The notes below the pieces were generated by a model. The model was not told the DNA's origin. It saw nothing but the letters and a program-made list of their open reading frames with translations, and did no database searches. From positions 62,001-126,000 of the forward strand of contig MGWK01000011.1 of the NCBI GenBank assembly GCA_001800975.1: 64,000 nt of DNA, given 5' to 3'. Both the position numbers and the translations under genes were made by a program. Position 1 is the first letter of the stretch, and each line of letters starts with the position of its first letter. The stretch comes from Flavobacteria bacterium RIFCSPLOWO2_12_FULL_35_11. GTDB lineage: Bacteria; Bacteroidota; Bacteroidia; Flavobacteriales; Flavobacteriaceae. Below, one piece after another: positions 1 through 64,000 of the stretch.

Positions 1-651
1 AGTATTAACCACATAAAATTCATCAAAAATATTCGGTAAATCAGTTTCGGCGATTCCGATTCCTTGGTCGGTTATTGTTGTTTCAACAGTATTTTTTTGG
101 GCATTAACCGCAATGGTAATGGTTGAATTTTCATTGGAATAACGCAACGCATTGTTTAAAACGGCACGTAATGCCTGGGATATTTCAGCTTCATCAAGCG
201 TTAAAAACAGTTCATTTGTTGAAACTTCAAAATCTAATCTGACATTTTTTTTGGAAGCTTCAGATTTAAACTCTTCTATAAGCTTGTTTACCAATTCAAT
301 ATAATTATGGCTTTGGCATTTTAGGACAAAATTGGGTGATTGCACCCTTGAATATTTTGAAATGGTGTCGAGAAGCGCCAATGAAAATGTTGCGGAATTT
401 TTAATAATTTGCAAGTGTTTTTCTAATTTTTCAGTCGAATAATCTGCGAGGTCTTCCAACATCATTTCAGAAAACGAAAAGATGACACCAACCGGATTTT
501 TTAAATTATGGGTCAATTTTCCAAGAATTTTAGCCCTTGTTTCATCGGCAGCAATAAGCGCATTCGTCTTGCTTTTCAGCATTAAGCTAAGATCAATAAT
601 TTTCTCTTCTAATTCCTGAATGTATTTGTCTGAATTTTTTCCTGATTTCAC
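1..651 (-). CDS. Sensor histidine kinase, 3' end cut by window edge
   Basis: The frame is open from a GTG at 651 to base 1, giving 217 codons with no stop, so the protein continues outside the window. It reads as a HisKA/HATPase kinase core. The H-box is LTHNLKNPVG (about residues 46-55), the N-box region is ALRAVLNNALRYSNENS, and the G1 box DQGIGI follows near the edge. A short coiled-coil-like lead precedes the H-box, and no sensor or membrane segment lies upstream, so it is probably a soluble kinase or the downstream part of a multi-component sensor. An in-frame TAA lies six codons before the GTG. A TTG directly before the GTG is the alternative start. The input signal and partner regulator cannot be told from here. 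Confidence 0.8.
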   Translation of the reverse strand, partial: MKSGKNSDKYIQELEEKIIDLSLMLKSKTNALIAADETRAKILGKLTHNLKNPVGVIFSFSEMMLEDLADYSTEKLEKHLQIIKNSATFSLALLDTISKYSRVQSPNFVLKCQSHNYIELVNKLIEEFKSEASKKNVRLDFEVSTNELFLTLDEAEISQALRAVLNNALRYSNENSTITIAVNAQKNTVETTITDQGIGIAETDLPNIFDEFYVVNT

Positions 652-852
652 CAAACTGATGTTATTTTACGTAAATATAATTTTAAAATAATTGGTTTCA
701 AATATTTATTTCGAATTTCATTATTGCCAACAATTTGATTAGACAGTTTCAAATGAATAATTCATATGATATTACGTTCTTAAGGACATATCTTTATCAA
801 CCACACAGTTTTTTCATTACTTTTACCTTCCATAAGTTTAAACAACAAAAAA

Positions 853-1671
853 ATGTCTACAGCAAAAAAAGACTATAAGAGAATTACCACCAAAAGTGTG
901 GTGGAAATGAAGAAAAATGGCGAAAAAATTGCCATGCTTACCGCTTATGATTACACGATGGCGAAAATTATTGACAATGCCGGAATTGATATTATTTTAG
1001 TGGGCGATTCTGCATCTAATGTCATGGCTGGCCATGAAACAACCTTGCCCATAACGTTAGATCAAATGATTTACCACGCAAGTTCCGTAGTAAGGGCGAT
1101 TCATAGAAGTTTGGTGGTGGTTGATTTGCCTTTTGGAAGCTACCAGGGAAATTCAAGAAATGCGTTGGATTCTTCTATTAGAATTATGAAGGAATCTGGT
1201 GGTCATGCGGTTAAATTGGAAGGCGGAAGTGAAATTAGCGAGTCTATAACCAGAATTTTAACAGCTGGAATTCCAGTGATGGGACATTTAGGATTGACAC
1301 CGCAATCTATCTATAAATTTGGCACATACACCGTTAGGGCGAAGGAAGAAGAAGAGGCTGAAAAATTAAAAGAAGATGCATTATTGTTGGAAAAATTGGG
1401 CTGTTTTGCCTTGGTTTTAGAAAAAGTTCCTGCAAAACTAGCCCAGGAAATTGCCGAAAGTATTTCTATTCCGGTTATTGGAATTGGCGCGGGAAATGGT
1501 GTTGACGGACAAGTGTTGGTTACGCATGATATGTTGGGAATGACCCACGAATTCCATCCGCGATTTTTGCGTCGCTATATGGATTTATATGTGGAAATGA
1601 CCACGGCATTTGAAAGTTACATTACTGATGTAAAAAGCAGGAATTTTCCTAGTGATGAGGAGCAGTATTAG
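853..1671 (+). CDS. panB: 3-methyl-2-oxobutanoate hydroxymethyltransferase
   Basis: Ketopantoate hydroxymethyltransferase makes ketopantoate from alpha-ketoisovalerate and methylenetetrahydrofolate, the first step toward pantothenate and CoA, in the cytosol. The 272-residue length is normal. Visible motifs are [12 protein letters not shown] (metal-binding Asp52), [11 protein letters not shown] (Asp91), KLEGG (Glu123), the catalytic-base region LVLEKVP (Glu190), [11 protein letters not shown] and HDMLGM. The first ATG fits the N-terminus of the family. It stands alone here. panD lies at the other end of the window, so the pathway is not one operon. Family membership is certain from the motifs. 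Confidence 0.97.
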
Positions 1672-1812
1672 CAATTAACAATTCATAATTAACAATTAAT
1701 AATTTATATGATTATTGGTTAAAAATCCTGTCTGAAAAGGAATTCGGAGTTTTTTTATTGAATCAAAAAAACCAATAGCTAATAACTTATAACTCAAAAA
1801 AAATATCAACAA
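1672..1812. repeat. AT-rich intergenic repeat (AATTAACAATT type)
   Basis: The gap after panB starts with near-tandem copies of AATTAACAATT/AATTAATAATT (about 1673-1708). A weak stem with a T-run follows at about 1726-1757 and may end panB transcription. Similar AATTATTAATT strings flank two copies of the TGCGTTAGGG element near 51330 and 62425, so this may be the remnant of the same kind of element. No gene is seen. Confidence 0.4.
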
Positions 1813-3165
1813 ATGAAAGTCCTTCTGATAGATAGCAATCACCCAATTCTTCAGTCCGGTTTGAAAAAACTGGGATGTGTTTGTGAGGAAGATTATTTTT
1901 CAACCAAACAACAAATTGAAGAAAAAATAAGCGGTTATGAAGGGGTTGTTATCAGAAGCAGGTTTAACATCGACCAACAATTTTTAGAAAAAGCCACAAA
2001 TTTAAAATTTATTGCACGCGTTGGTGCCGGATTGGAAAGTATTGATGTTGACTGTGCCGAAAAAAAAGGTATTCAGTTAATTTCAGCGCCCGAAGGCAAC
2101 AGAAATGCCGTTGGTGAACACGCACTGGGAATGATTTTGGCGTTATTCAACAACCTGAAAAAAGCAGATTTAGAAATTAGAGAGGGAAAATGGTTGCGAG
2201 AAGCCAACAGAGGAATTGAATTGGAAGGAAAAACAGTTGGCATTATTGGTTACGGAAATATGGGAAAAGCCTTTGCTAAAAAATTAAAAGGCTTTGAGGT
2301 TGAGGTGATTTGTTACGACATAAAAGAGGATGTTGGCGATGAAAATTGCAAACAAGTGACTTTGGAAGAATTGCAGGAAAAAACCGATGTGCTAAGTTTG
2401 CATACGCCGTTTAACAAACTATCTCATCAAATGGTAAATGCGCAGTTTATCAACAATTTTAAAAAACCTTTTTACTTGATCAATACCGCTCGGGGCTCTG
2501 CCGTTGTTACCGATGATTTGGTTGAAGCCTTGAAAAGTAAAAAAATATTGGGCGCTTGTTTGGATGTGCTGGAATATGAAAAATTATCCTTCGAAAATTT
2601 ATTTGAAAACAATTCTTTCCCTAAAGCTTTTGATTATTTAATTCACGCTGAAAATGTATTGCTTTCGCCCCACATTGCAGGCTGGACGGTTGAATCTAAA
2701 GTGAAATTGGCGCAAACGATTGTTGATAAGGTGGATGCTTTGTTTTTTTCAAAAGAAGCGGTTCAAACTGAAAGTGGGTTAAAAAGAGTTACCGGCATTG
2801 GCGGACTTTTCTTTAAATCGGAAGATCCCGCCAAACTGAAAGAGTGGTACAAAAAACATCTGGATTTTAATGTTGACGATTGGGGTTCTACTTTTTGGTG
2901 GAAAGACAACAACGGAAAACCTGCTTGCACCCAATGGAGTCCGTTTAAAAGCGACACGGTTTATTTTTCTCCTTCAACAAAAGATTTTATGTTTAATTAC
3001 AGGGTTGAAGATTTAAGCTTGCTTTTAAACAAATTAAAACAAGAAGGTGTTGCTGTAATTGGAGAAATTGAAGAATATGACTACGGAAAATTTGGATGGA
3101 TTTTAGATCCTGAAGGAAATAAAATTGAACTTTGGGAGCCAAAAGATGTTGCTTTTTTATCCTAA
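1813..3165 (+). CDS. D-2-hydroxyacid dehydrogenase fused to a VOC/glyoxalase domain
   Basis: This 450-residue protein joins two domains. Residues 1 to about 312 form an NAD-dependent D-isomer 2-hydroxyacid dehydrogenase (SerA/GhrB type), with GYGNMG at 146-151, the substrate Arg227 in NTARGSA, Glu254 in DVLEYE, and the catalytic His287 in LSPHIAGW. Residues about 323-445 form a VOC (glyoxalase/bleomycin-resistance) domain starting LKRVTGIGGLFF and ending DPEGNKIELWEPKD. The two are normally separate proteins. Here a linker of about ten residues joins them, and the position where the VOC protein would start is Leu323 (codon TTA). The substrate is unknown. Phosphoglycerate dehydrogenase activity is possible, but no ACT domain is present. 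Confidence 0.85.
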   Translation: MKVLLIDSNHPILQSGLKKLGCVCEEDYFSTKQQIEEKISGYEGVVIRSRFNIDQQFLEKATNLKFIARVGAGLESIDVDCAEKKGIQLISAPEGNRNAVGEHALGMILALFNNLKKADLEIREGKWLREANRGIELEGKTVGIIGYGNMGKAFAKKLKGFEVEVICYDIKEDVGDENCKQVTLEELQEKTDVLSLHTPFNKLSHQMVNAQFINNFKKPFYLINTARGSAVVTDDLVEALKSKKILGACLDVLEYEKLSFENLFENNSFPKAFDYLIHAENVLLSPHIAGWTVESKVKLAQTIVDKVDALFFSKEAVQTESGLKRVTGIGGLFFKSEDPAKLKEWYKKHLDFNVDDWGSTFWWKDNNGKPACTQWSPFKSDTVYFSPSTKDFMFNYRVEDLSLLLNKLKQEGVAVIGEIEEYDYGKFGWILDPEGNKIELWEPKDVAFLS

Positions 3166-3201
3166 AAATATTGTAATTTTATATTTATAAAAAATAAAAC
3201 C

Positions 3202-3489
3202 ATGGAAGTACTAGACGATAACGGGAATATAATCCCAAAAAGCAGGGAAGAAAGTAAAAGAGTTTTGGCAGGTGTGTTGGGAATTTTATTGGGCGTTTTT
3301 GGCATCCATAAATTTGTGCTCGGTTATACAAATGAAGGCATCATTTTGCTGGCAATTACTTTGGTAACTTGTGGTATAGGCGGCGCTGTAACCAGTATTA
3401 TCGGGCTTGTTGAAGGTATCGTTTACCTTACAAAATCTGATGAAGAATTTATTTACATGTACCAAACCAATAAAAAGGCGTGGTTTTAA
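3202..3489 (+). CDS. TM2 domain-containing small membrane protein
   Basis: A 95-residue protein with two hydrophobic helices, about 22-42 (AGVLGILLGVFGIHKFVLG) and 48-75, joined by a short turn. This is the TM2 arrangement, with the characteristic GxxGxHKFYLG-like stretch here reading GVFGIHKFVLG. The N-terminus is hydrophilic and the C-terminus is acidic and aromatic. TM2 proteins have no firmly assigned bacterial function. It lies 36 bp after the fusion dehydrogenase and may be cotranscribed with it. It ends 2 bp before the stop of the converging acyltransferase gene. Confidence 0.85.
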   Translation: MEVLDDNGNIIPKSREESKRVLAGVLGILLGVFGIHKFVLGYTNEGIILLAITLVTCGIGGAVTSIIGLVEGIVYLTKSDEEFIYMYQTNKKAWF

Positions 3490-3491
3490 AA

Positions 3492-5321
3492 TTAAAGGGA
3501 GTCTAAAGAAATTTCATTTTCTTTATTTTCGTTTTCAAGAGATTTTTCCAATTCGGCCTGAAGTTCTTCCATAACGGGTTTTACGGTGCTTTCAGGGATA
3601 TCAGCAATTCTGATATACATCAAGCCGTCAATGGCATTGTTAAATTTAGGATCCACGTTAAATGCCACCAATCTTGCATTTTGCTTCACATATTTTTTAA
3701 TTAATACAGGAATACGCAATGAACCCGGTTCAATTTCATCAATGATCTTGTCAAATTTGTTCATATCGGCCTGGGTAGCGTCAAAAACAAAATCTTTGTC
3801 GGCATCTTTTAATTTAACTTTATATTCTTTTTTAGGATGAATATACTGCGCCACGTAAGGATCATAATAATGGGATTTCATGAACTCAATCATTAACGAT
3901 TTTGAGAAATTCGAAAATCGATTGCTGATACTTACACCACCAATTAAATATTTATATTCCGGATATCTTAAGGTAATATGAACAATTCCTTTCCAAAGCA
4001 AAAATAAGGGCATCGGTTTTTGCTGGTATTCTTTAATCACAAAAGCGCGTCCCATTTCAATGGAATTTTCCATCATAGCGTACAATTCGGGTTCAAATTT
4101 GAACAAAGTGTGCACATAAAAACCTTCAATCCCATACTTTTTGAAAATATTTTTCCCCAATCCCATTCGGTAAGCGCCCGCCACTTTGTTGGCCTCATTG
4201 TCCCATAAAAATAAATGGTGGTAATAACTGTCAAAAGCATCTAAATCTAGAGATTCATTGGTGCCTTCACCAACTTCTCTAAATGTGACCTCACGCAACC
4301 GCCCAATTTCAAACGTGATATTTGGAATTTGTTTACTCAAAGCAAAAAACACTTCATAATTTTTGCTTTTAAGCAAACGGCCTTCGCTATTTCTTAAGGC
4401 TTCAACTTCCAAAATCATTTTGTCAATATTTTTCTGGCTCACAATTTTTTTGGGAGGCTTAGTCTTTTTTAAAGATGGCGCCTTTAATTTTTTGGGCTCT
4501 TTCTCAAAAGGGTTTGCCAACATATATGTTTTTTTACGAATAAAATCGCAAAAATCTTGGGTATCGGTATATTCTTCAAGGTCTTTTACCGGTATTGGAT
4601 TTCCAATCCTGACTTTAATCACGCGGCCTTTTTGTGACAATACTTCGGAAGGTAATTTTGCGGTACGTAATTTGGAATTCAGTTTGGACAAGAGGTAAAA
4701 GAACCTGCTGTTTTTTGCATGAAAATAAATAGGGATCACGGGAACTTGTGCCTTTTGAATTAATTTAATGGCACTTTCTTCCCAAGGTTTGTCCACTATT
4801 AATTTCCCATCTTTATAAGTGGAAACTTCACCTGCCGGAAAAACGCCAAGGGCATTTCCTTCTTTCAAATGTGACAATGCATTTTTTAATCCCGTGATGC
4901 TCGATCTTTTGTCTTTTTTGTCTTCAAAAGGATTCACAGGCATAATAAAGGGCTTCATTGGCTCAATTCGCTGCAGTAAAAAATTTGCAATAATTTTATA
5001 ATCCGGGCGTTTTTCAATCAATAATTTTAACAATAAAATACCGTCTATTCCGCCGAGCGGATGGTTAGATACGGTAATAAAAGCGCCAGTTTTAGGGATT
5101 CGCCTTAAATCTTCTTCAGGAATTTCAAATTTAATTTCTAAATCATCAAGCAATGCCGTAAAAAATTCCAAATCTTTTAAATGCTTGTGTTTGTTGTAAA
5201 TTTTGTTAATGGTAGAAATTCGAAGAACTTTCATTAAAGTCCAGCCAAAAAATGTGCCTAGAAATCCGTATTTATCAAGGTTTACTACTTTCGCAACTTC
5301 TTTAGCTGAAACTAAACTCAT
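3492..5321 (-). CDS. Two-domain acyltransferase, OlsF-like (ornithine/amino-acid lipid synthesis)
   Basis: This 609-residue protein carries an N-terminal PlsC/LPLAT-type O-acyltransferase domain (about 65-270). Its motif SNHPLGGIDG at 85-94 has His87 and Asp93 separated by five residues, and FPAGEVS is the second block. After a Lys/Pro-rich linker (about 275-300) comes a hemolysin/GNAT-type N-acyltransferase domain (about 305-500) with GAYRMGLG and EMGRAFV. The same order is known in OlsF, which makes ornithine lipid in one protein, including in Flavobacterium. By that precedent it would N-acylate an amino acid with acyl-ACP and then O-acylate the product at the inner membrane. The amino acid (ornithine, glycine or another) cannot be read from sequence. 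A glycine- or serine-lipid product is the main alternative. Confidence 0.78.
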   Translation of the reverse strand: MSLVSAKEVAKVVNLDKYGFLGTFFGWTLMKVLRISTINKIYNKHKHLKDLEFFTALLDDLEIKFEIPEEDLRRIPKTGAFITVSNHPLGGIDGILLLKLLIEKRPDYKIIANFLLQRIEPMKPFIMPVNPFEDKKDKRSSITGLKNALSHLKEGNALGVFPAGEVSTYKDGKLIVDKPWEESAIKLIQKAQVPVIPIYFHAKNSRFFYLLSKLNSKLRTAKLPSEVLSQKGRVIKVRIGNPIPVKDLEEYTDTQDFCDFIRKKTYMLANPFEKEPKKLKAPSLKKTKPPKKIVSQKNIDKMILEVEALRNSEGRLLKSKNYEVFFALSKQIPNITFEIGRLREVTFREVGEGTNESLDLDAFDSYYHHLFLWDNEANKVAGAYRMGLGKNIFKKYGIEGFYVHTLFKFEPELYAMMENSIEMGRAFVIKEYQQKPMPLFLLWKGIVHITLRYPEYKYLIGGVSISNRFSNFSKSLMIEFMKSHYYDPYVAQYIHPKKEYKVKLKDADKDFVFDATQADMNKFDKIIDEIEPGSLRIPVLIKKYVKQNARLVAFNVDPKFNNAIDGLMYIRIADIPESTVKPVMEELQAELEKSLENENKENEISLDSL

Positions 5322-5443
5322 TCAAGTATGTTTAAGGGAGGGACAAAAATACGCAAATTTTTTTCATAAGCCGACTAATATTATCATTTCCCGGCTAGTT
5401 ATCCTTGGCATTAGCACTCATTTGATTGGCCTTGAACCGTCCC

Positions 5444-6691
5444 TTATTTCATTACAACCTGAACTGTACCTCTTGTTGCCTGTTTTAAAAGCACTTCTCC
5501 TTTTTGTTCAATTTCATCAATTGCTTTTTCAGTTGCATGCCTAATGGTATACAATGAAACGTTTTCAAGATAAGTCACTTTATATTTCGATTTTAACTCC
5601 GCTAAAAAGTGTTCAAAGTTGTTAAATTTATCTTCAATGCACACTGAAAAACTAATGGCGGAATTTTGAATTAAGTTTACTTTAAGTTTGTTGTCGTGTA
5701 AAATACTGAAGATATCGCTCAAGTTAGATTCCACCATAAAAGAAAAATCCAAAGCCGAAATTGACACCAATATTTGATCTTGTTTCAAAATAAAACAAGG
5801 AACTTCCGGAATTAAATCTTCTCCATTTCCAACGGTTGTTCCTTTTAATTCCAAATTATAAAAGGAGCGGACATACAAAGGAATATTTTTATTTTCAAGC
5901 GGTTTTAGCGTTTTTGGATGGATGACGGAAGCGCCGTAAAATGCCATTTCGATGGCTTCACTATAGGAAATTTGATGCAGCAAATGTGCATTTTCAAAAT
6001 AACGCGGATCGGCATTTAAAACGCCGTCAACATCTTTCCAAATGGTCAAGCTTTTGGCATTTAAACAATGCGCAAATATAGCTGCCGTATAATCGGATCC
6101 TTCTCTGCCCAAAGTGGTGGTATTTCCTTGCGCATCTTTGCCCAAAAATCCTTGGGTAATGTATAATTTATTCGGGTTTAAGGTTGAAATATTTCGGGAA
6201 GTTACTTCCCAATTTACATAAGCATCCCGATAACTGTCATCAGTTTTTATATATTCGCGCACATCAATCCATTGGTTTTCAATGCCAATTTCATTCAAAT
6301 AGGCACTCACAATTTTGGTTGAAAGCAATTCACCATACCCAACAATTTGGTCGTAAATAAAATTATAATCGGTTGATTTGTTGTTTTTTAAAAATTTAAT
6401 TAGCTCCTCAAAAAGCGCTTCAACTTCCCTAAAAACAGGATGTGCTTTGTTGTTGAATAACGCATTCATTATTGTTGAATGATAATCCCTTACAAATGCG
6501 ATATGTTGCTGTAAATCATTGGTTTTATGATGATAAGAATTGATGATTTTTTCAAAAGCATTGGTCATTTTTCCCATTGCGGAAATCACAATAAGGGTAT
6601 TTTTAAATCCTTCGTTTCTTAAAACACGCACCACATTTTTTATGCCTTCTGCATCTTTTACGGAGGCACCTCCAAACTTGTAAATTTTCAT
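5444..6691 (-). CDS. Aspartate kinase, monofunctional
   Basis: Phosphorylates aspartate, the entry to lysine, threonine, methionine and diaminopimelate synthesis. The 415-residue protein starts with the kinase motif MKIYKFGGASVKD and has the conserved blocks TQGFLG, TTLGREGSDYTAA and WKDVDGVLNADPR. An ACT-type regulatory region follows from about residue 275, shorter than in bifunctional enzymes. The start ATG overlaps the stop of the upstream acetyltransferase gene in an ATGA arrangement, so the two are translationally coupled. I leave the symbol empty because lysC, thrA-like and ask paralogues cannot be told apart here. Confidence 0.93.
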   Translation of the reverse strand: MKIYKFGGASVKDAEGIKNVVRVLRNEGFKNTLIVISAMGKMTNAFEKIINSYHHKTNDLQQHIAFVRDYHSTIMNALFNNKAHPVFREVEALFEELIKFLKNNKSTDYNFIYDQIVGYGELLSTKIVSAYLNEIGIENQWIDVREYIKTDDSYRDAYVNWEVTSRNISTLNPNKLYITQGFLGKDAQGNTTTLGREGSDYTAAIFAHCLNAKSLTIWKDVDGVLNADPRYFENAHLLHQISYSEAIEMAFYGASVIHPKTLKPLENKNIPLYVRSFYNLELKGTTVGNGEDLIPEVPCFILKQDQILVSISALDFSFMVESNLSDIFSILHDNKLKVNLIQNSAISFSVCIEDKFNNFEHFLAELKSKYKVTYLENVSLYTIRHATEKAIDEIEQKGEVLLKQATRGTVQVVMK

Positions 6692-7167
6692 AAAGTTTCC
6701 AAATAGTTTTTAATGGCTCGTTCATTCATTTGAACCGTTTTCCAATCTTCTAAAATATGCCCTCCAGTTTTTTTGTAAAATTCTATGGCTGGCGTATTCC
6801 AGTCCAAAACCACCCATTCTATTCTTTTTACGCCCAATTTACTGCCATACTCAATCACTTTTTTATATAAGGCGCTTCCAATATTTAGCCCTCTTTTGCT
6901 TTTTTTGACGATCAAATCTTCCAAATGAATGGTTGGCCCTTTCCAAGTGGAATATCTTGGATAAAACAAAGCCATTCCTACAATTTCTTGACCAATTTCA
7001 GCAACAAATGTTTTAAACAAAGGGGAATTTCCAAAACCGTCTTTTTCTAAATCGGCTACTGAAATTTCAACGGCATCAGCCTCTTTTTCAAAATGGGCCA
7101 ATTCTTTTATCAATTCCAATACCGACGGCATATCAGATATTTTCCCTTCCCTAATGCTAAAATTCAT
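6688..7167 (-). CDS. GNAT N-acetyltransferase, diamine/SSAT-like
   Basis: A 159-residue single-domain GNAT protein. The acetyl-CoA loop lies around residues 90-105 (VKKSKRGLNIGSALYKKV), and the preceding strand IHLEDLIV and the later VLDWNTPAIEFYKKTGG match spermidine/spermine and thialysine acetyltransferase relatives. It probably acetylates a primary amine of a small molecule in the cytosol, but the substrate is not known. It overlaps the aspartate kinase start by 4 bp and shares its operon. A link to lysine-pathway amines is only suggestive. Confidence 0.85.
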   Translation of the reverse strand: MNFSIREGKISDMPSVLELIKELAHFEKEADAVEISVADLEKDGFGNSPLFKTFVAEIGQEIVGMALFYPRYSTWKGPTIHLEDLIVKKSKRGLNIGSALYKKVIEYGSKLGVKRIEWVVLDWNTPAIEFYKKTGGHILEDWKTVQMNERAIKNYLETL

Positions 7168-7292
7168 CTTTAATTTTTATTTTAAATGGTATTGGCTAAA
7201 GTAAAAAATCTTTATCCAAAGTATCTCAAAACAAAGGTCTTTTTAAAAATAATTTTTTCGATATTTGTGCAAACAAACATCTGCTCGCACCA

Positions 7293-8315
7293 ATGAAAAA
7301 TAACAACCTTACCTTAGGAGAGTTTATTATTGAAAATCAGAAACATTATAAATCAACTTCCGGAGAATTTACACGCTTGTTAAGCTCTATCCGATTGGCC
7401 GCGAAAGTTGTTAATTATAAGGTAAATAAAGCAGGATTGGTCGATATTTTGGGTGATGCCGGAGACACCAATATTCAGGGTGAAGACCAACAAAAATTAG
7501 ATGTTTTTGCGAATCAGGTGTTTATGCAAACACTCATCAACAGAGAAATTGTTTGCGGAATTGCCAGTGAAGAAGAAGATGATTTTGTAACCGTAAAAGG
7601 CAAACACGGCACAAATGAAAATAAATATGTTGTGTTGATGGATCCGTTGGACGGCTCTTCCAATATTGACGTAAATGTTTCTGTGGGAACTATTTTTTCC
7701 ATTTACCGACGCGTTACGCCTATTGGAACGCCTGTTGAAAAAATAGATTTTTTGCAACGCGGAAATCAGCAGGTTGCAGCTGGTTACGTGGTTTATGGAA
7801 CTTCCACAATGTTGGTTTATACTTCGGGGCATGGCGTTAACGGGTTTACTTTAAATCCGGCAATTGGCTCCTTTTATTTATCGCATCCAAATATGAAATT
7901 CCCTGATATTGGGAAAATTTATTCCATCAACGAAGGAAATTACGTACACTTTCCGCAAGGCGTAAAAGATTATTTAAAATATTGCCAGGAAGAAAAAGAT
8001 AACAGGCCTTATACTTCCCGTTATATTGGTTCATTGGTTTCCGACTTCCACAGAAATATGATTAAAGGCGGGATTTATATTTATCCTACAAGCTCTATTG
8101 GACCAAAAGGAAAGTTGCGATTGTTGTACGAATGCAACCCAATGGCTTTTTTAGCAGAACAAGCCAACGGAAAAGCAAGTGATGGTTATATGAGAATTTT
8201 AGACATTAAACCAACCGAATTGCACCAACGCGTTCCTTTTTTCTGCGGAAGTATCAAAATGGTGGAGAAAGCAGAAGAATTTATGGCTAAATATCCTAAA
8301 GACGCGAAATATTAA
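7293..8315 (+). CDS. fbp: Fructose-1,6-bisphosphatase, class I
   Basis: Hydrolyses fructose 1,6-bisphosphate in gluconeogenesis. The 340-residue length is usual. Diagnostic blocks are [10 protein letters not shown], the metal-binding [13 protein letters not shown] (about 113-125), GTIFSIYRR, and the sugar-phosphate part [22 protein letters not shown] followed by [18 protein letters not shown]. The ATG at 7293 gives the expected N-terminus. It is divergent from the GNAT-aspartate kinase operon across about 125 bp. The family is unambiguous. Confidence 0.97.
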
Positions 8316-8414
8316 GGCCCCATAAGATTAAACAATACAACTATAAACACATTTGATTTTATAAAACGAAAAGGGTTTGGTACCTTTGAATATATTTAAG
8401 TTTAACTAAAACAC

Positions 8415-9029
8415 ATGATTATGGCCTTTGAATTACCGAAATTACCGTACGCTTTTGACGCGTTAGAACCAAATATTGATGCAAGAACCATGGAAATTCA
8501 CCACGGAAAACATCATGCAGCTTACACCAATAATTTAAACAATGCAATCGCTGGAACAGCTTTAGAAGGAAAATCCATTGAAGCAATTTTATCCGGATTA
8601 GATATGAACAATGCCGCAGTTAGAAATAATGGAGGCGGTTTTTACAACCACGAACTTTTTTGGAATGTGATGTCACCAAATGGAGGCGGAAAACCAACAG
8701 GTGAATTGGCTGCGGCCATTGACGCTGCTTTTGGTTCATTCGAAGCTTTTAAAGATTCTTTATCCAAGGCTGCAGTTACCCGTTTTGGATCTGGCTGGGC
8801 TTGGTTATGCGTTCACAAAGGTGGAAAAGTGGAGGTTTGCTCTACTGCAAATCAGGACAATACCTTAATGCCTGGAATTGGTTGTGGAGGTTTTCCTATT
8901 TTAGGATTGGATGTTTGGGAACATGCCTATTACTTGCATTACCAAAACAGAAGACCAGAATATGTTGAAAATTTTTACAATGTGATTAACTGGGATTATG
9001 TAGCAAAACTTTACGCAGAAAATAAATAA
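8415..9029 (+). CDS. Superoxide dismutase, Fe/Mn type
   Basis: Converts superoxide to hydrogen peroxide and oxygen. The 204-residue (or 202) protein has all four metal-ligand regions: His in HHGKHHAAY near residue 29, His in FYNHELFW near 77, and Asp and His in [21 protein letters not shown]. An insert with GIGCGG precedes the last block. The second ATG at 8421 (AFELPKLPY) fits the family N-terminus as well as the first. A -7 element TACCTTTG lies at 8381-8388, about 30 bp before the start. Fe versus Mn preference cannot be fixed safely by eye, so sodA or sodB is not assigned. Confidence 0.95.
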
Positions 9030-9096
9030 TTTACACTTTTGATTAAAATGAGTTATTCTGAGAAGTTTAACTTTATTTATCAGTCAAATTTAAACC

Positions 9097-9132
9097 AAAC
9101 CGAGACAGAATTTATTTTGTTTCGGGTTTTTT
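9097..9132 (+). terminator. Terminator after superoxide dismutase
   Basis: An imperfect stem pairs AAACCGAGACA with TGTTTCGGGTTT around a short AT loop and is followed by a T-run. It lies about 70 bp after the sod stop. Confidence 0.7.
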
Positions 9133-9200
9133 AATTCTTGAATTCAAGTAATAAAAGAGTTCCTGCAAAATTTTGTGTTTTTAAAAAATAATTTCAAAAT

Positions 9201-9244
9201 AAACAGTTCGCCTCCCAATTTTTCAGGAAGCGAACTGTTTTCAA
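9201..9244. terminator. Second hairpin between sod and the carboxypeptidase gene
   Basis: A perfect 11-bp inverted repeat, AAACAGTTCGC at 9201-9211 and GCGAACTGTTT at 9230-9240, encloses a loop with an inner TCC/GGA pair. It lies within the 297-bp gap between sod and the M14 gene. It may be a backup terminator, or on the other strand a small hairpin. Nothing else is seen in the gap. Confidence 0.65.
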
Positions 9245-9326
9245 GTCTTCTTTAGATTGAGAATAATAATCTCCTATGAATTTATTTAATTTTTTATCTT
9301 TAGCGCCATAACTAATTTTAACTTCA

Positions 9327-11858
9327 ATGAAAAACTATCTTATTTTTATTTTTTTATTTATATCTGCGGTAAGTATCTCACAAACCAACCAATTAGATTT
9401 ATCTTATTATCTCCCTGATGATGTTTCTTACAACAGCAATATTCCAACGCCAAAAAGCATTATTGGCCACGAAGTGGGCGAATGGCATGTCACTCATGAT
9501 AAGTTGGTAAATTATATGCAGGTTTTGGCTAACAGCAGTGACAGAATTACCTTTGAAAATAGAGGCACCACGGTTGAAGGAAGGCCTTTAATTCTGCTCA
9601 CCATTACATCACCAAACAACCATAAAAATTTAGAAAATATACGGTTGAAGCATTTAAGTATCACAGATGCAAATTCATCCGGTTTAGATTTATCTTCCAT
9701 GCCACTTGTTGTAAATCAAGGTTTCTCCATACACGGAAATGAACCTAGCGGCAGCAATGCAGCACTTGCGGTAGCATATTATTTGGCTGCAGCAGAAGGT
9801 GATAAAATTGACGAATTACTTAACAATACGATTATTCTTTTTGACCCTTCTTTTAATCCTGATGGAATGCAACGCTTTTCCTCTTGGGTAAACATGCATA
9901 AAAGCCAAAATATAAATCCAGACCCCAACGACAGGGAATATGCCGAAGCTTGGCCTGGGGCAAGAACAAACCACTATTGGTTTGATATGAATCGCGATTG
10001 GCTGCCTTCCCAATTTCCGGAAAGTAAGGCGAGAATTAAAACCTACTATAAATGGTATCCAAATATTCTTACCGATCACCATGAAATGGGAACCAATTCC
10101 ACTTTTTTCTTTCAACCGGGGGTTCCATCACGAACACACCCTTTAACGCCTAAGAAAAACCAAAACTTAACTAAAGAGATTGCCCAATTCCATGTCAATG
10201 CTTTAGACAAAATTGGGAGTTTATATTTTTCTGAAGAAAATTTTGATGATTTCTATTTTGGTAAAGGCTCCACATTACCAGATATTCAAGGAAGCATAGG
10301 AATTCTTTTTGAACAAGCCTCATCCAGAGGCCATGCACAAGAAAGCGATAATGGACTGTTAACTTTCCCTTTTACTATAAAAAACCAATTCGTAACGGCA
10401 TTATCTACCTTGGAAGCAGGCGTTAAATTAAGAGAAAAAATATTGAATTTTCAGCGAGAGTTTTTTCAGGAAGCACGAAAGGAAGCAAAAGCAACAGCCA
10501 TTGTTTTTGGCGATGAAAAAGATGCCGCGAAAGCCTACCATTTAGCCGAAATTCTTCAACAACACCAAGTCAAAATTCACGAAATCAAAAATGATTTTAC
10601 CCAAAATGGCAGAAATTATAAAAAGGGATATAGTTATATTTTGCCAAAAAATCAAAAGCAATCCCGCTTAATTGAAGCTATTTTTGAAAAAAGAACCACT
10701 TTTCAGGATAGTTTATTTTATGACATTTCTGCTTGGTCATTTCCATTGGCGTTTAATTTAGACTATAATGAGAATGCGCCAATTTCTCAAATGGGTGCAG
10801 AAATAATGGAGGTAAAACCTCGTTTGGTCTCCAACATTCCCGTCTCCAATTATGCATATTTGATGGAATGGCATGAATATTATTCACCAAAAGCGTTAAA
10901 CCAAATTTTAGAAGCTGGAATTTCGGCAAAAGTTTCACTCAAGCAGTTTTCTATAAGTGGCATTGATTACGATTATGGAACTATACTTATTCCCGTTCAA
11001 AATCAAAAAATGCCAGCCCAGGAATTGGTGAAATTGCTAAACAAAGTTGCACAAGAAGCGAATATTAACATTACGCCAGTTTCAACAGGTTTAACAAAAG
11101 GAATTGATTTAGGAAGCAGTAATTTTAAAACCATTAAAAAGCCAAAAGTCGCTTTACTTGTTGGCGATGGAATTACCTATTTAGACGCTGGCGAAATATG
11201 GCATTTGTTCGACCAACGTTATGCCATGAAAATTACCAAACTGGACGTTCTAGGATTTAGCCGAAAAAATTTAAGTAGTTACACACACCTTATTTTACCT
11301 GAGAGCAAAGATAATTTTTTAGATAAAGACGAAACTGAAAAAGTCAAAAATTGGATAAAAGGCGGAGGTATTTTAATTGGCTATAAAAACGCGGCACGTT
11401 GGGCGAACTCTAACGAAATAATCAAACTTGCAATTGAAGAAAAAAAGGACACTGCCAGAAATGTTTCCTTTGAAAACCAAATGGATTATCGTGGCGCAAA
11501 AGAGATTGGTGGCGCCATTTTTGAAGCAAAATTGGATCGGTCGCACCCAATTAATTTTGGATATAAAAACAATACGCTTCCATTATTTAAAGATACAACC
11601 TTCTATATGGAGGCAGATGCCCAAAGTTATAATAACCCCATTCTTTTTTCGGAAAAACCTTTGTTAAGCGGTTATATTTCTAAAGACAATTTAAAAGAAT
11701 TGGCAAATACCAGTGCTTTTAAAGCGGTTAATTTTGGAGGTGGTAAAGTTTTATTGTTTTCTGATAACACCAATTTTAGGGCATTTTGGTTTGGTACAAA
11801 CAAATTATTAATGAATGCTGTTTTCTTTGGTGAATTTTGTAATTTAGAAAAAAAGTAA
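9327..11858 (+). CDS. Secreted M14 family zinc carboxypeptidase, large form
   Basis: An 843-residue exported protein with a signal peptide at about 1-19 (hydrophobic run ending SISQ). The M14 peptidase domain covers about 45-380, with the zinc ligands HGNEPSG (His and Glu, about 132) and DHHEMG (about 252) and the catalytic Glu in the FEQASSRG block (about 329). About 460 residues follow, with a flavodoxin- or glutamine-amidotransferase-like fold suggested by the stretches KVALLVGDG and GGGILIGYKNAA. Such large Bacteroidota M14 proteins act in the periplasm or outside the cell on peptides. No C-terminal type IX sorting domain is visible. The exact specificity is unknown. Confidence 0.88.
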   Translation: MKNYLIFIFLFISAVSISQTNQLDLSYYLPDDVSYNSNIPTPKSIIGHEVGEWHVTHDKLVNYMQVLANSSDRITFENRGTTVEGRPLILLTITSPNNHKNLENIRLKHLSITDANSSGLDLSSMPLVVNQGFSIHGNEPSGSNAALAVAYYLAAAEGDKIDELLNNTIILFDPSFNPDGMQRFSSWVNMHKSQNINPDPNDREYAEAWPGARTNHYWFDMNRDWLPSQFPESKARIKTYYKWYPNILTDHHEMGTNSTFFFQPGVPSRTHPLTPKKNQNLTKEIAQFHVNALDKIGSLYFSEENFDDFYFGKGSTLPDIQGSIGILFEQASSRGHAQESDNGLLTFPFTIKNQFVTALSTLEAGVKLREKILNFQREFFQEARKEAKATAIVFGDEKDAAKAYHLAEILQQHQVKIHEIKNDFTQNGRNYKKGYSYILPKNQKQSRLIEAIFEKRTTFQDSLFYDISAWSFPLAFNLDYNENAPISQMGAEIMEVKPRLVSNIPVSNYAYLMEWHEYYSPKALNQILEAGISAKVSLKQFSISGIDYDYGTILIPVQNQKMPAQELVKLLNKVAQEANINITPVSTGLTKGIDLGSSNFKTIKKPKVALLVGDGITYLDAGEIWHLFDQRYAMKITKLDVLGFSRKNLSSYTHLILPESKDNFLDKDETEKVKNWIKGGGILIGYKNAARWANSNEIIKLAIEEKKDTARNVSFENQMDYRGAKEIGGAIFEAKLDRSHPINFGYKNNTLPLFKDTTFYMEADAQSYNNPILFSEKPLLSGYISKDNLKELANTSAFKAVNFGGGKVLLFSDNTNFRAFWFGTNKLLMNAVFFGEFCNLEKK

Positions 11859-11869
11859 GCCGCGCTTAT

Positions 11870-11919
11870 CGTATAAAAGCAGAAAGTCATCAATTTTGAT
11901 GGCTTTCTGCTTTTATACG
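11870..11919. terminator. Bidirectional terminator, 17-bp perfect stem
   Basis: CGTATAAAAGCAGAAAG at 11870-11886 pairs exactly with 11903-11919, with a further ATCAA/TTGAT pair inside. It sits between the convergent M14 gene and mtgA and can serve both. Confidence 0.85.
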
Positions 11920-11941
11920 GTTTATGAAAAATGAAGTTTTT

Positions 11942-12634
11942 TTATTCAAAATTTAGCGGGGCTAAATAATTCATTTGCCTCATAATCCAGTTCTTTTTTC
12001 TTTCAATATAACCCGACGAATTGATTGCTTTATATTTTCTCGGATTCGGTAAAATGGCAGCAATGGAAGCCGCTTCGTATTTAGAAAGTTTGGCCGCCGG
12101 TTTTCTAAACCAATGTTGTGCCGCCGCTTCTGCACCGTAAACACCATTTCCCATTTCAATGCTGTTTAAATAAACCTCTAAAATGCGTTCCTTTCCCCAA
12201 AAAACTTCAATTAAAAAAGTAAAATAAACCTCAAAACCTTTTCGGACATAGCTTCGTTGTGGCCATAGAAATACATTTTTTGCAGTTTGTTGCGAGATGG
12301 TGCTTCCGCCTTTTATGCGTTTTCTATTTTTATTTTTTTTAAATGCCTTTTCAATGGCTTCGAAATCAAAGCCGGAATGTTCCATAAATTTTTGGTCTTC
12401 ACTCACAATAACGGCTTTGCCTAAATTTGGAGAAATTTTATCCAGAGGCACCCAATCGTGCTCAAACGGCGCTTTTTCGCCTTTACTCCACTGCTCTACA
12501 TTTCGAATGATCATTAAAGGCGTAAACGGAACCGGAACCCAGCGAAAAACAATCACCGAAAAAACCGAAAGTGCCATAAAAAAAATGATAGCTTTAAAAA
12601 TCCATTTAAAAAGTTTCTTAAAAAATCCCTTCAT
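11942..12634 (-). CDS. mtgA: Monofunctional peptidoglycan glycosyltransferase
   Basis: Polymerises lipid II into glycan strands at the outer face of the inner membrane. The protein has 230 residues with one N-terminal membrane helix (about 10-32) followed by a GT51 domain only. Catalytic and conserved blocks are SEDQKFMEHSGFD (catalytic Glu near 81), RIKGGSTISQQTAKNVFLWPQRS, KERILEVYLNSIEMGNGVYGAEAAA and ILPNPRKY. There is no transpeptidase domain, which fits MtgA. It starts 5 bp after the SIMPL gene stop, so the two are probably one transcript. Confidence 0.95.
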   Translation of the reverse strand: MKGFFKKLFKWIFKAIIFFMALSVFSVIVFRWVPVPFTPLMIIRNVEQWSKGEKAPFEHDWVPLDKISPNLGKAVIVSEDQKFMEHSGFDFEAIEKAFKKNKNRKRIKGGSTISQQTAKNVFLWPQRSYVRKGFEVYFTFLIEVFWGKERILEVYLNSIEMGNGVYGAEAAAQHWFRKPAAKLSKYEAASIAAILPNPRKYKAINSSGYIERKKNWIMRQMNYLAPLNFE

Positions 12635-12639
12635 TTTTT

Positions 12640-13350
12640 TTAATCTTCTAGTTGATATTCGATGGTGGAAACGACCCTTACAATTTTAATGTCGGAAGTG
12701 TTTTGATCCAAATCATTTATAGAAAAAAGTCCCTGTTGAGCGCTTTTAATTTTAGTGACTTTGGAATTGGAATCAAGCGCAAATTTTTCGGCCACTTCTC
12801 TTGCATTTTTGGTTGCCTCTTCAATCATAGCAGGTTTTAGTTTATTTAAGCTTGAAAAACTATATTGAATGGGTTGCCAAGTATTTTTTGAACTGATTAA
12901 AATGCCTTTTGAAATAAGTTCCAATGAATTAGTAAGCGCTTTTTGAAGTTTTTCAATATCGCCTGTTCTTACCGTAAAATCTGAACTTGCGATGTACCTA
13001 AATTCCCGATTTTGATTTTCGGCGCCATATAAAACAGCTTTTGTATCATTGATATTTGTGGTACCGCTATTCAATTCTTTTTCAGTAAATCCCTGACTTA
13101 AAAAAAAGCTTTTGATCTCTTTATTTTGTTTTTTCAGGTCGTTTTTCAATAAATTTAAGTCATTTCCCGCAATGGTGATGCTAATTGGCCAAACAGCCAA
13201 ATCTGCATTCACTTGTTTTTCCGACAAGCCTTTTACTTGTACAGAGCGCTCAAACGCTTTTCCATTTAAATAAGTATTCCCAATAAAGTAACCTGCAACC
13301 ACTATTGAACAAGAGATTATAATGGTTTGAATCCATCCACTTTTTTCCAT
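12640..13350 (-). CDS. SIMPL (DUF541) domain protein, membrane-anchored
   Basis: A 236-residue protein with one N-terminal membrane segment (about 7-25), then a periplasmic SIMPL/DUF541 domain starting SVQVKGLSEKQVNADLAVWPI and ending IVRVVSTIEYQLE. SIMPL proteins are related to the oxidative-stress protein family of E. coli YggE, but their biochemistry is unclear. It is cotranscribed with mtgA just downstream. Whether that reflects a cell-envelope role is inference. Confidence 0.85.
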   Translation of the reverse strand: MEKSGWIQTIIISCSIVVAGYFIGNTYLNGKAFERSVQVKGLSEKQVNADLAVWPISITIAGNDLNLLKNDLKKQNKEIKSFFLSQGFTEKELNSGTTNINDTKAVLYGAENQNREFRYIASSDFTVRTGDIEKLQKALTNSLELISKGILISSKNTWQPIQYSFSSLNKLKPAMIEEATKNAREVAEKFALDSNSKVTKIKSAQQGLFSINDLDQNTSDIKIVRVVSTIEYQLED

Positions 13351-13800
13351 TTTTTTAATTTTTTTCTGAATAATTTATATTTAAACCTCCTTATTTTTTA
13401 GAGATTGAGTTTGTTAAATTTAATATAGTTGCGCAAAGCCTTAATGGATTCATTGCCCAATCACTATAAACTATAAAAGTAAAGTTTTTTTTTAAACAAA
13501 TGTCAAAATAGTGTTGCCGCTAAATTTAGTATTCCTTTGAGAAATGCTTTTTTTGGCCTTCGCTTATGCCCGTTTTATAATGGTTTATGCACTTCTTTTT
13601 TGTGTAGGATCTTCTCCAAATCCAATTATTCCGCGGAATTTCGTTTTGCAAAAGTATTGTTTATTAAGTTGGAATTAAGATAAAAAAATCTGATGATAAT
13701 TCAGTTTTTACAAGCTAAAGTTTTATTGAAGTTGTAAATAGAATTCTAACAAAATGGAATTATTAATGAATATGGCCTGTACATAAAGATCATTTTTCAT
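13351..13800. other. 450-bp gene-free stretch
   Basis: I see no supported gene, repeat or strong hairpin. The middle (about 13555-13680) is less AT-rich than its surroundings. In the forward direction it is open for roughly 40 codons with a Cys/Tyr-rich translation (reading CPFYNGLCTS) but has no convincing start. It could be a decayed gene fragment or part of a dispersed repeat. Its position next to the P-type ATPase gene, which also has a long upstream gap, suggests a junction of inserted DNA. Confidence 0.4.
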
Positions 13801-16290
13801 TTAAAGAAGTCTCATTCTAAAATATTTTATAATCTCCAATGTCAGCAATACTATAGATGCGCCAATAATGGAGATTGAAAAATGGCTTAGTCCCGGATAA
13901 TCAAAACTGAAAATGGTTCTTAGATATGGTGTTGCTATAAGCAGAATCATTAATCCCGATGCAGCAATAATTATTACAAGTAGGGCGATGTTTTTCTCTA
14001 ACAATACAGTAATGAAGTTTCGGGTTTTTGATAGTGTTGTTAGAATCAAAAATATGTTTCCGATAATTAATGAAGAAAAGGCGATGGCCCGTATTTCTCC
14101 ATTTGTATGTTGCTCTCCAATCGCTATAAAATAAACAGCGATAACCATCACCAACAATAGAATACCCATTGCAGCACTGGAAAATATTTTATTAAATCCA
14201 AAAAATTGTATATCAGGATTGCGTGGCGGACGATCCATAATACCCCTTTCTTCTTTTTCAGATTCAAATGCGATGGAACAAACCGGGTCAATAATAAGTT
14301 CCATGAAAACTATATGCATTGGCATCAGTAATATTGGCAGTCCGGGGAAAAATGCTGGCAGCAAGGTTAATCCAATAATAGGAACATGAATTGCTACAAT
14401 GTAAGACATCGCTTTTTGAAGGTTGTCAAAAATTTTTCGACCTGCGCGAATTGCTGATACGATTGAACTGAAATTGTCATCCAGTAAAACCAATGAAGAA
14501 GCTTCTCTTGCCACATCAGTTCCTTTTCCACCCATTGCGATTCCTATGTCGGCTGCTTTTAGTGCGGGAGCATCATTTACGCCATCGCCTGTCATGGCAA
14601 CTACTTCGCCATTTGCTTTGAGTGCCCTAATAATTTGAAGCTTTTGTTCAGGAACAATGCGGGCAAAAATATTTACAGATTTAATTTTTTCTTTCAGTTC
14701 ATTGTCGCTCATATTCATTAAGTCGGTACCGGTCAACACCAGCTCGTTTGCGTTCATTCCTGCTTGCAGCGCGATACTCCTGGCGGTGGACGGATAATCA
14801 CCGGTGATCATAATTACTTTTATTCCTGCATCATAACATTCTTTAATGGCTTGGGGAACTTCCGGCCTTATGGGGTCTTCAAGACCCATAAATCCCACAA
14901 ATTCAAATTCAAATTCAACCTGAGTTTCCGGAAAAACATGATTGTTCCATTTGGCTTTTGCGACACCTAAAACCCGCTGACCTTTTTCTGCCATACTTTG
15001 CACATAAGTAAGAAGTGAAATTTCTTCACTTTTGTTTAGTTTACAAAGTGAAAGGACCGCTTCGGGTGAGCCTTTGCAGCACACATAATATTCATCATTG
15101 CTTAACTGCAACACCCTTGTCATAGCAAATAAACTGTTGCTCAAAGGATATTCTTTTAACAGCTCAAAGGTGACATTTTCTTGTGCAGCATATTTTTCAA
15201 AGCAAACACCAATGGCTTTTTCCATAGGGTCGATGGTGTTTTTTTGAGAAGCATAAAACGCAACCTTTAATAAGTCTTGAATATTGTTGGTGTTCTCTTG
15301 AAACTTTGATTTATGAAACATGGTATTTTTATAAAACAAGGAAGCAATTTCCATTTTGTTTTGGGTAATGGTGCCTGTTTTATCACTGCACAGAACTGTT
15401 GCCGAACCAAGTGTTTCTATGGCAGATGATTTTCTTGTCAATACATTTTTTTGTGACAAACGCAACGAACCAATGGCGAGAAATACAGTAAGCACCACAG
15501 GAAATTCCTCAGGCAACATCGCCATTGCGGTGGCCAAACCATTCAGCAATGACTGAATAAAATTTCCGCGGGTAAAGTAAAAAGCCAAAATTACAACAAT
15601 GCTTAATCCTGCCCCGGCAATAAATAGATTCCTGATAAGGGTTTTCATTTCCCTTTGCAAATTGGTCTGGTCTTGCTCAATAAGCTGTAAAGATTTGCCA
15701 ATTTTACCGAACTCGGTATTTACCCCTGTTCCCAATACCTTCATCATACCTCTGCCCTGAACGACCAAAGTTCCGCTAAATGCCTGACAGTTTGTTTCAT
15801 TTTCGCTTTGGTTTGCTTTGGTTACCGGCATTGATTCTCCGGTTAGCAATGATTCATCTATGGAGAGGTTCAAACAATCAAGTAAAACGCCATCAGCCGG
15901 AACCCGATCACCTTCATTTAAAATAACCAAATCATCCGGAACCACCTCACGGCCTGCGATTCTTATTTCTTTACCATCCCGAATTACCAATGCTCTAGGT
16001 GAAGAGAGTCTTTTGAGTACTTCAAGCGCCTTTTCGGTTTTTTGGTGTTGGTAAAAAGTAATAAATATGATAATGAACACCCAGCATAGTAGAATTATTC
16101 CTTCTGTGTAATCTCCCAGAAGCATATATAGCGAGCCACAACTGATAAGTAAGATAAACATGGGCTCTTTTACAACTTCGAGCGCTATATGCAGAATATT
16201 TTTTGACTGAGATGTTGGAAGCTCATTATAGCCCAACTTTTTTAATCTTTGCGAGGCTTCCTCACTGCTTAGTCCCTTAAAAATTGACAT
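13801..16290 (-). CDS. P-type cation-transporting ATPase (P2-like)
   Basis: An 829-residue ATP-driven cation pump of the inner membrane. It has an N-terminal cation-ATPase domain (about 1-60), the actuator loop with SLLTGESMPV, the phosphorylation motif CSDKTGTIT (Asp near 300), the nucleotide-binding KGSPEAV, and the hinge MTGDGVNDAPALKAADIGIAMG, with ten predicted membrane helices. Helix M4 carries LPEEFPVV instead of the PEGLP of sarcoplasmic Ca pumps. M6 has ELIIDPVCSIAFE. Calcium is the usual guess for this subgroup, but Mg, Mn or Na are possible. Its base composition looks richer in GC than its neighbours, and unoccupied DNA lies on both sides, which hints at transfer. Confidence 0.9.
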   Translation of the reverse strand: MSIFKGLSSEEASQRLKKLGYNELPTSQSKNILHIALEVVKEPMFILLISCGSLYMLLGDYTEGIILLCWVFIIIFITFYQHQKTEKALEVLKRLSSPRALVIRDGKEIRIAGREVVPDDLVILNEGDRVPADGVLLDCLNLSIDESLLTGESMPVTKANQSENETNCQAFSGTLVVQGRGMMKVLGTGVNTEFGKIGKSLQLIEQDQTNLQREMKTLIRNLFIAGAGLSIVVILAFYFTRGNFIQSLLNGLATAMAMLPEEFPVVLTVFLAIGSLRLSQKNVLTRKSSAIETLGSATVLCSDKTGTITQNKMEIASLFYKNTMFHKSKFQENTNNIQDLLKVAFYASQKNTIDPMEKAIGVCFEKYAAQENVTFELLKEYPLSNSLFAMTRVLQLSNDEYYVCCKGSPEAVLSLCKLNKSEEISLLTYVQSMAEKGQRVLGVAKAKWNNHVFPETQVEFEFEFVGFMGLEDPIRPEVPQAIKECYDAGIKVIMITGDYPSTARSIALQAGMNANELVLTGTDLMNMSDNELKEKIKSVNIFARIVPEQKLQIIRALKANGEVVAMTGDGVNDAPALKAADIGIAMGGKGTDVAREASSLVLLDDNFSSIVSAIRAGRKIFDNLQKAMSYIVAIHVPIIGLTLLPAFFPGLPILLMPMHIVFMELIIDPVCSIAFESEKEERGIMDRPPRNPDIQFFGFNKIFSSAAMGILLLVMVIAVYFIAIGEQHTNGEIRAIAFSSLIIGNIFLILTTLSKTRNFITVLLEKNIALLVIIIAASGLMILLIATPYLRTIFSFDYPGLSHFSISIIGASIVLLTLEIIKYFRMRLL

Positions 16291-16533
16291 GTCTTAAGTT
16301 ATAAAAATATCGATTTTGTATATTTAACCATCAAACTATCTCCAACTTAAATTTCTTCAGTAATAACTTCTTTTATTGCCTTATAAATAGATATTGAAGA
16401 TGATTGCTGACATAAATTACGGGTGTTTACAGAAAAAAAATACACCCAAATGTACAAAACATATTGCATTTTTTCTTTGATTTAAATCAGTAAAACCGAT
16501 TGATAATTAAGTTTGTTTAAAAAAAAAGGAAAA

Positions 16534-17106
16534 TTAACTTTTAATGCGTTTCATTCTTTTGGGTCCGTACCAAAGCCAAAATCCGGTAACGGTGAAAAGA
16601 AATAAAGCCAAGCCCATAACGGTTGTGTAAATTACTTTAATTTGACCGTTTGAAGTTCCAAAATAGCGGTCGAGAATAGAACCGTCGTGAATGTTTTCAA
16701 AAAAATCGGAATGTCTTTTACCAATGTTTAAAAGATTTCCTGTAGCTCCATCCAGTTGAATTTCCCAATAATGATTTTTAAACACAAATTTTAAGATGCC
16801 TTTATTTTTTCTGATATCAATGCGATCGAGTTCTAAAGATAAATCTGCCGATATAGAATCATGTAAAATAAAATTGGCTTTTTTATGCAAACTGTCCAAT
16901 GGCAACCAATGTTTAAGGTTGGTTGAAGTTCCTTCAAATGATTTGGGTATAATAAGTCCGTTGCTGTGGTTTTTCCATCCCAAAATAACGCCCGAAACAG
17001 CGATAAAAAAGAAGAAAATAAAAAGTAAAGCTCCTGTTGTACGGTGAACTTTTCTGAATGTTCTTAAAATTTTTGCTTGGTATTTTTTGGAATTAATATT
17101 TGTCAT
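16534..17106 (-). CDS. PepSY-associated transmembrane protein
   Basis: A 190-residue protein with an N-terminal helix (about 26-45, GALLFIFFFFIAVSGVILGW), a periplasmic PepSY-like part (about 55-140, WEIQLDGATGNLLNIG) and a C-terminal helix (about 160-180, VMGLALFLFTVTGFWLWYG) ending GPKRMKR. It is a short form of the PepSY_TM family, which often accompanies iron or siderophore reduction. HRTTG and the His-containing loop IHDGS are typical of it. It may form an operon with the LysE-type exporter and the reductase upstream. The function is unproven. Confidence 0.8.
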   Translation of the reverse strand: MTNINSKKYQAKILRTFRKVHRTTGALLFIFFFFIAVSGVILGWKNHSNGLIIPKSFEGTSTNLKHWLPLDSLHKKANFILHDSISADLSLELDRIDIRKNKGILKFVFKNHYWEIQLDGATGNLLNIGKRHSDFFENIHDGSILDRYFGTSNGQIKVIYTTVMGLALFLFTVTGFWLWYGPKRMKRIKS

Positions 17107-17144
17107 TAAGTAAATCTGAAATCTGTTTGCGCTATATTTTAACT

Positions 17145-17828
17145 TTATTCTGTTTTTTCAATAACAGTTTTAACGGTTTTAAAATGTAATTTTTCTTTCG
17201 GAATAAATCCTTTTAAAACTAATACAAGGCCAAAAACCATAAGCATAATACCCATAGCGCGTTTTATTTTGTAGGTTACAGAAGGCGTTAATTTTTTTAT
17301 CAATTGTTTGGCAAGTAAAATTTTCCCTATATCGGTTATCAAATAGCTGACGATAATCAGGGTAAAGTAGTTAAATATTTTTGCCGAATTCATTTGCAGA
17401 TTGGAACCCACAATAACCAGCATTCCCAGCCAAAATGCCAATACCCCAACGTTGATGAAGTTGAGCAGAAATCCTTTTAAAAATAGTTTTTTATAATTTG
17501 TTTTTTCGGGAAGCACCAAAGTTTCATCCTGAATGGTTCTTTTCTGACTTTTATCCATATAAGTGATAAGTCCATAAACCAACAAAATGGAACCGCCAAC
17601 AAAAAATAAACGAGGATCATCTTTAATTTCTTCCAAAAAGCTCTTACTTCCATAATAAGCGATTAAAATAAACACAACATCACTTAAAACCACGCCTAAA
17701 TCAAATGATAAAGCGGCACGTGCACCTTTAAGAATACTGGTTTGAATTAACGTGAAAAAAACGGGACCAATCATAAAAGACAGGAAAAACCCAATGATTA
17801 TAGCTTCTTTAAGTTCGTAAAAGGTCAT
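17145..17828 (-). CDS. LysE family translocator
   Basis: A 227-residue inner-membrane protein with about six hydrophobic segments. The N-terminus IIGFFLSFMIGPVFFTLIQTSI is the LysE/RhtB signature helix, followed by KGARAALSFDLGVVLSD. The family exports amino acids or small solutes. The substrate is unknown. A Lys-rich central loop (about 85-115) separates the two halves. It lies 38 bp after the reductase gene and before the PepSY gene on the same strand. Confidence 0.85.
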   Translation of the reverse strand: MTFYELKEAIIIGFFLSFMIGPVFFTLIQTSILKGARAALSFDLGVVLSDVVFILIAYYGSKSFLEEIKDDPRLFFVGGSILLVYGLITYMDKSQKRTIQDETLVLPEKTNYKKLFLKGFLLNFINVGVLAFWLGMLVIVGSNLQMNSAKIFNYFTLIIVSYLITDIGKILLAKQLIKKLTPSVTYKIKRAMGIMLMVFGLVLVLKGFIPKEKLHFKTVKTVIEKTE

Positions 17829-17866
17829 AAATTTAGTTTACCAAAATGTGAAATTACTATAATTTA

Positions 17867-18928
17867 TTAAACATTGTCGTAATCGATTGTGATTTTTTGT
17901 GTGGTTGGATGCGCCTGACAGGTTAAAATTAATCCATCCTTAATTTCTGCATCACTTAAAATTGAATTTTTATCCATCACCGCTTTCCCTTCGGTCACCT
18001 TTGCCAAACAACTGCTGCAAATTCCGCCTTGGCAAGAATAGGGCGCATCCAAACCTTCTTTTAAGGCGGCAGTTAAAATGGTGTTTTTGGAATCCATGGA
18101 AAAGTTAGTTTCCTCATCATCAAGAATTACCGTAAGGTCGCAAGTTCCTTCAAAAGCGATGTGTGTTTCACTTTCAGAAATAACAGGAGGCGTAAATAAT
18201 TCAAAATGAATGGTATTTTCATCCAAACCGTGTTCAATCAATGTTTCTTTTGCCATAAGAATCATTGTTTCCGGCCCGCATAAAAATGAGGCGTTGAAAG
18301 CGATGTTTTTAAATTTATTTTTGAGGATAAAGTTGAGGTTTCCTTTGTCAATTCTTCCAAATAAGGCGGCCTCTTTCTGTTCTCTGCTAAAAACATATTG
18401 CACATTAAATTTACTTGGATACGCAAGCTGAAACTGCTTTATTTCGGCATAAAAAATGGAATCAACCTCTGTTCTATTGCCATAAATAAGCGTAAAAGTG
18501 CTGTTAGGCTCCTCGGTTAAAACCGCTTTTATCATTGCCATAATTGGCGTGATTCCGCTTCCTGCAGCAATTCCGAGATAATTTTTTGTTTGGGTTAAAT
18601 TGGTTTCCAAAATAAATTTCCCCAGTGGTTTAGACACTTCCAAAACATCGCCTTCTTTTAAAATGGTGACGGCAAAAACAGAAAATATTCCGTTGTCAAC
18701 TGCTTTTATGGCAATGCGTAATTCGTCGCTGTTTGGCGCTGAACAAATGGAATATGCCCTGCGCAATTCTTCGCCTGCAATGCTTTTTTTGATGTTAATA
18801 TATTGTCCGGCGATAAATTTGAATTCTTCTTTTAAAGAAGGGGGAATATCAAACAGTATTGAAACTGCGTTTTGACTCTCTTTTTTGAGTTCTTTTATAG
18901 TGAGCGAATGAAATTTCGGCATATTCAA
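17867..18928 (-). CDS. Ferredoxin-NADP reductase with C-terminal 2Fe-2S domain (PaaE-like)
   Basis: A 353-residue flavin oxidoreductase. The FAD domain (about 1-105) has LRRAYSICSAP. The NAD(P) domain (about 110-235) has GIAAGSGITPIMAMI and FLCGPETMI. The plant-type 2Fe-2S domain (about 255-353) has the cluster cysteines in YSCQGGICSSCLAKV and LTCQAHP. The architecture matches PaaE and the NADH:hemoprotein reductases. No phenylacetate oxygenase genes are nearby, so it more likely supplies electrons to another oxygenase or desaturase encoded elsewhere. It heads a same-strand run with LysE and PepSY proteins. Confidence 0.9.
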   Translation of the reverse strand: MNMPKFHSLTIKELKKESQNAVSILFDIPPSLKEEFKFIAGQYINIKKSIAGEELRRAYSICSAPNSDELRIAIKAVDNGIFSVFAVTILKEGDVLEVSKPLGKFILETNLTQTKNYLGIAAGSGITPIMAMIKAVLTEEPNSTFTLIYGNRTEVDSIFYAEIKQFQLAYPSKFNVQYVFSREQKEAALFGRIDKGNLNFILKNKFKNIAFNASFLCGPETMILMAKETLIEHGLDENTIHFELFTPPVISESETHIAFEGTCDLTVILDDEETNFSMDSKNTILTAALKEGLDAPYSCQGGICSSCLAKVTEGKAVMDKNSILSDAEIKDGLILTCQAHPTTQKITIDYDNV

Positions 18929-19048
18929 TTTTTAAGATTACAAAAATAGTTAAACTTTAGATAAAAAGTTTTTTAAAACGCTACATTTACCTTTAACAAA
19001 ATAATTTTATACGACACTCATTAACCGTAAAGAAATACAACAAACCAA

Positions 19049-20527
19049 ATGATCAAACATTTTATAAATTTTGAATGGAAACAATTTTTTCGTTCCTCCT
19101 ATTGGCAAAAAAGTATTGCTTTAAATATTCTAATGGCATTTTTGGCGCTCTATTTTATATTGACATTTTTAGCTCTGGGCATAAGTTTATTTCCTATACT
19201 TGACAAGCAATTTCCGGAATCTGATCCGCTGGAATTGCTCAACGGATTTTTATTCTATTGGTTTTTAGCCGATTTGTTGATGCGATTTTTCTTGCAAAAA
19301 TTGCCGGTTATGAACATAAAACCGCTTTTGATTTTGCCTATAAAAAGAAGAAGCATTTTACATTATGTATTGGGGAAATCGGCCGTTTCATTCTTCAACT
19401 TTTTACCGCTTTTTGCGGTTATTCCTTTTGGAATTATGCTAATTATTGAAGATTACGGAACAATAACCGCTTTGGTTTGGATGCTTTTAATGGTTATTTT
19501 TACGCTAACCATTAATTTTTTAAATATCATTATTGAATCAAGATCGGCAGAAACAGAGTTGTCTTTTTTGCCAATAATAGTTATCGCTTCCGGTTTGTTC
19601 GCCTTAAATTATTTTGAAATAGTCTCTTTATCAACCCAATTGGCAAATGGCATCAATGCCATTCATATAAATCCGGCATTAATTTTAATTCCATTGGCAA
19701 TTTTAGCGGCTGTTTATTATATCAACTATACATTTTTATTGAAAAAACTGTATGTGGACGGCTCCCTAAAAGCAAAAACCCAAATTGCTTCAACAACCGA
19801 TTTGACTTGGACGCGCAGGTTTGGAACGATTGCTCCTTTTTTGCAATTGGATTTAAAACTATTGTGGCGGAATAAACGGCCGCGGTCTTCCATTTTTATT
19901 TTGATTATCGGTTTGTTGTATGGCTTGTTTTTTTATCCAAATCCAGCGTATGACAATTTGGAATGGCTGTATGTTTTTGTCGGTATTTTCGTTACCGGAA
20001 TATTTATCATCAACTTCGGACAGTTTATTCCGGCTTGGGACAGTGGTTACTATAAATTGTTGATGAGCCAGAATATCAAATACAAAGAATATTTAAATTC
20101 CAAGTATTCATTAATGGTCATGAGTTCCATAATTATGTTTGTCCTAAGCATTCCTTATGTTTATTTTGGATGGAAAATTTTGATGTTGCACTTTGCGGCA
20201 ATGATTTATAATTTAGGCATAAATACTTACATCATTCTTTTGGCGGGTTCCTTTAACAGAAAGAAAATCGATTTAACACAGCGTGCTGCCTTTAATTATC
20301 AAGGAACTGGAGCCGTGCAATGGCTGGTGGGTTTCCCATTATTGATTGTTCCGGTTGCCATTTTTTATGGGCCCTACAAATTAATTGGTTTTGAAGCCGG
20401 TGTGGCCACTTTAATTATTTTAGGGGCAATTGGAATTGTATTCCATCAAAAAATAATGAGATTTATCGTTTCCAAATATTTACATTCAAAATACATAATG
20501 ATCAACGCATTTGACCAGGACAATTAA
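19049..20527 (+). CDS. ABC transporter permease, DUF5687 family
   Basis: A 492-residue membrane protein with about ten to twelve hydrophobic segments spread through its length, starting MIKHFINFEWKQFFRSSYW. This N-terminus and the size fit the Bacteroidota DUF5687 family. The next gene, 68 bp downstream on the same strand, encodes an ABC ATPase, so it is the membrane half of an ABC-2-like exporter. The substrate is unknown. No extracytoplasmic binding protein is nearby, which agrees with export rather than import. Confidence 0.85.
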   Translation: MIKHFINFEWKQFFRSSYWQKSIALNILMAFLALYFILTFLALGISLFPILDKQFPESDPLELLNGFLFYWFLADLLMRFFLQKLPVMNIKPLLILPIKRRSILHYVLGKSAVSFFNFLPLFAVIPFGIMLIIEDYGTITALVWMLLMVIFTLTINFLNIIIESRSAETELSFLPIIVIASGLFALNYFEIVSLSTQLANGINAIHINPALILIPLAILAAVYYINYTFLLKKLYVDGSLKAKTQIASTTDLTWTRRFGTIAPFLQLDLKLLWRNKRPRSSIFILIIGLLYGLFFYPNPAYDNLEWLYVFVGIFVTGIFIINFGQFIPAWDSGYYKLLMSQNIKYKEYLNSKYSLMVMSSIIMFVLSIPYVYFGWKILMLHFAAMIYNLGINTYIILLAGSFNRKKIDLTQRAAFNYQGTGAVQWLVGFPLLIVPVAIFYGPYKLIGFEAGVATLIILGAIGIVFHQKIMRFIVSKYLHSKYIMINAFDQDN

Positions 20528-20595
20528 TTTAGCAAACAGTTTGCAGCTTAAAGCATTTAAACAAATACACAAATCAACGATTAAACATATATAAA

Positions 20596-21291
20596 ATGAT
20601 AAGAGTAACAGAACTTTCAAAAAAATACGGCGGGGTAACCGTTTTAAATATAGCATCATTAGAAATTCCAAAAGGCCAGGCTTTTGGGTTAGTTGGAAAT
20701 AACGGCGCGGGAAAAACCACCTTTTTCAATTTGGTTTTGGACCTTATCAAACCAACCACCGGAAATGTGATAAACAATGAAATTCAGGTGAATAAAAGTG
20801 AAGACTGGAAACCTTTTACTTCGGCTTTTATGGATGAAAGTTTTTTAATAGGTTATTTAACGCCTGAAGAATATTTTTATTTTATTGGCGAACTTCGAGG
20901 AATGAACAAGGCCGATATTGATGCTTTTTTAGGTCAGTTTGAAGAAATTTTTAATGGCGAAATTCTAAATAAAAAAAAATATTTAAGAGATTTATCCAAA
21001 GGAAATCAGAAAAAAGTGGGTATTATTGCCGCATTGATTGGGCATCCGGAAGTCATTGTTTTAGATGAGCCTTTTGCGAATTTAGATCCCACAACCCAAA
21101 TAAGGCTTAAAAAATTATTGAAGGATTTAACTGCAGCCAGCAATGCAACAATCTTAATTTCCAGTCACGATTTAGGCCACGTAACCGAAGTTTGCGATCG
21201 AATTGTGGTGCTTGAAAAAGGTGAAATTGTTAAAGACCTGCAAACTTCAGCAGAAACCTTACAGGAGCTGGAGACGTATTTTTCGGTGTAA
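20596..21291 (+). CDS. ABC transporter ATP-binding protein
   Basis: A 231-residue ATPase with Walker A GNNGAGKTT (about 34-42), a signature motif LSKGNQKKVGI in place of LSGGQ, Walker B VIVLDEPFANLDP and the switch His in LISSHDLGHV. It partners the DUF5687 permease just upstream. The DUF5687 pairing and the short 231-residue length place it among exporter-type ATPases. Confidence 0.95.
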   Translation: MIRVTELSKKYGGVTVLNIASLEIPKGQAFGLVGNNGAGKTTFFNLVLDLIKPTTGNVINNEIQVNKSEDWKPFTSAFMDESFLIGYLTPEEYFYFIGELRGMNKADIDAFLGQFEEIFNGEILNKKKYLRDLSKGNQKKVGIIAALIGHPEVIVLDEPFANLDPTTQIRLKKLLKDLTAASNATILISSHDLGHVTEVCDRIVVLEKGEIVKDLQTSAETLQELETYFSV

Positions 21292-21385
21292 CTCAAGTTA
21301 AATACATAGATTTTTGTATTTTTACATTCCTTACGGCAATAATTATAGGTTGTAATAAGTTAATGGGTGTAAAAAACAATTTCTT

Positions 21386-23563
21386 TTGAAAAATAGTTTT
21401 AAAATAATTGCAAGCTTTTTAATAGCGTTTTTTGTGGTTAATTGCTCAACTAAAAAAGATGCGTTTTTAAACAGAAGTTACCATTCGGTTTCCACAAAGT
21501 ACAACGTACTTTATAATGGCGACGAAGCATTACGCGTTGGTTTGGAACAATTAAACGCCAATTATGAAGACAATTATTGGGAATGTTTGCCCATCGAACC
21601 TTTAAAAATTGATGAACTGGCGCTGCCAGGAATGTCGGCAGACACCGATAATTCGCCCCAAGAATTTGAAAAAGCAGAAGAAAAAGCGGTAAAAGCGGTG
21701 CAAAAACATTCGATGCTTATTGCCCGCGAAGAACGCAACAAAAAAATTGACGATGCCTATTTGCTGCTGGGAAAATCGCGTTATTATTCCAAAAGATTTG
21801 TGCCCGCTCTGGAAGCATTTAATTATGTGATTCTTAACTATCCGAAAGCTAATTTAATCAATGAAACCATCATTTGGCAGGCAAAAACCCAGGTTCGGTT
21901 GCAAAATGAAGAACAGGCGATTCGAAGCTTGAATAATTTGTTAAAAAACAAATCTTTGAAAAGCGACATAAAGGAAGATGCCCATACCGTAATTGCGATG
22001 GCTTATATGAATTTGGACAGTTTACAACTTGTTATAAATCATCTGAATAAAGCAGTTTCATCGGACAATAATAAAGAACAAACGGCAAGAAATTTATTTA
22101 TACTCGGGCAGCTTTACAGCGAAAAAGGACTGAAAGATTCTTCGAACATCGCTTTCCAAAAAGTAATCGATTTTAAAAAAGCGCCTTATAAGTACAAAAT
22201 TCATGCGCAATTGGAAAAAGCCAAAAATTCAACCAATAAAGAGGATGATTTATCAACCTTAGCGATTCTTAAAAAGTTGGTGAAGGACAGGGACAACAGA
22301 CCTTTTTTGGATGAATTGTATTATCGTATTGGAATTATTGAACAGGAAAACAGTACAGAAAGTGCTATCGCCAATTTTAAAAAATCGTTGAAATCAAACT
22401 CCGAAAACAACCTTCAAAAAGAACTTTCTTATGAAGCGCTTGGAAATTTGTATTTTGACAAAGCCCAATTTATGGTTGCCGGCGCCTATTACGACAGTAT
22501 TTTAAACATCACAAAAAGCGATAACACAAAACGCGTGCGCCGTTTGTTGCGAAACCGAAATAATTTAAATGAAATTATTTTATATGAAAACAGTTCAAAA
22601 ATAAACGACAGTATTTTAACTGTTGTTGCCATGGGTGAAGAAGAACGAATTGCTTTTTTTAACGCCCATATTGAAAAGTTAAAAGCCCAAGAAGAAAAAC
22701 AAGCAATCAAAATAACGGTTAAAACCGGTTTGTTCAATCAAAATATTTCCAAGGCAGGAACTGGCGATAATTCAGGAAAATGGTATTTTTATAACATTCA
22801 GGCTGTTGGTTTTGGAGAACAGGAATTTAAGAAAATTTGGGGCGATCGTCCTTTGGAAGACAATTGGCGTTTGAGGGACAAATCACAATTAGGTTTTGTC
22901 AACAATCAAGATATTGCACAAATCAATGATGATATTGATGTGATGGAAAAACTGGAACTTTCTTACTATTTGGGCAAAATCCCTTCAGAAAAAGTGAAGA
23001 TAGACAGTATTGCAAATGAACGCAACACCGCCTATTTTAAATTGGGAATTATTTATAAAGAACAATTTAATGAATCGGATTTGGCAAAAGACAAATTCGA
23101 AAAATTAATTGGGTTTAATCCTGATTTGGCTTTGCTGATTCCTGCCAAATATCATTTGTATAAAATTTACGAAAGCCAGGGCAATGAAAAGGCCGTTTCC
23201 TTAAAAAATGACATTGTCGAAAATTATCCAACTTCAAAATTTGCCAAGATTATTTTGAATCCGAACCAAGTGCTTGAGGAAGAAGAAAAAAATGCGGCCG
23301 AAAGTGACTATGCTGCCATTTTTTACGAATATAAAGAAGAGAAATTTGAATCGGTTATCGAAAAAACCACCCTTGCAATCAGCAAATATTTAGGAGAACC
23401 TATCGTTCCGAAATTAGAATTGTTAAAAGCGTATGCCATTGGAAAAACAGCAGGATTGGTTTCATTTAAGGAAGCTTTGGAATTTGTTGCGTTGAATTAT
23501 CCGAACACGGAAGAAGCAAAAAAAGCATTGGAGGTGATAGAAACCATAAAACTAAAACTATAA
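21386..23563 (+). CDS. sprE: SprE-like gliding motility / type IX secretion TPR lipoprotein
   Basis: A 725-residue lipoprotein with a signal peptide and Cys20 in the FFVVNCSTKK lipobox. Tetratricopeptide-like repeats follow over most of the length. The N-terminal block FLNRSYHSVSTKYNVLYNG is typical of SprE/PorW, an outer-membrane lipoprotein needed for type IX secretion and gliding. The start is a TTG at 21386. The frame upstream is open for only a few codons and has no ATG, and the TTG gives a correct lipoprotein signal. It precedes bactofilin and the atp genes closely, as in other Flavobacteriaceae. The PorW homologue assignment rests on family knowledge. Confidence 0.85.
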   Translation: MKNSFKIIASFLIAFFVVNCSTKKDAFLNRSYHSVSTKYNVLYNGDEALRVGLEQLNANYEDNYWECLPIEPLKIDELALPGMSADTDNSPQEFEKAEEKAVKAVQKHSMLIAREERNKKIDDAYLLLGKSRYYSKRFVPALEAFNYVILNYPKANLINETIIWQAKTQVRLQNEEQAIRSLNNLLKNKSLKSDIKEDAHTVIAMAYMNLDSLQLVINHLNKAVSSDNNKEQTARNLFILGQLYSEKGLKDSSNIAFQKVIDFKKAPYKYKIHAQLEKAKNSTNKEDDLSTLAILKKLVKDRDNRPFLDELYYRIGIIEQENSTESAIANFKKSLKSNSENNLQKELSYEALGNLYFDKAQFMVAGAYYDSILNITKSDNTKRVRRLLRNRNNLNEIILYENSSKINDSILTVVAMGEEERIAFFNAHIEKLKAQEEKQAIKITVKTGLFNQNISKAGTGDNSGKWYFYNIQAVGFGEQEFKKIWGDRPLEDNWRLRDKSQLGFVNNQDIAQINDDIDVMEKLELSYYLGKIPSEKVKIDSIANERNTAYFKLGIIYKEQFNESDLAKDKFEKLIGFNPDLALLIPAKYHLYKIYESQGNEKAVSLKNDIVENYPTSKFAKIILNPNQVLEEEEKNAAESDYAAIFYEYKEEKFESVIEKTTLAISKYLGEPIVPKLELLKAYAIGKTAGLVSFKEALEFVALNYPNTEEAKKALEVIETIKLKL

Positions 23564-23574
23564 AATAATCCGAA

Positions 23575-23985
23575 ATGCAAAAGTTGATGTTTTTAGAAAA
23601 AAAAGTGATTCCCCCATTAGCATCAGAGCGAAATGTGGTGGGAAAAAACACCTCCATAGTTGGTGATGTTAAGTCGGAAGGAGATTTCAGAATTGACGGA
23701 AGCGTTGAAGGAACCATAAAAACCGCAGGGCGTGTGGTTATTGGCGCATTGGGAAGTGTTAATGGCAAAATTATATGCGACAATGCCGATATTGAAGGGA
23801 AATTTTCAGGACAACTATTGGTAAATAATTTACTAACCCTAAAAGCTACAGCAATAATTATGGGAGAAGTGGTCATCAGCAAATTATTGGTTGAACCGGG
23901 AGCTGAATTTAATGCAACCTGCACAATGAAAGGATCCGTTATGGAGCTACAAAATGATCAATCCAAACAAGAAAAAACAGCTTAA
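23575..23985 (+). CDS. Bactofilin (polymer-forming cytoskeletal protein)
   Basis: A 136-residue protein of beta-helix type (residues about 20-120) with the turns RNVVGKNTSIVGDVKSEGDF, RIDGSVEGTI and VVIGALGSVNGKI typical of bactofilins, which polymerise into filaments at the membrane without nucleotide. An internal ATG at 23587 could be the true start because family members often begin MF-EKK. It begins 11 bp after sprE, and its last 32 bp overlap the next gene, so translation is coupled. Confidence 0.9.
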   Translation: MQKLMFLEKKVIPPLASERNVVGKNTSIVGDVKSEGDFRIDGSVEGTIKTAGRVVIGALGSVNGKIICDNADIEGKFSGQLLVNNLLTLKATAIIMGEVVISKLLVEPGAEFNATCTMKGSVMELQNDQSKQEKTA

Positions 23986-24181
23986 TAAATACCTGCAATT
24001 AACGAGCATTGCATTTCAAATGGGCATCACTATTTATTTAGGCGCTTATTTTGGAAAAAAGCTTGACGCCTATTTTCAGACGGAAAAAACATATACCATT
24101 ATCCTTACCTTGGTTGCACTGATCATTTCGCTTTGGAGCGTTTTGGCCCAGTTAAAAAAGATCAATGAGAAAGATGATTAA
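23954..24181 (+). CDS. AtpZ/AtpI-family protein
   Basis: A 75-residue protein with two membrane helices, about 15-32 (TSIAFQMGITIYLGAYFG) and 45-63, and the motif FGKKLD between them. This is the AtpZ (Mg/Ca-linked) family found ahead of ATP synthase genes. It probably helps assembly of the c-ring or cation uptake. It overlaps bactofilin at its start and the next small gene at its end. Confidence 0.85.
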   Translation: MINPNKKKQLNKYLQLTSIAFQMGITIYLGAYFGKKLDAYFQTEKTYTIILTLVALIISLWSVLAQLKKINEKDD

Positions 24182-24560
24182 ACAACTACAGGTTTTTGGC
24201 ATAAAATTATTGATTGCACTTAGTATTGTTTTTGGAATTCACAGTGTTATTTTATATTTTTTAGGCATTTCAATAGCACAAAACCTACTTATTCCAAGCT
24301 ATATCACCAATTATTTTTTGGCCCTTTTGATTTTTTTTATTTTAGTAAAACTGAAAAAAAAATATCTCGATTTGCTGGGTTTTGTTTTTATGGCCGGAAG
24401 CTTCGTTAAATTTGGGGTATATTTTATTTTTTTCAATCCAGTTTTTAAGCAAAACGGATTGGTAAGTTCACAAGAGGCAACCGCCTTTTTAACACCCTAT
24501 CTTTTGTGTTTAATTGTTGAAACTTTTTATTTAATAAAACTGTTGAATAACAAGATGTAA
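24165..24560 (+). CDS. Small membrane protein upstream of atpB (DUF6168-like)
   Basis: A 131-residue protein with four hydrophobic segments (about 9-30, 40-60, 70-90, 108-128). It sits between atpZ and atpB, where Bacteroidota carry an AtpI-like protein, and looks like the DUF6168 group. The ATG at 24174 overlaps the atpZ stop (ATGATTAA) and is as likely a start as 24165. It probably assists F0 assembly, but this is inferred from position. Confidence 0.75.
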   Translation: MRKMIKQLQVFGIKLLIALSIVFGIHSVILYFLGISIAQNLLIPSYITNYFLALLIFFILVKLKKKYLDLLGFVFMAGSFVKFGVYFIFFNPVFKQNGLVSSQEATAFLTPYLLCLIVETFYLIKLLNNKM

Positions 24561-24632
24561 TGGGTTAAAAATTAATAAATAAACCTCTCTAAAAAACAAA
24601 TAAAATAGTTTTAGGTTTTTAATATAAAAATG

Positions 24633-24640
24633 TACATTTG
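24633..24640 (+). promoter_or_regulatory. -7 promoter element before atpB
   Basis: TACATTTG matches the Bacteroidota -7 consensus TAnnTTTG and lies 29 bp before the atpB start. The -33 region has only a weak TTAGG. It would give the ATP synthase genes a start separate from the sprE transcript. Confidence 0.5.
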
Positions 24641-24669
24641 CAAAATATTTTTGGGCACCACTATTAATA

Positions 24670-25773
24670 ATGTATATGTATAGAATTAACGTATTAAAAA
24701 CACTTACATTCCTGTTTTTTGCAATTACAGTCTCTGTAAACGCAGCCAACAATCCTGATGAAGCAATTCCTGCTGAACAAGAATCTCCCGTACAAAATCT
24801 AAAAACAGAAATTAAGGAATACATCAACCATCACTTGTTGGATTCTTATGATTTTACCTTGTATTCCTATACAAATGATGCAGGAGAACACAAATATATT
24901 AGTGCTCCATTGCCTGTAATTTTGATTGATAGCGGGTTAAAAGTTTTTTCGTCTTCAAAATTTCATCACGGAGAAACAGTTGCTGAAGTGGATGGACAAT
25001 TTTACGCATTATACCACAATAAAATTTATAAAACCGATGCCCTCGGCACAATAAATCATAATGAAGAAAACCACGCAACAAACGAAAAACCACTAGATTT
25101 TTCAATTACTAAAAACGTTGTATTCATTATTCTTGTAGGTTTGTTTATGCTTTTAATATTCAGCCGAATGGCCAATTCTTATAAAAATAATCCAATGCCT
25201 AAAGGTATCGGCCGCATATTTGAACCGCTTATTTTATTCATAAGAAACGACATTGCAATTCCAAATATTGGCGAAAAACATTACAGAAAATACATGAGTT
25301 ACCTGTTAACGGTATTTTTCTTCATTTGGATCATCAACTTATTGGGTTTAACGCCACTTGGGGTGAATGTAACAAATAACATTGCCGTAACGTTGGCTTT
25401 GGCTTTGGTAACTTATTTTATCACCACATTTTCAGGAAACAAAAATTACTGGAAACATATTTTTTGGATGCCGGGCGTGCCGTGGCCAATGAAAATCATT
25501 TTGGCGCCTATTGAATTGCTGGGAACTGTGATCAAGCCATTTTCATTAATGATACGTTTGTATGCAAACATCACTGCAGGGCATATTGTGTTAATGAGTA
25601 TTATCGGTTTGATGTTTATTTTCAAAAACTGGATCGGCAGTCCGTTGTCATTTGGTTTGGCGTTTGCCTTATCATTGCTTGAATTGTTGGTGGCAGCGCT
25701 GCAAGCTTATATTTTCACCATGTTATCTGCACTTTACTTCGGTTCCGCTGTGGAAGAACACGATCATCATTAA
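24670..25773 (+). CDS. atpB: F0F1 ATP synthase subunit a
   Basis: Forms the proton half-channels of F0 against the c-ring. The protein is 367 residues, longer than the E. coli subunit because of a Bacteroidota-type N-terminal extension with a signal-like helix (about 1-25) and an extracytoplasmic part up to about 155. The channel region has PNIGEKHYRKYMSY and the essential Arg in FSLMIRLYANITAGH. It ends in VEEHDHH. The ATG at 24676 is an alternative start. It is the first of six contiguous atp genes. Confidence 0.96.
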   Translation: MYMYRINVLKTLTFLFFAITVSVNAANNPDEAIPAEQESPVQNLKTEIKEYINHHLLDSYDFTLYSYTNDAGEHKYISAPLPVILIDSGLKVFSSSKFHHGETVAEVDGQFYALYHNKIYKTDALGTINHNEENHATNEKPLDFSITKNVVFIILVGLFMLLIFSRMANSYKNNPMPKGIGRIFEPLILFIRNDIAIPNIGEKHYRKYMSYLLTVFFFIWIINLLGLTPLGVNVTNNIAVTLALALVTYFITTFSGNKNYWKHIFWMPGVPWPMKIILAPIELLGTVIKPFSLMIRLYANITAGHIVLMSIIGLMFIFKNWIGSPLSFGLAFALSLLELLVAALQAYIFTMLSALYFGSAVEEHDHH

Positions 25774-25806
25774 AATTGAATGTTTAATTAATTAATTATA
25801 TATATT

Positions 25807-25998
25807 ATGGAAATTCCAACTATTGTAGGAGCAGGTTTAATCGTAATCGGTGCTGGTTTAGGTATCGGTAGAATTGGTGGTTCAGCAATGGACGCTATTG
25901 CACGTCAGCCAGAAGCTTCCGGGAAAATTCAAACAGCAATGCTAATTGCAGCAGCGCTTATTGAAGGTATTGGATTTGCTGCTTTATTTGCAGCATAA
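25807..25998 (+). CDS. atpE: F0F1 ATP synthase subunit c
   Basis: The c-ring monomer, 63 residues in two helices joined by the polar loop ARQPEA (about 34-39). The proton-carrying Glu is in AALIEGIGF (Glu53). The second helix lacks the Gln/Ser/Thr pattern of sodium-binding rings, so proton coupling is likely. It is shorter than usual (about 70-85) but complete. It lies 33 bp after atpB. Confidence 0.95.
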   Translation: MEIPTIVGAGLIVIGAGLGIGRIGGSAMDAIARQPEASGKIQTAMLIAAALIEGIGFAALFAA

Positions 25999-26078
25999 AA
26001 AAACAATTAGCCGCAACGGTTGGTTGCGGCCAATGTTTAAAACAGTAATTAGACACAAAAAAATATTAAAAATATACC

Positions 26079-26576
26079 ATGGATAAGTTAATAGAACAGT
26101 TTTCTTTAGGGTTGTTTTTCTGGCAATTAATTTTATTTGTTGCCTTGGTGCTTTTGTTAAAAAAATTCGCCTGGAAACCAATTTTAAATGCCGTAAACGA
26201 CAGAGAAGAAGGTATTTTAAAAGCTTTGGAATCTGCTGAAAACGCACGCAAGGAAATGCAAAATTTGACTGCAGACAACGAGCGTATTTTAAAGGAAGCA
26301 CGCATTGAGCGTGATGCCATGTTAAAAGAAGCGCGTGAAATGAAAGACAGCATTATTTCTGAAGCAAAAGGGGAAGCGCATGCACAGGCAACCAAAGTAA
26401 TTGAGCAGGCAAAAGCAACTATTGAGTCTGAAAAACACGCTGCAATTGCCGAAATAAAAAATCAGGTAGCCGAATTGTCATTAGAAATTGCTGAAAAAGT
26501 GATGAGAAATGAATTATCTGACAAAAACAAGCAAATTAAGCTTGTTGAAGACATGTTAAAGGAAGTAAAGCTATAA
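26079..26576 (+). CDS. atpF: F0F1 ATP synthase subunit b
   Basis: Peripheral stalk protein of 165 residues with one N-terminal membrane helix (about 9-30, FFWQLILFVALVLLLKKF) and the PILNAVNDREEGI turn, then a long Lys/Glu-rich coiled coil (about 45-145) rich in Ala. It anchors delta and F1 to F0. It follows atpE by 80 bp, in the usual order c, b, delta, alpha. Confidence 0.95.
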   Translation: MDKLIEQFSLGLFFWQLILFVALVLLLKKFAWKPILNAVNDREEGILKALESAENARKEMQNLTADNERILKEARIERDAMLKEAREMKDSIISEAKGEAHAQATKVIEQAKATIESEKHAAIAEIKNQVAELSLEIAEKVMRNELSDKNKQIKLVEDMLKEVKL

Positions 26577-26589
26577 GAATTAATTTCAA

Positions 26590-27141
26590 ATGAACGGATC
26601 CAGAGCGGCAATAAGATATGCAAAAGCAATACTAAGTTTTGCACTTGAACAACAAAAAGAAGTTGAAGTGAACGATGATATGTTGCTTGTTGCAAATACC
26701 ATTAAAGACAGTAAAGAGTTACAGTTATTGCTTAACAGCCCAGTGTTGAAAACTGAATTGAAAAAATCAGCTTTAAAAGAAATTTTTGCGAGCAAAACTA
26801 GCTCTTTAACAATTAGTTTAATCAATCTTTTAATCGACAACAAAAGATTGCCGATTTTAGGTGAGGTTGCAAAAAAATATAACGTGATTTTTGATTCATT
26901 AAAAGGAATTGAAGTGGCAAAAGTGACTACTGCAATTCCGCTTACTGAAGAATTGAATCAACAGGTTTTAAGAAAAGTAATTGAAATTACGGGAAAACAA
27001 GCAACTATTGAAAGCATCGTAAATCCTGATATTATTGGCGGATTTATCCTTCGTATTGGAGATATTCAATATGACGCAAGTGTGGCCAATAAATTACAGG
27101 TACTAAAAAGACAGTTTGAAAACGAAAGTTTTAATTCATAA
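26590..27141 (+). CDS. atpH: F0F1 ATP synthase subunit delta
   Basis: Connects the peripheral stalk to the alpha subunits. The protein has 183 residues, with the N-terminal helical domain SRAAIRYAKAILSFA and a C-terminal domain containing NPDIIGGFILRIGDIQYDASV, the conserved delta/OSCP end. It starts 13 bp after atpF. Confidence 0.95.
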   Translation: MNGSRAAIRYAKAILSFALEQQKEVEVNDDMLLVANTIKDSKELQLLLNSPVLKTELKKSALKEIFASKTSSLTISLINLLIDNKRLPILGEVAKKYNVIFDSLKGIEVAKVTTAIPLTEELNQQVLRKVIEITGKQATIESIVNPDIIGGFILRIGDIQYDASVANKLQVLKRQFENESFNS

Positions 27142-27176
27142 TTAAAAAAAGAATTTAGTTTTAAAAAATAGAAAGA

Positions 27177-28754
27177 ATGGCATCAATTAAACCAGCTGAA
27201 GTATCAGCAATTTTAAAACAACAATTGGCGGGATTTGAAGCATCAGCTTCATTAGACGAAGTTGGATCTGTTTTGCAAGTAGGTGACGGTATTGCGCGTG
27301 TTTACGGACTTGCAAATGTGCAATATGGTGAGCTAGTTGAATTTGAAGATGGAATGGAAGGAATGGTACTAAACCTGGAAGAAGATAATGTTGGCGTTGT
27401 ATTATTAGGTCATTCAAGAGCAATCAAAGAAGGATCTATCGTAAAACGTACTGAAAGAATAGCCTCTTTAAAAGTGGGTGAAGGAATCGTTGGTCGTGTT
27501 GTAAACACCTTAGGAAATCCAATTGACGGTAAAGGACCAATTCAGGGTGAAACTTTTGAAATGCCTTTAGAGCGCAAAGCTCCGGGTGTTATTTACCGCG
27601 AGCCGGTAACTGAACCATTACAAACAGGTTTAAAAGCGGTTGACGCAATGATTCCGGTTGGTAGAGGACAACGTGAACTTATTATTGGTGACCGTCAAAC
27701 CGGAAAATCAACAGTGGCTATTGATACCATTATCAATCAAAAAGAATTTTACGATGCCGGCGTTCCCGTGTATTGTATTTATGTTGCTATTGGTCAAAAA
27801 GGATCAACAGTGGCTAATATTGCAAATTTATTTGAAGAAAAAGGCGCAATGGCTTACACCACAATTGTGGCCGCCAACGCTTCTGACCCTGCTTCCATGC
27901 AGGTATATGCTCCAATGGCAGGAGCTGCAATTGGGGAGTATTTTAGAGATACCGGCCGTCCTGCATTAATTGTTTATGATGATTTGTCTAAACAAGCAGT
28001 TGCTTACCGTGAAATTTCCTTATTGTTACGTCGCCCACCGGGACGTGAAGCATATCCTGGAGACGTATTTTATTTACACTCCCGTTTGTTGGAACGTGCC
28101 GCAAAAATTATCAACAATGATACTATTGCAGCGCAAATGAATGACATTCCGGATTCACTGGTTGGAAAAGTAAAAGGAGGAGGATCTTTAACTGCTTTGC
28201 CAATTATTGAAACTCAGGCAGGTGACGTATCCGCATATATTCCAACTAATGTGATTTCAATTACCGACGGACAAATTTTCTTGGAGTCCGATTTATTTAA
28301 CTCTGGTGTTCGTCCGGCCATCAACGTAGGTATTTCAGTATCTCGTGTTGGAGGAAATGCCCAAATTAAATCGATGAAAAAGGTAGCGGGAACTTTAAAA
28401 TTAGACCAGGCACAATACCGTGAATTGGAAGCGTTTGCAAAGTTTGGATCTGATTTGGATGCAGCTACCATGAACGTAATTGAAAAAGGGAAACGTAATG
28501 TTGAAATCTTAAAACAAAATCAGAGCGATCCGTTTAAAGTTGAAGATCAAATTGCAATTATTTATGCAGGTTCCAAAAACTTATTGAGAGCGGTTCCTGT
28601 TGAAAAAGTAAAGGAATTTGAACGCGATTTTCTTGCTTACTTAAATGCAAAGCACAGAGATTCATTAGATTTGTTAAAAGCAGGTAAATTAACCGATGAG
28701 GTTATTGATATATTAACCATTTCAGCGAAAGAAATTTCAGCAAAATACGTTTAA
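27177..28754 (+). CDS. atpA: F0F1 ATP synthase subunit alpha
   Basis: Non-catalytic nucleotide-binding subunit of F1, 525 residues. Walker A is [13 protein letters not shown] (about 169-181). The family signature [13 protein letters not shown] follows at about residues 380-392. It lies 35 bp after atpH. Its gene is followed not directly by atpG but by an 88-bp double-hairpin repeat. The beta subunit gene is absent from this window. Confidence 0.98.
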
Positions 28755-28842
28755 TCCCCTCCTGACCTCCCCGAAGGGGAGGAAAGAGCTTTTATTAACA
28801 AAAAATAAAGTCCTTTCCTTTGGAAAGGATTTAGGATAGGAA
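28755..28842. repeat. Twin-hairpin dispersed element between atpA and atpG
   Basis: Two perfect small hairpins lie 28 bp apart. One is CCTCCCC-GAA-GGGGAGG at 28766-28782, the other TCCTTTCC-TTT-GGAAAGGA at 28811-28829. The outer flanks CCCCTCCTGACC and GGATTTAGGATAGG are roughly inverted copies of each other. The structure resembles REP/MITE-type elements common in Flavobacteriia. It fills nearly the whole gap between two essential genes. Confidence 0.75.
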
Positions 28843-28845
28843 AAA

Positions 28846-29712
28846 ATGGCAAACTTAAAAGAAATACGAAACAGAATTACATCCATTGGTTCAACAATGC
28901 AAATTACCAGTGCCATGAAAATGGTATCTGCGGCAAAGTTGAAAAAAGCACAAGATGCAATTACCCAAATGCGTCCGTATGCCAATAAGTTGACAGAACT
29001 TTTACAAAGTTTAAGTGCTACTTTAGAAGGTGATATTGAAAATGTTTATGCAGAACAAAGAATAGTTTCAAAAGTATTGATTGTTGCAATTACTTCAAAC
29101 AGAGGTTTGTGCGGAGGTTTTAATTCATCGGTAATTAAAGGATCCGTAAAATATATTGAAGACAATTATCAGGGCAAACAGGTTGATATTTTATCGATAG
29201 GAAAAAAAGGATATGATATTTTATCGAAGAATTTTAATGTTGTTGAGAGACATAATGAAATATACGACGATTTAACCTTTGATAATGTTGCCGTAATTGC
29301 CGAGAAAATAATGACTTTGTTTGCGCAGGGAAAATATGATAAAATTGAATTGGTTTACAACCGTTTTAAAAACGCAGCAACCCAAATATTGACTATAGAG
29401 CAATTTTTACCGGTTGAACTTGTTGAAGTTGAAGGTAAAATGAATGTAAGTACCGATTATATTTTTGAGCCAAATAAGGCTGAAATTGTATTGCAGTTGA
29501 TACCAAAATCGTTAAAAACGCAGTTGTACAAAGCAATTAGAGATTCTTACGCTTCAGAACATGGCGCTCGAATGACCGCAATGCACAAAGCAACAGACAA
29601 TGCAACGGAATTGCGAAACGATTTAAAATTGACCTACAACAAAGCCAGACAAGCCGCCATCACCAACGAAATTTTAGAAATTGTTGGAGGCGCTGAGGCG
29701 TTGAACAATTAG
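28846..29712 (+). CDS. atpG: F0F1 ATP synthase subunit gamma
   Basis: Central rotor shaft of F1, 288 residues. It has the N-terminal helix IRNRITSIGSTMQITSAMKMVSAAKL and a C-terminal helix with RMTAMHKATDNATELRNDL and QAAITNEILEIVGGAEAL. It is the last atp gene of the cluster. Downstream, at 29741-29767, a second reading of nearly the same last nine codons appears in another frame. Confidence 0.97.
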   Translation: MANLKEIRNRITSIGSTMQITSAMKMVSAAKLKKAQDAITQMRPYANKLTELLQSLSATLEGDIENVYAEQRIVSKVLIVAITSNRGLCGGFNSSVIKGSVKYIEDNYQGKQVDILSIGKKGYDILSKNFNVVERHNEIYDDLTFDNVAVIAEKIMTLFAQGKYDKIELVYNRFKNAATQILTIEQFLPVELVEVEGKMNVSTDYIFEPNKAEIVLQLIPKSLKTQLYKAIRDSYASEHGARMTAMHKATDNATELRNDLKLTYNKARQAAITNEILEIVGGAEALNN

Positions 29713-29767
29713 ACGGAACGCTAGCGGAGTCAAATTTTCCAAAGGTGCTGAAGCCCTTAATAATTAG
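29713..29767 (+). repeat. Diverged duplicate of the atpG 3' end with short insert
   Basis: After the atpG stop comes about 28 bp (ACGGAACGCTAGCGGAGTC and an AT-rich tail), then 27 bp that translate as KGAEALNN-stop (29741-29767). The genuine gene ends GGAEALNN-stop. The two copies differ mostly at synonymous sites (GCG/GCC, TTG/CTT, AAC/AAT, GAG/GAA). The offset is 55 bp, so the remnant is out of frame with the gene. Confidence 0.75.
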
Positions 29768-29807
29768 ATAAGAATAACTACTAAAAAAATCACCAAATAA
29801 AAATTAA

Positions 29808-29844
29808 AAAAAAGAGTTTATCTAGTTATGATAAGCTCTTTTTT
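29808..29844 (+). terminator. Terminator of the atp operon
   Basis: AAAAAAGAGTTTATC pairs with GATAAGCTCTTTTTT around a 7-base loop and ends in a T-run, about 95 bp after the atpG stop. Confidence 0.85.
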
Positions 29845-29888
29845 AGTTTGGTATGTAATTTGCAAACTCATTTTAAAACAATATAACC

Positions 29889-30350
29889 ATGAAAAAATTT
29901 ATAGGCACAGGATTGGTAATTTTACTGAGTTTCGCGGTTTTTGGCTGTTGCGCATCAAAAGTAAAAGCGCAGAATGAAGCTCCTTTTAAGGTTTTGGAAG
30001 CCACTTATACCAACTGGGCTGGCGAACAGCCTGATAAGATTGGAACCACGCTAAGAATTACCATAAACAATAAGGAAATTCAATTGGACAGCGTTTATTT
30101 TAGAAATAACAGCGCGTCATTAAAACGAGTGGACAGTATTGAAAACGCCATTTTTACAGGAAGTTTTACAACTTCAACAATCCCGCACGACTATATTTTA
30201 CATAGTGATCCAAAAGAGGAATTCGGAAATAAACCTCCAGTTACGGTTTCAAAATTACCATTTGAAATTAAAGAAAATGAAGCGGTGGTAAGTTATTTTT
30301 TTAAGGACAAAATCAATTATTATAAAATTTTGGAAGTGAAGCAAGAATAA
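29889..30350 (+). CDS. Hypothetical lipoprotein
   Basis: A 153-residue protein with a signal peptide and a lipobox around LSFAVFGC (Cys20), doubled as CC. The rest is a beta-rich domain with no motif I recognise (KVLEATYTNWAGEQ and an acidic-aromatic C-terminus). It is probably lipid-anchored in the periplasm. It stands alone after the atp terminator and before a GACCGAA repeat. Confidence 0.7.
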   Translation: MKKFIGTGLVILLSFAVFGCCASKVKAQNEAPFKVLEATYTNWAGEQPDKIGTTLRITINNKEIQLDSVYFRNNSASLKRVDSIENAIFTGSFTTSTIPHDYILHSDPKEEFGNKPPVTVSKLPFEIKENEAVVSYFFKDKINYYKILEVKQE

Positions 30351-30430
30351 AGTCGGAAGACCGAAGACCGAAGACCGAAGTTTTTGATTAGACGACCGCA
30401 AGACCCCTTTGACCGCAAGACTGCACGACT
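30351..30430. repeat. GACCGAA tandem repeat
   Basis: Three to four copies of GACCGAA/GACCGCAA (30358-30380 and beyond) with Arg/Asp-like codons in some frames. A related string (GTCTTCC...GTCTTCGGAC in this strand) lies at 57343-57380. They look like dispersed short repeats, not coding. Confidence 0.6.
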
Positions 30431-30435
30431 AAAAT

Positions 30436-31413
30436 CTATAAATCTTCAGCATAAACCAAACCAATCTCTTTTCTGACGGCATCCAATAAAGTAATAAGTT
30501 CTATACTGTTTTGATGCGACCAAAAACTGCTTTCTGTAAGGTTTTCATGCAAACATGAATTGCATTCCACAATTTGATGTGCATATCCTTTCCCTGTCTT
30601 CGGCAATGAAATTTTTTCTTCTTGGCTGTCTTTAAATACCGAAAAAGTACTTGCTTCATTCCACGGACTGTCGATAATAATTTCACCTGAAGTGCCGCTT
30701 ATTTTTGCGATTCTTTTAGAATTTGAATTAAAGCTGCTGAAAAGTACTGCCTGGGCATTTTTATAATCAAAAATGATGGACACTTGTGAATCTGCACCCG
30801 ATTCAAAATAATGAGCCTTGGCTATAATCTTGTCGGGCATCCCCAATATCAAATAAGCCAAAAATATTGGGTAAATACCAATATCAAGAATAGATCCGCC
30901 TCCCAATTCCTTGTCGTAAATTCGCTGTATTGAAGGAAGGGCTTTAAAGGAAAAATCGGCATTTATATAACTTATTTCACCAATTTCCCCATTTTCAATG
31001 GTGCTTTTTATTTTTTTTATGGCCGGTAAAAACCGTGTCCACAAAGCTTCCATTAAAAATAAATTGTGCTTTTTGGAGGCTTCAATCATTTTAAAAACCT
31101 GTTGTTGGTTAATGGCAAACGGCTTTTCGCACAAAACCGCTTTTTTATGTTCCAAAGCTAAAATTGAAAGTCGTTCGTGACTGTTGTGAGGCGTTGCGAT
31201 ATAAACAATATCAATAAATTTATCCTGCAACAATGCTTCATAAGAGCCATAAAACTTTTTTGAACCGTAAGTTGCGGCAAAGGCTTCAGCTTTGGACAAA
31301 TCTCTTGATGCCACAGCCTCCAATTCAATAGTATCCAACAGCAATAAGTCGTTCGCAAACTTATGGGCAATTTTACCCAATCCGATAATTCCCCATTTAA
31401 TTTTTGTATTCAA
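30436..31413 (-). CDS. Gfo/Idh/MocA family oxidoreductase
   Basis: NAD(P)-dependent sugar or polyol dehydrogenase, 325 residues with the start I choose. The Rossmann motif GIIGLGKIAHKF is next to the N-terminus, EKPFA carries the conserved Lys, and GGGSILDIGIYP is the family block. It resembles trans-dihydrodiol dehydrogenase-like members. The open frame extends upstream to an ATG at 31506 but adds a 31-residue Tyr/Ile-rich stretch that no relative should have. A TTG at 31413 gives LNTKIKWGIIG, so I take it as the real start. The substrate is unknown. Confidence 0.85.
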   Translation of the reverse strand: MNTKIKWGIIGLGKIAHKFANDLLLLDTIELEAVASRDLSKAEAFAATYGSKKFYGSYEALLQDKFIDIVYIATPHNSHERLSILALEHKKAVLCEKPFAINQQQVFKMIEASKKHNLFLMEALWTRFLPAIKKIKSTIENGEIGEISYINADFSFKALPSIQRIYDKELGGGSILDIGIYPIFLAYLILGMPDKIIAKAHYFESGADSQVSIIFDYKNAQAVLFSSFNSNSKRIAKISGTSGEIIIDSPWNEASTFSVFKDSQEEKISLPKTGKGYAHQIVECNSCLHENLTESSFWSHQNSIELITLLDAVRKEIGLVYAEDL

Positions 31414-31515
31414 AGCATTAAAATTTAGATGATTAAAATCGATATAAATGTAATATAATTTTATTTGGCATAGAATTTGAATTTCAAATGAAATAACCCA
31501 TAACACCGAATGATT

Positions 31516-32442
31516 ATGAAGACTATAAAATTACTTTTAGGAACGTTAATTATTGGAATGTCGTTCACTTCCTGTATTGTCGATAACACTATCGATGAAC
31601 CTTATTATGCTTCACTTGAGGAAGTTATAACAGCAAACGATTTATGGTATATAGATTACAATAATACTGCTGGAACCGGCGATGTACCGTTTTTATCTAA
31701 AGCCTTCACCATATCATTTATTAACGGAAAAGTGTTTGCCAATAACAATTTGGTGGGAATTGGAACAGTTGGAAATGGTTATGGTATTCAAATTGGCTTT
31801 TACGATACGTTTGACGGCCGATTAAAAATAGATCATAATTTAGACGGGTTTTACAATTTTGAAGTCATTCAATTGTCAATAGATAACATAAAATTAAGAG
31901 ATAATTATAACAATGTTACCTATAATTTGGTTGGATATCATAAATCAACATTTGATTTTGATCAAGTATTTTACGATAACATAGAATATTTTTTACAGGA
32001 GTATCAAGCTTGGGAAAAAACCTATACAAGTGATGCTGGAGCAATAAATGAATTTGATAATGAGAACTTTTTACAGTTCACTCCTGAAAATTTAACAACA
32101 TTTTATTCTTCACAAGATAATGTTGGCACAACTATTGGTAATATATATTGGGACTATGTAGGATCTTACACAGTAGCCAATGTGCAAGGATATGACAATC
32201 TAAAAATTTTAACATTAGATTATGATTCTTCTGGCAATGAAAAGTTTGAGTTGACCGTTATTAATGATGCGAAGATTAGTTTGTATCATATAGCTTCTGG
32301 CACAACATATGAGTTTAGCGGAAGAGGTTACATACAATACTTGAAATCAAGTTCAAGTTTAGCCAAAAGCGCCACAAGCGATCAAGGCAGAGCGAGAACT
32401 AAAGTATTTAGAGAAACAGAAATTAGAAGAAATTTAAAATAA
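31516..32442 (+). CDS. Hypothetical lipoprotein (family often mislabelled nicotinic acid mononucleotide adenyltransferase)
   Basis: About 308 residues with a lipobox (GMSFTSCIVD). The body repeats Asn/Asp/Tyr-rich beta motifs: LWYIDYNNTAGTGDVPF, INGKVFANNNLVGIGTVG. It contains no nucleotidyltransferase motif (no HxGH). I recall similar flavobacterial lipoproteins carrying that wrong name. A surface or periplasmic structural role is likely. The tail is Ser/Arg/Lys-rich (KVFRETEIRRNLK). An upstream ATG (31510) adds two residues. Confidence 0.6.
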   Translation: MKTIKLLLGTLIIGMSFTSCIVDNTIDEPYYASLEEVITANDLWYIDYNNTAGTGDVPFLSKAFTISFINGKVFANNNLVGIGTVGNGYGIQIGFYDTFDGRLKIDHNLDGFYNFEVIQLSIDNIKLRDNYNNVTYNLVGYHKSTFDFDQVFYDNIEYFLQEYQAWEKTYTSDAGAINEFDNENFLQFTPENLTTFYSSQDNVGTTIGNIYWDYVGSYTVANVQGYDNLKILTLDYDSSGNEKFELTVINDAKISLYHIASGTTYEFSGRGYIQYLKSSSSLAKSATSDQGRARTKVFRETEIRRNLK

Positions 32443-32489
32443 AGTTTGGTTAGTTGATTTTTGGTTGGTTATTTATAACCAATTGAGTT

Positions 32490-32520
32490 AGTCGCTCCCT
32501 CATCGGAGCGGCTTTTTTTT
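32490..32520 (+). terminator. Terminator after the lipoprotein gene
   Basis: AGTCGCTCC at 32490-32498 pairs with GGAGCGGCT at 32505-32513 (one G-T pair) and a run of eight T follows. Confidence 0.85.
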
Positions 32521-32552
32521 GTACCTTTATGGTTTTAAAAAAAACAATACAA

Positions 32553-33311
32553 ATGAATCATAAAACAGCATTTATTACAGGAGCAACTTCAGGAATTGGA
32601 AAAGCAACCGCCCAACTTTTTGCACAAAACAAAATACGATTAATTCTTTGCGGCCGACGCGGAGATCGACTTGATCAATTAAAAGAAGAACTTAGCCAAT
32701 TAACCGAGGTAACCACGCTTCAATTTGACGTTAGCAATAGAGAAGAAGTGTTCAAGGCGATTGCCTCATTGCCAAATGAATTTAAAAAAATTGACATTCT
32801 CATCAATAATGCAGGAAACGCGCATGGATTAAGTACCGTTCAGGATGGAAATATGGATGACTGGGATGCGATGATCGATATCAACGTGAAAGGATTGTTG
32901 TATGTTTCAAGAGCAATTCTTCCGCAAATGGTAGAACGAAATGATGGCTTTGTAGTAAATATAGGTTCTATAGCCGGTAAAGAAGTGTATCCTAATGGAA
33001 ATGTGTATTGCGCCTCAAAATACGCGGTAAACGCTTTAAACAAAGCGATGAGGATTGATTTAAACCAACACAATATTCGTGTTTCCGCAATCCATCCCGG
33101 TGCAGTGGAAACTGAATTTTCAGAAGTTCGTTTTAAGGGCGATAAAGAAAAGGCAAAAAATGTATATAAAGGATTTAAGGCCTTGCAGCCTGAAGACATT
33201 GCTGATATTATTTACTTTGTGATATCAAGACCTTACCACGTAAACATAGAAGATTTGATCGTATATCCAACAGCGCAAGCTTCAGCAACCATATTAAAAA
33301 AAGAGGTTTAA
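32553..33311 (+). CDS. Short-chain dehydrogenase/reductase
   Basis: A 252-residue SDR with the NADP motif TGATSGIGKA near the N-terminus, NNAGNAHG, catalytic Ser in VNIGSIAGKE, and Tyr/Lys in YCASKYAVNAL. The ORF opens earlier at 32529, but the ATG at 32553 (MNHKTAFITG) fits SDR length better. The substrate is unknown. It resembles serine 3-dehydrogenase (YdfG)-type SDRs. Confidence 0.9.
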   Translation: MNHKTAFITGATSGIGKATAQLFAQNKIRLILCGRRGDRLDQLKEELSQLTEVTTLQFDVSNREEVFKAIASLPNEFKKIDILINNAGNAHGLSTVQDGNMDDWDAMIDINVKGLLYVSRAILPQMVERNDGFVVNIGSIAGKEVYPNGNVYCASKYAVNALNKAMRIDLNQHNIRVSAIHPGAVETEFSEVRFKGDKEKAKNVYKGFKALQPEDIADIIYFVISRPYHVNIEDLIVYPTAQASATILKKEV

Positions 33312-33335
33312 ACTTAGTTTAAACCTCTTTTTTTA
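33301..33335. terminator. Bidirectional terminator overlapping the SDR stop
   Basis: AAAGAGGTTTAAAC pairs perfectly with GTTTAAACCTCTTT (33318-33331) and is followed by T. The SDR TAA lies inside the left arm. It separates the SDR from the convergent lipoprotein gene. Confidence 0.9.
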
Positions 33336-33351
33336 CAAATACTTATTCAAA

Positions 33352-34218
33352 TTATGGGGCAATTTTAGTGATTAAAATTGTTCCAACATTGGTTTCTTGT
33401 CCTTTTGTCACTTCAATTGGCACTGTTGTAGTTAAAAGCGTATAATCCGTTTTTTCAATTTTCAATAAATAATTTCCTTCAGGCAAGCCTTGTAAAACAA
33501 ATTGACCTTCATTATTTGTAAAAGTTGAGGCTATTGGCGTTAAAAAAGTAAGGTCGGTTTCATTATAAACATAAACCGTTGCGTTTTCTACAGGCATTAA
33601 AACAGTTTCTGTTTCCGTAACATCCGCAACGCGGCCTAAAATTGTTCCTGAATTAACTTCAGCAATCACTCTTATTACCGGTTTTAAATTATAATTTCCT
33701 GAAGTTCCTGCTTTTACGATGGATTTTTGCACATCCCAATCTAAAATAAATGTGTAAGAAAATCCTGGCTCTAAAGTAGTGTCTAAATGAAGTTTAAGTC
33801 CGGATTGCATCGCGCTTGGCGTACTAAGCGGAATTTCAGCTGTTTCACCGTCTAAAACTACGGCGTTGCCTTCTCCAAGAATCAAGCGAATTTGATTTAA
33901 CATTCCTGATTCAATATCTTCATCAGTTAAAACAAGCGTATTTCCGGCTACGAGTTCGGTCAAATCAACACGATTTAATGGGTCGTCAGTATTCGGTAAG
34001 GTAAAACCTTCAAAACTAATCCAGCCGCTATCGCCATCATTTCGGTTATATTGAACATCAATAATATTAACCAAAACCTTTTCATATTCACCTTCAGCAT
34101 CCACTAATTTTAATTGAATACTTGAGGTGTTTTCACCATTGCTGCCATTATTATCGCAGCTGACAAAGCTTAAAGTCGCAAATATCATTGCAACTAAAAA
34201 TAAATTACTTAATTTCAT
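33352..34218 (-). CDS. DUF4382 lipoprotein with C-terminal carboxypeptidase-regulatory-like domain
   Basis: A 288-residue lipoprotein (signal peptide, Cys21 in SFVSCDNNG). Residues about 33-180 form a DUF4382 domain (SIQLKLVDAEGEYEKVLVNI, NRVDLTELVAG). The region about 195-285 is an Ig-like CarboxypepD_reg domain (ILGRVADVTETE, NNEGQFVLQGLPEGNYLLKIEK). It is probably a surface or periplasmic lipid-anchored protein. The function is not known. Confidence 0.85.
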   Translation of the reverse strand: MKLSNLFLVAMIFATLSFVSCDNNGSNGENTSSIQLKLVDAEGEYEKVLVNIIDVQYNRNDGDSGWISFEGFTLPNTDDPLNRVDLTELVAGNTLVLTDEDIESGMLNQIRLILGEGNAVVLDGETAEIPLSTPSAMQSGLKLHLDTTLEPGFSYTFILDWDVQKSIVKAGTSGNYNLKPVIRVIAEVNSGTILGRVADVTETETVLMPVENATVYVYNETDLTFLTPIASTFTNNEGQFVLQGLPEGNYLLKIEKTDYTLLTTTVPIEVTKGQETNVGTILITKIAP

Positions 34219-34329
34219 ATTTATATGTTTTAAATTTTTATTTTAAAGATTTTAATTTGTAATTGTGGAAACGCGTTTGAATTTTAACGAGGTAATTTCA
34301 AAGTTATTGCTATTTTTAACTTTTTTAAC

Positions 34330-35469
34330 ATGATTAACAAACGGCTCTTAATAAAAAATTTGTTGGCCCACAACGATGAAAATAGCTTTTATGACAAGAA
34401 GCTGAAAATTTCATTGGAACATAAAGAAGGAAAAGCAAAATTTTTGAAAATCGTTTGTGCCCTGGCAAATTCAAATCCCGAAAACAATTCCTATATTGTA
34501 ATTGGTATTGATGATCAGTCGAACAAAATTGAAGGCGTCGATTTTTTTGATGACAGCAAGATTCAAAATTTAATGAATTCCTATTTTAACAATCCGCCAA
34601 AAATTCAATATGAAAACATTCCTTTTCCGCGATTGCCAAAGCACAAAGTTGTTGGATTGGTTACCATTCATCCTTCAAAGAAAATAGCCTCACTTAAGAA
34701 AAGTATTTGGAAATATGTTAACGGAACCATTTTTTACAGAAGAGGAAGCAATTCCCTGTCAACTTTGGAAACTTTTGAAATCACAGAGTCCAATAAAACG
34801 ATTGTTGAGGCGATAGAAAAAAACGCCAGCAACAACATTCAGCTTACTTTAGATGCGGTTTTTGATTTTATGAACCGGCACAAAAAAGCATATCACCCAG
34901 CTTATAAAGTTTTTAATGAACAAATTGTGCTTTGTTGGGCAGGAGAGAAAAGAGTTGTGAAAGGCGCAACTTTTTATTCACGTGTAGATATTGAGCTGAT
35001 AAATGAACAGGTGCGTCTCTTTTATTCAGCGTTGGATGAGGTAAAAATTGAATTTGACAAAAATTCCTTTAGAATAACGGAGTATGTTTATTTAGGACTT
35101 ATAAAATCCTTCGATTATTATCCTCTGGAAAAAACCGTGATGCATTTTAAGGAAAACGGAAAATATGATATTGTAAGTGAATTGTTATTTGAGCCGCCCC
35201 AGTTTGATAAAAAATTATTGCATCATGTGTTTAACAATTGCAATGCGATTTTAGAGAAATTAAAAAAGAACTTGCCGCTAAAGGAAATTGAATTGGAAGA
35301 TGTTCATGAAATGCCCACCTATTATTTAATTTGTGTTTTAAATAAAATCCCAAACGCTTTTATCAGGCTGAAAGAATCAGAACTGTTGCTTAGAAATTTA
35401 GAAGACAAAACCGGATACATCAAATACAAAGAAGCGGTTAGAATTCTTAGAAAAGTTAAGTATAGCTAA
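34330..35469 (+). CDS. AlbA_2/Schlafen-type ATP-binding protein
   Basis: A 379-residue protein. The N-terminal AlbA_2 domain (about 20-145) includes EHKEGKAKFLKIVCALANSNP, YIVIGIDD and WKYVNGTIFYRRGSNS. The region after about 160 is unique. AlbA_2 proteins resemble Schlafen-like nucleic-acid-associated ATP binders and are often DNA or transcription related. It stands alone, and no toxin-antitoxin or defence gene adjoins it, so I do not call it a defence gene. Confidence 0.75.
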   Translation: MINKRLLIKNLLAHNDENSFYDKKLKISLEHKEGKAKFLKIVCALANSNPENNSYIVIGIDDQSNKIEGVDFFDDSKIQNLMNSYFNNPPKIQYENIPFPRLPKHKVVGLVTIHPSKKIASLKKSIWKYVNGTIFYRRGSNSLSTLETFEITESNKTIVEAIEKNASNNIQLTLDAVFDFMNRHKKAYHPAYKVFNEQIVLCWAGEKRVVKGATFYSRVDIELINEQVRLFYSALDEVKIEFDKNSFRITEYVYLGLIKSFDYYPLEKTVMHFKENGKYDIVSELLFEPPQFDKKLLHHVFNNCNAILEKLKKNLPLKEIELEDVHEMPTYYLICVLNKIPNAFIRLKESELLLRNLEDKTGYIKYKEAVRILRKVKYS

Positions 35470-35509
35470 TTTGGCACTCTTTATTGTTGGACGAAATAGC
35501 TATAAAAAA

Positions 35510-36841
35510 TTAACCCTTTAATTTTTTGAACAATTCCAGCGCATAACCGTCGGTTAAACTTGCCACATAACCGCAAATGGATAAAACCCTTAAATACAGC
35601 GATTCTTTTGGCTCTTGGAGACTTTCAGGCAACAAGTTCAAAATTAATTTATCGTAATTTGTCAATGAATTTTCATACTTCCGGTTGCTTGCAGAAACAA
35701 AAACATCCAATAAAGTGGCAATTACGTTATAGCCAACCAATTCTTTTTCAATGACTTCCCGACTTTTATAAATTTTTTCGACGCTAAGTTTAATAATGTC
35801 ATTTATTTGGGCTTCATAAACACATTTATCCAATAAGGAATGTTGGAATTCGCCCTTTAAAATAGCTTCTTCCTGTTTCAAAAAAACATTGGCCGCTTCA
35901 TTGATCAGGTTTCCTATGGCCAAGGCGCGGAGGTAACTTAATCGGTCTTTTTTAAATTGTAATTGATGGTATTTTTTGGTATCGATCGTATCTTTTACCA
36001 ATTTAATCAAATATTCAAGCGCAAAATCTTCTTCAATCAATCCCAAATTGATGCCATCTTCAAAATCGATGATGGTATAGCAAATATCGTCGGCAGCTTC
36101 AACCAAATAAGCCAAAGGATGTCGGTGATAACTTGAATTTCCGCTTTTTGAAGCAAGTCCCAATTCATTTGCGACATCTTTAAAACAAGAAACTTCCGAC
36201 TGGAAAATGCCATATTTTTTGTCGGCGACATGCGAGGTTGGCTTTTTTGGCAAAGACTCTTTTGGATATTTTATAAAAGTGCCCAAAGTGGCGTAAGACA
36301 ACCGCAATCCGCCTTCCATGCCGGCTTTACTTTCGGTTAAAATTCTGAAACCGTTGGCGTTTCCTTCAAAATCCACAAAATCTTGCCATTGTTTTTTGGT
36401 AAGATGGGTTTCGTATTGTTGCCCGTTTCCATGTTTAAAATATTCTCCAATGGCTTTTTCTCCGCTATGGCCAAAAGGCGGATTTCCAATATCGTGCGCC
36501 AAAGCCGCTGTGGCCACAATAGCGCCAAAATCGTTCATGGTATAGCCTTGTTCCACCAATTCAGGATGATTTTTAAGCACCTGTTCGCCAACTCTTCTGC
36601 CTAAAGAACGCGCCACAACGCTTACTTCCAAACTGTGGGTGAGTCGGGTATGCACAAAATCGGTTTTAGAAAGCGGAACAACCTGTGTTTTATCCTGCAA
36701 ACTTCTAAAGGAATCTGAAAAAATAATTCGGTCATAATCCACTTCAAAACCCAATCTGGTTTCGTCTTGGTCTTTGCGCGGTCGTATTTGTGTGTCTCCA
36801 AATCTTTTGAGCGACAATAGTTGGCTCCAGTTCATTCCCAT
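35510..36841 (-). CDS. dgt: Deoxyguanosinetriphosphate triphosphohydrolase
   Basis: Hydrolyses dGTP to deoxyguanosine and triphosphate. The 443-residue HD-domain protein has the motif blocks RTHSLE (in VHTRLTHSLEVS), LAHDIGNPPFGHSGEKAI and YLVEAADDICYTIIDFEDG, the HD and second-Asp ligands. The first ATG at 36841 gives MGMNWSQLLS. The ATG at 36835 is also possible. It is convergent with the AlbA_2 gene and divergent from the cluster at 36999. Confidence 0.94.
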   Translation of the reverse strand: MGMNWSQLLSLKRFGDTQIRPRKDQDETRLGFEVDYDRIIFSDSFRSLQDKTQVVPLSKTDFVHTRLTHSLEVSVVARSLGRRVGEQVLKNHPELVEQGYTMNDFGAIVATAALAHDIGNPPFGHSGEKAIGEYFKHGNGQQYETHLTKKQWQDFVDFEGNANGFRILTESKAGMEGGLRLSYATLGTFIKYPKESLPKKPTSHVADKKYGIFQSEVSCFKDVANELGLASKSGNSSYHRHPLAYLVEAADDICYTIIDFEDGINLGLIEEDFALEYLIKLVKDTIDTKKYHQLQFKKDRLSYLRALAIGNLINEAANVFLKQEEAILKGEFQHSLLDKCVYEAQINDIIKLSVEKIYKSREVIEKELVGYNVIATLLDVFVSASNRKYENSLTNYDKLILNLLPESLQEPKESLYLRVLSICGYVASLTDGYALELFKKLKG

Positions 36842-36906
36842 TGTTAAATATTTTGTGCAAGATACTTAATAATTTATATTTTTTTGAAGGCTTATTTTGG
36901 GCAATC

Positions 36907-36957
36907 TTAACATTTAAGTTATAAAACAGTAAACTTGGATTAACCATTAATTAACAT
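36907..36957 (+). promoter_or_regulatory. Putative PhoB-like box before the small secreted protein gene
   Basis: TTAACC at 36940 and TTAACA at 36951 are direct repeats at 11-bp spacing, with another TTAACA at 36907, exactly three 11-bp turns upstream. A -7-like TTAATTTG at 36966-36973 follows after 8-10 bp, and no clear -33 is present. This is the layout of an activator that replaces the -33 element. The direct-repeat TTAAC half-site resembles known PhoP and SphR boxes. That PhoB binds here is inference. Confidence 0.45.
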
Positions 36958-36998
36958 TGGGCGACTTAATTTGTAGTTCATAAAATAAATATAAAGCA

Positions 36999-37376
36999 AT
37001 GCGATTATTGGTAACTTCAATTTTAATTTTTTCAAGTACTTTTTTATACAGCCAGTCTTTTGAAGTTGGTTCTCTCATTACTGATTTTTCAAAAAAAGGA
37101 AAAATTGAAGGTGTAGTCTTGGATAATGAAGTCAATAATGAACCAATGGCATTTGTAACCATTTCAGTTAAAAATACTGATTTTGAAACGACTTCAGATT
37201 TAGATGGTTCTTTTTCATTCAATTTAAAACCTGGGAAATATACCTTGGAAATTCAATTTTTGGGTTATGCAACCATAGAATTGGGCAATGTTGCCGTTGT
37301 TGCGGGGAATACGCTGTCCATTAAGCAAAAATTAAGTGCCCTAAAGTTGAATGCTGATATTTCATTGGCGAATTAA
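36999..37376 (+). CDS. Small secreted CarboxypepD_reg-like protein
   Basis: A 125-residue protein with a signal peptide (about 1-18, ending FLYSQS) and a single carboxypeptidase-regulatory-like domain (about 33-115): GKIEGVVLDNEVNNEPMAFV, SDLDGSFSFNLKPGKYTLEI. The domain matches the N-terminal domain of the TonB-dependent receptor three genes further on, but here it stands alone without plug or barrel. It probably sits in the periplasm. It heads a cluster with putative Pho-like boxes. Confidence 0.75.
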   Translation: MRLLVTSILIFSSTFLYSQSFEVGSLITDFSKKGKIEGVVLDNEVNNEPMAFVTISVKNTDFETTSDLDGSFSFNLKPGKYTLEIQFLGYATIELGNVAVVAGNTLSIKQKLSALKLNADISLAN

Positions 37377-37386
37377 TCGGATTCCG

Positions 37387-37450
37387 CTTAACATTAACTT
37401 TACCCTTCCATCACCTTTTTATAACTTCTCGGTAACCTTCTGTTTAACTC
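37387..37450 (+). promoter_or_regulatory. Six-unit phased TAAC array, putative PhoB operator
   Basis: Half-sites sit at 37389 (TAAC), 37400 (TTAC), 37411 (TCAC), 37422 (TAAC), 37433 (TAAC) and 37445 (TAAC). Spacings are 11, 11, 11, 11 and 12 bp. The 12-bp step ends 7 bp before TTTCTTTG at 37458-37465, a -7-like element. No -33 TTG is seen. The lipoprotein gene starts at 37506. Recognition by PhoB is inferred from the 11-bp direct-repeat geometry. Confidence 0.5.
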
Positions 37451-37505
37451 AACGCAATTTCTTTGCCCCAACATTAAACAAATAAATTAAACTAAATTAA
37501 TACTT

Positions 37506-38738
37506 ATGAAAACTTTTTATTATTTAATTGTATCGATTTTATTTTTAAATTTTGCCGCAAGTTGCGGAAATGACAATGACTCACCTTTGATCATTGACGA
37601 GGAAGTGCCAGTAACGGTAGTCACGAAAGCCGGAATTATTAAAGTAAATGAAACTTGGACTGCTGACAAAATATATATTTTAGGAGGAAAAGTTGTTGTA
37701 GATGAAGGGATTACATTAACCATTGAAGCCGGAACAATCATTAAGGGCGCTGAAGGACAAGGCTCATTAGCTTCTGCATTGATAATTGACCAAGGCGGAA
37801 AATTAGTTGCTGAAGGCACCGCCGCAAAACCAATTATTTTTACATCAGTATTGGATAATATCCAAATCGGACAAAAAGCCGGCACAAATTTAACGATTGC
37901 CGACAACGGTTTGTGGGGCGGATTAATAGTACTTGGTAAAGCACCAATTTCTGTAAGCGGTGATGTTGCCACAAAACAAATAGAAGGAATTCCTGCAACG
38001 GACACCTTTGGACAATATGGGGGAAATGTTGCTAATGATAACTCAGGAATTTTTAAATACATCTCTATAAGACATGGAGGAATTACCATTGGTGCAGATA
38101 ACGAGATTAATGGATTAACCCTTGGCGGTGTTGGTTCAGGAACCGTTATTGACTATATTGAAGTTGTTGCCAACCAAGATGATGCAATCGAATGGTTTGG
38201 AGGTTCTGTAAATGTAACTAACGTTCTTACCTGGGCACAAGGCGATGATGGTTTGGATTGTGACGAAGCTTGGTCTGGATCTGTAAAAAACGCTTTGGTT
38301 ATTTTAGGAGCTGACTCAGACAGTGCCTTAGAATTAGACGGTCCTGCTGGTTCTGCCGTAACGGAAGCTGGCTATACTTTTGAGAATGTCACGCTTAAAG
38401 GCGCAGGTACTTCAAGCAAATATGCCGATTTAAGAGATGGATTGATTGCAAATATGAAAAACGTATTGGCTTATGGTTTTTCAGTTGATTCTAAAGTTAA
38501 GGTAAATGGTGCCGATTCTCAAACAGAACTTACAAATGGCAGAATTACTTTTACCAATTGGCAAGTTGTTTTGCCGGTTGGTGTTACGGTAGCAGATTTA
38601 ATTACTGGAGCGAAAGCGGGAGATGAAGTAAAATTCATCAATAATGCAACAGCAATTGCAACGCCAAGTGCCGCAACAACAGGAGCAACTACTTCTGTTT
38701 TTTCTTGGACTTATGCAGCTTCAAAAAGTGCCTACTAA
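37506..38738 (+). CDS. Lipoprotein with right-handed beta-helix-like repeats
   Basis: A 410-residue lipoprotein (lipobox NFAASCGND, Cys20). After a short acidic linker come strand repeats with Gly/Val/Ile and Asn turns (TLTIEAGTIIKG, AKPIIFTSV, NGLWGGLIVLG, FKYISIRHGG, VIDYIEVVANQDDAIEWFGG), the parallel beta-helix pattern. Relatives in Flavobacteriaceae are often labelled multidrug transporter, which the sequence does not support. It is encoded just upstream of a TonB-dependent receptor and is probably its surface-exposed partner lipoprotein, as SusD is for SusC, although not homologous to SusD. Confidence 0.75.
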   Translation: MKTFYYLIVSILFLNFAASCGNDNDSPLIIDEEVPVTVVTKAGIIKVNETWTADKIYILGGKVVVDEGITLTIEAGTIIKGAEGQGSLASALIIDQGGKLVAEGTAAKPIIFTSVLDNIQIGQKAGTNLTIADNGLWGGLIVLGKAPISVSGDVATKQIEGIPATDTFGQYGGNVANDNSGIFKYISIRHGGITIGADNEINGLTLGGVGSGTVIDYIEVVANQDDAIEWFGGSVNVTNVLTWAQGDDGLDCDEAWSGSVKNALVILGADSDSALELDGPAGSAVTEAGYTFENVTLKGAGTSSKYADLRDGLIANMKNVLAYGFSVDSKVKVNGADSQTELTNGRITFTNWQVVLPVGVTVADLITGAKAGDEVKFINNATAIATPSAATTGATTSVFSWTYAASKSAY

Positions 38739-38757
38739 TATAATTTTAAATTTTTAA

Positions 38758-38800
38758 AACAAAATGTCCATATGCCTATTTAGGCTATGGGCATTTTGTT
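38758..38800 (+). terminator. Hairpin between the lipoprotein and TonB receptor genes
   Basis: AACAAAATG-TCCATATGCC pairs with GGCTATGG-GCATTTTGTT around TATTTA. It ends in only a short T-rich tail, so it is more likely an attenuator or an mRNA-stability hairpin than a full stop. Transcripts of the lipoprotein would exceed those of the receptor. Confidence 0.65.
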
Positions 38801-38831
38801 CATTCAATTAATATTTTAAATAAAAAACTAG

Positions 38832-41651
38832 ATGTTAAAAAAGGGGATTCTTACAATTGTGTTTTTAATGGCGGCTATGCAAGTGATAAATGCACAAACA
38901 GGAAAAGTAACGGGAAAAATTTTGGATGGCGATTATAATGATGTGCTGGCATTTGCCAATGTTTCGGTAAAAGGGACTGAAAAAGGAACTTCGTCAGATT
39001 TTGACGGGTTATATGAATTGGAACTTAAAGAGGGCGATTACACCATTGTTTTCTCATTTATTGGCTATGAATCAAAAGAAATAACAGGAGTTAGCATAAA
39101 AAATAATGAGGTAACAAATTTAAATGTCACTTTAAATTCATCCGTAATGTTAAAGGAAGTGATGATAACATCATCAGCCAGACAAAATACGGAGGAATCG
39201 GTTTTATTTTATCAAAAGAAATCGGCGACCTTGATGGATGGTTTGTCCATAGCGAGCATCAATAAAACCGGTGCCAGCAATATCGCTTCTGCAATAAAAA
39301 GCGTTCCGGGAGTTTCTGTCCAGGACGGAAAGTTTGTTTATGTTCGAGGATTGGGAGACAGATACACCAAATCTATACTAAATGGCATGGATATTCCCGG
39401 ACTTGATCCCGATAAAAATACCATTCAAATGAATATTTTCCCTACCAATATTTTGGAAAATATTTTGATTGTTAAATCGGCTTCCGCTGATTTGCCTGCC
39501 GATTTTACTGGCGGAGTTATTGACATTGTGACCAAAGATTTTCCTTCACAAAAGCAAATGGAGTTTTCTGTTTCAGGAGGTTTTAATCCGAGTATGCATT
39601 TAAAAGACAATTATTTAATTTATAAAGGCGGCGCAACAGATTTTCTGGGATTTGATGACGGCACCAGAGAGTTGCCAATTTCAACGGCGCAAGTTATCCC
39701 AAATCCGGCATCAACAAAAAATAAAACTTTAGAGCCAATTACGCGCGCTTTTAACAGCACTTTGGCCACAGCGCAAAAAACAAGTTTGCCCGATTTTGGT
39801 TTTGGGTTTAATTATGGAAATCAGTTTGATGTTAATGACAATAAACTTGGTTTTATCGCTTCCATTGATTATAAAAACACCACCACTTTTTATGAGGGAT
39901 TTGAAAACGGTATTTACCAAAAACCTGAGGAAAGAGATGAATTTGAGCTTTTATTTGACAGAAGACAAAGAGGAGATATTGGCATAAATAATGTTTTGGC
40001 CTCTGTTTTAACGGGATTGTCTTACAAAACCGAAAAATCAAAATACAATCTTAACGTTTTACATATTCAAAACGGTGAAAGCAGGGCGGCGTTTTTTGAT
40101 CAAAAAACAGAAATATCAAATGCCATTGATGTGGTAAAAGACAACTTAGAATACACAGAACGTTCTATTTCAAACTTGCTTTTATCGGGCAAAAACACGA
40201 GTGATGATGCCTCTTTTATCACCGAATGGAAATTGTCTCCCACCTATTCAAGAGTGTATGATAAGGATGTCAGATTAACAACTTTTATAAGAGAACCAGA
40301 CGGATATACCATAAGTTCGGATGCCGGTTTTCCAAATAGAATTTGGCGGAATTTGGAAGAAATAAATGCAGTGGGTAAAATTGATTTCACAAAAAAATAT
40401 GATATTTTTACCAACAAAGCCATTTTAAAATTTGGCGGATTGTATAGCTATAAACAACGTACCTACAATATTTACAGCTATGAAGTCGCCTTTAGAAATT
40501 TGAGTCCGACAGTGTTTGAAGGGAATCCCGATGCCATATTGGCCTATGAAAATGTTTGGACGCCAGCAACCAATTCAGGATCCTATATACGCGGAAATTT
40601 TGAACCTTCTAACTCATTTGATTCCAACCAAAATACTGCAGCCGGCTATGTTTCAAATGAATTTAAAATTGGCGATAAATTGCGAACTATTTTAGGGGTG
40701 AGAGCCGAATATTTCACCACTTTCTTTACCGGCCAAAATAATTTGGGAACCCAGATGTATGACAATGAAAATACACTAGAAGAATTGGATTTTTTCCCTT
40801 CTGCAAACCTGATCTATGAATACAATGATGCAATAAACATTAGGGCTTCCTATTCTAAAACAACGGCAAGGCCAAGTTTTAAAGAATTGTCGGTGGTTCA
40901 AATTCCCGATTTGCTTACCGGGGTAATGTTTTTAGGAAATATCGATTTAAAACCTTCTTACATTGACAATGTTGATTTTAGATTTGAAATGTATGGAAAA
41001 GAAGCTCAAATGTTTGCTTTAAGCGGCTTTTATAAAAGCTTTAAAAATCCTATTGAATTGGTCGCTTATTCCGTAATTGCATCCAACCAATTTACGCCAA
41101 GAAACTCACCATCTGCAGAAGTTTTTGGATTGGAGTTTGAAGCCAGAAAGAATTTTAATTTTATTGCTGAAAATTTAAAAGACCTGAGTTTAAACGTAAA
41201 CCTTTCTATTATTGATTCTAAAATAAAAATGAATAAGGGCGTTAATGAAGAATTTGATTCCAGACAAACTTTTGCCAGAGACGGAGAAGTCATTGACGGT
41301 ACAAGACAATTGCAAGGACAATCGCCATTTCTTATAAACGCAGGATTAAATTACAACAATAAAACAATAGGTTTAGAAACAGGTTTGTTTTTTAATGTTC
41401 AGGGAAAAACACTGGAAGTAGTTGGTTTTGGGAAAAATCCAGATGTATACGTACAACCTTTTAATAGTTTGAATTTTAACTTTTCTAAAACGCTAGACAA
41501 AGAAAATAGGTCTTCCATAAGCCTTAAAGTGGATAATATTTTAGATGAGAAACGTCAAAGTTTGTACGATTCTTATGGGGCCACAGCGCAACCTTTTTCT
41601 CTAAGGGAACCTGGAATGGCTTTTTCGTTAGGATACAGTCTCAGCTTATAA
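38832..41651 (+). CDS. TonB-dependent receptor with CarboxypepD_reg domain
   Basis: A 939-residue outer-membrane receptor. Signal peptide about 1-21 (VINAQ). CarboxypepD_reg-like domain about 24-105 (GKVTGKILDGDYNDVLAFANV). Plug about 130-240 with KFVYVRGLGDRYTKSILNGMD and DFTGGVIDIVTKDFPS. Beta-barrel about 260-939, ending in FSLGYSLSL. Energy comes from TonB/ExbB/ExbD encoded elsewhere. The transported substrate is unknown. The partner lipoprotein and the phased upstream operators suggest phosphate or a phosphorylated compound, which is inference. Confidence 0.92.
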   Translation: MLKKGILTIVFLMAAMQVINAQTGKVTGKILDGDYNDVLAFANVSVKGTEKGTSSDFDGLYELELKEGDYTIVFSFIGYESKEITGVSIKNNEVTNLNVTLNSSVMLKEVMITSSARQNTEESVLFYQKKSATLMDGLSIASINKTGASNIASAIKSVPGVSVQDGKFVYVRGLGDRYTKSILNGMDIPGLDPDKNTIQMNIFPTNILENILIVKSASADLPADFTGGVIDIVTKDFPSQKQMEFSVSGGFNPSMHLKDNYLIYKGGATDFLGFDDGTRELPISTAQVIPNPASTKNKTLEPITRAFNSTLATAQKTSLPDFGFGFNYGNQFDVNDNKLGFIASIDYKNTTTFYEGFENGIYQKPEERDEFELLFDRRQRGDIGINNVLASVLTGLSYKTEKSKYNLNVLHIQNGESRAAFFDQKTEISNAIDVVKDNLEYTERSISNLLLSGKNTSDDASFITEWKLSPTYSRVYDKDVRLTTFIREPDGYTISSDAGFPNRIWRNLEEINAVGKIDFTKKYDIFTNKAILKFGGLYSYKQRTYNIYSYEVAFRNLSPTVFEGNPDAILAYENVWTPATNSGSYIRGNFEPSNSFDSNQNTAAGYVSNEFKIGDKLRTILGVRAEYFTTFFTGQNNLGTQMYDNENTLEELDFFPSANLIYEYNDAINIRASYSKTTARPSFKELSVVQIPDLLTGVMFLGNIDLKPSYIDNVDFRFEMYGKEAQMFALSGFYKSFKNPIELVAYSVIASNQFTPRNSPSAEVFGLEFEARKNFNFIAENLKDLSLNVNLSIIDSKIKMNKGVNEEFDSRQTFARDGEVIDGTRQLQGQSPFLINAGLNYNNKTIGLETGLFFNVQGKTLEVVGFGKNPDVYVQPFNSLNFNFSKTLDKENRSSISLKVDNILDEKRQSLYDSYGATAQPFSLREPGMAFSLGYSLSL

Positions 41652-41666
41652 AGAGTTGGTGCATAA

Positions 41667-41706
41667 AAACAAAAAGGCTGAAATTTAAATTTCAGCCTTT
41701 TTGTTT
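41667..41706. terminator. Strong terminator after the TonB receptor gene
   Basis: A 20-bp perfect inverted repeat (AAACAAAAAGGCTGAAA and its complement) lies just 16 bp after the stop and before the convergent YwqK-like gene. Confidence 0.9.
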
Positions 41707-41731
41707 ACAAATGAAACAATTATTTTTTTCG

Positions 41732-42079
41732 TTAATTAACTACCAATGCTTTCTCTTCAACATGAATTATTTTGTTTTCCTGATAAGTAACGAGGTTGAT
41801 TTTATCCGTTTTAAAGTAAGTCCAAACACCTTCCTTTTTACCGTTATTGTAAGTGGCAATTGTAGTTTTATTTCCCAGTAAATCATAGCTGATCCAAGTA
41901 TCGTGAAGTTTGCCTTCTTTGTTGAAAAAACCTTCTCGTTCAATAATATTACTATTGTCGGCAAAATAATACGTTGCTTTTACCAAATCGTTATCCATTT
42001 TTTGATATACGACTTTTTGCTCTTGCGAAAATGCTGTTACACAAAACAACAATATAACGATGTTTATAAATGTTTTCAT
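41732..42079 (-). CDS. Secreted YwqK/MORN-like repeat protein
   Basis: A 115-residue protein with a signal peptide (about 1-18, ending TAFSQ) and repeats of the type REGFFNKEGKLHDTWISYD and IATYNNGKKEGVWTYF, the MORN/YwqK-like pattern. Such proteins have been labelled toxin-antitoxin antitoxins in databases, but this single-copy secreted form has no toxin neighbour. It is convergent with the TonB receptor, and its promoter region has TTAAC-like half-sites. Confidence 0.7.
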   Translation of the reverse strand: MKTFINIVILLFCVTAFSQEQKVVYQKMDNDLVKATYYFADNSNIIEREGFFNKEGKLHDTWISYDLLGNKTTIATYNNGKKEGVWTYFKTDKINLVTYQENKIIHVEEKALVVN

Positions 42080-42141
42080 GATCTATTTATTTTAGTTCTT
42101 TATTTACTTCATATAAAAGTAGGTCAATTGCTTTTTATTTA

Positions 42142-42172
42142 CTTTAAATTAACGTTAAGTTTACATTAAGTT
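42142..42172 (-). promoter_or_regulatory. TTAAC-like direct repeats before the YwqK-like gene
   Basis: Read on the minus strand: CTTAATGTAAA, CTTAACGTTAA, TTTAAAGTAAA, three 11-bp units in a row. Bases 7-8 of each unit vary and the TTAA core recurs. TACTTTTA, a -7-like element, lies further downstream. This repeats the geometry seen at 36940 and 37389, but AT-richness makes chance matches easier here. Confidence 0.4.
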
Positions 42173-42342
42173 TTTTTTCAGAAAATTAAATTATTGATAA
42201 TCAATAGTTTATATTTATTTTAAATTCATTAATAAATTAGGATTTTAAGAAAACAGCTATTCTTAACCTAAAATTTACATTGATTTAATATTTTTCAGTT
42301 AAAATTTATAGAACTTATTGCTGCTGCTTTTCAAAGTATTTG

Positions 42343-42350
42343 TACCTTTG
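42343..42350 (+). promoter_or_regulatory. Promoter of the small Cys-rich protein gene
   Basis: TACCTTTG matches TAnnTTTG exactly, with TTG at 42318-42320 about 27 bp upstream for the -33 element. The proposed TTG start at 42376 is 26 bp downstream, a short leader. Confidence 0.6.
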
Positions 42351-42375
42351 TTTAAAATCATTCTAAATAAGTATT

Positions 42376-42534
42376 TTGGGAACTACTGAAAATTCAGGTA
42401 TTTTTAACTACGATTTTGATCTGGGCGCATTGGCTAAAAGGAAACCACACAATGAGATAAATGAAAAATGCTGTGAAAAATACAAGCATAAAAGCAACAA
42501 GACTTGTAAAAAATGTCCAAATCGATTGCCTTAA
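42376..42534 (+). CDS. Small Cys-rich protein (52 residues)
   Basis: An uncalled small gene. The frame opens after a TAA at 42364-42366, the first start is TTG at 42376, and the stop is TAA at 42532-42534. The C-terminal half has Cys32, Cys33, Cys44 and Cys47 (KCCEKYKHKSNKTCKKCPNR), a pattern that recurs in my memory of small flavobacterial proteins. The upstream TACCTTTG promoter supports expression. Function unknown. A metal-binding (zinc) or nucleic-acid-binding role is possible from the CC-X10-C-X2-C spacing and Lys/Arg content. It lies 45 bp before the ClC gene. Confidence 0.65.
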   Translation: MGTTENSGIFNYDFDLGALAKRKPHNEINEKCCEKYKHKSNKTCKKCPNRLP

Positions 42535-42579
42535 AGGCTAGATTTTAATACTTTTGCATTTCCTTTTCAGAAAGATAAA

Positions 42580-44370
42580 ATGCCAATTAATTCAAAAAAA
42601 TTATTTCTTAAGTTTTTAAAATGGAGATACCAACATATTTCCAACAAGCAATTTACTAATATTGCCAGTACCGTTATCGGATTGTTGGCAGGGTTGGGTG
42701 CTGTTGTTTTAAAAAATTTAACCCACTTCATCCAACAATTATTGGAAGGAGGATTTATTAGGCAAATTCACCAGGCATTTTATTTTATTTTCCCAATTCT
42801 GGGCTTTTTGATAGTTTTGCTTGTAATAAAATACGTCATTAGGAAAAAGGTAGGGCACGGAATTCCTTCCACCTTGTATGCCATTTCAAAACAAAAGGGA
42901 ATTATGCCCAAACACCAAATGTGGGCATCTTTAATTACTGCGCCTTTAACGGTTGGTTTTGGGGGATCTGTGGGGTTAGAGGGACCAACTGTTGCCACAG
43001 GAGCTGCCATTGGTTCTAATTTTGCACGATTTTTTCATCTAAACCAAACCACAAGAACCTTACTTATTGGTGCCGCCGCTGCCGGTGCCATGTCCTCTAT
43101 TTTTAAAGCCCCTATTGCTGCCATTGTTTTTGCGGTCGAGATTTTTAGTTTGGAATTGACGCTTGCCTCTATGATTCCACTGCTTCTGGCGTCAATTACT
43201 GCGGTTTTAACTTCTTATTTCTTTTTTGGTGATGACGTGTTGCTTCACTTTACCATACAGGATAAATTTGAGCTAAACGACGTTTTGTTCTATGTTTTCT
43301 TGGGCCTTGCTTCTGCAATGGCCTCCATTTATTTCAGTAAAATGTATTTTGGAATCAGCAATTTTTTTAAAAAATTCGAAAATCCTTATATAAAACTTCT
43401 TATTGGTGGATTGTCACTGGGCGTTATTGTTTATTTTATACCTACGCTTTTTGGGGAAGGTTATGAAACCATCAACAATATTTTGCGCGGAAATGTAAAC
43501 GGGATCGTGAGAAATAACATACTGAAAATACTCTCAGATAACACCTACATGATTATCTTGTTTTTGATGGGTTTAATCGCATTTAAAATAATTGCCACCT
43601 CGGTTACTTTTGGCGCAGGCGGCGTTGGGGGCATATTTGCGCCAACATTGTTTATGGGCAGTGTAACAGGTTACGTTTTTGCCATGATGGTAAATGCCAG
43701 CAACTTGTTTAGCCACCAACTTTCCCTAACCAATTTTGCGATGGTTGGTATGGCAGGTTTAATGGCAGGTATTTTGCAGGCACCTTTAACGGCAATATTT
43801 CTCATTGCTGAAATTACCGGTGGCTACGAACTTTTTGTGCCGCTAATGATTGTGGCGCTGATTTCTTTTGTGGTGACACAAAAATTTGTGCCTTATAATA
43901 TTTACGCTTCCGAATTGGCGAAAAAAGGGCAGCTCATTACGCACGATAAAGATAAAAACGTGCTCATGATGCTCGATTTGGATAAGCTCATTGAAAAGAA
44001 TTTTGTGCTGCTTCATCCCGAGATGACTTTGGGAGATGTTGTAAATGAGGCAATTGCAAAATCATCCCGAAACCATTTTCCTGTGGTGAATGAAGAAATG
44101 GATTATTTGGGAATACTTACCATCAACGATATTAGAAGCATTATGTTCAATAAAGAATTATACGACACGGTGAAAGTCGAAAGTTTGATGCACGCCGGAT
44201 CGGACATTATTTATTACGAAAAAGACTCTGCCGAAGATATTTTGAACAAGTTTAAAAGGTGCGGCGCTTGGAATTTGGTGGTGCTGAAAGACGGGAAATA
44301 CTTCGGGTTTATCTCTAAATCGCGCTTGCTTACCGCCTACCGAAGAAAATTAATTGATGTAACTGCTTAG
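42580..44370 (+). CDS. ClC-family chloride channel/antiporter with C-terminal CBS domains
   Basis: A 596-residue inner-membrane protein. The ClC core (about 25-430) contains the anion-binding blocks KVGHGIPSTL, GSVGLEGPTVATGAAIG (gating Glu) and FGAGGVGGIFAPTLFMG. GHGIP has His where the usual GSGIP has Ser. Two CBS domains occupy about 465-590 (EMTLGDVVNEAI, LMHAGSDIIYYEKD). It transports chloride or a related anion, possibly in exchange for protons. The CBS pair could sense nucleotides. Confidence 0.92.
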   Translation: MPINSKKLFLKFLKWRYQHISNKQFTNIASTVIGLLAGLGAVVLKNLTHFIQQLLEGGFIRQIHQAFYFIFPILGFLIVLLVIKYVIRKKVGHGIPSTLYAISKQKGIMPKHQMWASLITAPLTVGFGGSVGLEGPTVATGAAIGSNFARFFHLNQTTRTLLIGAAAAGAMSSIFKAPIAAIVFAVEIFSLELTLASMIPLLLASITAVLTSYFFFGDDVLLHFTIQDKFELNDVLFYVFLGLASAMASIYFSKMYFGISNFFKKFENPYIKLLIGGLSLGVIVYFIPTLFGEGYETINNILRGNVNGIVRNNILKILSDNTYMIILFLMGLIAFKIIATSVTFGAGGVGGIFAPTLFMGSVTGYVFAMMVNASNLFSHQLSLTNFAMVGMAGLMAGILQAPLTAIFLIAEITGGYELFVPLMIVALISFVVTQKFVPYNIYASELAKKGQLITHDKDKNVLMMLDLDKLIEKNFVLLHPEMTLGDVVNEAIAKSSRNHFPVVNEEMDYLGILTINDIRSIMFNKELYDTVKVESLMHAGSDIIYYEKDSAEDILNKFKRCGAWNLVVLKDGKYFGFISKSRLLTAYRRKLIDVTA

Positions 44371-44411
44371 TTTTCAGATTTAAATTTCAAAACCTTAAAA
44401 AATAGTGTTTT

Positions 44412-44501
44412 TGGCGTTCCCGCAAGGGTCGGGTTTTTCGTTGCAATCTTTTTTTCGGTGAAAAACCTCAAAAGAGGATTTTCACTTCACCCCCTAACGC
44501 A
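44412..44501 (-). repeat. TGCGTTAGGG element, copy A (reverse orientation)
   Basis: The minus-strand reading starts TGCGTTAGGG at 44501, runs through GATTGCAACGAAAA and CCCGACCCTTGCGGG and ends GAACGCC near 44413. It lies in the gap between the convergent ClC and glpQ genes. The left portion matches copy C at 62442 closely. Confidence 0.8.
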
Positions 44502-44540
44502 AATTGAATTACCAATTACGATTTTAAAAAAATATAGACC

Positions 44541-45530
44541 TTATTCCTTTTTATCAATAAACGCAACCGCTTTATCGGGAAAATCGGTAAAAATGCCATC
44601 AACATTTGCTTCGTATAAAGCCACTTGCAACAAATCTTCAAACGAATCAAAATCGCCCAATTGATCAGCCCTAAAAGTATAGGCGTGGACTTTTAAGTTT
44701 AGTTTATGAGCGTTGGCGACCAAACTGGTGATTTGCCATTTCCCGTTTTTGTCTTTTCCTTTAATAATTTGGGGAATCCAAGGTCCGATGCCATCAGCGT
44801 AAGTGGCAATTTCTTCCAATTTTTCATCGGATTTAAATTCCATCAATTGCACCATAAAAAGTTCGCTTTTGAATTCATGTCTGACTCTTTTTAGCTCTTT
44901 GGCATCAAAACACTGCAATATGCAGTTGTCTTTTTTGGTTTTGTAGCCATATTCATTTAAAGCTTTCAGCACAATTTTAGAAATATCCTTGCCTTCTTTT
45001 CTGTGAAATTCCGGTTCCTTAATTTCTGGATAAATGCCAATATTTTTTCCGGTGCTTTTGTTCAATCCCTGAATGAATTCAATTTCTTCCTGCAAAGAAT
45101 GCAATTTGAATGTTGCTGTGAATACCGGAAAACGGTTTGGGAAAACAGCTTTATCGTTTACGGGATCAAATCTTTCAGAGACATTTAATTGTTTTAGTTC
45201 CTCAAAAATAAAATCGATCACATAAAATCGGCCGTCAATTCTTTTTTTCTTCGGAAACTTTTTGGCAACATCGGTAACCATTTCCAAATGAATGTCGTGA
45301 ATCACGATGGGAACATTGTCTCTGCTCAACACAATGTCCTGCTCCAAATAATCGGCGCCCATCGCATAAGCCATTGCTTTTGCTGGCAAGGTGTGTTCGG
45401 GCAAATATCCCGAAGCACCTCTGTGCGCAATCACCACTTTTTTATTTTTTTGAATTTCCATTGTTGGTTCCGGCTTATGTTCACCGCAAGATAAGGACAA
45501 CATTAAAAAAATGATTAAAAAGCGATACAT
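44541..45530 (-). CDS. glpQ: Glycerophosphodiester phosphodiesterase, lipoprotein
   Basis: Cleaves glycerophosphodiesters to glycerol 3-phosphate and an alcohol. A 329-residue exported lipoprotein (lipobox LSLSCGE, Cys15). The GDPD domain from about residue 30 has VIAHRGASGYLPEHTLPA (catalytic His), ADYLEQDIVLSRDNVPIVIHD (metal-binding Glu/Asp) and ends DGIFTDFPD. It can recover phosphorus from phospholipid head groups. A weak TTTAAA repeat near its start was tested as a Pho box and rejected. Confidence 0.93.
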   Translation of the reverse strand: MYRFLIIFLMLSLSCGEHKPEPTMEIQKNKKVVIAHRGASGYLPEHTLPAKAMAYAMGADYLEQDIVLSRDNVPIVIHDIHLEMVTDVAKKFPKKKRIDGRFYVIDFIFEELKQLNVSERFDPVNDKAVFPNRFPVFTATFKLHSLQEEIEFIQGLNKSTGKNIGIYPEIKEPEFHRKEGKDISKIVLKALNEYGYKTKKDNCILQCFDAKELKRVRHEFKSELFMVQLMEFKSDEKLEEIATYADGIGPWIPQIIKGKDKNGKWQITSLVANAHKLNLKVHAYTFRADQLGDFDSFEDLLQVALYEANVDGIFTDFPDKAVAFIDKKE

Positions 45531-45604
45531 ATTTACAGTTTAAAGTTTATTTAAATGTATGGTTTTTTGTAGTTTTACGCACAATAATTATACAATATAA
45601 ATAA

Positions 45605-45844
45605 ATGAAATATGTCATCATTTTTGTTTTGATACTTACTTTAGGAATGCTTGCCATCGGTTTTTATCTGAAAAACGGAGGCGATGCCAATGGAGAAATT
45701 GTGATTGGACTTGGCGTTTTGATGGTGGCGTTTGTTTTAATGCCTTTGTTTATTTACTATCGGTACAAAAACAAAAAATTAAGCGATTTTACCTTTGAGA
45801 AATTCAAAAAAGACCTTGAAGAGCGAAGTAAAAGTGATAAATAA
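45605..45844 (+). CDS. Small two-helix membrane protein
   Basis: A 79-residue protein with two hydrophobic helices (about 3-23 and 35-54) and a Lys/Asp/Glu-rich C-terminus (YYRYKNKKLSDFTFEKFKKD). A -7-like TAGTTTTA lies about 30 bp upstream, which supports expression. No domain is recognised. It is divergent from glpQ and close to an inverted-repeat element downstream. Confidence 0.65.
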   Translation: MKYVIIFVLILTLGMLAIGFYLKNGGDANGEIVIGLGVLMVAFVLMPLFIYYRYKNKKLSDFTFEKFKKDLEERSKSDK

Positions 45845-46032
45845 GTGTCTAAAGTGCCTAAAGTTTGAAGTACTTAGAGTTTAAAAAAGCACTTTTGCCT
45901 GCCAAAGCAAAACAATATATTTTTGAATTAACTATTTGTTTAAAAAGTAAAAAAGGTCCTGTCTATCATTGCCTAAAAAATTGATCGCAATTTAACTTTA
46001 GGCATTTTAGGCACTCCAAACTTTAGGCACTA
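45843..46032. repeat. Inverted-repeat element with TGCCTAAA units
   Basis: A 15-bp perfect inverted repeat, AGTGCCTAAAGTTTG at 45853-45867 and its complement at 46017-46031, is the end of longer arms built from TGCCTAAA/TTTAGGCA repeats. About 150 bp of non-coding DNA lies between. The right arm ends 7 bp from the tadA stop. This is the form of a MITE. Confidence 0.75.
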
Positions 46033-46038
46033 TTTTTA

Positions 46039-46488
46039 TCAATTTAAATTGCGCTTTTCAATAAAAAAACGTTTCAGAAGCTTGCTGCATTCTTCTTCCA
46101 ACACACCGCCAACAACCACTGTTTTTGGATGTAAGGTAGTTTTCATTACCAAAAAACCTCTTTTATCTTCAGAAGCGCCATATACAATTCTCCCAATTTG
46201 AGTCCAATAACTGGCGCCTGCGCACATTTGGCAAGGTTCTAAAGTAACATACAATGTGCAATCTTTTAGGTATTTACCGCCTAAAAAATCTGCCGCAGCC
46301 GTAAAAGCCTGCATTTCGGCGTGTGCAGTGACATCATTTAAAGTTTCCGTTAAATTATGCGCACGGGCAATAACTTGGTTGTTCATCACAATGACCGCTC
46401 CAATAGGAACTTCATTTTTGTCCAAAGCCATTTCCGCCTCCTGCAAAGCGCGTTTCATAAAATAAGTGTCGTCAAATGGATCCATCAT
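46039..46488 (-). CDS. tadA: tRNA-specific adenosine deaminase
   Basis: Deaminates adenosine 34 of tRNA-Arg to inosine. The 149-residue cytidine/adenosine deaminase-fold enzyme has the zinc-binding His-Ala-Glu in VTAHAEMQAF (about 55) and Cys pair in LEPCQMCAGASYW (about 86). The length is normal. The ATG pair at 46488/46485 are both possible starts. It is convergent with the preceding small protein and divergent from dxs. Confidence 0.94.
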   Translation of the reverse strand: MMDPFDDTYFMKRALQEAEMALDKNEVPIGAVIVMNNQVIARAHNLTETLNDVTAHAEMQAFTAAADFLGGKYLKDCTLYVTLEPCQMCAGASYWTQIGRIVYGASEDKRGFLVMKTTLHPKTVVVGGVLEEECSKLLKRFFIEKRNLN

Positions 46489-46512
46489 GCATCAAAAGTA
46501 ATTATTTTTAAT

Positions 46513-46673
46513 TGAACTCATCTTGATTTTTTTTATTGAAGTGAAAATTAGTTATTTGAGTCTGATTGAAGTTTTTTTGAGTTACATAGCAGGGCTATGG
46601 AAGGGAAAAAAGACAAAAAGCAGGCTCAAAAGAGCAATTTTTTAGCCAATTGGAAAAAGTCAATATGAGTTCA
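46513..46673. repeat. 161-bp palindromic element upstream of dxs
   Basis: Terminal inverted repeats TGAACTCAT-TTGATTTTTT (46513-46532) and AAAAAGTCAATATGAGTTCA (46654-46673) match with one or two mismatches. Inside, TTGAGTCTG faces CAGGCTCAA, and CATAGCAGGGCTATG forms a hairpin at about 46585-46600. The nested structure is rod-like and non-coding. Confidence 0.8.
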
Positions 46674-46696
46674 TTCATTGAACAATTTAAATAGCT

Positions 46697-46704
46697 TAGT
46701 TTTG
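46697..46704 (+). promoter_or_regulatory. Promoter of dxs with near-leaderless start
   Basis: TAGTTTTG matches TAnnTTTG. TTG at 46678-46680 is the -33 element with a 16-bp gap. The GTG start at 46710 lies only 6 bp after the -7 element, so the transcript would have almost no leader. Confidence 0.55.
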
Positions 46705-46709
46705 TAGTA

Positions 46710-48482
46710 GTGAAAACAAATTTATTAGCACATATTAACGATCCGAAAGACCTGCGGAAGCTGGCCAAAAATCAACTTAAAACTGTTGCTAAAGAACTGC
46801 GCGAATTTATTATTGCGATTGTTGCCGCCAAAGAAGGGCATTTAGGCGCCAGTTTGGGCGTTGTGGAATTAACCATTGCGCTGCATTATGTGTTTGATAC
46901 GCCAAACGATTTGCTCATTTGGGACGTTGGCCATCAGGCATACGGACATAAAATTTTAACCGGAAGAAGGGATGTTTTTCACACAAACCGACAATTGGGC
47001 GGAATTTCAGGTTTTCCAAAACGAAGCGAAAGTATTTACGATGCCTTTGGCACGGGTCATTCTTCTACTTCTATATCGGCGGCGTTGGGAATGGCGCTTG
47101 CTTCAAAATTAAAAGGCGATTTCCAGAAACAGCACATTGCCGTAATTGGTGATGCTTCCATTGCCAGCGGAATGGCTTTTGAAGGATTGAATCATGCTGG
47201 GGTTACCAATGCCAATTTGTTGATTATTTTAAACGACAATGCCATGGGAATTGACCCAAGCGTCGGTGCTTTAAAAAAGTATTTTACCGATGTGAAAGCG
47301 GGAAAAAAGGTCCGGAAAAACAATATTATTGAGGCGCTGAATTTTAATTATTCCGGTCCGATAGACGGACACAATATTGATGAAATTATTACAGAATTAG
47401 AGCGCTTAAAATCGATAAAAGGCCCTAAGTTTTTGCATATTATTACCACCAAAGGAAAAGGGTTGCAACAAGCTGAAAATGACCAGGTCACTTATCATGC
47501 GCCAGGAAAATTCGATAAAATTACCGGAGAATTGCCGGCCAAAAATAAGGTGCCGCAACCGCCAAAATATCAGGATGTTTTTGGGGAAACGTTGGTGGAA
47601 CTGGCAAAAAATAATCCAAAAATTGTAGGAATTACGCCTGCAATGCCCACAGGAAGTTCGCTAAAATTAATGCTCGATGAAATGCCCGAAAGGGCTTTTG
47701 ACGTTGGTATTGCCGAACAACATGCAGTGACTTTGGCTGCTGGAATGGCTACCCAGGGACTGATTCCTTTTTGTGCCATTTATTCCACATTTTTACAGCG
47801 CGCCTATGATCAAATCATTCACGATGTGGCATTGCAACATTTACCCGTAATTTTTTGCATAGACCGAGCGGGAATTGTTGGCGAAGACGGCGCAACGCAC
47901 CATGGTGCCTTCGATATTGCCTATTTGCGCTGCATTCCAAATATGGTAATTTTTGCGCCTTTAAATGAAATTGAATTGCGTAACATCATGTATACCGCGC
48001 AATTGGGCATCGATTTTCCGCTGGCGATTCGTTATCCTCGCGGACAGGGAACCCTTATTGATTGGAAACGGCCCTTTGGCAAAATTGAAATTGGGAAAGG
48101 CAGTTGTATTTTTGAAGGTTCAGAAATCGTGGTGTTAAGTATTGGCACTATCGGAAATAAATTGATTGAACTTCAACCCGAATTGCCAAAAAACAAGGTA
48201 GCGCACTATGCGATGCGTTTTGTAAAACCTTTGGATGAAAATTTGTTGCATCAAATATTTAAAAAGTTTGAAACCATTGTCACTATTGAAGACGGCACAA
48301 TTGTCGGCGGATTTGGAAGCGCTATTTTAGAATTTGCTTCAAACAATAATTATAAGAACAAAATCGTTAAACATTTAGGGATTCCGGATCATTTTATTGA
48401 ACACGGAAAAGTAGATGAATTGTTTGAAAGCATTCATTTATCCGAAGAAAAAATAAAGGAATTCCTGTTGAAACTTTTATAA
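46710..48482 (+). CDS. dxs: 1-deoxy-D-xylulose-5-phosphate synthase
   Basis: First enzyme of the non-mevalonate isoprenoid pathway, thiamine-diphosphate-dependent. The 590-residue protein starts at a GTG (MKTNLLAHINDPKDLRKL). It has the ThDP pyrophosphate site VIGDASIASGMAFEGLNHAG (about 145), FDVGIAEQHAVTLAAGMA (transketolase-type Glu), and EDGATHHGAFD. The start fits the family N-terminus and the adjacent promoter. It is followed at 59 bp by the DUF3078 gene. Confidence 0.96.
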   Translation: MKTNLLAHINDPKDLRKLAKNQLKTVAKELREFIIAIVAAKEGHLGASLGVVELTIALHYVFDTPNDLLIWDVGHQAYGHKILTGRRDVFHTNRQLGGISGFPKRSESIYDAFGTGHSSTSISAALGMALASKLKGDFQKQHIAVIGDASIASGMAFEGLNHAGVTNANLLIILNDNAMGIDPSVGALKKYFTDVKAGKKVRKNNIIEALNFNYSGPIDGHNIDEIITELERLKSIKGPKFLHIITTKGKGLQQAENDQVTYHAPGKFDKITGELPAKNKVPQPPKYQDVFGETLVELAKNNPKIVGITPAMPTGSSLKLMLDEMPERAFDVGIAEQHAVTLAAGMATQGLIPFCAIYSTFLQRAYDQIIHDVALQHLPVIFCIDRAGIVGEDGATHHGAFDIAYLRCIPNMVIFAPLNEIELRNIMYTAQLGIDFPLAIRYPRGQGTLIDWKRPFGKIEIGKGSCIFEGSEIVVLSIGTIGNKLIELQPELPKNKVAHYAMRFVKPLDENLLHQIFKKFETIVTIEDGTIVGGFGSAILEFASNNNYKNKIVKHLGIPDHFIEHGKVDELFESIHLSEEKIKEFLLKLL

Positions 48483-48540
48483 AAAAAATATTTTGTGTTT
48501 CTTTGCCGAAATATTTTCTAGCCCCTAATATTATAGTAAA

Positions 48541-49497
48541 ATGCGATTAAAACTATTCTTTATTTTTACAATTCTTTACACTCTCAACATAAAAGCAGCA
48601 ATTTCAAAAGACACATTGGACCTCAATTTAGCCCCTGTCACCAATTGGGAGGAAACCAATAATTTTCGGTTGATTTTTACCCAAAATTCATTCGTTAATT
48701 GGAGTGCCGGAGGGAACAATTCAATTTCTGGAATTGCGAAAATAAACATAAAAAGAGATTACAAAAACAATCATAAAGTTTGGGAAAATGAATTGAAAGC
48801 CAATTACGGTTTAAATAAAGAAGCCAGGCGTGAATTGCGGAAAACAGAGGACTTAATTGAGTTAAACTCAACATTTGGTTATAGAAAAGACATTACTTCT
48901 AAGTGGTATTATTCCGCCAAATTCAATTTTAAAACACAGTTCACAAATGGCTATATATATCCAAATACTGAAAAACCAATATCAAAGTTCTTTTCGCCGG
49001 CTTACAATTTTTTAGGCGTTGGGTCTGAATATTTTTCAAAGGAAAACGAGCTTAAAATATATCTTTCTCCACTCACCAATAAAATGACTTTTGTTTACAG
49101 TCAAGTTCTTACAAATGAGGGCGCTTTTGGTGTTGCTTCGGCTGTTTATGATGATGCAGGGAATTTGTTGACGGCAGGTGAAAATCTTAAAGTAGAGGTT
49201 GGAACTTTTATTTCCAGCGAATGGAAAACAGCGGTAATGGAAAATATAAAAATGAGCAATAAATTGATTTTATATTCCGATTATTTAAACAAATATGGCA
49301 ATGTTGATGTGAATTGGGAAGTTAATTTTGATATGACCATTAACAAACATGTAACTGCAAATGTGGGTTCACATTTTTTATATGATGATGATGTTAAACA
49401 TAAAGAGGACATTAATAACGCCGGGATACTGATTCCTGTAGGGCCTAAAATTCAAATAAAACAAATGCTGGGCGTAGGTTTGTTCTATTCTTTTTAG
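48541..49497 (+). CDS. DUF3078 domain outer-membrane protein
   Basis: A 318-residue protein with a signal peptide (about 1-19) and a DUF3078 beta-barrel-like body: FTQNSFVNWSAGGNNSISG, a typical start, alternating strands, and a C-terminus ending GLFYSF. DUF3078 proteins are secreted or outer-membrane proteins of unknown function in Bacteroidota. It follows dxs in what could be one transcript and ends before a strong convergent terminator. Confidence 0.85.
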   Translation: MRLKLFFIFTILYTLNIKAAISKDTLDLNLAPVTNWEETNNFRLIFTQNSFVNWSAGGNNSISGIAKINIKRDYKNNHKVWENELKANYGLNKEARRELRKTEDLIELNSTFGYRKDITSKWYYSAKFNFKTQFTNGYIYPNTEKPISKFFSPAYNFLGVGSEYFSKENELKIYLSPLTNKMTFVYSQVLTNEGAFGVASAVYDDAGNLLTAGENLKVEVGTFISSEWKTAVMENIKMSNKLILYSDYLNKYGNVDVNWEVNFDMTINKHVTANVGSHFLYDDDVKHKEDINNAGILIPVGPKIQIKQMLGVGLFYSF

Positions 49498-49527
49498 TCA
49501 CATTTTTTCTAAAAAAGTAAGACTATT

Positions 49528-49573
49528 AAAAAAGTTCTTAAAACCAAATCAAATTTGGTTTTAAGAACTTTTT
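49528..49573. terminator. Bidirectional terminator
   Basis: A 21-bp stem pairs 49528-49549 (AAAAAAGTTCTTAAAACC core) with 49553-49573 almost perfectly, flanked by A and T runs. It separates the convergent DUF3078 gene and aldehyde dehydrogenase gene. Confidence 0.9.
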
Positions 49574-49602
49574 ATTTTCAGATAGCTTTAATAAATTGAA
49601 AC

Positions 49603-51159
49603 CTAGTCCAAATCAAATTTTATGCCTTGGGCCAAAGGCAATTCAGTTGTGTAATTAATGGTATTTGTTTGGCGTCTCATATAAACTTTCCAGGCATCGG
49701 AACCAGATTCGCGTCCGCCGCCAGTTTCTTTTTCACCACCAAAAGCACCGCCAATTTCAGCGCCCGAAGTGCCAATATTTACGTTTGCGATACCGCAGTC
49801 GGAACCCTGAACTGATAAGAACAGTTCGGCTTCGCGTAAATTATTTGTCATTATTGCAGAAGAAAGTCCTTGCACAACCCCGTTTTGCAATGCTAGGGCA
49901 TTTTTAAGTTCCCCAGAATATTTTATCAAGTATAAAATTGGCGCAAAAGTTTCGTGCTGCACAATTTCAAAATGATTTTCGGCTTCAACAATTGCGGGTT
50001 TTACATAACAACCGCTTTCGTAGCCTTTTCCGCTTAAAACGCCGCCTTCCACAATAATTTTTCCGCCTTCTTTAACGGCTTCTGCCAATGCATTTTCGTA
50101 CATTTTAACGGCATCTTTGTCAATTAATGGTCCAACGTGGTTGTTTTCGTCCAACGGATTCCCAATGCGCAATTGTTTGTAAGCTTTCACCAAAGCGTTT
50201 TTTACCTGCTCAAACATAGATTCGTGAATAATTAATCTGCGAGTAGAAGTGCAACGTTGTCCTGCAGTGCCCACAGCACCAAATACAGTGCCAATGATGG
50301 TCATTTTAATATCTGCGCTTGGCGTGATAATAATGGCGTTGTTGCCGCCTAATTCCAACAATGACCTTCCCAAACGTTCTGCAACTGTTTTTGCCACAAT
50401 TTTACCCATTCTTATGGATCCTGTGGCTGAAATTAAGGAAATACGATTATCGTTGGTCATATATTCGCCAACTTTGTAATCGCCATTGATGATGCAGGAA
50501 ATTCCTTCAGGCAGGTTATTTTCTTTTAAAACATCGGCGATGATGTTTTGGCAGGCAATGCTGCATAAAGGCGCTTTTTCTGAAGCTTTCCAAACGCAAA
50601 CATCACCGGCGATCCAAGCCAGTGCGGTATTCCAGGCCCAAACTGCCACAGGAAAGTTAAATGCCGAAATAATTCCCACAATTCCCAAAGGATGATATTG
50701 GTCGTACATCCGGTGTCCCGGACGTTCGGAATGCATGGTAAAACCGTGCAATTGTCTTGATAATCCAACTGCGAAGTCACAAATGTCTATCATTTCCTGA
50801 ACTTCTCCCAAACCTTCTTGCAGTGATTTTCCCATTTCATAAGAAACAAGTTCTCCCAGAGGTTGTTTTAATTCGCGCAATTTTTCTCCAAACTGACGAA
50901 CAATTTCGCCACGTTGCGGTGCCGGTTTAATTCTCCAAGTGGTAAAAGCTGCTTGAGCAGATTCCATCACTTTTTCAAAATCATCCTTCGTAGTTGCACT
51001 AACTTTTCCGATAAGTTTTCCATTTACTGGGGAATAGGATTCCATAATGTCACCAACTCCAAAAAAATTTGAACCTGTTGAAGTTCCATTATTTAAAGTT
51101 TTAACCCCTAGTTTATCTAAAGCTTGTTGTATAGTTTTTTCTATTGCTGTAATTTCCAT
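49603..51159 (-). CDS. Aldehyde dehydrogenase, antiquitin (ALDH7) type
   Basis: A 518-residue NAD-dependent aldehyde dehydrogenase. GNNAIIITPSADI and GTAGQRCTSTRRLIIH (catalytic Cys) place it with the ALDH7 family. The catalytic Glu is in LELGGNN. ALDH7 enzymes oxidise alpha-aminoadipic semialdehyde in lysine breakdown. The C-terminus ETGGGRESGSDAWKVYMRRQTNT is characteristic. No lysine aminotransferase lies beside it. A symbol such as amaB would be reasonable, but I leave it open. Confidence 0.92.
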   Translation of the reverse strand: MEITAIEKTIQQALDKLGVKTLNNGTSTGSNFFGVGDIMESYSPVNGKLIGKVSATTKDDFEKVMESAQAAFTTWRIKPAPQRGEIVRQFGEKLRELKQPLGELVSYEMGKSLQEGLGEVQEMIDICDFAVGLSRQLHGFTMHSERPGHRMYDQYHPLGIVGIISAFNFPVAVWAWNTALAWIAGDVCVWKASEKAPLCSIACQNIIADVLKENNLPEGISCIINGDYKVGEYMTNDNRISLISATGSIRMGKIVAKTVAERLGRSLLELGGNNAIIITPSADIKMTIIGTVFGAVGTAGQRCTSTRRLIIHESMFEQVKNALVKAYKQLRIGNPLDENNHVGPLIDKDAVKMYENALAEAVKEGGKIIVEGGVLSGKGYESGCYVKPAIVEAENHFEIVQHETFAPILYLIKYSGELKNALALQNGVVQGLSSAIMTNNLREAELFLSVQGSDCGIANVNIGTSGAEIGGAFGGEKETGGGRESGSDAWKVYMRRQTNTINYTTELPLAQGIKFDLD

Positions 51160-51344
51160 AAGAAGGATTCAATTTAGATTTAAGATTGCGCAAAAATACG
51201 AATAATACCGCCCAATCTTTGAAATTTTGGTAAAAGAAATATATGATTGGTTTGTTTTTTTGCTGAATAGTAAAAAAGGAGACAATGAGCCAATTGGTAA
51301 ATGAATTAATTGTCATTTTGAAATTATGAATTATTAATTGGATT

Positions 51345-51480
51345 TGCGTTAAGGATAGAGCCCTTCGGCTACGCTCAGGGTAAACTATTGTTTGAGCACT
51401 CCCGTTTTTTACGGGATGCGAGTAGCGATAGCCTGACCTGCAAGGGAACGCCCACCAAAAAGGCGGGCAGGTCCAAAATA
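51345..51480 (+). repeat. TGCGTTAAGG element, copy B (composite)
   Basis: Starts TGCGTTAAGGAT, carries a nested short palindrome CCCTTCGGC-TACGCTCAGGG-type sequence near 51361-51382, and ends GGCGGGCAGGTCCAAAATA, matching the end of copy C (62565-62585). The copy is rearranged in the middle compared with copies A and C. It is part of a 404-bp gap (51160-51563) with no gene. Confidence 0.75.
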
Positions 51481-51494
51481 TTTTATAAAAAAGA

Positions 51495-51522
51495 AAAGCC
51501 GCTTCAAATTTGAAACGGCTTT
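51495..51522. terminator. Terminator after the sigma/anti-sigma-like pair
   Basis: AAAGCCG-C-TTCAAATTTGAA-A-CGGCTTT forms a stem with a short central palindrome. On the minus strand it is followed by a T-rich tract, so it ends the transcript of the 51564 gene. Confidence 0.75.
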
Positions 51523-51563
51523 CTTCATTCAATATTTGGTAACCAACCAAATAAATAAACCAA

Positions 51564-52772
51564 CTAAAACTTATAATTTAAACCTGTATAAACTCCCAAA
51601 TAATAAGGCTGAATGCTTCCGGAGTTTTTAGAAAAGGTACTTGTTTGCACTTTGAACATTGGGGAAACGTTGATGAATAAATTTTTATAAAGCGAATAAT
51701 CGATGTCCAGTCCAATATTACCGCTAAAATTTACGGATCTTAAGTTGTTTGAAGAACCCAAACTTTGTGAAAAGCTGTTGGTTTCAACAAAAACTTCATC
51801 CCTGTTTAAAAGAAGCGTACTAAATCCGCCCACTAAATTAATGCCGAATTTTCCGTCAGTTACGCTGTATTTTACTTCAACAGGAATTTCCACATAACCA
51901 AAAACCTGATTCAAACTTCCGCCTGAAGCGTCATCAGCATTTAATGCATTTTCTTTAAGTGTTGAAATATCTGTGCTTCTTGACAAAAGTGGATTTGCCG
52001 ATAAATTTGAAAAACCTACAACAGCAACGCCCGGCGTAACGTAAATGTTATTTGTGGTTAACCCTAAATTGATTAAGTTAACGCCCGATTGCAAGCTGAA
52101 TTTGTTTGTAAGCTGATAAGCCACTTTTACGCCGTAAGAATAAGATGAGTTTCCGGAAGTTGGATTGTCTTTAAATTGCGCATCAACGCCCGATCCGTCG
52201 CCAAATGAATTGAAATAAATAGGCGCAAAAATGGTGGCCACGCTAAATTTGCTTTCTGTGATTTCTTTTTTTGAAATTTCTTTGTCGGCGAATTTAGATA
52301 ACGGTAAGTTTTTGGCGTCTTTGAACAAAAAGCTGTTTTCTGATTTTTGTGTTGAAGCAGTTTGTTCAGTTGTTTTTTCCTCAGCTTTTGCGGTAAAATT
52401 GTTGTTATGCTCAATTTCGGCGAGTTCTTTGCTTAAAGCGGTCACTACTTTTTGCATTTCCTTTAATTTCTCCTCAACGGTAATTGTTGTTGCTGAATCT
52501 TTTTGGTTTGAAATTTCTTTATTTGTGGTTTGTTTAAGAAAGAAATTTTTGGAAAAATTATTTTTAGGAAGAAAATAAATGGTTCCTGCACTAAAAAACA
52601 GCGCAAATACTGCCGCAATGCTTGAAAGTTTTAACCAAAATGGAATTCCTCTTTTTTTAGTTCTTGGCATTAACCTATTTTCAATAGAATCCCAAGCTTC
52701 GCTAGGTGGGGAAACCTCAAAGTCTTTTAAATTCTCTTGGAATAATCTGTCAATGTTTTTAAAATCTCTCAC
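51564..52772 (-). CDS. Outer-membrane-type beta-barrel protein with N-terminal cytoplasmic/TM anchor
   Basis: A 402-residue protein. The N-terminus (about 1-45) resembles the cytoplasmic tail of Bacteroidota anti-sigma-like proteins (FQENLKDFEVSPPSEAWDSIENRL). A membrane helix follows at about 46-68, then a Glu/Lys-rich coiled coil (about 98-122) and a low-complexity linker (to about 170). Residues about 176-402 form a PorT-like beta-barrel domain ending PYYLGVYTGLNYKF. It is encoded just downstream of a sigma factor gene (15 bp gap), so it probably controls that sigma factor. Confidence 0.8.
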   Translation of the reverse strand: MRDFKNIDRLFQENLKDFEVSPPSEAWDSIENRLMPRTKKRGIPFWLKLSSIAAVFALFFSAGTIYFLPKNNFSKNFFLKQTTNKEISNQKDSATTITVEEKLKEMQKVVTALSKELAEIEHNNNFTAKAEEKTTEQTASTQKSENSFLFKDAKNLPLSKFADKEISKKEITESKFSVATIFAPIYFNSFGDGSGVDAQFKDNPTSGNSSYSYGVKVAYQLTNKFSLQSGVNLINLGLTTNNIYVTPGVAVVGFSNLSANPLLSRSTDISTLKENALNADDASGGSLNQVFGYVEIPVEVKYSVTDGKFGINLVGGFSTLLLNRDEVFVETNSFSQSLGSSNNLRSVNFSGNIGLDIDYSLYKNLFINVSPMFKVQTSTFSKNSGSIQPYYLGVYTGLNYKF

Positions 52773-52786
52773 TAGTATCTTTTATC

Positions 52787-53329
52787 TTAAATAGATTGTT
52801 GTGTTTTTTGATGAATTTCTATTTTTTGTTTTAAAATGGCTCTTGCTCTGGCTAAATTTGATTTTGAGGTGCCTTCTGCAATTAGCAACATTTCTGAAAT
52901 TTCTTTATGAGAATACCCATCCAACGCATAAAGGTTAAAAACCAGTCGATACCTGTCGGGCAATTCATTGATTAGATTTAGCAAAAAATCTAAGGAAATT
53001 TCATCATCATCAACGTCAACAATCACCTCATCAGGAATATCTTCCGTCACAATATTTAACACGTTTTTCTTTCTGTATTTTAACAAAACTGTGTTAATCA
53101 TTACCCGTTTTAACCAGCCTTCAAACGATCCTTTAAAATTAAACTGCCCAATTTTTTCAAAAATGACGATAAAGCCATCTTGAAAATTGTCTTGGGCCTC
53201 TTGTTTGTTTTTAGAGTACTTTAGGCATATGGAAAACAACTTACCTGCAAAAAGCTGGTAAATTTCCTTTTGTGCCTTTCGATCGTTATTAGCACACTGT
53301 TTTATGAGATTATCTAACCCCAAATACAA
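52787..53329 (-). CDS. RNA polymerase sigma factor, ECF-type
   Basis: A 180-residue sigma-70 family member. Region 2 (about 22-90) has AQDNFQDGFIVIFEKIGQF and FKGSFEGWLKRVMINTVL. Region 4 (about 120-170) has LPDRYRLVFNLYALDGYSHKEISEML and the turn GTSKSNLARARAILKQKI. The frame starts with TTG at 53329 (MYLGLDNLIK). An alternative TTG lies at 53323. It is followed by the beta-barrel protein, which likely regulates it. Confidence 0.9.
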   Translation of the reverse strand: MYLGLDNLIKQCANNDRKAQKEIYQLFAGKLFSICLKYSKNKQEAQDNFQDGFIVIFEKIGQFNFKGSFEGWLKRVMINTVLLKYRKKNVLNIVTEDIPDEVIVDVDDDEISLDFLLNLINELPDRYRLVFNLYALDGYSHKEISEMLLIAEGTSKSNLARARAILKQKIEIHQKTQQSI

Positions 53330-53411
53330 GCATTTTAATTGTTAATAAGATACCTAAAAAGATAATAGGTTGCGTAAATTTACATTACTTTTGTGGCGTT
53401 TCCCAATTTTT

Positions 53412-54392
53412 ATGAAAAGAAATAGCTTTTTTAACCTTCATGGCAACGATGAATTTGAAAGAATGGCGCTTGAGATATTTCAATTTCAAGCTAAAAATAA
53501 TTTAGTTTACAAAGAATTCTTAACCCATTTACACATTGATATTCAAAGCATTGATAAAGTTGAGGAAATTCCTTTTTTACCGATTCAATTCTTTAAATCA
53601 CATAATGTTGTGTCTTCAAAAGAAACCGTACAGCGCATATTTTTAAGCAGCGGAACCACAGGAAATGAGCAAAGCAAGCATTTTGTTACTGATTTATCTA
53701 TTTACGAAGAAAGCTTTACCAAAGGATTTGAGCATTTTTATGGCGCTATTGAAGATTATACCGTTTTGGCCTTGTTGCCTTCCTATCTTGAGCGCGATGG
53801 TTCTTCCTTGATTTATATGGTGAACGATTTTATTCAGAAATCGAAAAAGAAAAAAAGTGGATTTTACCTAAACAATTTGGAAGAATTGGCTAAGAATTTG
53901 GTTGATTTGGATAAAAATAATGAAAAAGTATTGCTGATTGGCGTTTCTTTTGCCTTGCTGGATTTGGTTGAAAAACACAAATTTAATCTAAATAATACCA
54001 TTGTTATGGAAACCGGCGGCATGAAAGGCCGAAGAAAAGAGTTGATTCGGGAAGAATTGCACCAAATTTTACGCGAAGGTTTTGGGGTTGAAAACATACA
54101 TTCGGAATATGGAATGACCGAATTGTTGAGTCAGGCCTATTCAAAGGGAAACGGAATTTTCGAATGTCCGCCCTGGATGAAAATACTGACGCGAGATACA
54201 GAAGATGCCTTAACGGTTTTGTCCGAAGGAAAATCGGGTGGCATCAATATTATAGATTTGGCAAATGTCAATTCCTGTTCGTTTATAGCTACTCAGGATT
54301 TGGGAAAAACCTATCCCAACGGCACCTTTGAGGTTTTGGGCAGGTTTGACAATTCGGATATCAGAGGCTGTAATTTAATGGTGATGTCATAA
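53412..54392 (+). CDS. LuxE/PaaK-like acyltransferase (adenylate-forming)
   Basis: A 326-residue protein of the acyl-protein synthetase (LuxE) group. The ATP-binding block FLSSGTTGNEQSKHFVT is at about 88-104, and SEYGMTELLSQAY and LGRFDNSDIRGC follow. The frame opens at a TTG (53370), but the ATG at 53412 fits better and a -7 element TACTTTTG at 53386-53393 would leave the TTG untranscribed. The acyl acceptor is unknown. It is divergent from the sigma factor. Confidence 0.8.
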   Translation: MKRNSFFNLHGNDEFERMALEIFQFQAKNNLVYKEFLTHLHIDIQSIDKVEEIPFLPIQFFKSHNVVSSKETVQRIFLSSGTTGNEQSKHFVTDLSIYEESFTKGFEHFYGAIEDYTVLALLPSYLERDGSSLIYMVNDFIQKSKKKKSGFYLNNLEELAKNLVDLDKNNEKVLLIGVSFALLDLVEKHKFNLNNTIVMETGGMKGRRKELIREELHQILREGFGVENIHSEYGMTELLSQAYSKGNGIFECPPWMKILTRDTEDALTVLSEGKSGGINIIDLANVNSCSFIATQDLGKTYPNGTFEVLGRFDNSDIRGCNLMVMS

Positions 54393-54394
54393 AA

Positions 54395-54420
54395 AACGAC
54401 TCCATTTTCAGGAGTCGCTC
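54395..54420 (-). terminator. Terminator of tyrS (minus strand)
   Basis: On the minus strand GCGACTCC pairs with GGAGTCG and is followed by TTTTTT. It lies about 30 bp beyond the tyrS stop. Confidence 0.8.
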
Positions 54421-54450
54421 TAGATTATTTCAATATTTGCAGCAATTCAT

Positions 54451-55740
54451 TTAAACCACTTTCAGCAAATAATAACTTTTTTTTCCGCGTTGCAGCAGCA
54501 CAAATTTATCGGCAATTAAATCATTTGGGGTAATCATAAAATCTTCGTTTACCTTTTCTTTATTTACTGAAATGGAATTTTCGCTTAAAGCCCTGCGCAC
54601 TTCGCCATTCGATTTTAAAAAACCATAATCGGCAAAAGCAGCGACAATTCCCAATTCTTTTTCAATAACAGAACGTTCAATTTCCGCTTGGGGAACGCCT
54701 TCAAAAACATCCAAGAATGTTTGTTCATCCAACGTTTTTAAATCATCGGCGGTAGAATTTCCAAACAAAATATTTGAGGCTTTAATGGCGTTTTCATAGG
54801 CTTCATTTCCGTGTGTCATAATGGTAACTTCTTCGCCAATTTTCTTTTGAAGAATGCGCAGATGTGGCGCTTCTTTATGTTCAGCAATCAATGTTTCAAT
54901 GGTTTCCTTGTCTAAAAAGGTGAAAATTTTAATATAATTTTCGGCATCTTCATCAGAACAGTTTAACCAGTATTGGTAATATTTGTAAGGCGAGGTTCTG
55001 TTTGCATCTAACCAAATGTTTCCGCCGGCAGTTTTCCCAAATTTTGACCCGTCGGCTTTTGTAATTAATTTACAGGTTAAAGCATAGGCTTTTCCTTGCG
55101 CTTTTCTTCTGATTAATTCTGTTCCCGTGGTAATATTTCCCCATTGGTCGGAACCGCCCATTTGAAGTTTGCAATCTTTTTCTTTGTATAAATGGTAAAA
55201 ATCGTAGCCCTGAAATAACTGGTAAGTAAATTCCGTAAAACTCATTCCAGTTTGTGAATCGGAATCCAGGCGTTTTTTTACCGAATCTTTTGCCATCATA
55301 TAATTTACGGTAATGTGTTTGCCAATGTCGCGCACAAATTCAATCAATGAAATTTCTTTCATCCAATCGTAATTGTTCACCAATTGTGCGGCATTTTCCG
55401 TAGTGCTGTTAAAATCTAAAAAACGCGCCAATTGTGCTTTTACGCCGGCAACATTTTTGGCCAAAGTTTCTTCATCCAATAAATTGCGTTCTTCCGATTT
55501 TCCTGAAGGATCGCCCACCATTCCTGTGGCGCCGCCAACTAAAGCAATCGGATTGTGACCTGCTTTTTGAAAATGCATCAGCAAAATGATAGGCACCAAA
55601 CTTCCAATGTGCAATGAATCGGCCGTTGGGTCAAATCCAATATATCCGGTTGTTTTATTTTTCAATAAATATTCCTCAGTTTCGGGCATAATATCGTGTA
55701 ACATACCTCTCCAACGCAGTTCTTCAACAAAATTCATCAT
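54451..55740 (-). CDS. tyrS: Tyrosyl-tRNA synthetase
   Basis: Charges tRNA-Tyr. The class I catalytic domain has [15 protein letters not shown] with the HIGH-like motif and [11 protein letters not shown] as the KMSKS-like motif. The C-terminal S4-like RNA-binding domain ends the chain ([16 protein letters not shown]). The frame extends to 55761, but that ATG overlaps a -7 promoter TATCTTTG at 55759-55766 on the minus strand. The adjacent ATGs at 55740/55737 ([10 protein letters not shown]) are better starts. It has 429 residues from 55740. Confidence 0.94.
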
Positions 55741-55857
55741 CAAATTTTTAAATTTCAGCAAAGATAAAATTTTACTTGTTAGTTACTGCTTTTAGGATTG
55801 GTTTTTTAAAAACGATGTTTTAGGTGATAAAACAAACATTTTTTATACTTTCGTTTT

Positions 55858-56868
55858 ATGATTTTAGTAACCGGAGGAACAGGTTTGGTGGGCTCGCATT
55901 TGTTGTATCGTCTTTCTTTGGAAAATGATACGATAAAAGCGATTCATAGAAAAAGCAGCAATTTACTTGCCGTAAAAAATGTATTTCGATATTTTTCTGA
56001 GGATTATGAGCAACTTTTTCAAAAAATTGATTGGGTTGAAGCGGATATTACCGATATTATTTCTTTGGAAGAAGCTTTTAAAAATGTGACGGAAGTCTAT
56101 CATTCCGCAGCTTTGGTTTCCTTTAATTCGAAAGATTATATGGACATGGACGAAATCAATATTGAAGGCACTACTAATATTGTGAATTTATGTATTGAGA
56201 ACAAGGTTAAAAAATTGTGCTTTGTGAGTTCTGTTGCCACTATTGAAAAATCGGTTACCAGCAAAATAATGAGTGAGGCAGACGAATGGAATACTGAAAA
56301 AGTGAGCTACGGATATGCCCTTACAAAATACGGCGCAGAAATGGAAGTTTGGCGCGCATCGCAAGAAGGCGTTCCTATTGTAATTGTAAATCCCGGAATC
56401 ATTTTGGGTGCCGGATTTTGGCATCAGGGATCGGGCGCTTTATTTTCTAAAATTGAGAAGGGATTTTCTTTCTACAGTGAAGGCGTTATGGGTTTTGTTT
56501 CTGTAAATGACGTGGTAAAGGCTATGATTTTGCTCATGAAAAGCGACATTGTTAACGAACGCTATATTTTGGTGGCCGAAAACAGCAGTTTTAAAAATAT
56601 ATTCTTTCAAATTGCACAAAATTTGGGAAAAAATCCCCCTTCCATAAAAGTCACAAAATTAATGAGTGCCATAGGCTGGCGATTGCAAATATTGAAGTCG
56701 ATTTTAACAAATAATCCGCCTACGCTAACGAAATATGCGGCGAAATCCATTCACGACAAACGTTATTATTCTTCAGAAAAAATACAAAAAACTTTGAATT
56801 TTAATTTTGAAACCATTTCCGAAACAATAAAAAGGGTTTGTATTCTTTATAAAAACGAAAAAAGTTAA
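55858..56868 (+). CDS. NAD-dependent epimerase/dehydratase (SDR extended)
   Basis: A 336-residue SDR with NAD motif VTGGTGLVGSHL at the N-terminus, catalytic residues in FVSSVATIE and GYALTKYGAE (Tyr-X3-Lys), and a hydrophobic Ile/Lys-rich C-terminus. The family covers sugar-nucleotide epimerases and flavonol-type reductases. The substrate is unknown. It is divergent from tyrS. Confidence 0.85.
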   Translation: MILVTGGTGLVGSHLLYRLSLENDTIKAIHRKSSNLLAVKNVFRYFSEDYEQLFQKIDWVEADITDIISLEEAFKNVTEVYHSAALVSFNSKDYMDMDEINIEGTTNIVNLCIENKVKKLCFVSSVATIEKSVTSKIMSEADEWNTEKVSYGYALTKYGAEMEVWRASQEGVPIVIVNPGIILGAGFWHQGSGALFSKIEKGFSFYSEGVMGFVSVNDVVKAMILLMKSDIVNERYILVAENSSFKNIFFQIAQNLGKNPPSIKVTKLMSAIGWRLQILKSILTNNPPTLTKYAAKSIHDKRYYSSEKIQKTLNFNFETISETIKRVCILYKNEKS

Positions 56869-56877
56869 ATATCTATT

Positions 56878-57324
56878 TTAGTGGAACACTTTTAAAGAAT
56901 CAATTTTACGCGGTCTTTTAGGCACTTTTTTAAAATTTTCCCGAAGATTTTTTATGGAATCATTTTTAAGAGAATCCTGTAATTTAATTTGATCGTCCAA
57001 TTCTTTTTTAAATGCTTTAAGGCGTTCGTCAACTTTTTTCAGGATTTCCTCATAGTCATCAATACGTGAAGTATAGTAATAATTGCTTTCTTTAAAACGT
57101 GTGCTGTCTATTCCATACTTTTTAAAAACCAACGGATAATAGTTTACGTTACGCTGAAGGCTGTTATTTTTAATATTTTCGGCTCCTGAGGCAATAACCA
57201 AATCAGTCAGCAAATCCACCATTTGTTTCTTAGGAATTAAATGGTCGGGCTTTTTTATGATTGTATTGCTGGTGCAACCAATAAAAAAAATACCCAAAAA
57301 TAAGAGGTAACTAATTTTTCTCAT
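56878..57324 (-). CDS. DUF4296 lipoprotein
   Basis: A 148-residue lipoprotein with the start I choose at ATG 57324: signal plus lipobox FLGIFFIGCTSN. The body is helical with DHLIPKKQMVDLLTDLVIA at the start and a Lys/Asp/Glu-rich coiled coil to the end, the DUF4296 pattern. The frame extends to 57387 but adds 21 charged residues (EVRRRKQEDKK) encoded by a dispersed repeat, not signal. It follows pyrC. Confidence 0.8.
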   Translation of the reverse strand: MRKISYLLFLGIFFIGCTSNTIIKKPDHLIPKKQMVDLLTDLVIASGAENIKNNSLQRNVNYYPLVFKKYGIDSTRFKESNYYYTSRIDDYEEILKKVDERLKAFKKELDDQIKLQDSLKNDSIKNLRENFKKVPKRPRKIDSLKVFH

Positions 57325-57339
57325 TTGTTTTTGAACTAT

Positions 57340-57382
57340 CAGTTTTTTGTCTTCCTGCTTCCGTCTTCGGACTTCTGACTTT
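57340..57382. repeat. CGGAAG/GAAGAC-type dispersed repeat
   Basis: The minus strand reads GTCAGAAGTCCGAAGACGG, similar to the GACCGAA tract at 30358. It forms the false N-terminal extension of the DUF4296 frame and overlaps the end of pyrC context. Confidence 0.55.
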
Positions 57383-57383
57383 A

Positions 57384-58724
57384 TCACCTATTAAACAATA
57401 ATCTTTTGCCTTTATTGCCGTCATTAAATTTGCCGTTTTTATAAACTAAATGGCCATTTACAAAGGTATGTGTAATTTTTGAGTAAAAAGTGGTTCCTTC
57501 AAAAGGAGACCAGCCGCATTTGTACAAAATATTGTCTTTGGTAACGGTCCAAGGCGAAGAAATATCAATCAACACCAAATCTGCGTAATATCCTTTTCTG
57601 ATAAATCCCCTTTTTTCAATTTTGAAAATTTTTGCAGGATTGTGGCACATTTTTTCAATTATTTTTTCAATGGAAATTTTTCCCTGTTGAAACATTTTTA
57701 ACATGGCCGGCAATGCGTGTTGCACCATAGGTCCGCCACTTGGCGATTTTGTGTAAACCTGTTCCTTTTCTTCCTTTGTGTGCGGCGCGTGATCTGTTGC
57801 AATCACATCAATTTTGTCATCGAGCAGTGCTTTTAACAAGCCTTCTTTGTCGTGCAAAGTTTTTATGGCAGGATTCCATTTTATTAAATTTCCCTTAGTT
57901 TCATAATCACTTTCATCAAACCAAAGATGATGCACACAAACTTCTGCAGTAATTTGTTTTTTTTCTACAGGTCCTTTATGCGAAAAAAGTTCGGTTTCTT
58001 TTGCTGTTGATAAATGAAAAACATGCAATCGTGCACCCGTTTTTTTTGCGAGTTTAATTGCTTTGGAAGATGAGATATAACAAGCTTCCTCACTTCTGAT
58101 TTTCGGATGAAATTTTACAGGAATATCTTCACCATATTCTTTCATATAGGTTTCCAAATTTTTCTTTATGGTCGCCTCATCTTCACAATGAACCGCAATG
58201 AGCATTTTTGTGGAAGAAAATATTTTTTCCAACACTTTCTCATCATCAACCAGCATATTTCCTGTTGAAGAGCCCAAAAACAATTTAATTCCGGCAACAT
58301 TGGCCGGATTTGTTTTCAACAATTCCTCCAAATTATCATTTGTGCCGCCAAACATAAATGAATAGTTGGCATAAGATGTTTTTGAAGCAATTTCAAATTT
58401 TTGCTCCAGCAGTTCCTGCGTTGTTGCTTGCGGCACGGTATTCGGCATTTCTATAAATGACGTTATGCCTCCTGCAATGGCAGCTTTGCTTTCAGATTCA
58501 ATGGTTGCTTTATGGGTTAATCCTGGTTCGCGAAAGTGAACCTGATCATCTATTAGTCCCGGAATTAAATATTTTCCTTCAGCGTCAATAATAGTGGTAT
58601 CTGCCGATTTTGAGCTAATTGAGGTATCTATATCCACAATAAATTCGCCATCTATCAGCACATCGCCGTCAATTATTTTTCCTTCGTTTACAATACGGGC
58701 ATTTTTAATTAGCAATAAACTCAT
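57384..58724 (-). CDS. pyrC: Dihydroorotase
   Basis: Cyclises carbamoyl-aspartate to dihydroorotate in pyrimidine synthesis. The 446-residue amidohydrolase has the metal motif region DDQVHFREPGLTHK at 59-72, where the usual first His of HxH is Gln61, plus GIKLFLGSSTGN (Lys), AVHCED, VHHLWF and TDHAPHTKEEK (catalytic Asp). Most other ligands are present, so it is probably active, with the Gln61 noted. It lies 15 bp after the GT2 gene, in an operon with DUF4296. Confidence 0.88.
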   Translation of the reverse strand: MSLLLIKNARIVNEGKIIDGDVLIDGEFIVDIDTSISSKSADTTIIDAEGKYLIPGLIDDQVHFREPGLTHKATIESESKAAIAGGITSFIEMPNTVPQATTQELLEQKFEIASKTSYANYSFMFGGTNDNLEELLKTNPANVAGIKLFLGSSTGNMLVDDEKVLEKIFSSTKMLIAVHCEDEATIKKNLETYMKEYGEDIPVKFHPKIRSEEACYISSSKAIKLAKKTGARLHVFHLSTAKETELFSHKGPVEKKQITAEVCVHHLWFDESDYETKGNLIKWNPAIKTLHDKEGLLKALLDDKIDVIATDHAPHTKEEKEQVYTKSPSGGPMVQHALPAMLKMFQQGKISIEKIIEKMCHNPAKIFKIEKRGFIRKGYYADLVLIDISSPWTVTKDNILYKCGWSPFEGTTFYSKITHTFVNGHLVYKNGKFNDGNKGKRLLFNR

Positions 58725-58739
58725 AGTCTTCTTCTTCTT

Positions 58740-59459
58740 TTATTTAGGCAATCTTTCCAAGCGCATTTTTATGACACCAAAAACGGCTTCAGAAATTATT
58801 GAACCACTCATTTTCGATGTTCCTTTTTTTCGGTCGGTAAAAATAATGGAAACTTCCTTATGTTTGAATCCTTTTTTCCACGCTTTAAATTTCATTTCAA
58901 TCTGAAACGCATAACCTACAAACTTTATTTTATCTAATTCTATATTTTCCAATACTTTGCGTTTATAGCAAACAAACCCTGCAGTGGTATCGTAAATTGG
59001 AATTTGAGTAATGAATCTTACGTATTTAGAGGCAAAATAGGATAAAAACAGTCGTTTAAAATCCCAATTGATTACGTTAATTTTATTGTTTAAATACCTT
59101 GATCCTACTGAAAAATCGGCGCCATCTTCTGCACAAGCGTTATACAATTGTATTAAATTATTTGGATTGTGCGAAAAGTCGGCATCCATCTCAATGATAT
59201 AGTCGTAATTTTTAGCAATCGCCCATTTAAATCCGTGAATATAGGCAGTTCCCAAACCACTTTTCTCTTTTCTGACTTCTAAAAATAAATTCGGAAATTC
59301 TTGTTGCAAATTAGTGACAATATCGCCGGTTCCGTCAGGGGAACTGTCGTCAACAACCAAAATATCGAATTGTTTTTTTTGTGAAAATACGGCCCTGACA
59401 ATTGCCTCAATATTTTCTATTTCGTTATAAGTTGGGATGATGACAAGCGTATTCGACAT
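58740..59459 (-). CDS. Polyprenol monophosphomannose synthase-like GT2 glycosyltransferase
   Basis: A 239-residue GT2 enzyme starting SNTLVIIPTYNEIENIEAIV, with DDSSPDGTGD, the DxD-like EMDADFSHNP, and a conserved GTSKMSGSIISEAV tail. It resembles dolichol/polyprenol phosphate mannose synthases that transfer mannose from GDP-mannose to a lipid carrier. The C-terminal membrane segments of some relatives are missing. A -7 element TACCTTTG at 59477-59484 (minus) precedes it. Confidence 0.9.
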   Translation of the reverse strand: MSNTLVIIPTYNEIENIEAIVRAVFSQKKQFDILVVDDSSPDGTGDIVTNLQQEFPNLFLEVRKEKSGLGTAYIHGFKWAIAKNYDYIIEMDADFSHNPNNLIQLYNACAEDGADFSVGSRYLNNKINVINWDFKRLFLSYFASKYVRFITQIPIYDTTAGFVCYKRKVLENIELDKIKFVGYAFQIEMKFKAWKKGFKHKEVSIIFTDRKKGTSKMSGSIISEAVFGVIKMRLERLPK

Positions 59460-59528
59460 AAAATAAAATTACGCGACAAAGGTAAAACAAATTATCACTA
59501 ATTTTGCGATTAAATAATAACATACTTG

Positions 59529-60191
59529 ATGTTTGAGGCAAAAGAAATAATACACCAAAGTCACAATTGGGTTTCACTTGTTTTTTTGGCAATCCTTATT
59601 TTTTTGGCCTTGGCAAAAGTTTTTTATAAAGACAGGCTGCTTCATACAGCTACGCTGTTTGTCTCCAATAAATACCTTTTTATTTATTTCAATAAAGAGA
59701 AGAATGATATCTTAAATTTATTTCAATTTTCACTGTTTATGGTGCAAATTCTTGCGCTTTCCCTATTGTTTTATTTTGCAAATAATTTATGGCAATTTTC
59801 CCTGAGGTTAAACGAACTAAATGGCTATTTATTGTTAGTTGCGGGAGTGGGTTTGTATTTTTGTTTGCGGTATTTAATGGGGCTGTTTTTAGCTGAGATA
59901 TTCAATATAAAAAGCAAATACAATAGAATTGTTTATGACAAGGTAAGTTATTTTAACAACCTAATATTGTGGATATTGCCGTTTTTAGTTTTTAGCGCTT
60001 ATGCAAATATTCACAAAGATTTTTTTGTAAAAATCACATTTTTAGTCCTTACAATATTGCTGATTTTACGGTACAGTTTAATCCTTGCAAATAATAAAAA
60101 GCTCATTATTAACAACTTATTTTATTTTATTTTGTACATTTGCGCACTAGAAATAGCACCTTTAGCGATTATTTTAAAATTAACAATTTAA
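59529..60191 (+). CDS. DUF4271 membrane protein
   Basis: A 220-residue inner-membrane protein with about six hydrophobic segments (starts MFEAKEIIHQSHNWVSLVFLAILIF). DUF4271 is a Bacteroidota family often next to hemD. The frame starts with TTG at 59526. The ATG at 59529 is preferred. A -7 element TAATTTTG lies at 59499-59506. Its end overlaps the promoter of hemD. No function is known. Confidence 0.85.
   Translation: MFEAKEIIHQSHNWVSLVFLAILIFLALAKVFYKDRLLHTATLFVSNKYLFIYFNKEKNDILNLFQFSLFMVQILALSLLFYFANNLWQFSLRLNELNGYLLLVAGVGLYFCLRYLMGLFLAEIFNIKSKYNRIVYDKVSYFNNLILWILPFLVFSAYANIHKDFFVKITFLVLTILLILRYSLILANNKKLIINNLFYFILYICALEIAPLAIILKLTI
60135..60142 (+). promoter_or_regulatory. -7 element before hemD inside DUF4271
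   Basis: TACATTTG matches TAnnTTTG and lies 67 bp before the preferred hemD start at 60209. This is why the upstream ATG-less extension is not accepted. Confidence 0.5.
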
Positions 60192-60208
60192 AAACAAAAT
60201 TGAAGTTT

Positions 60209-60970
60209 ATGAAAGTGAAAACAATTTTAGTTTCTCAACCAACCCCTAAAACTGAAAATTCCCCATACTTAGAATTGTCGGAAAAACAAAAGGTTAAAAT
60301 CGACTTTAGGCCATTTATTCATGTTGAAGGTGTTTCTGCTAAAGAGGTGAGAGCCCAAAAAATCGATTTAAAAAATTATACGGCTATTATTTTAACCAGC
60401 AGAAATGCAGTTGATCACTTTTTTAGAATTGCTGAAGAAATGCGTTTTACGGTGCCCGATGACATGAAATATTTTTGTGAATCGGAAGCAGTGGCGTATT
60501 ATTTACAAAAGTATGTGGTATATCGCAAACGCAAGATTTATGTAGGCGAGCGCACTTTTGCCGATTTGGCAAAAATTATTAAAAAATACAAGGATGAAAA
60601 GTTTTTATTGCCTTCATCCGATAAGTTAAAAGATATTGTTCCCCAAACTTTAAATGAAATTAGCGTTAATTGGGAGCGCGGTATTTTTTATAAAACACTG
60701 ATAAGCGATTTATCTGATTTAGAAAATGTGTTTTATGATATTCTGGTCTTTTTTAGTCCATCAGGAATTGATTCCCTATTTCAAAATTTCCCAGATTTCA
60801 AGCAAAATGACACGCGCATTGCCGTATTTGGCAATTCGACCATAAAAGCGGCGACCGATGCCGGTTTAAAATGCAATATTCAGGCACCAACTCCTGAATC
60901 TCCTTCAATGACGATGGCTTTGGAAAAATATATTATTGAAGTCAATAAAAAACAACACTTAGACAAATAG
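60209..60970 (+). CDS. hemD: Uroporphyrinogen-III synthase
   Basis: Closes hydroxymethylbilane to uroporphyrinogen III in heme synthesis. A 253-residue HemD with VKTILVSQPTPKTENSPYLE and AIILTSRNAVDHFF, DKLKDIVPQ, and LVFFSPSGIDSLFQNF as family blocks. The frame opens at 60140 with an unlikely MRTRNSTFSDYF start. The ATG at 60209 fits. It is the second gene of a pair with DUF4271, a common flavobacterial arrangement. Confidence 0.88.
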   Translation: MKVKTILVSQPTPKTENSPYLELSEKQKVKIDFRPFIHVEGVSAKEVRAQKIDLKNYTAIILTSRNAVDHFFRIAEEMRFTVPDDMKYFCESEAVAYYLQKYVVYRKRKIYVGERTFADLAKIIKKYKDEKFLLPSSDKLKDIVPQTLNEISVNWERGIFYKTLISDLSDLENVFYDILVFFSPSGIDSLFQNFPDFKQNDTRIAVFGNSTIKAATDAGLKCNIQAPTPESPSMTMALEKYIIEVNKKQHLDK

Positions 60971-60973
60971 CAT

Positions 60974-61003
60974 AAAAAAACCGAGTAAAACTCGGTTTTT
61001 TTT
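60974..61003. terminator. Terminator between hemD and radA
   Basis: AAAAAAACCGAGT pairs with CTCGGTTTTTTT around AAAA. It ends hemD and overlaps the radA stop at 61002 on the other strand. Confidence 0.9.
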
Positions 61004-62360
61004 ATGAAAATAAGTTGGCAAAAATATCCTCAACTTTTGTGACTTTAACCACTTTTATTTTGTGGTTTGTGCTGCTGATTTTATTGAATTTTGAAATAAA
61101 TATTTTGTGAAATCCTAGTTTTTCAGCTTCCATAATGCGCTGTTCCACACGGTTTACCGGGCGTATTTCTCCAGTGAGGCCAATTTCGGCGGCAAAACAT
61201 AAATCCTGAGCAATTGAAACATCTTCGTTTGAGGATAAAATGGCGCATATCACCGCCAAATCAATGGCCGGATCATCCACTTTTATGCCTCCTGCAATAT
61301 TTAAAAACACATCTTTTGCGCCCAATCTAAATCCGGCGCGTTTTTCTAAAACTGCTAAAAGCATGTTCAACCGTTTGGTGTCGTAACCAGTTGCCGAGCG
61401 TTGCGGCGTGCCGTAAACCGCCGTGCTTACCAAGGCCTGAACTTCAATCATTAAAGGACGCATTCCTTCTAAAGTTGCGGCAATGGCCGTACCGCTTAAA
61501 TCCTCTTCTTTTTGGGAAATTAATATTTCTGATGGGTTTTCAACTTCGCGCAAGCCAAAAGATTGCATTTCATAAATACCGATTTCCGCAGTGGAACCAA
61601 ATCGGTTTTTTTGAGCGCGGACTATTCTGTAAGCATGATTTCTGTCGCCTTCAAATTGCAGCACAACGTCAACCATATGTTCTAAAACTTTTGGGCCGGC
61701 AATATTTCCGTCTTTGGTGATATGACCGATTAAAAGCACCGGCGTGGCGGTTTCTTTGGCAAATTTTATCAATTCGGCCGTGGTTTCCCTGATTTGAGAA
61801 ATGGAACCCGGAGAAGCGTCAATGTATTCTGTGTAAAGTGTTTGGATAGAATCTATTACCACAACTTCCGGATTTATTTCTTCAATGGCCCTAAAAATGT
61901 TTTGGGTGTTTGTTTCGGTTAAAATTAAACAATTGGTATTTGAGTTTTGAAGTCGTTCGGCCCGCATTTTTATTTGCGACTGGCTTTCTTCACCCGAAAC
62001 GTACAATACTTTTTTTGGCATTGTCAATGCGATTTGCAAGAGCAACGTTGATTTTCCAATTCCTGGTTCACCGCCCAATAATAACATAGATCCTTTTACC
62101 AAACCGCCGCCTAAAACCCTGTCGAGTTCCTTGTTTTTGGTTGAAATTCGGTCTTCTTTGTCAAAAGCGATATCGTTGATTTTTACCGCTTTATTGGCTT
62201 TTTTTGGAGCGGTGGATTGTTTCCAGTTTCTTTTTTCTTCGGATTGGATCACTTCTTCAACAATGGTATTCCACTCGTTACAGGATGTGCATTGTCCGAG
62301 CCATTTTGCATATTGGGCGCCACAATTCTGACAGAAAAATAAGGTTTTGGTTTTGGCCAT
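61002..62360 (-). CDS. radA: DNA repair protein RadA
   Basis: RecA-like ATPase that helps branch migration in recombination. The 452-residue protein has the four-Cys zinc finger at the N-terminus (FCQNCGAQYAKWLGQCTSCNEW), Walker A GGEPGIGKSTLLLQ, the RadA-specific KNRFGS block (AQKNRFGST) and a Lon-like C-terminal domain (AIDLAVICAILSSNEDV). It is convergent with hemD and on the same strand as the flippase-like gene and panD. Confidence 0.96.
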   Translation of the reverse strand: MAKTKTLFFCQNCGAQYAKWLGQCTSCNEWNTIVEEVIQSEEKRNWKQSTAPKKANKAVKINDIAFDKEDRISTKNKELDRVLGGGLVKGSMLLLGGEPGIGKSTLLLQIALTMPKKVLYVSGEESQSQIKMRAERLQNSNTNCLILTETNTQNIFRAIEEINPEVVVIDSIQTLYTEYIDASPGSISQIRETTAELIKFAKETATPVLLIGHITKDGNIAGPKVLEHMVDVVLQFEGDRNHAYRIVRAQKNRFGSTAEIGIYEMQSFGLREVENPSEILISQKEEDLSGTAIAATLEGMRPLMIEVQALVSTAVYGTPQRSATGYDTKRLNMLLAVLEKRAGFRLGAKDVFLNIAGGIKVDDPAIDLAVICAILSSNEDVSIAQDLCFAAEIGLTGEIRPVNRVEQRIMEAEKLGFHKIFISKFNKISSTNHKIKVVKVTKVEDIFANLFS

Positions 62361-62441
62361 TTTAAGGTTTTATTGAAAAAGTAAATATAGGAAGAATAAC
62401 CAGTTATTTATAATTATCAATTTTCAATTATTAATTCGATG

Positions 62442-62585
62442 TGCGTTAGGGATTGAAGTGGAAATACTTTTTAGCGATTTTTTTATTGCTGAAAAGATTG
62501 AAACGAAAAGCCCGACCGCTTTTTAGCGGTAAAGCCCTCCGATAAGGCCGGCAAGCCCACCGAAAAGGCGGGCAGGCCCAAAATA
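62442..62585 (+). repeat. TGCGTTAGGG element, copy C
   Basis: Reads TGCGTTAGGGATTGAAGTGG at the left and CGGGCAGGCCCAAAATA at the right, with a hairpin-rich middle (CGACCGC-TTTT-GCGGT-like). It shares the left 70 bp with copy A and the right 20 bp with copy B. It lies between radA and the flippase-like gene. Confidence 0.8.
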
Positions 62586-62616
62586 CAAGCATCATTTTAA
62601 GAAATGGTTGATGCTG

Positions 62617-63591
62617 TTATTTTTTTAATCTGTTATAAATTGGAATCAACAAAAAGGAGAGTCCGCCAAAAATAATCACCATTATTGTTTGGGCTGTCCA
62701 CATAATCCAACCGAAAGCGCGTGCCGGATTGTCTTCTATATTGTACAAAATAAGGGCGCTTGCCACAAAAACGGGGTAAGTTCCCAATCCGCCATTTGTG
62801 AGCGCCATGCTAAAACCGCCAACCACGAAAGCCACAATGATGGCCGCAAACGGAAGGTTGGTTGTTTCTGGAAGGGCAAAAGTTACGGTGTAAAACATGA
62901 GCACGTACATAAACCAGATGAAAACGGTGTGAAAAATAAACGCCCATTTCTTTTTCATGGTAATAATGCTTTTTATACCGTCAATTAAGCCTTTAATGAA
63001 CTTAAATATTTTCTGTATAAATGGATGTGTTGATTTTTTTAGGAAATAATAGGTCGCAATTCCCAACAGCGGGAACAGCACCAAAAACGCAATTTTTAGA
63101 TAAATGCTGCTTCCTTCGTTTTCTTTGAAAAGGTAACTTCCCATTAATTCGGTTTGTAAAAAAAAGGCGATTGCGGTTATCGAGAAAAGCATGATTACAT
63201 CGGCAACGCGCTCTGCAACGATGGTTCCTATTGCTTTTTCAAAAGGAATATTTTCGTATTTTTTTATGGTTGCAGCACGTGCAATTTCTCCTGATCTGGG
63301 AATGAATAAGTTAAGTAAATAGGCAATTAAAACGGCCATGACGCTGTTTGCAAATCTTGGTTTGTAGCCCAAGGGTTCCAATAAAAATTGCCAGCGATAG
63401 GCGCGTGACAAATGACTTAAAACCCCGAAAAATAACGACAAAACCACCCACCAATAATTGGCTGTTTTAAAGGACGTTTTAATTGATTGAATGTCTGAAG
63501 GCGTAAATTTTGAGATAGAATACCAAATTAAAAAAACTCCCAAGGCTATTGGGAGTGTTATATAACTAATTTTTTTTAATTTGTTGATCAA
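62617..63591 (-). CDS. Flippase-like (LPG synthase TM / UPF0104) membrane protein
   Basis: A 324-residue membrane protein with about eight hydrophobic segments and LSRAYRWQFLL, the family start. The start is TTG at 63591, one base after the panD stop (63593), so translation is coupled. The LPG_synthase_TM domain without the catalytic part is often called a flippase-like domain. The substrate is unknown. The panD-this gene-radA order occurs in other Flavobacteriaceae. Confidence 0.82.
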   Translation of the reverse strand: MINKLKKISYITLPIALGVFLIWYSISKFTPSDIQSIKTSFKTANYWWVVLSLFFGVLSHLSRAYRWQFLLEPLGYKPRFANSVMAVLIAYLLNLFIPRSGEIARAATIKKYENIPFEKAIGTIVAERVADVIMLFSITAIAFFLQTELMGSYLFKENEGSSIYLKIAFLVLFPLLGIATYYFLKKSTHPFIQKIFKFIKGLIDGIKSIITMKKKWAFIFHTVFIWFMYVLMFYTVTFALPETTNLPFAAIIVAFVVGGFSMALTNGGLGTYPVFVASALILYNIEDNPARAFGWIMWTAQTIMVIIFGGLSFLLIPIYNRLKK

Positions 63592-63592
63592 T

Positions 63593-63943
63593 TTAGGTTA
63601 ACGTATTGTCGTTTTCGTTGGGGAAAATTAACGTTGGTTTAAATAATTTCGCTTTTTCAAAATCCATGATGCCATAAGAAATAATGATAATAATATCTCC
63701 TTTTGCCACTTTTCTCGCAGCAGGGCCATTTAAGGTTATTTCTCCACTTTTTCTCGGACCAGGAATTACGTAAGTTTCAAGACGTTCACCATTGTTAATG
63801 TTAACAATATGAACTTTTTCTCCTTGAATAATATTTGCGGCATCCATTAAATCCTCATCAATAGTTATGCTGCCGATATAATTTAAATCGGCGTCGGTTA
63901 CTTTAACCCTGTGAATTTTTGATTTTACGACTTGTATTTGCAT
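63593..63943 (-). CDS. panD: Aspartate 1-decarboxylase
   Basis: Makes beta-alanine from aspartate for pantothenate. The 116-residue proenzyme has the autocatalytic Gly-Ser cleavage site near residue 25 ([11 protein letters not shown]), where Ser25 becomes the pyruvoyl group, plus [20 protein letters not shown]. It is followed at once by the flippase-like gene. panC is not visible but may lie just outside, on the same strand. The promoter would be TAATTTTG at 63948-63955 (minus). Confidence 0.97.
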
Positions 63944-64000
63944 AATGCAAAATTAATGATTTTGAATTAATCTGTTAATATTTATAAGCTTATATTATCT
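63944..64000. other. Window edge, no gene seen
   Basis: AT-rich and non-coding in this short stretch, with a -7-like TAATTTTG on the minus strand at 63948-63955 close to panD. Confidence 0.3.

What the first reader, a model, noticed from the sequence alone, without database searches (positions are those of the whole stretch)
36907..42172. Candidate phosphate-starvation outer-membrane uptake cluster with 11-bp phased operators
Seen: the lipoprotein promoter has six TAAC-like half-sites at 37389, 37400, 37411, 37422, 37433 and 37445, and TTAAC repeats at 36940/36951 and in three 11-bp units at 42142-42172. Both upstream genes end their repeats 7-10 bp before a -7-like TTTG and have no -33 element. 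Known: direct repeats at 11-bp spacing with TTAAC-like half-sites are the operator form of PhoP/PhoB/SphR. Inferred: the small CarboxypepD_reg protein, the beta-helix lipoprotein, the TonB receptor and perhaps the YwqK-like protein form one phosphate-starvation regulon and an undescribed TonB/lipoprotein uptake pair.
Basis: partly seen in the sequence, partly recalled or inferred. Interest (0 to 1): 0.75.

Follow-up and report, generated by a model that had tools for sequence, protein, structure and literature searches.

The report
Phosphate-starvation outer-membrane lipoprotein and receptor operon
In a flavobacterium, the genes for a surface lipoprotein, a TonB-linked outer-membrane receptor and a small secreted protein carry the same 11-bp repeated DNA switch as its phosphate transporter, so they very probably belong to its phosphate-starvation response; proteins of this kind were already known to respond to phosphate starvation, but what they do is still unknown.

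Summary
The repeats are real. The six-unit 11-bp array before the lipoprotein is the longest in the window (0 of 60 resampled windows had one as long). In 60 genomes, 62 of 85 strict matches lie within 10 kb of pstS or this lipoprotein. In 79 named loci, TAAC pairs 11 bp apart before homologues number 47, against 3 from control promoters. The Pho-regulon reading is well supported for the small gene and the lipoprotein/TBDT operon; YwqK stays open. "Undescribed pair" is not right: the layout matches Caulobacter ElpS/CC0171 (PMC2996285) and the low-phosphate lipoproteins beside TBDTs of F. johnsoniae (PMC8115612). Newer points: an explicit box with fixed promoter spacing, a co-regulated small secreted protein, and an invariant acidic patch on a right-handed beta-helix.

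The parts
36907..36973 (+). Pho-type operator and promoter of the small CarboxypepD_reg gene: in-phase 5-mers at 36907, 36918, 36929, 36940, 36951 (11-bp steps; 36918 and 36929 weak), 14 bases, TTTG at 36970-36973
   Evidence: score 25.1, top in window; score 13 or more before orthologues in 15 of 16 relatives' loci
36999..37376 (+). small protein (125 aa), apparently secreted, with a single CarboxypepD_reg-like domain (PF13715/PF13620), like a detached N-terminal domain of a TBDT
   Evidence: orthologues printed; signal peptide judged by eye
37388..37465 (+). six-unit 11-bp Pho-type array (5-mers at 37388, 37399, 37410, 37421, 37432, 37443), 14 bases, TTTG at 37462-37465; promoter of the lipoprotein-TBDT operon
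   Evidence: (array seen before close orthologues)
37506..38738 (+). lipoprotein (410 aa), lipobox Cys20, right-handed beta-helix, invariant acidic residues D225 D226 E229 D247 D248 D251 E276
38832..41651 (+). TonB-dependent receptor (939 aa): CarboxypepD_reg, Plug, beta-barrel
   Evidence: same-strand TBDT hit within 600 bases of the lipoprotein homologue in 74 of 80 named loci
41732..42079 (-).
42114..42169 (-). 11-bp array before YwqK (TTAAT 42169-42165, TTAAC 42158-42154, TTAAA 42147-42143, weak AAAAA 42136-42132), then TACTTTT
   Evidence: block exact in 13 of 16 relatives' loci and a near copy in the other 3, but matrix score below 13 in 16 of 16

Best explanation
The cluster is part of the PhoB-type phosphate-starvation regulon of a flavobacterium. 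SHOWN HERE: the small CarboxypepD_reg gene and the lipoprotein-TBDT operon carry the same element as the pst operon (11-bp direct repeats of a TTAAC-like half-site, the last one 14 bases before TTTG), and gene order and element recur in relatives. INFERRED: when phosphate runs out, PhoR phosphorylates PhoB (candidate pair at C43, L083); PhoB binds the repeats as head-to-tail subunits and activates promoters whose -7 element is weak. The outer-membrane beta-helix lipoprotein then catches a phosphorus-bearing ligand at the cell surface, perhaps through divalent cations held by its invariant acidic patch, and passes it to, or gates, the adjacent TonB receptor. The small CarboxypepD_reg protein may be a periplasmic accessory of the receptor. 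The pair works like, and is probably of the same kind as, Caulobacter ElpS/CC0171 and the F. johnsoniae FI-FIII lipoproteins with TBDTs.
For: Own genome: the strict box (14-base spacer) occurs only at the small gene, pstS and the first pst-operon gene; the three-unit pattern with up to 2 mismatches hits only the same three. A matrix trained on pst promoters alone finds the three window sites first. In 20 relatives' loci: score 13 or more upstream of CpdReg 15 of 16, of the lipoprotein/TBDT operon head 15 of 20, porin-like gene 5 of 5, pstS 6 of 9, PiT 2 of 8; dgt 0 of 14, CLC 0 of 6, GDPD 0 of 3, other genes 3 of 88, and all 3 of these others are PF07396 phosphate-selective porins. 62 of 85 strict matches in 60 genomes (own included) lie within 10 kb of pstS or the lipoprotein. 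In 26 genomes with both genes found, 14 have them on one contig, 11 within 10 kb (own 44 kb). Upstream of homologues in 79 named loci there are 47, 19 and 29 TAAC pairs at 11, 22 and 33 bp, against 3, 2 and 1 scaled from 295 control promoters. A pst, phoU, PiT or phoB-like gene lies in 32 of 80 named loci. Published induction of such lipoproteins and TBDTs by phosphate depletion (PMC8115612, passages and section 16; PMC2996285, passages). PhoB/PhoR candidate beside a PF04101 glycosyltransferase, as in the F. johnsoniae phoBR table.
Against: No expression or binding data for this organism. The reversed strict pattern occurs twice in the own genome and 23 times in the 60 genomes, and 23 of 85 true matches lie away from both genes, so a single match is weak evidence without its position. 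The candidate PhoB scores 206 bits against a cut-off of 270 for NF053854, the other three regulators also hit PhoB models, and its own promoter has no box (phoB-like genes in relatives 0 of 3). The strict box is at pstS in 22 of 25 loci of the genus but 0 of 5 outside. The matrix misses 5 of 20 operon heads (in one, L105, the head lies outside the stretch taken), and over all 102 lipoprotein upstreams only 34 score 13 or more and 36 rank first in their locus. The one alkaline phosphatase found lacks a pst-type box by the matrix. No ligand is shown; transport of a phosphorus compound is inferred from regulation and company alone.
Confidence: 0.85

Rival explanations
1. Another OmpR-family regulator (ArcA- or RprY-like) binds the 11-bp repeats; the pst operon is only one of its targets and phosphate is not the main signal.
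For: The genome has four Trans_reg_C regulators. The R. anatipestifer PhoP DAP-seq motif (core TTTAACA) is called highly similar to that of E. coli ArcA and comes from 583 peaks (PMC9603813, passages). The candidate phoB has no box of its own.
Against: Strict matches concentrate at pst and this cluster; lipoprotein homologues stand in one locus with phoB-like genes in many named genomes; in F. johnsoniae such lipoproteins are induced by phosphate depletion and tightly repressed under N and Fe limitation (PMC8115612, passage).
Confidence: 0.08
2. The pair takes up a metal (iron, calcium or another) needed by phosphatases or scarce under phosphate starvation, not a phosphorus compound.
For: Seven acidic residues are invariant in 77 homologues and fall on successive turns of the helix by the secondary structure of the model; many TonB receptors import iron chelates (recalled).
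Against: The F. johnsoniae phosphate-induced loci, these lipoproteins included, are reported as tightly repressed under Fe limitation (PMC8115612, passage).
Confidence: 0.2
3. The lipoprotein is a glycan-binding or glycan-cleaving beta-helix protein and the pair is a SusCD-like sugar system under phosphate control.
Against: P0002 matches no Pfam family at E 0.1, and only 2 of 77 members hit Pectate_lyase, weakly; the fold is shared by unrelated proteins such as NosD and tailspikes. A shared fold shows no function either way.
Confidence: 0.15
4. The repeats are chance AT-rich sequence.
For: The reversed-pattern control gives 23 matches in the 37 genus genomes and 2 in the own genome, so single strict matches far from pst are noise; the 13.3 and 15.8 sites are each beaten by 2 of 20 shuffles.
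Confidence: 0.01

Closest known systems
Caulobacter crescentus ElpS (CC0170) with TBDT CC0171 and the T2SS cluster (PMC2996285, passages seen)
   Same: Lipoprotein produced under phosphate starvation, gene next to a TBDT gene. A homologue of P0002 (35% identity) on an alphaproteobacterial plasmid sits directly before a TBDT and T2SS genes, the published cc0170/cc0171/gsp layout.
   Different: No T2SS gene among the neighbours that I could label (dgt, YwqK, CLC, GDPD; names by eye). Lipoprotein and TBDT look like one operon here, whereas cc0171 was reported as expressed in rich and poor media alike. ElpS itself was not compared by sequence.
Flavobacterium johnsoniae lipoproteins FI, FII, FIII with TBDTs, PUSIII/PUSIV (PMC8115612, passages and section 16 seen)
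   Same: Phosphate-depletion-induced OM lipoproteins, some next to TBDTs; FII lies with phoBR, as relatives of P0002 do in L096, L103, L104, L117 and L158.
   Different: That paper's main text has no 'Pho box' (0 occurrences). The small CarboxypepD_reg gene, the synteny with dgt, YwqK and pst, and the promoter spacing come from this work. Sequences were not compared directly.
Pho box / PhoB, PhoP, SphR operators
   Same: Direct repeats at 11-bp steps before pst genes and upstream of the -10/-7 element (general features recalled).
   Different: Half-site TTAAC, last unit 14 bases before TTTG; in the pst sites the two bases that would read TA in the TAnnTTTG element recalled for Bacteroidota mostly read GT or TT (windows printed).
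SusCD / PusCD
   Same: TBDT plus surface lipoprotein.
   Different: The lipoprotein is a beta-helix with no SusD Pfam match, and the receptor does not hit the SusC/RagA model TIGR04056 at E 0.1.

Membership tests
Pho regulon (PhoB operator) | direct repeats at 11-bp steps | tested here: met
Pho regulon (PhoB operator) | same element before pst genes of the same genome | tested here: met
Pho regulon (PhoB operator) | element conserved before the same genes in relatives | tested here: met
   genus; outside the genus the 11-bp periodicity holds before the lipoprotein but the strict box is absent at 5 of 5 pstS loci
Pho regulon (PhoB operator) | a PhoB/PhoR pair in the genome | tested here: inconclusive
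   best candidate at C43: top hits are PhoB models and PnpS/PhoR models, all below the curated cut-offs
Pho regulon (PhoB operator) | box before phosphatase genes | tested here: inconclusive
   no PhoX; the PF00245 gene at C9 has three loose half-sites 11 bp apart but no matrix hit; chains of 3 occur in 23 of 295 control promoters
Pho regulon (PhoB operator) | PhoB binding and low-phosphate induction | not testable with these tools
   needs footprinting and RNA-seq
ElpS / FI-FIII lipoprotein kind | lipoprotein signal peptide | tested here: met
   Cys20 present in 76 of 77 aligned homologues, a gap in one
ElpS / FI-FIII lipoprotein kind | beta-helix / pectate-lyase-like fold | tested here: met
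ElpS / FI-FIII lipoprotein kind | TBDT neighbour | tested here: met
   74 of 80 named loci
ElpS / FI-FIII lipoprotein kind | sequence homology to ElpS or FI-FIII themselves | not tested
   sequences not obtained; only the layout was matched
ElpS / FI-FIII lipoprotein kind | induced by phosphate starvation | not testable with these tools
   no expression data for this organism
SusCD / PusCD | SusD-like lipoprotein and SusC/RagA-type receptor | tested here: not met
GH28 polygalacturonase | GH28 profile match | tested here: not met
   no Pfam family for P0002 at E 0.1; GH28 is not among the 7 families matched by any of 77 members at E 0.01

The most novel reading that the evidence does not exclude
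The pair is a SusCD-like machine of independent origin: a beta-helix lid that uses a stack of invariant acidic residues on successive helix turns to hold divalent cations, which in turn hold phosphate or phosphodiester polymers at the cell surface and feed them to a TonB receptor. The co-regulated small CarboxypepD_reg protein would be a detached N-terminal receptor domain that couples the receptor to TonB under phosphate starvation.
Probability: 0.2. Interest if true: 0.7.

Novelty: new member of a known kind. Interest (0 to 1): 0.45.

Why it matters
It gives an explicit, testable Pho-type element for a group of Bacteroidota (TTAAC every 11 bp, last unit 14 bases before TTTG in this genus; the 11-bp step more widely), which would let phosphate regulons be predicted from sequence. 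It ties the phosphate-induced but unexplained lipoprotein/TBDT pairs to one small locus near pst, adds a small co-regulated protein, and points to an invariant acidic site as the place to look for the ligand.

Tried and rejected
Pattern searches with three mismatches are noise: 13 matches against 21 for the reversed control. The strict match at C11:137433, minus strand, near the PiT gene (spacer let to 12-15) is taken as chance: the reversed control gives 2 in the own genome. YwqK as a regulon member: the 11-bp block is exact in 13 of 16 relatives' loci and a near copy in 3, but the pst matrix gives less than 13 in 16 of 16, so I leave it open. The GDPD-like gene at 44541-45530 has no site among the window's 8 best; relatives 0 of 3. 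Candidate phoB promoter: no box; phoB-like genes in relatives 0 of 3. The porin-like first gene of the own pst operon has no Pfam or NCBIfam match, so its name is by appearance; similar genes in three relatives are PF07396. Literature for a published flavobacterial Pho box: searches (listings seen); the nearest found is the R. anatipestifer PhoP motif (PMC9603813, passages); the B. fragilis PhoB paper mentions the Pho box once, in general terms (PMC3547664, passage). This does not show that none is in print. Foldseek gave no PDB match at E 0.001 or better; the fold call rests on the second look. PDB by sequence: one weak hit for the lipoprotein profile, E 0.34; the receptor matches 9gbc only over residues 7-256. 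The named loci are the best 80 of 578 confirmed relatives in a capped scan. Counts: one search printed 20 of 30 pstS loci with the box because of my position limits; the recount gives 22 of 30. One search tested 102 of 103 lipoprotein genes (one upstream too short): 36 rank first in their locus, 68 in the first three, 34 score 13 or more. One search used one upstream per locus (79 of 80 named loci; for loci with two lipoprotein frames, the last one). In one search the lipoprotein list held one place per genome and left out genomes with only very weak matches.
Full report
OBSERVATION. Before the lipoprotein, six half-sites follow one another at exactly 11 bp (5-mers TTAAC 37388, TTTAC 37399, ATCAC 37410, ATAAC 37421, GTAAC 37432, TTTAA 37443), and TTTG follows 14 bases after the last. 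This is the only chain of six in 64 kb on both strands; 60 resampled windows gave none, and chains of five or more averaged 0.02 per window. Before the small gene, TTAAC at 36940 and 36951 continues in phase to 36929 and 36918 (weak) and 36907, again 14 bases before TTTG. The YwqK array lies on the minus strand.

The pst operon lies on the same contig (a porin-like gene, pstS, pstC, pstA, pstB, phoU; pstS and phoU confirmed, the porin-like gene has no Pfam match). The first promoter reads GTAAC-N6-TTAAC-N6-TTAAC-N14-TTTG and the pstS promoter TTAAC-N6-TTAAC-N14-TTTG. In the whole 3.56-Mb genome the strict two-unit box with a 14-base spacer occurs three times: small gene, pstS, first pst gene. 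The pattern read backwards occurs twice, so it is the position and not the number that tells. With the spacer let to 12-15 there is one more, which I take as chance. The three-unit pattern with up to two mismatches hits only the same three.

INDEPENDENT MATRIX. From 30 pstS loci I took 40 pst promoter windows (own ones included) and made a matrix of three half-sites plus TTTG. Twenty shuffled windows had maxima from 2.7 to 17.2, so only the first is beyond all of them; the other two beat 18 of 20 each.

CONSERVATION. A search of 60 genomes (own and 59 relatives) found the lipoprotein in 48, some only weakly. In 20 loci taken from 20 of these relatives, the block dgt - small CarboxypepD_reg gene - lipoprotein/TBDT pair - YwqK - (porin) - pst - phoU - PiT recurs with variations. 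Score 13 or more within 300 bases upstream: small gene 15 of 16, operon head of the pair 15 of 20, porin-like gene 5 of 5, pstS 6 of 9, PiT 2 of 8; dgt 0 of 14, CLC 0 of 6, GDPD 0 of 3, YwqK 0 of 16, phoB-like 0 of 3, other genes 3 of 88. All three 'others' are Porin_O_P proteins (PF07396). Gene names here are by similarity to window and pst-contig genes, whose own names for dgt, CLC, GDPD and YwqK are by eye. Among 85 strict matches in the 60 genomes, 39 are nearest pstS and 23 nearest the lipoprotein within 10 kb; 23 lie elsewhere, and the reversed pattern gives 23 in the 37 genus genomes. Where both genes were found (26 genomes), 14 have them on one contig and 11 of these within 10 kb; in the own genome they are 44 kb apart.

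WIDER REACH. A capped scan of named genomes kept the best 80 of 578 relatives, from many Bacteroidota and a few records titled as other phyla. In 79 of them, TAAC pairs upstream of the lipoprotein operon lie 11, 22 and 33 bp apart 47, 19 and 29 times, against 3, 2 and 1 scaled from 295 control promoters of the same loci. The pst-trained matrix is stricter: over all 102 upstreams tested (20 relatives' loci and the named ones), 36 rank first in their locus and 34 score 13 or more. The strict box is at pstS in 22 of 25 loci of the genus and 0 of 5 outside, so the exact spacing is a feature of the genus while the 11-bp step is wider. 74 of 80 named loci have a TBDT on the same strand within 600 bases, and 32 of 80 hold a pst, phoU, PiT or phoB-like gene.

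REGULATOR. Four Trans_reg_C regulators were found. The one at C43 has the PhoB models as its best hits, and its neighbour kinase the PnpS/PhoR models, all below the curated cut-offs. It stands beside a PF04101 glycosyltransferase, as phoBR does in the F. johnsoniae table. Its own promoter has no box.

WHAT IS KNOWN. PMC8115612 (passages; section 16) reports lipoproteins FI, FII and FIII of F. johnsoniae, induced by phosphate depletion and abundant in the exoproteome, some next to TBDTs, FII with phoBR, and relates them to the Caulobacter low-phosphate lipoprotein. PMC2996285 (passages) describes ElpS/CC0170, the neighbouring TBDT CC0171 and the T2SS genes, and suggests that receptor and lipoprotein work together. 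A P0002 homologue on an alphaproteobacterial plasmid has just this layout. So the kind is known and its mechanism is not. The R. anatipestifer PhoP DAP-seq core TTTAACA (PMC9603813, passages) agrees with the half-site.

VERDICT. Regulon: well supported for the small gene and the pair, open for YwqK. Function: surface capture and TonB-linked uptake of a phosphorus-bearing ligand, inferred. New as far as my searches go: the element with its promoter spacing, the small co-regulated gene, the acidic site. Kind: known.

Noticed in passing
window 36999-42079 and the same slot in L097-L102: In the genus the slot between the small gene and YwqK holds one of two distantly related pairs: lipoprotein-TBDT (window type) or TBDT-lipoprotein (about 26-38% and 32-35% identical to the window's), the latter with a strong box in 6 of 6 loci.
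   Followed up: partly
G002, G008, G015, G016, G021, G029, G035: Some lipoproteins are doubled: two beta-helix matches in one open frame of 743-768 aa; several others of 652-674 aa also match twice.
   Followed up: no
window 42132-42169, minus strand: The block AAACTTAATGTAAACTTAA(C/T)GTTAA precedes YwqK in 13 of 16 relatives' loci, with near copies in the other 3; it is partly palindromic and its phase to the -7 element differs from the pst boxes.
   Followed up: partly
L187 (Pseudoalteromonas megaplasmid): A homologue (35% identity) and its TBDT lie right after ExbB, ExbD, TonB and TPR genes, a possible dedicated energy module.
   Followed up: no
L188 (own C9:168646-169926): The only PF00245 match has TTAAC, TTAAA and GTAAC at 11-bp steps upstream, the last 25 bases (11+14) before TTTG; suggestive but not beyond chance.
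   Followed up: partly
L100:12581-13771: A second Porin_O_P gene with a strong box (30.7) starts ahead of a further TBDT-like gene beside the pst operon of one relative, so that locus may hold more phosphate-regulated outer-membrane genes.
   Followed up: partly
window 44541-45530, minus strand: A glycerophosphodiester phosphodiesterase-like gene (name by eye) lies near the cluster without a site among the window's best.
   Followed up: no
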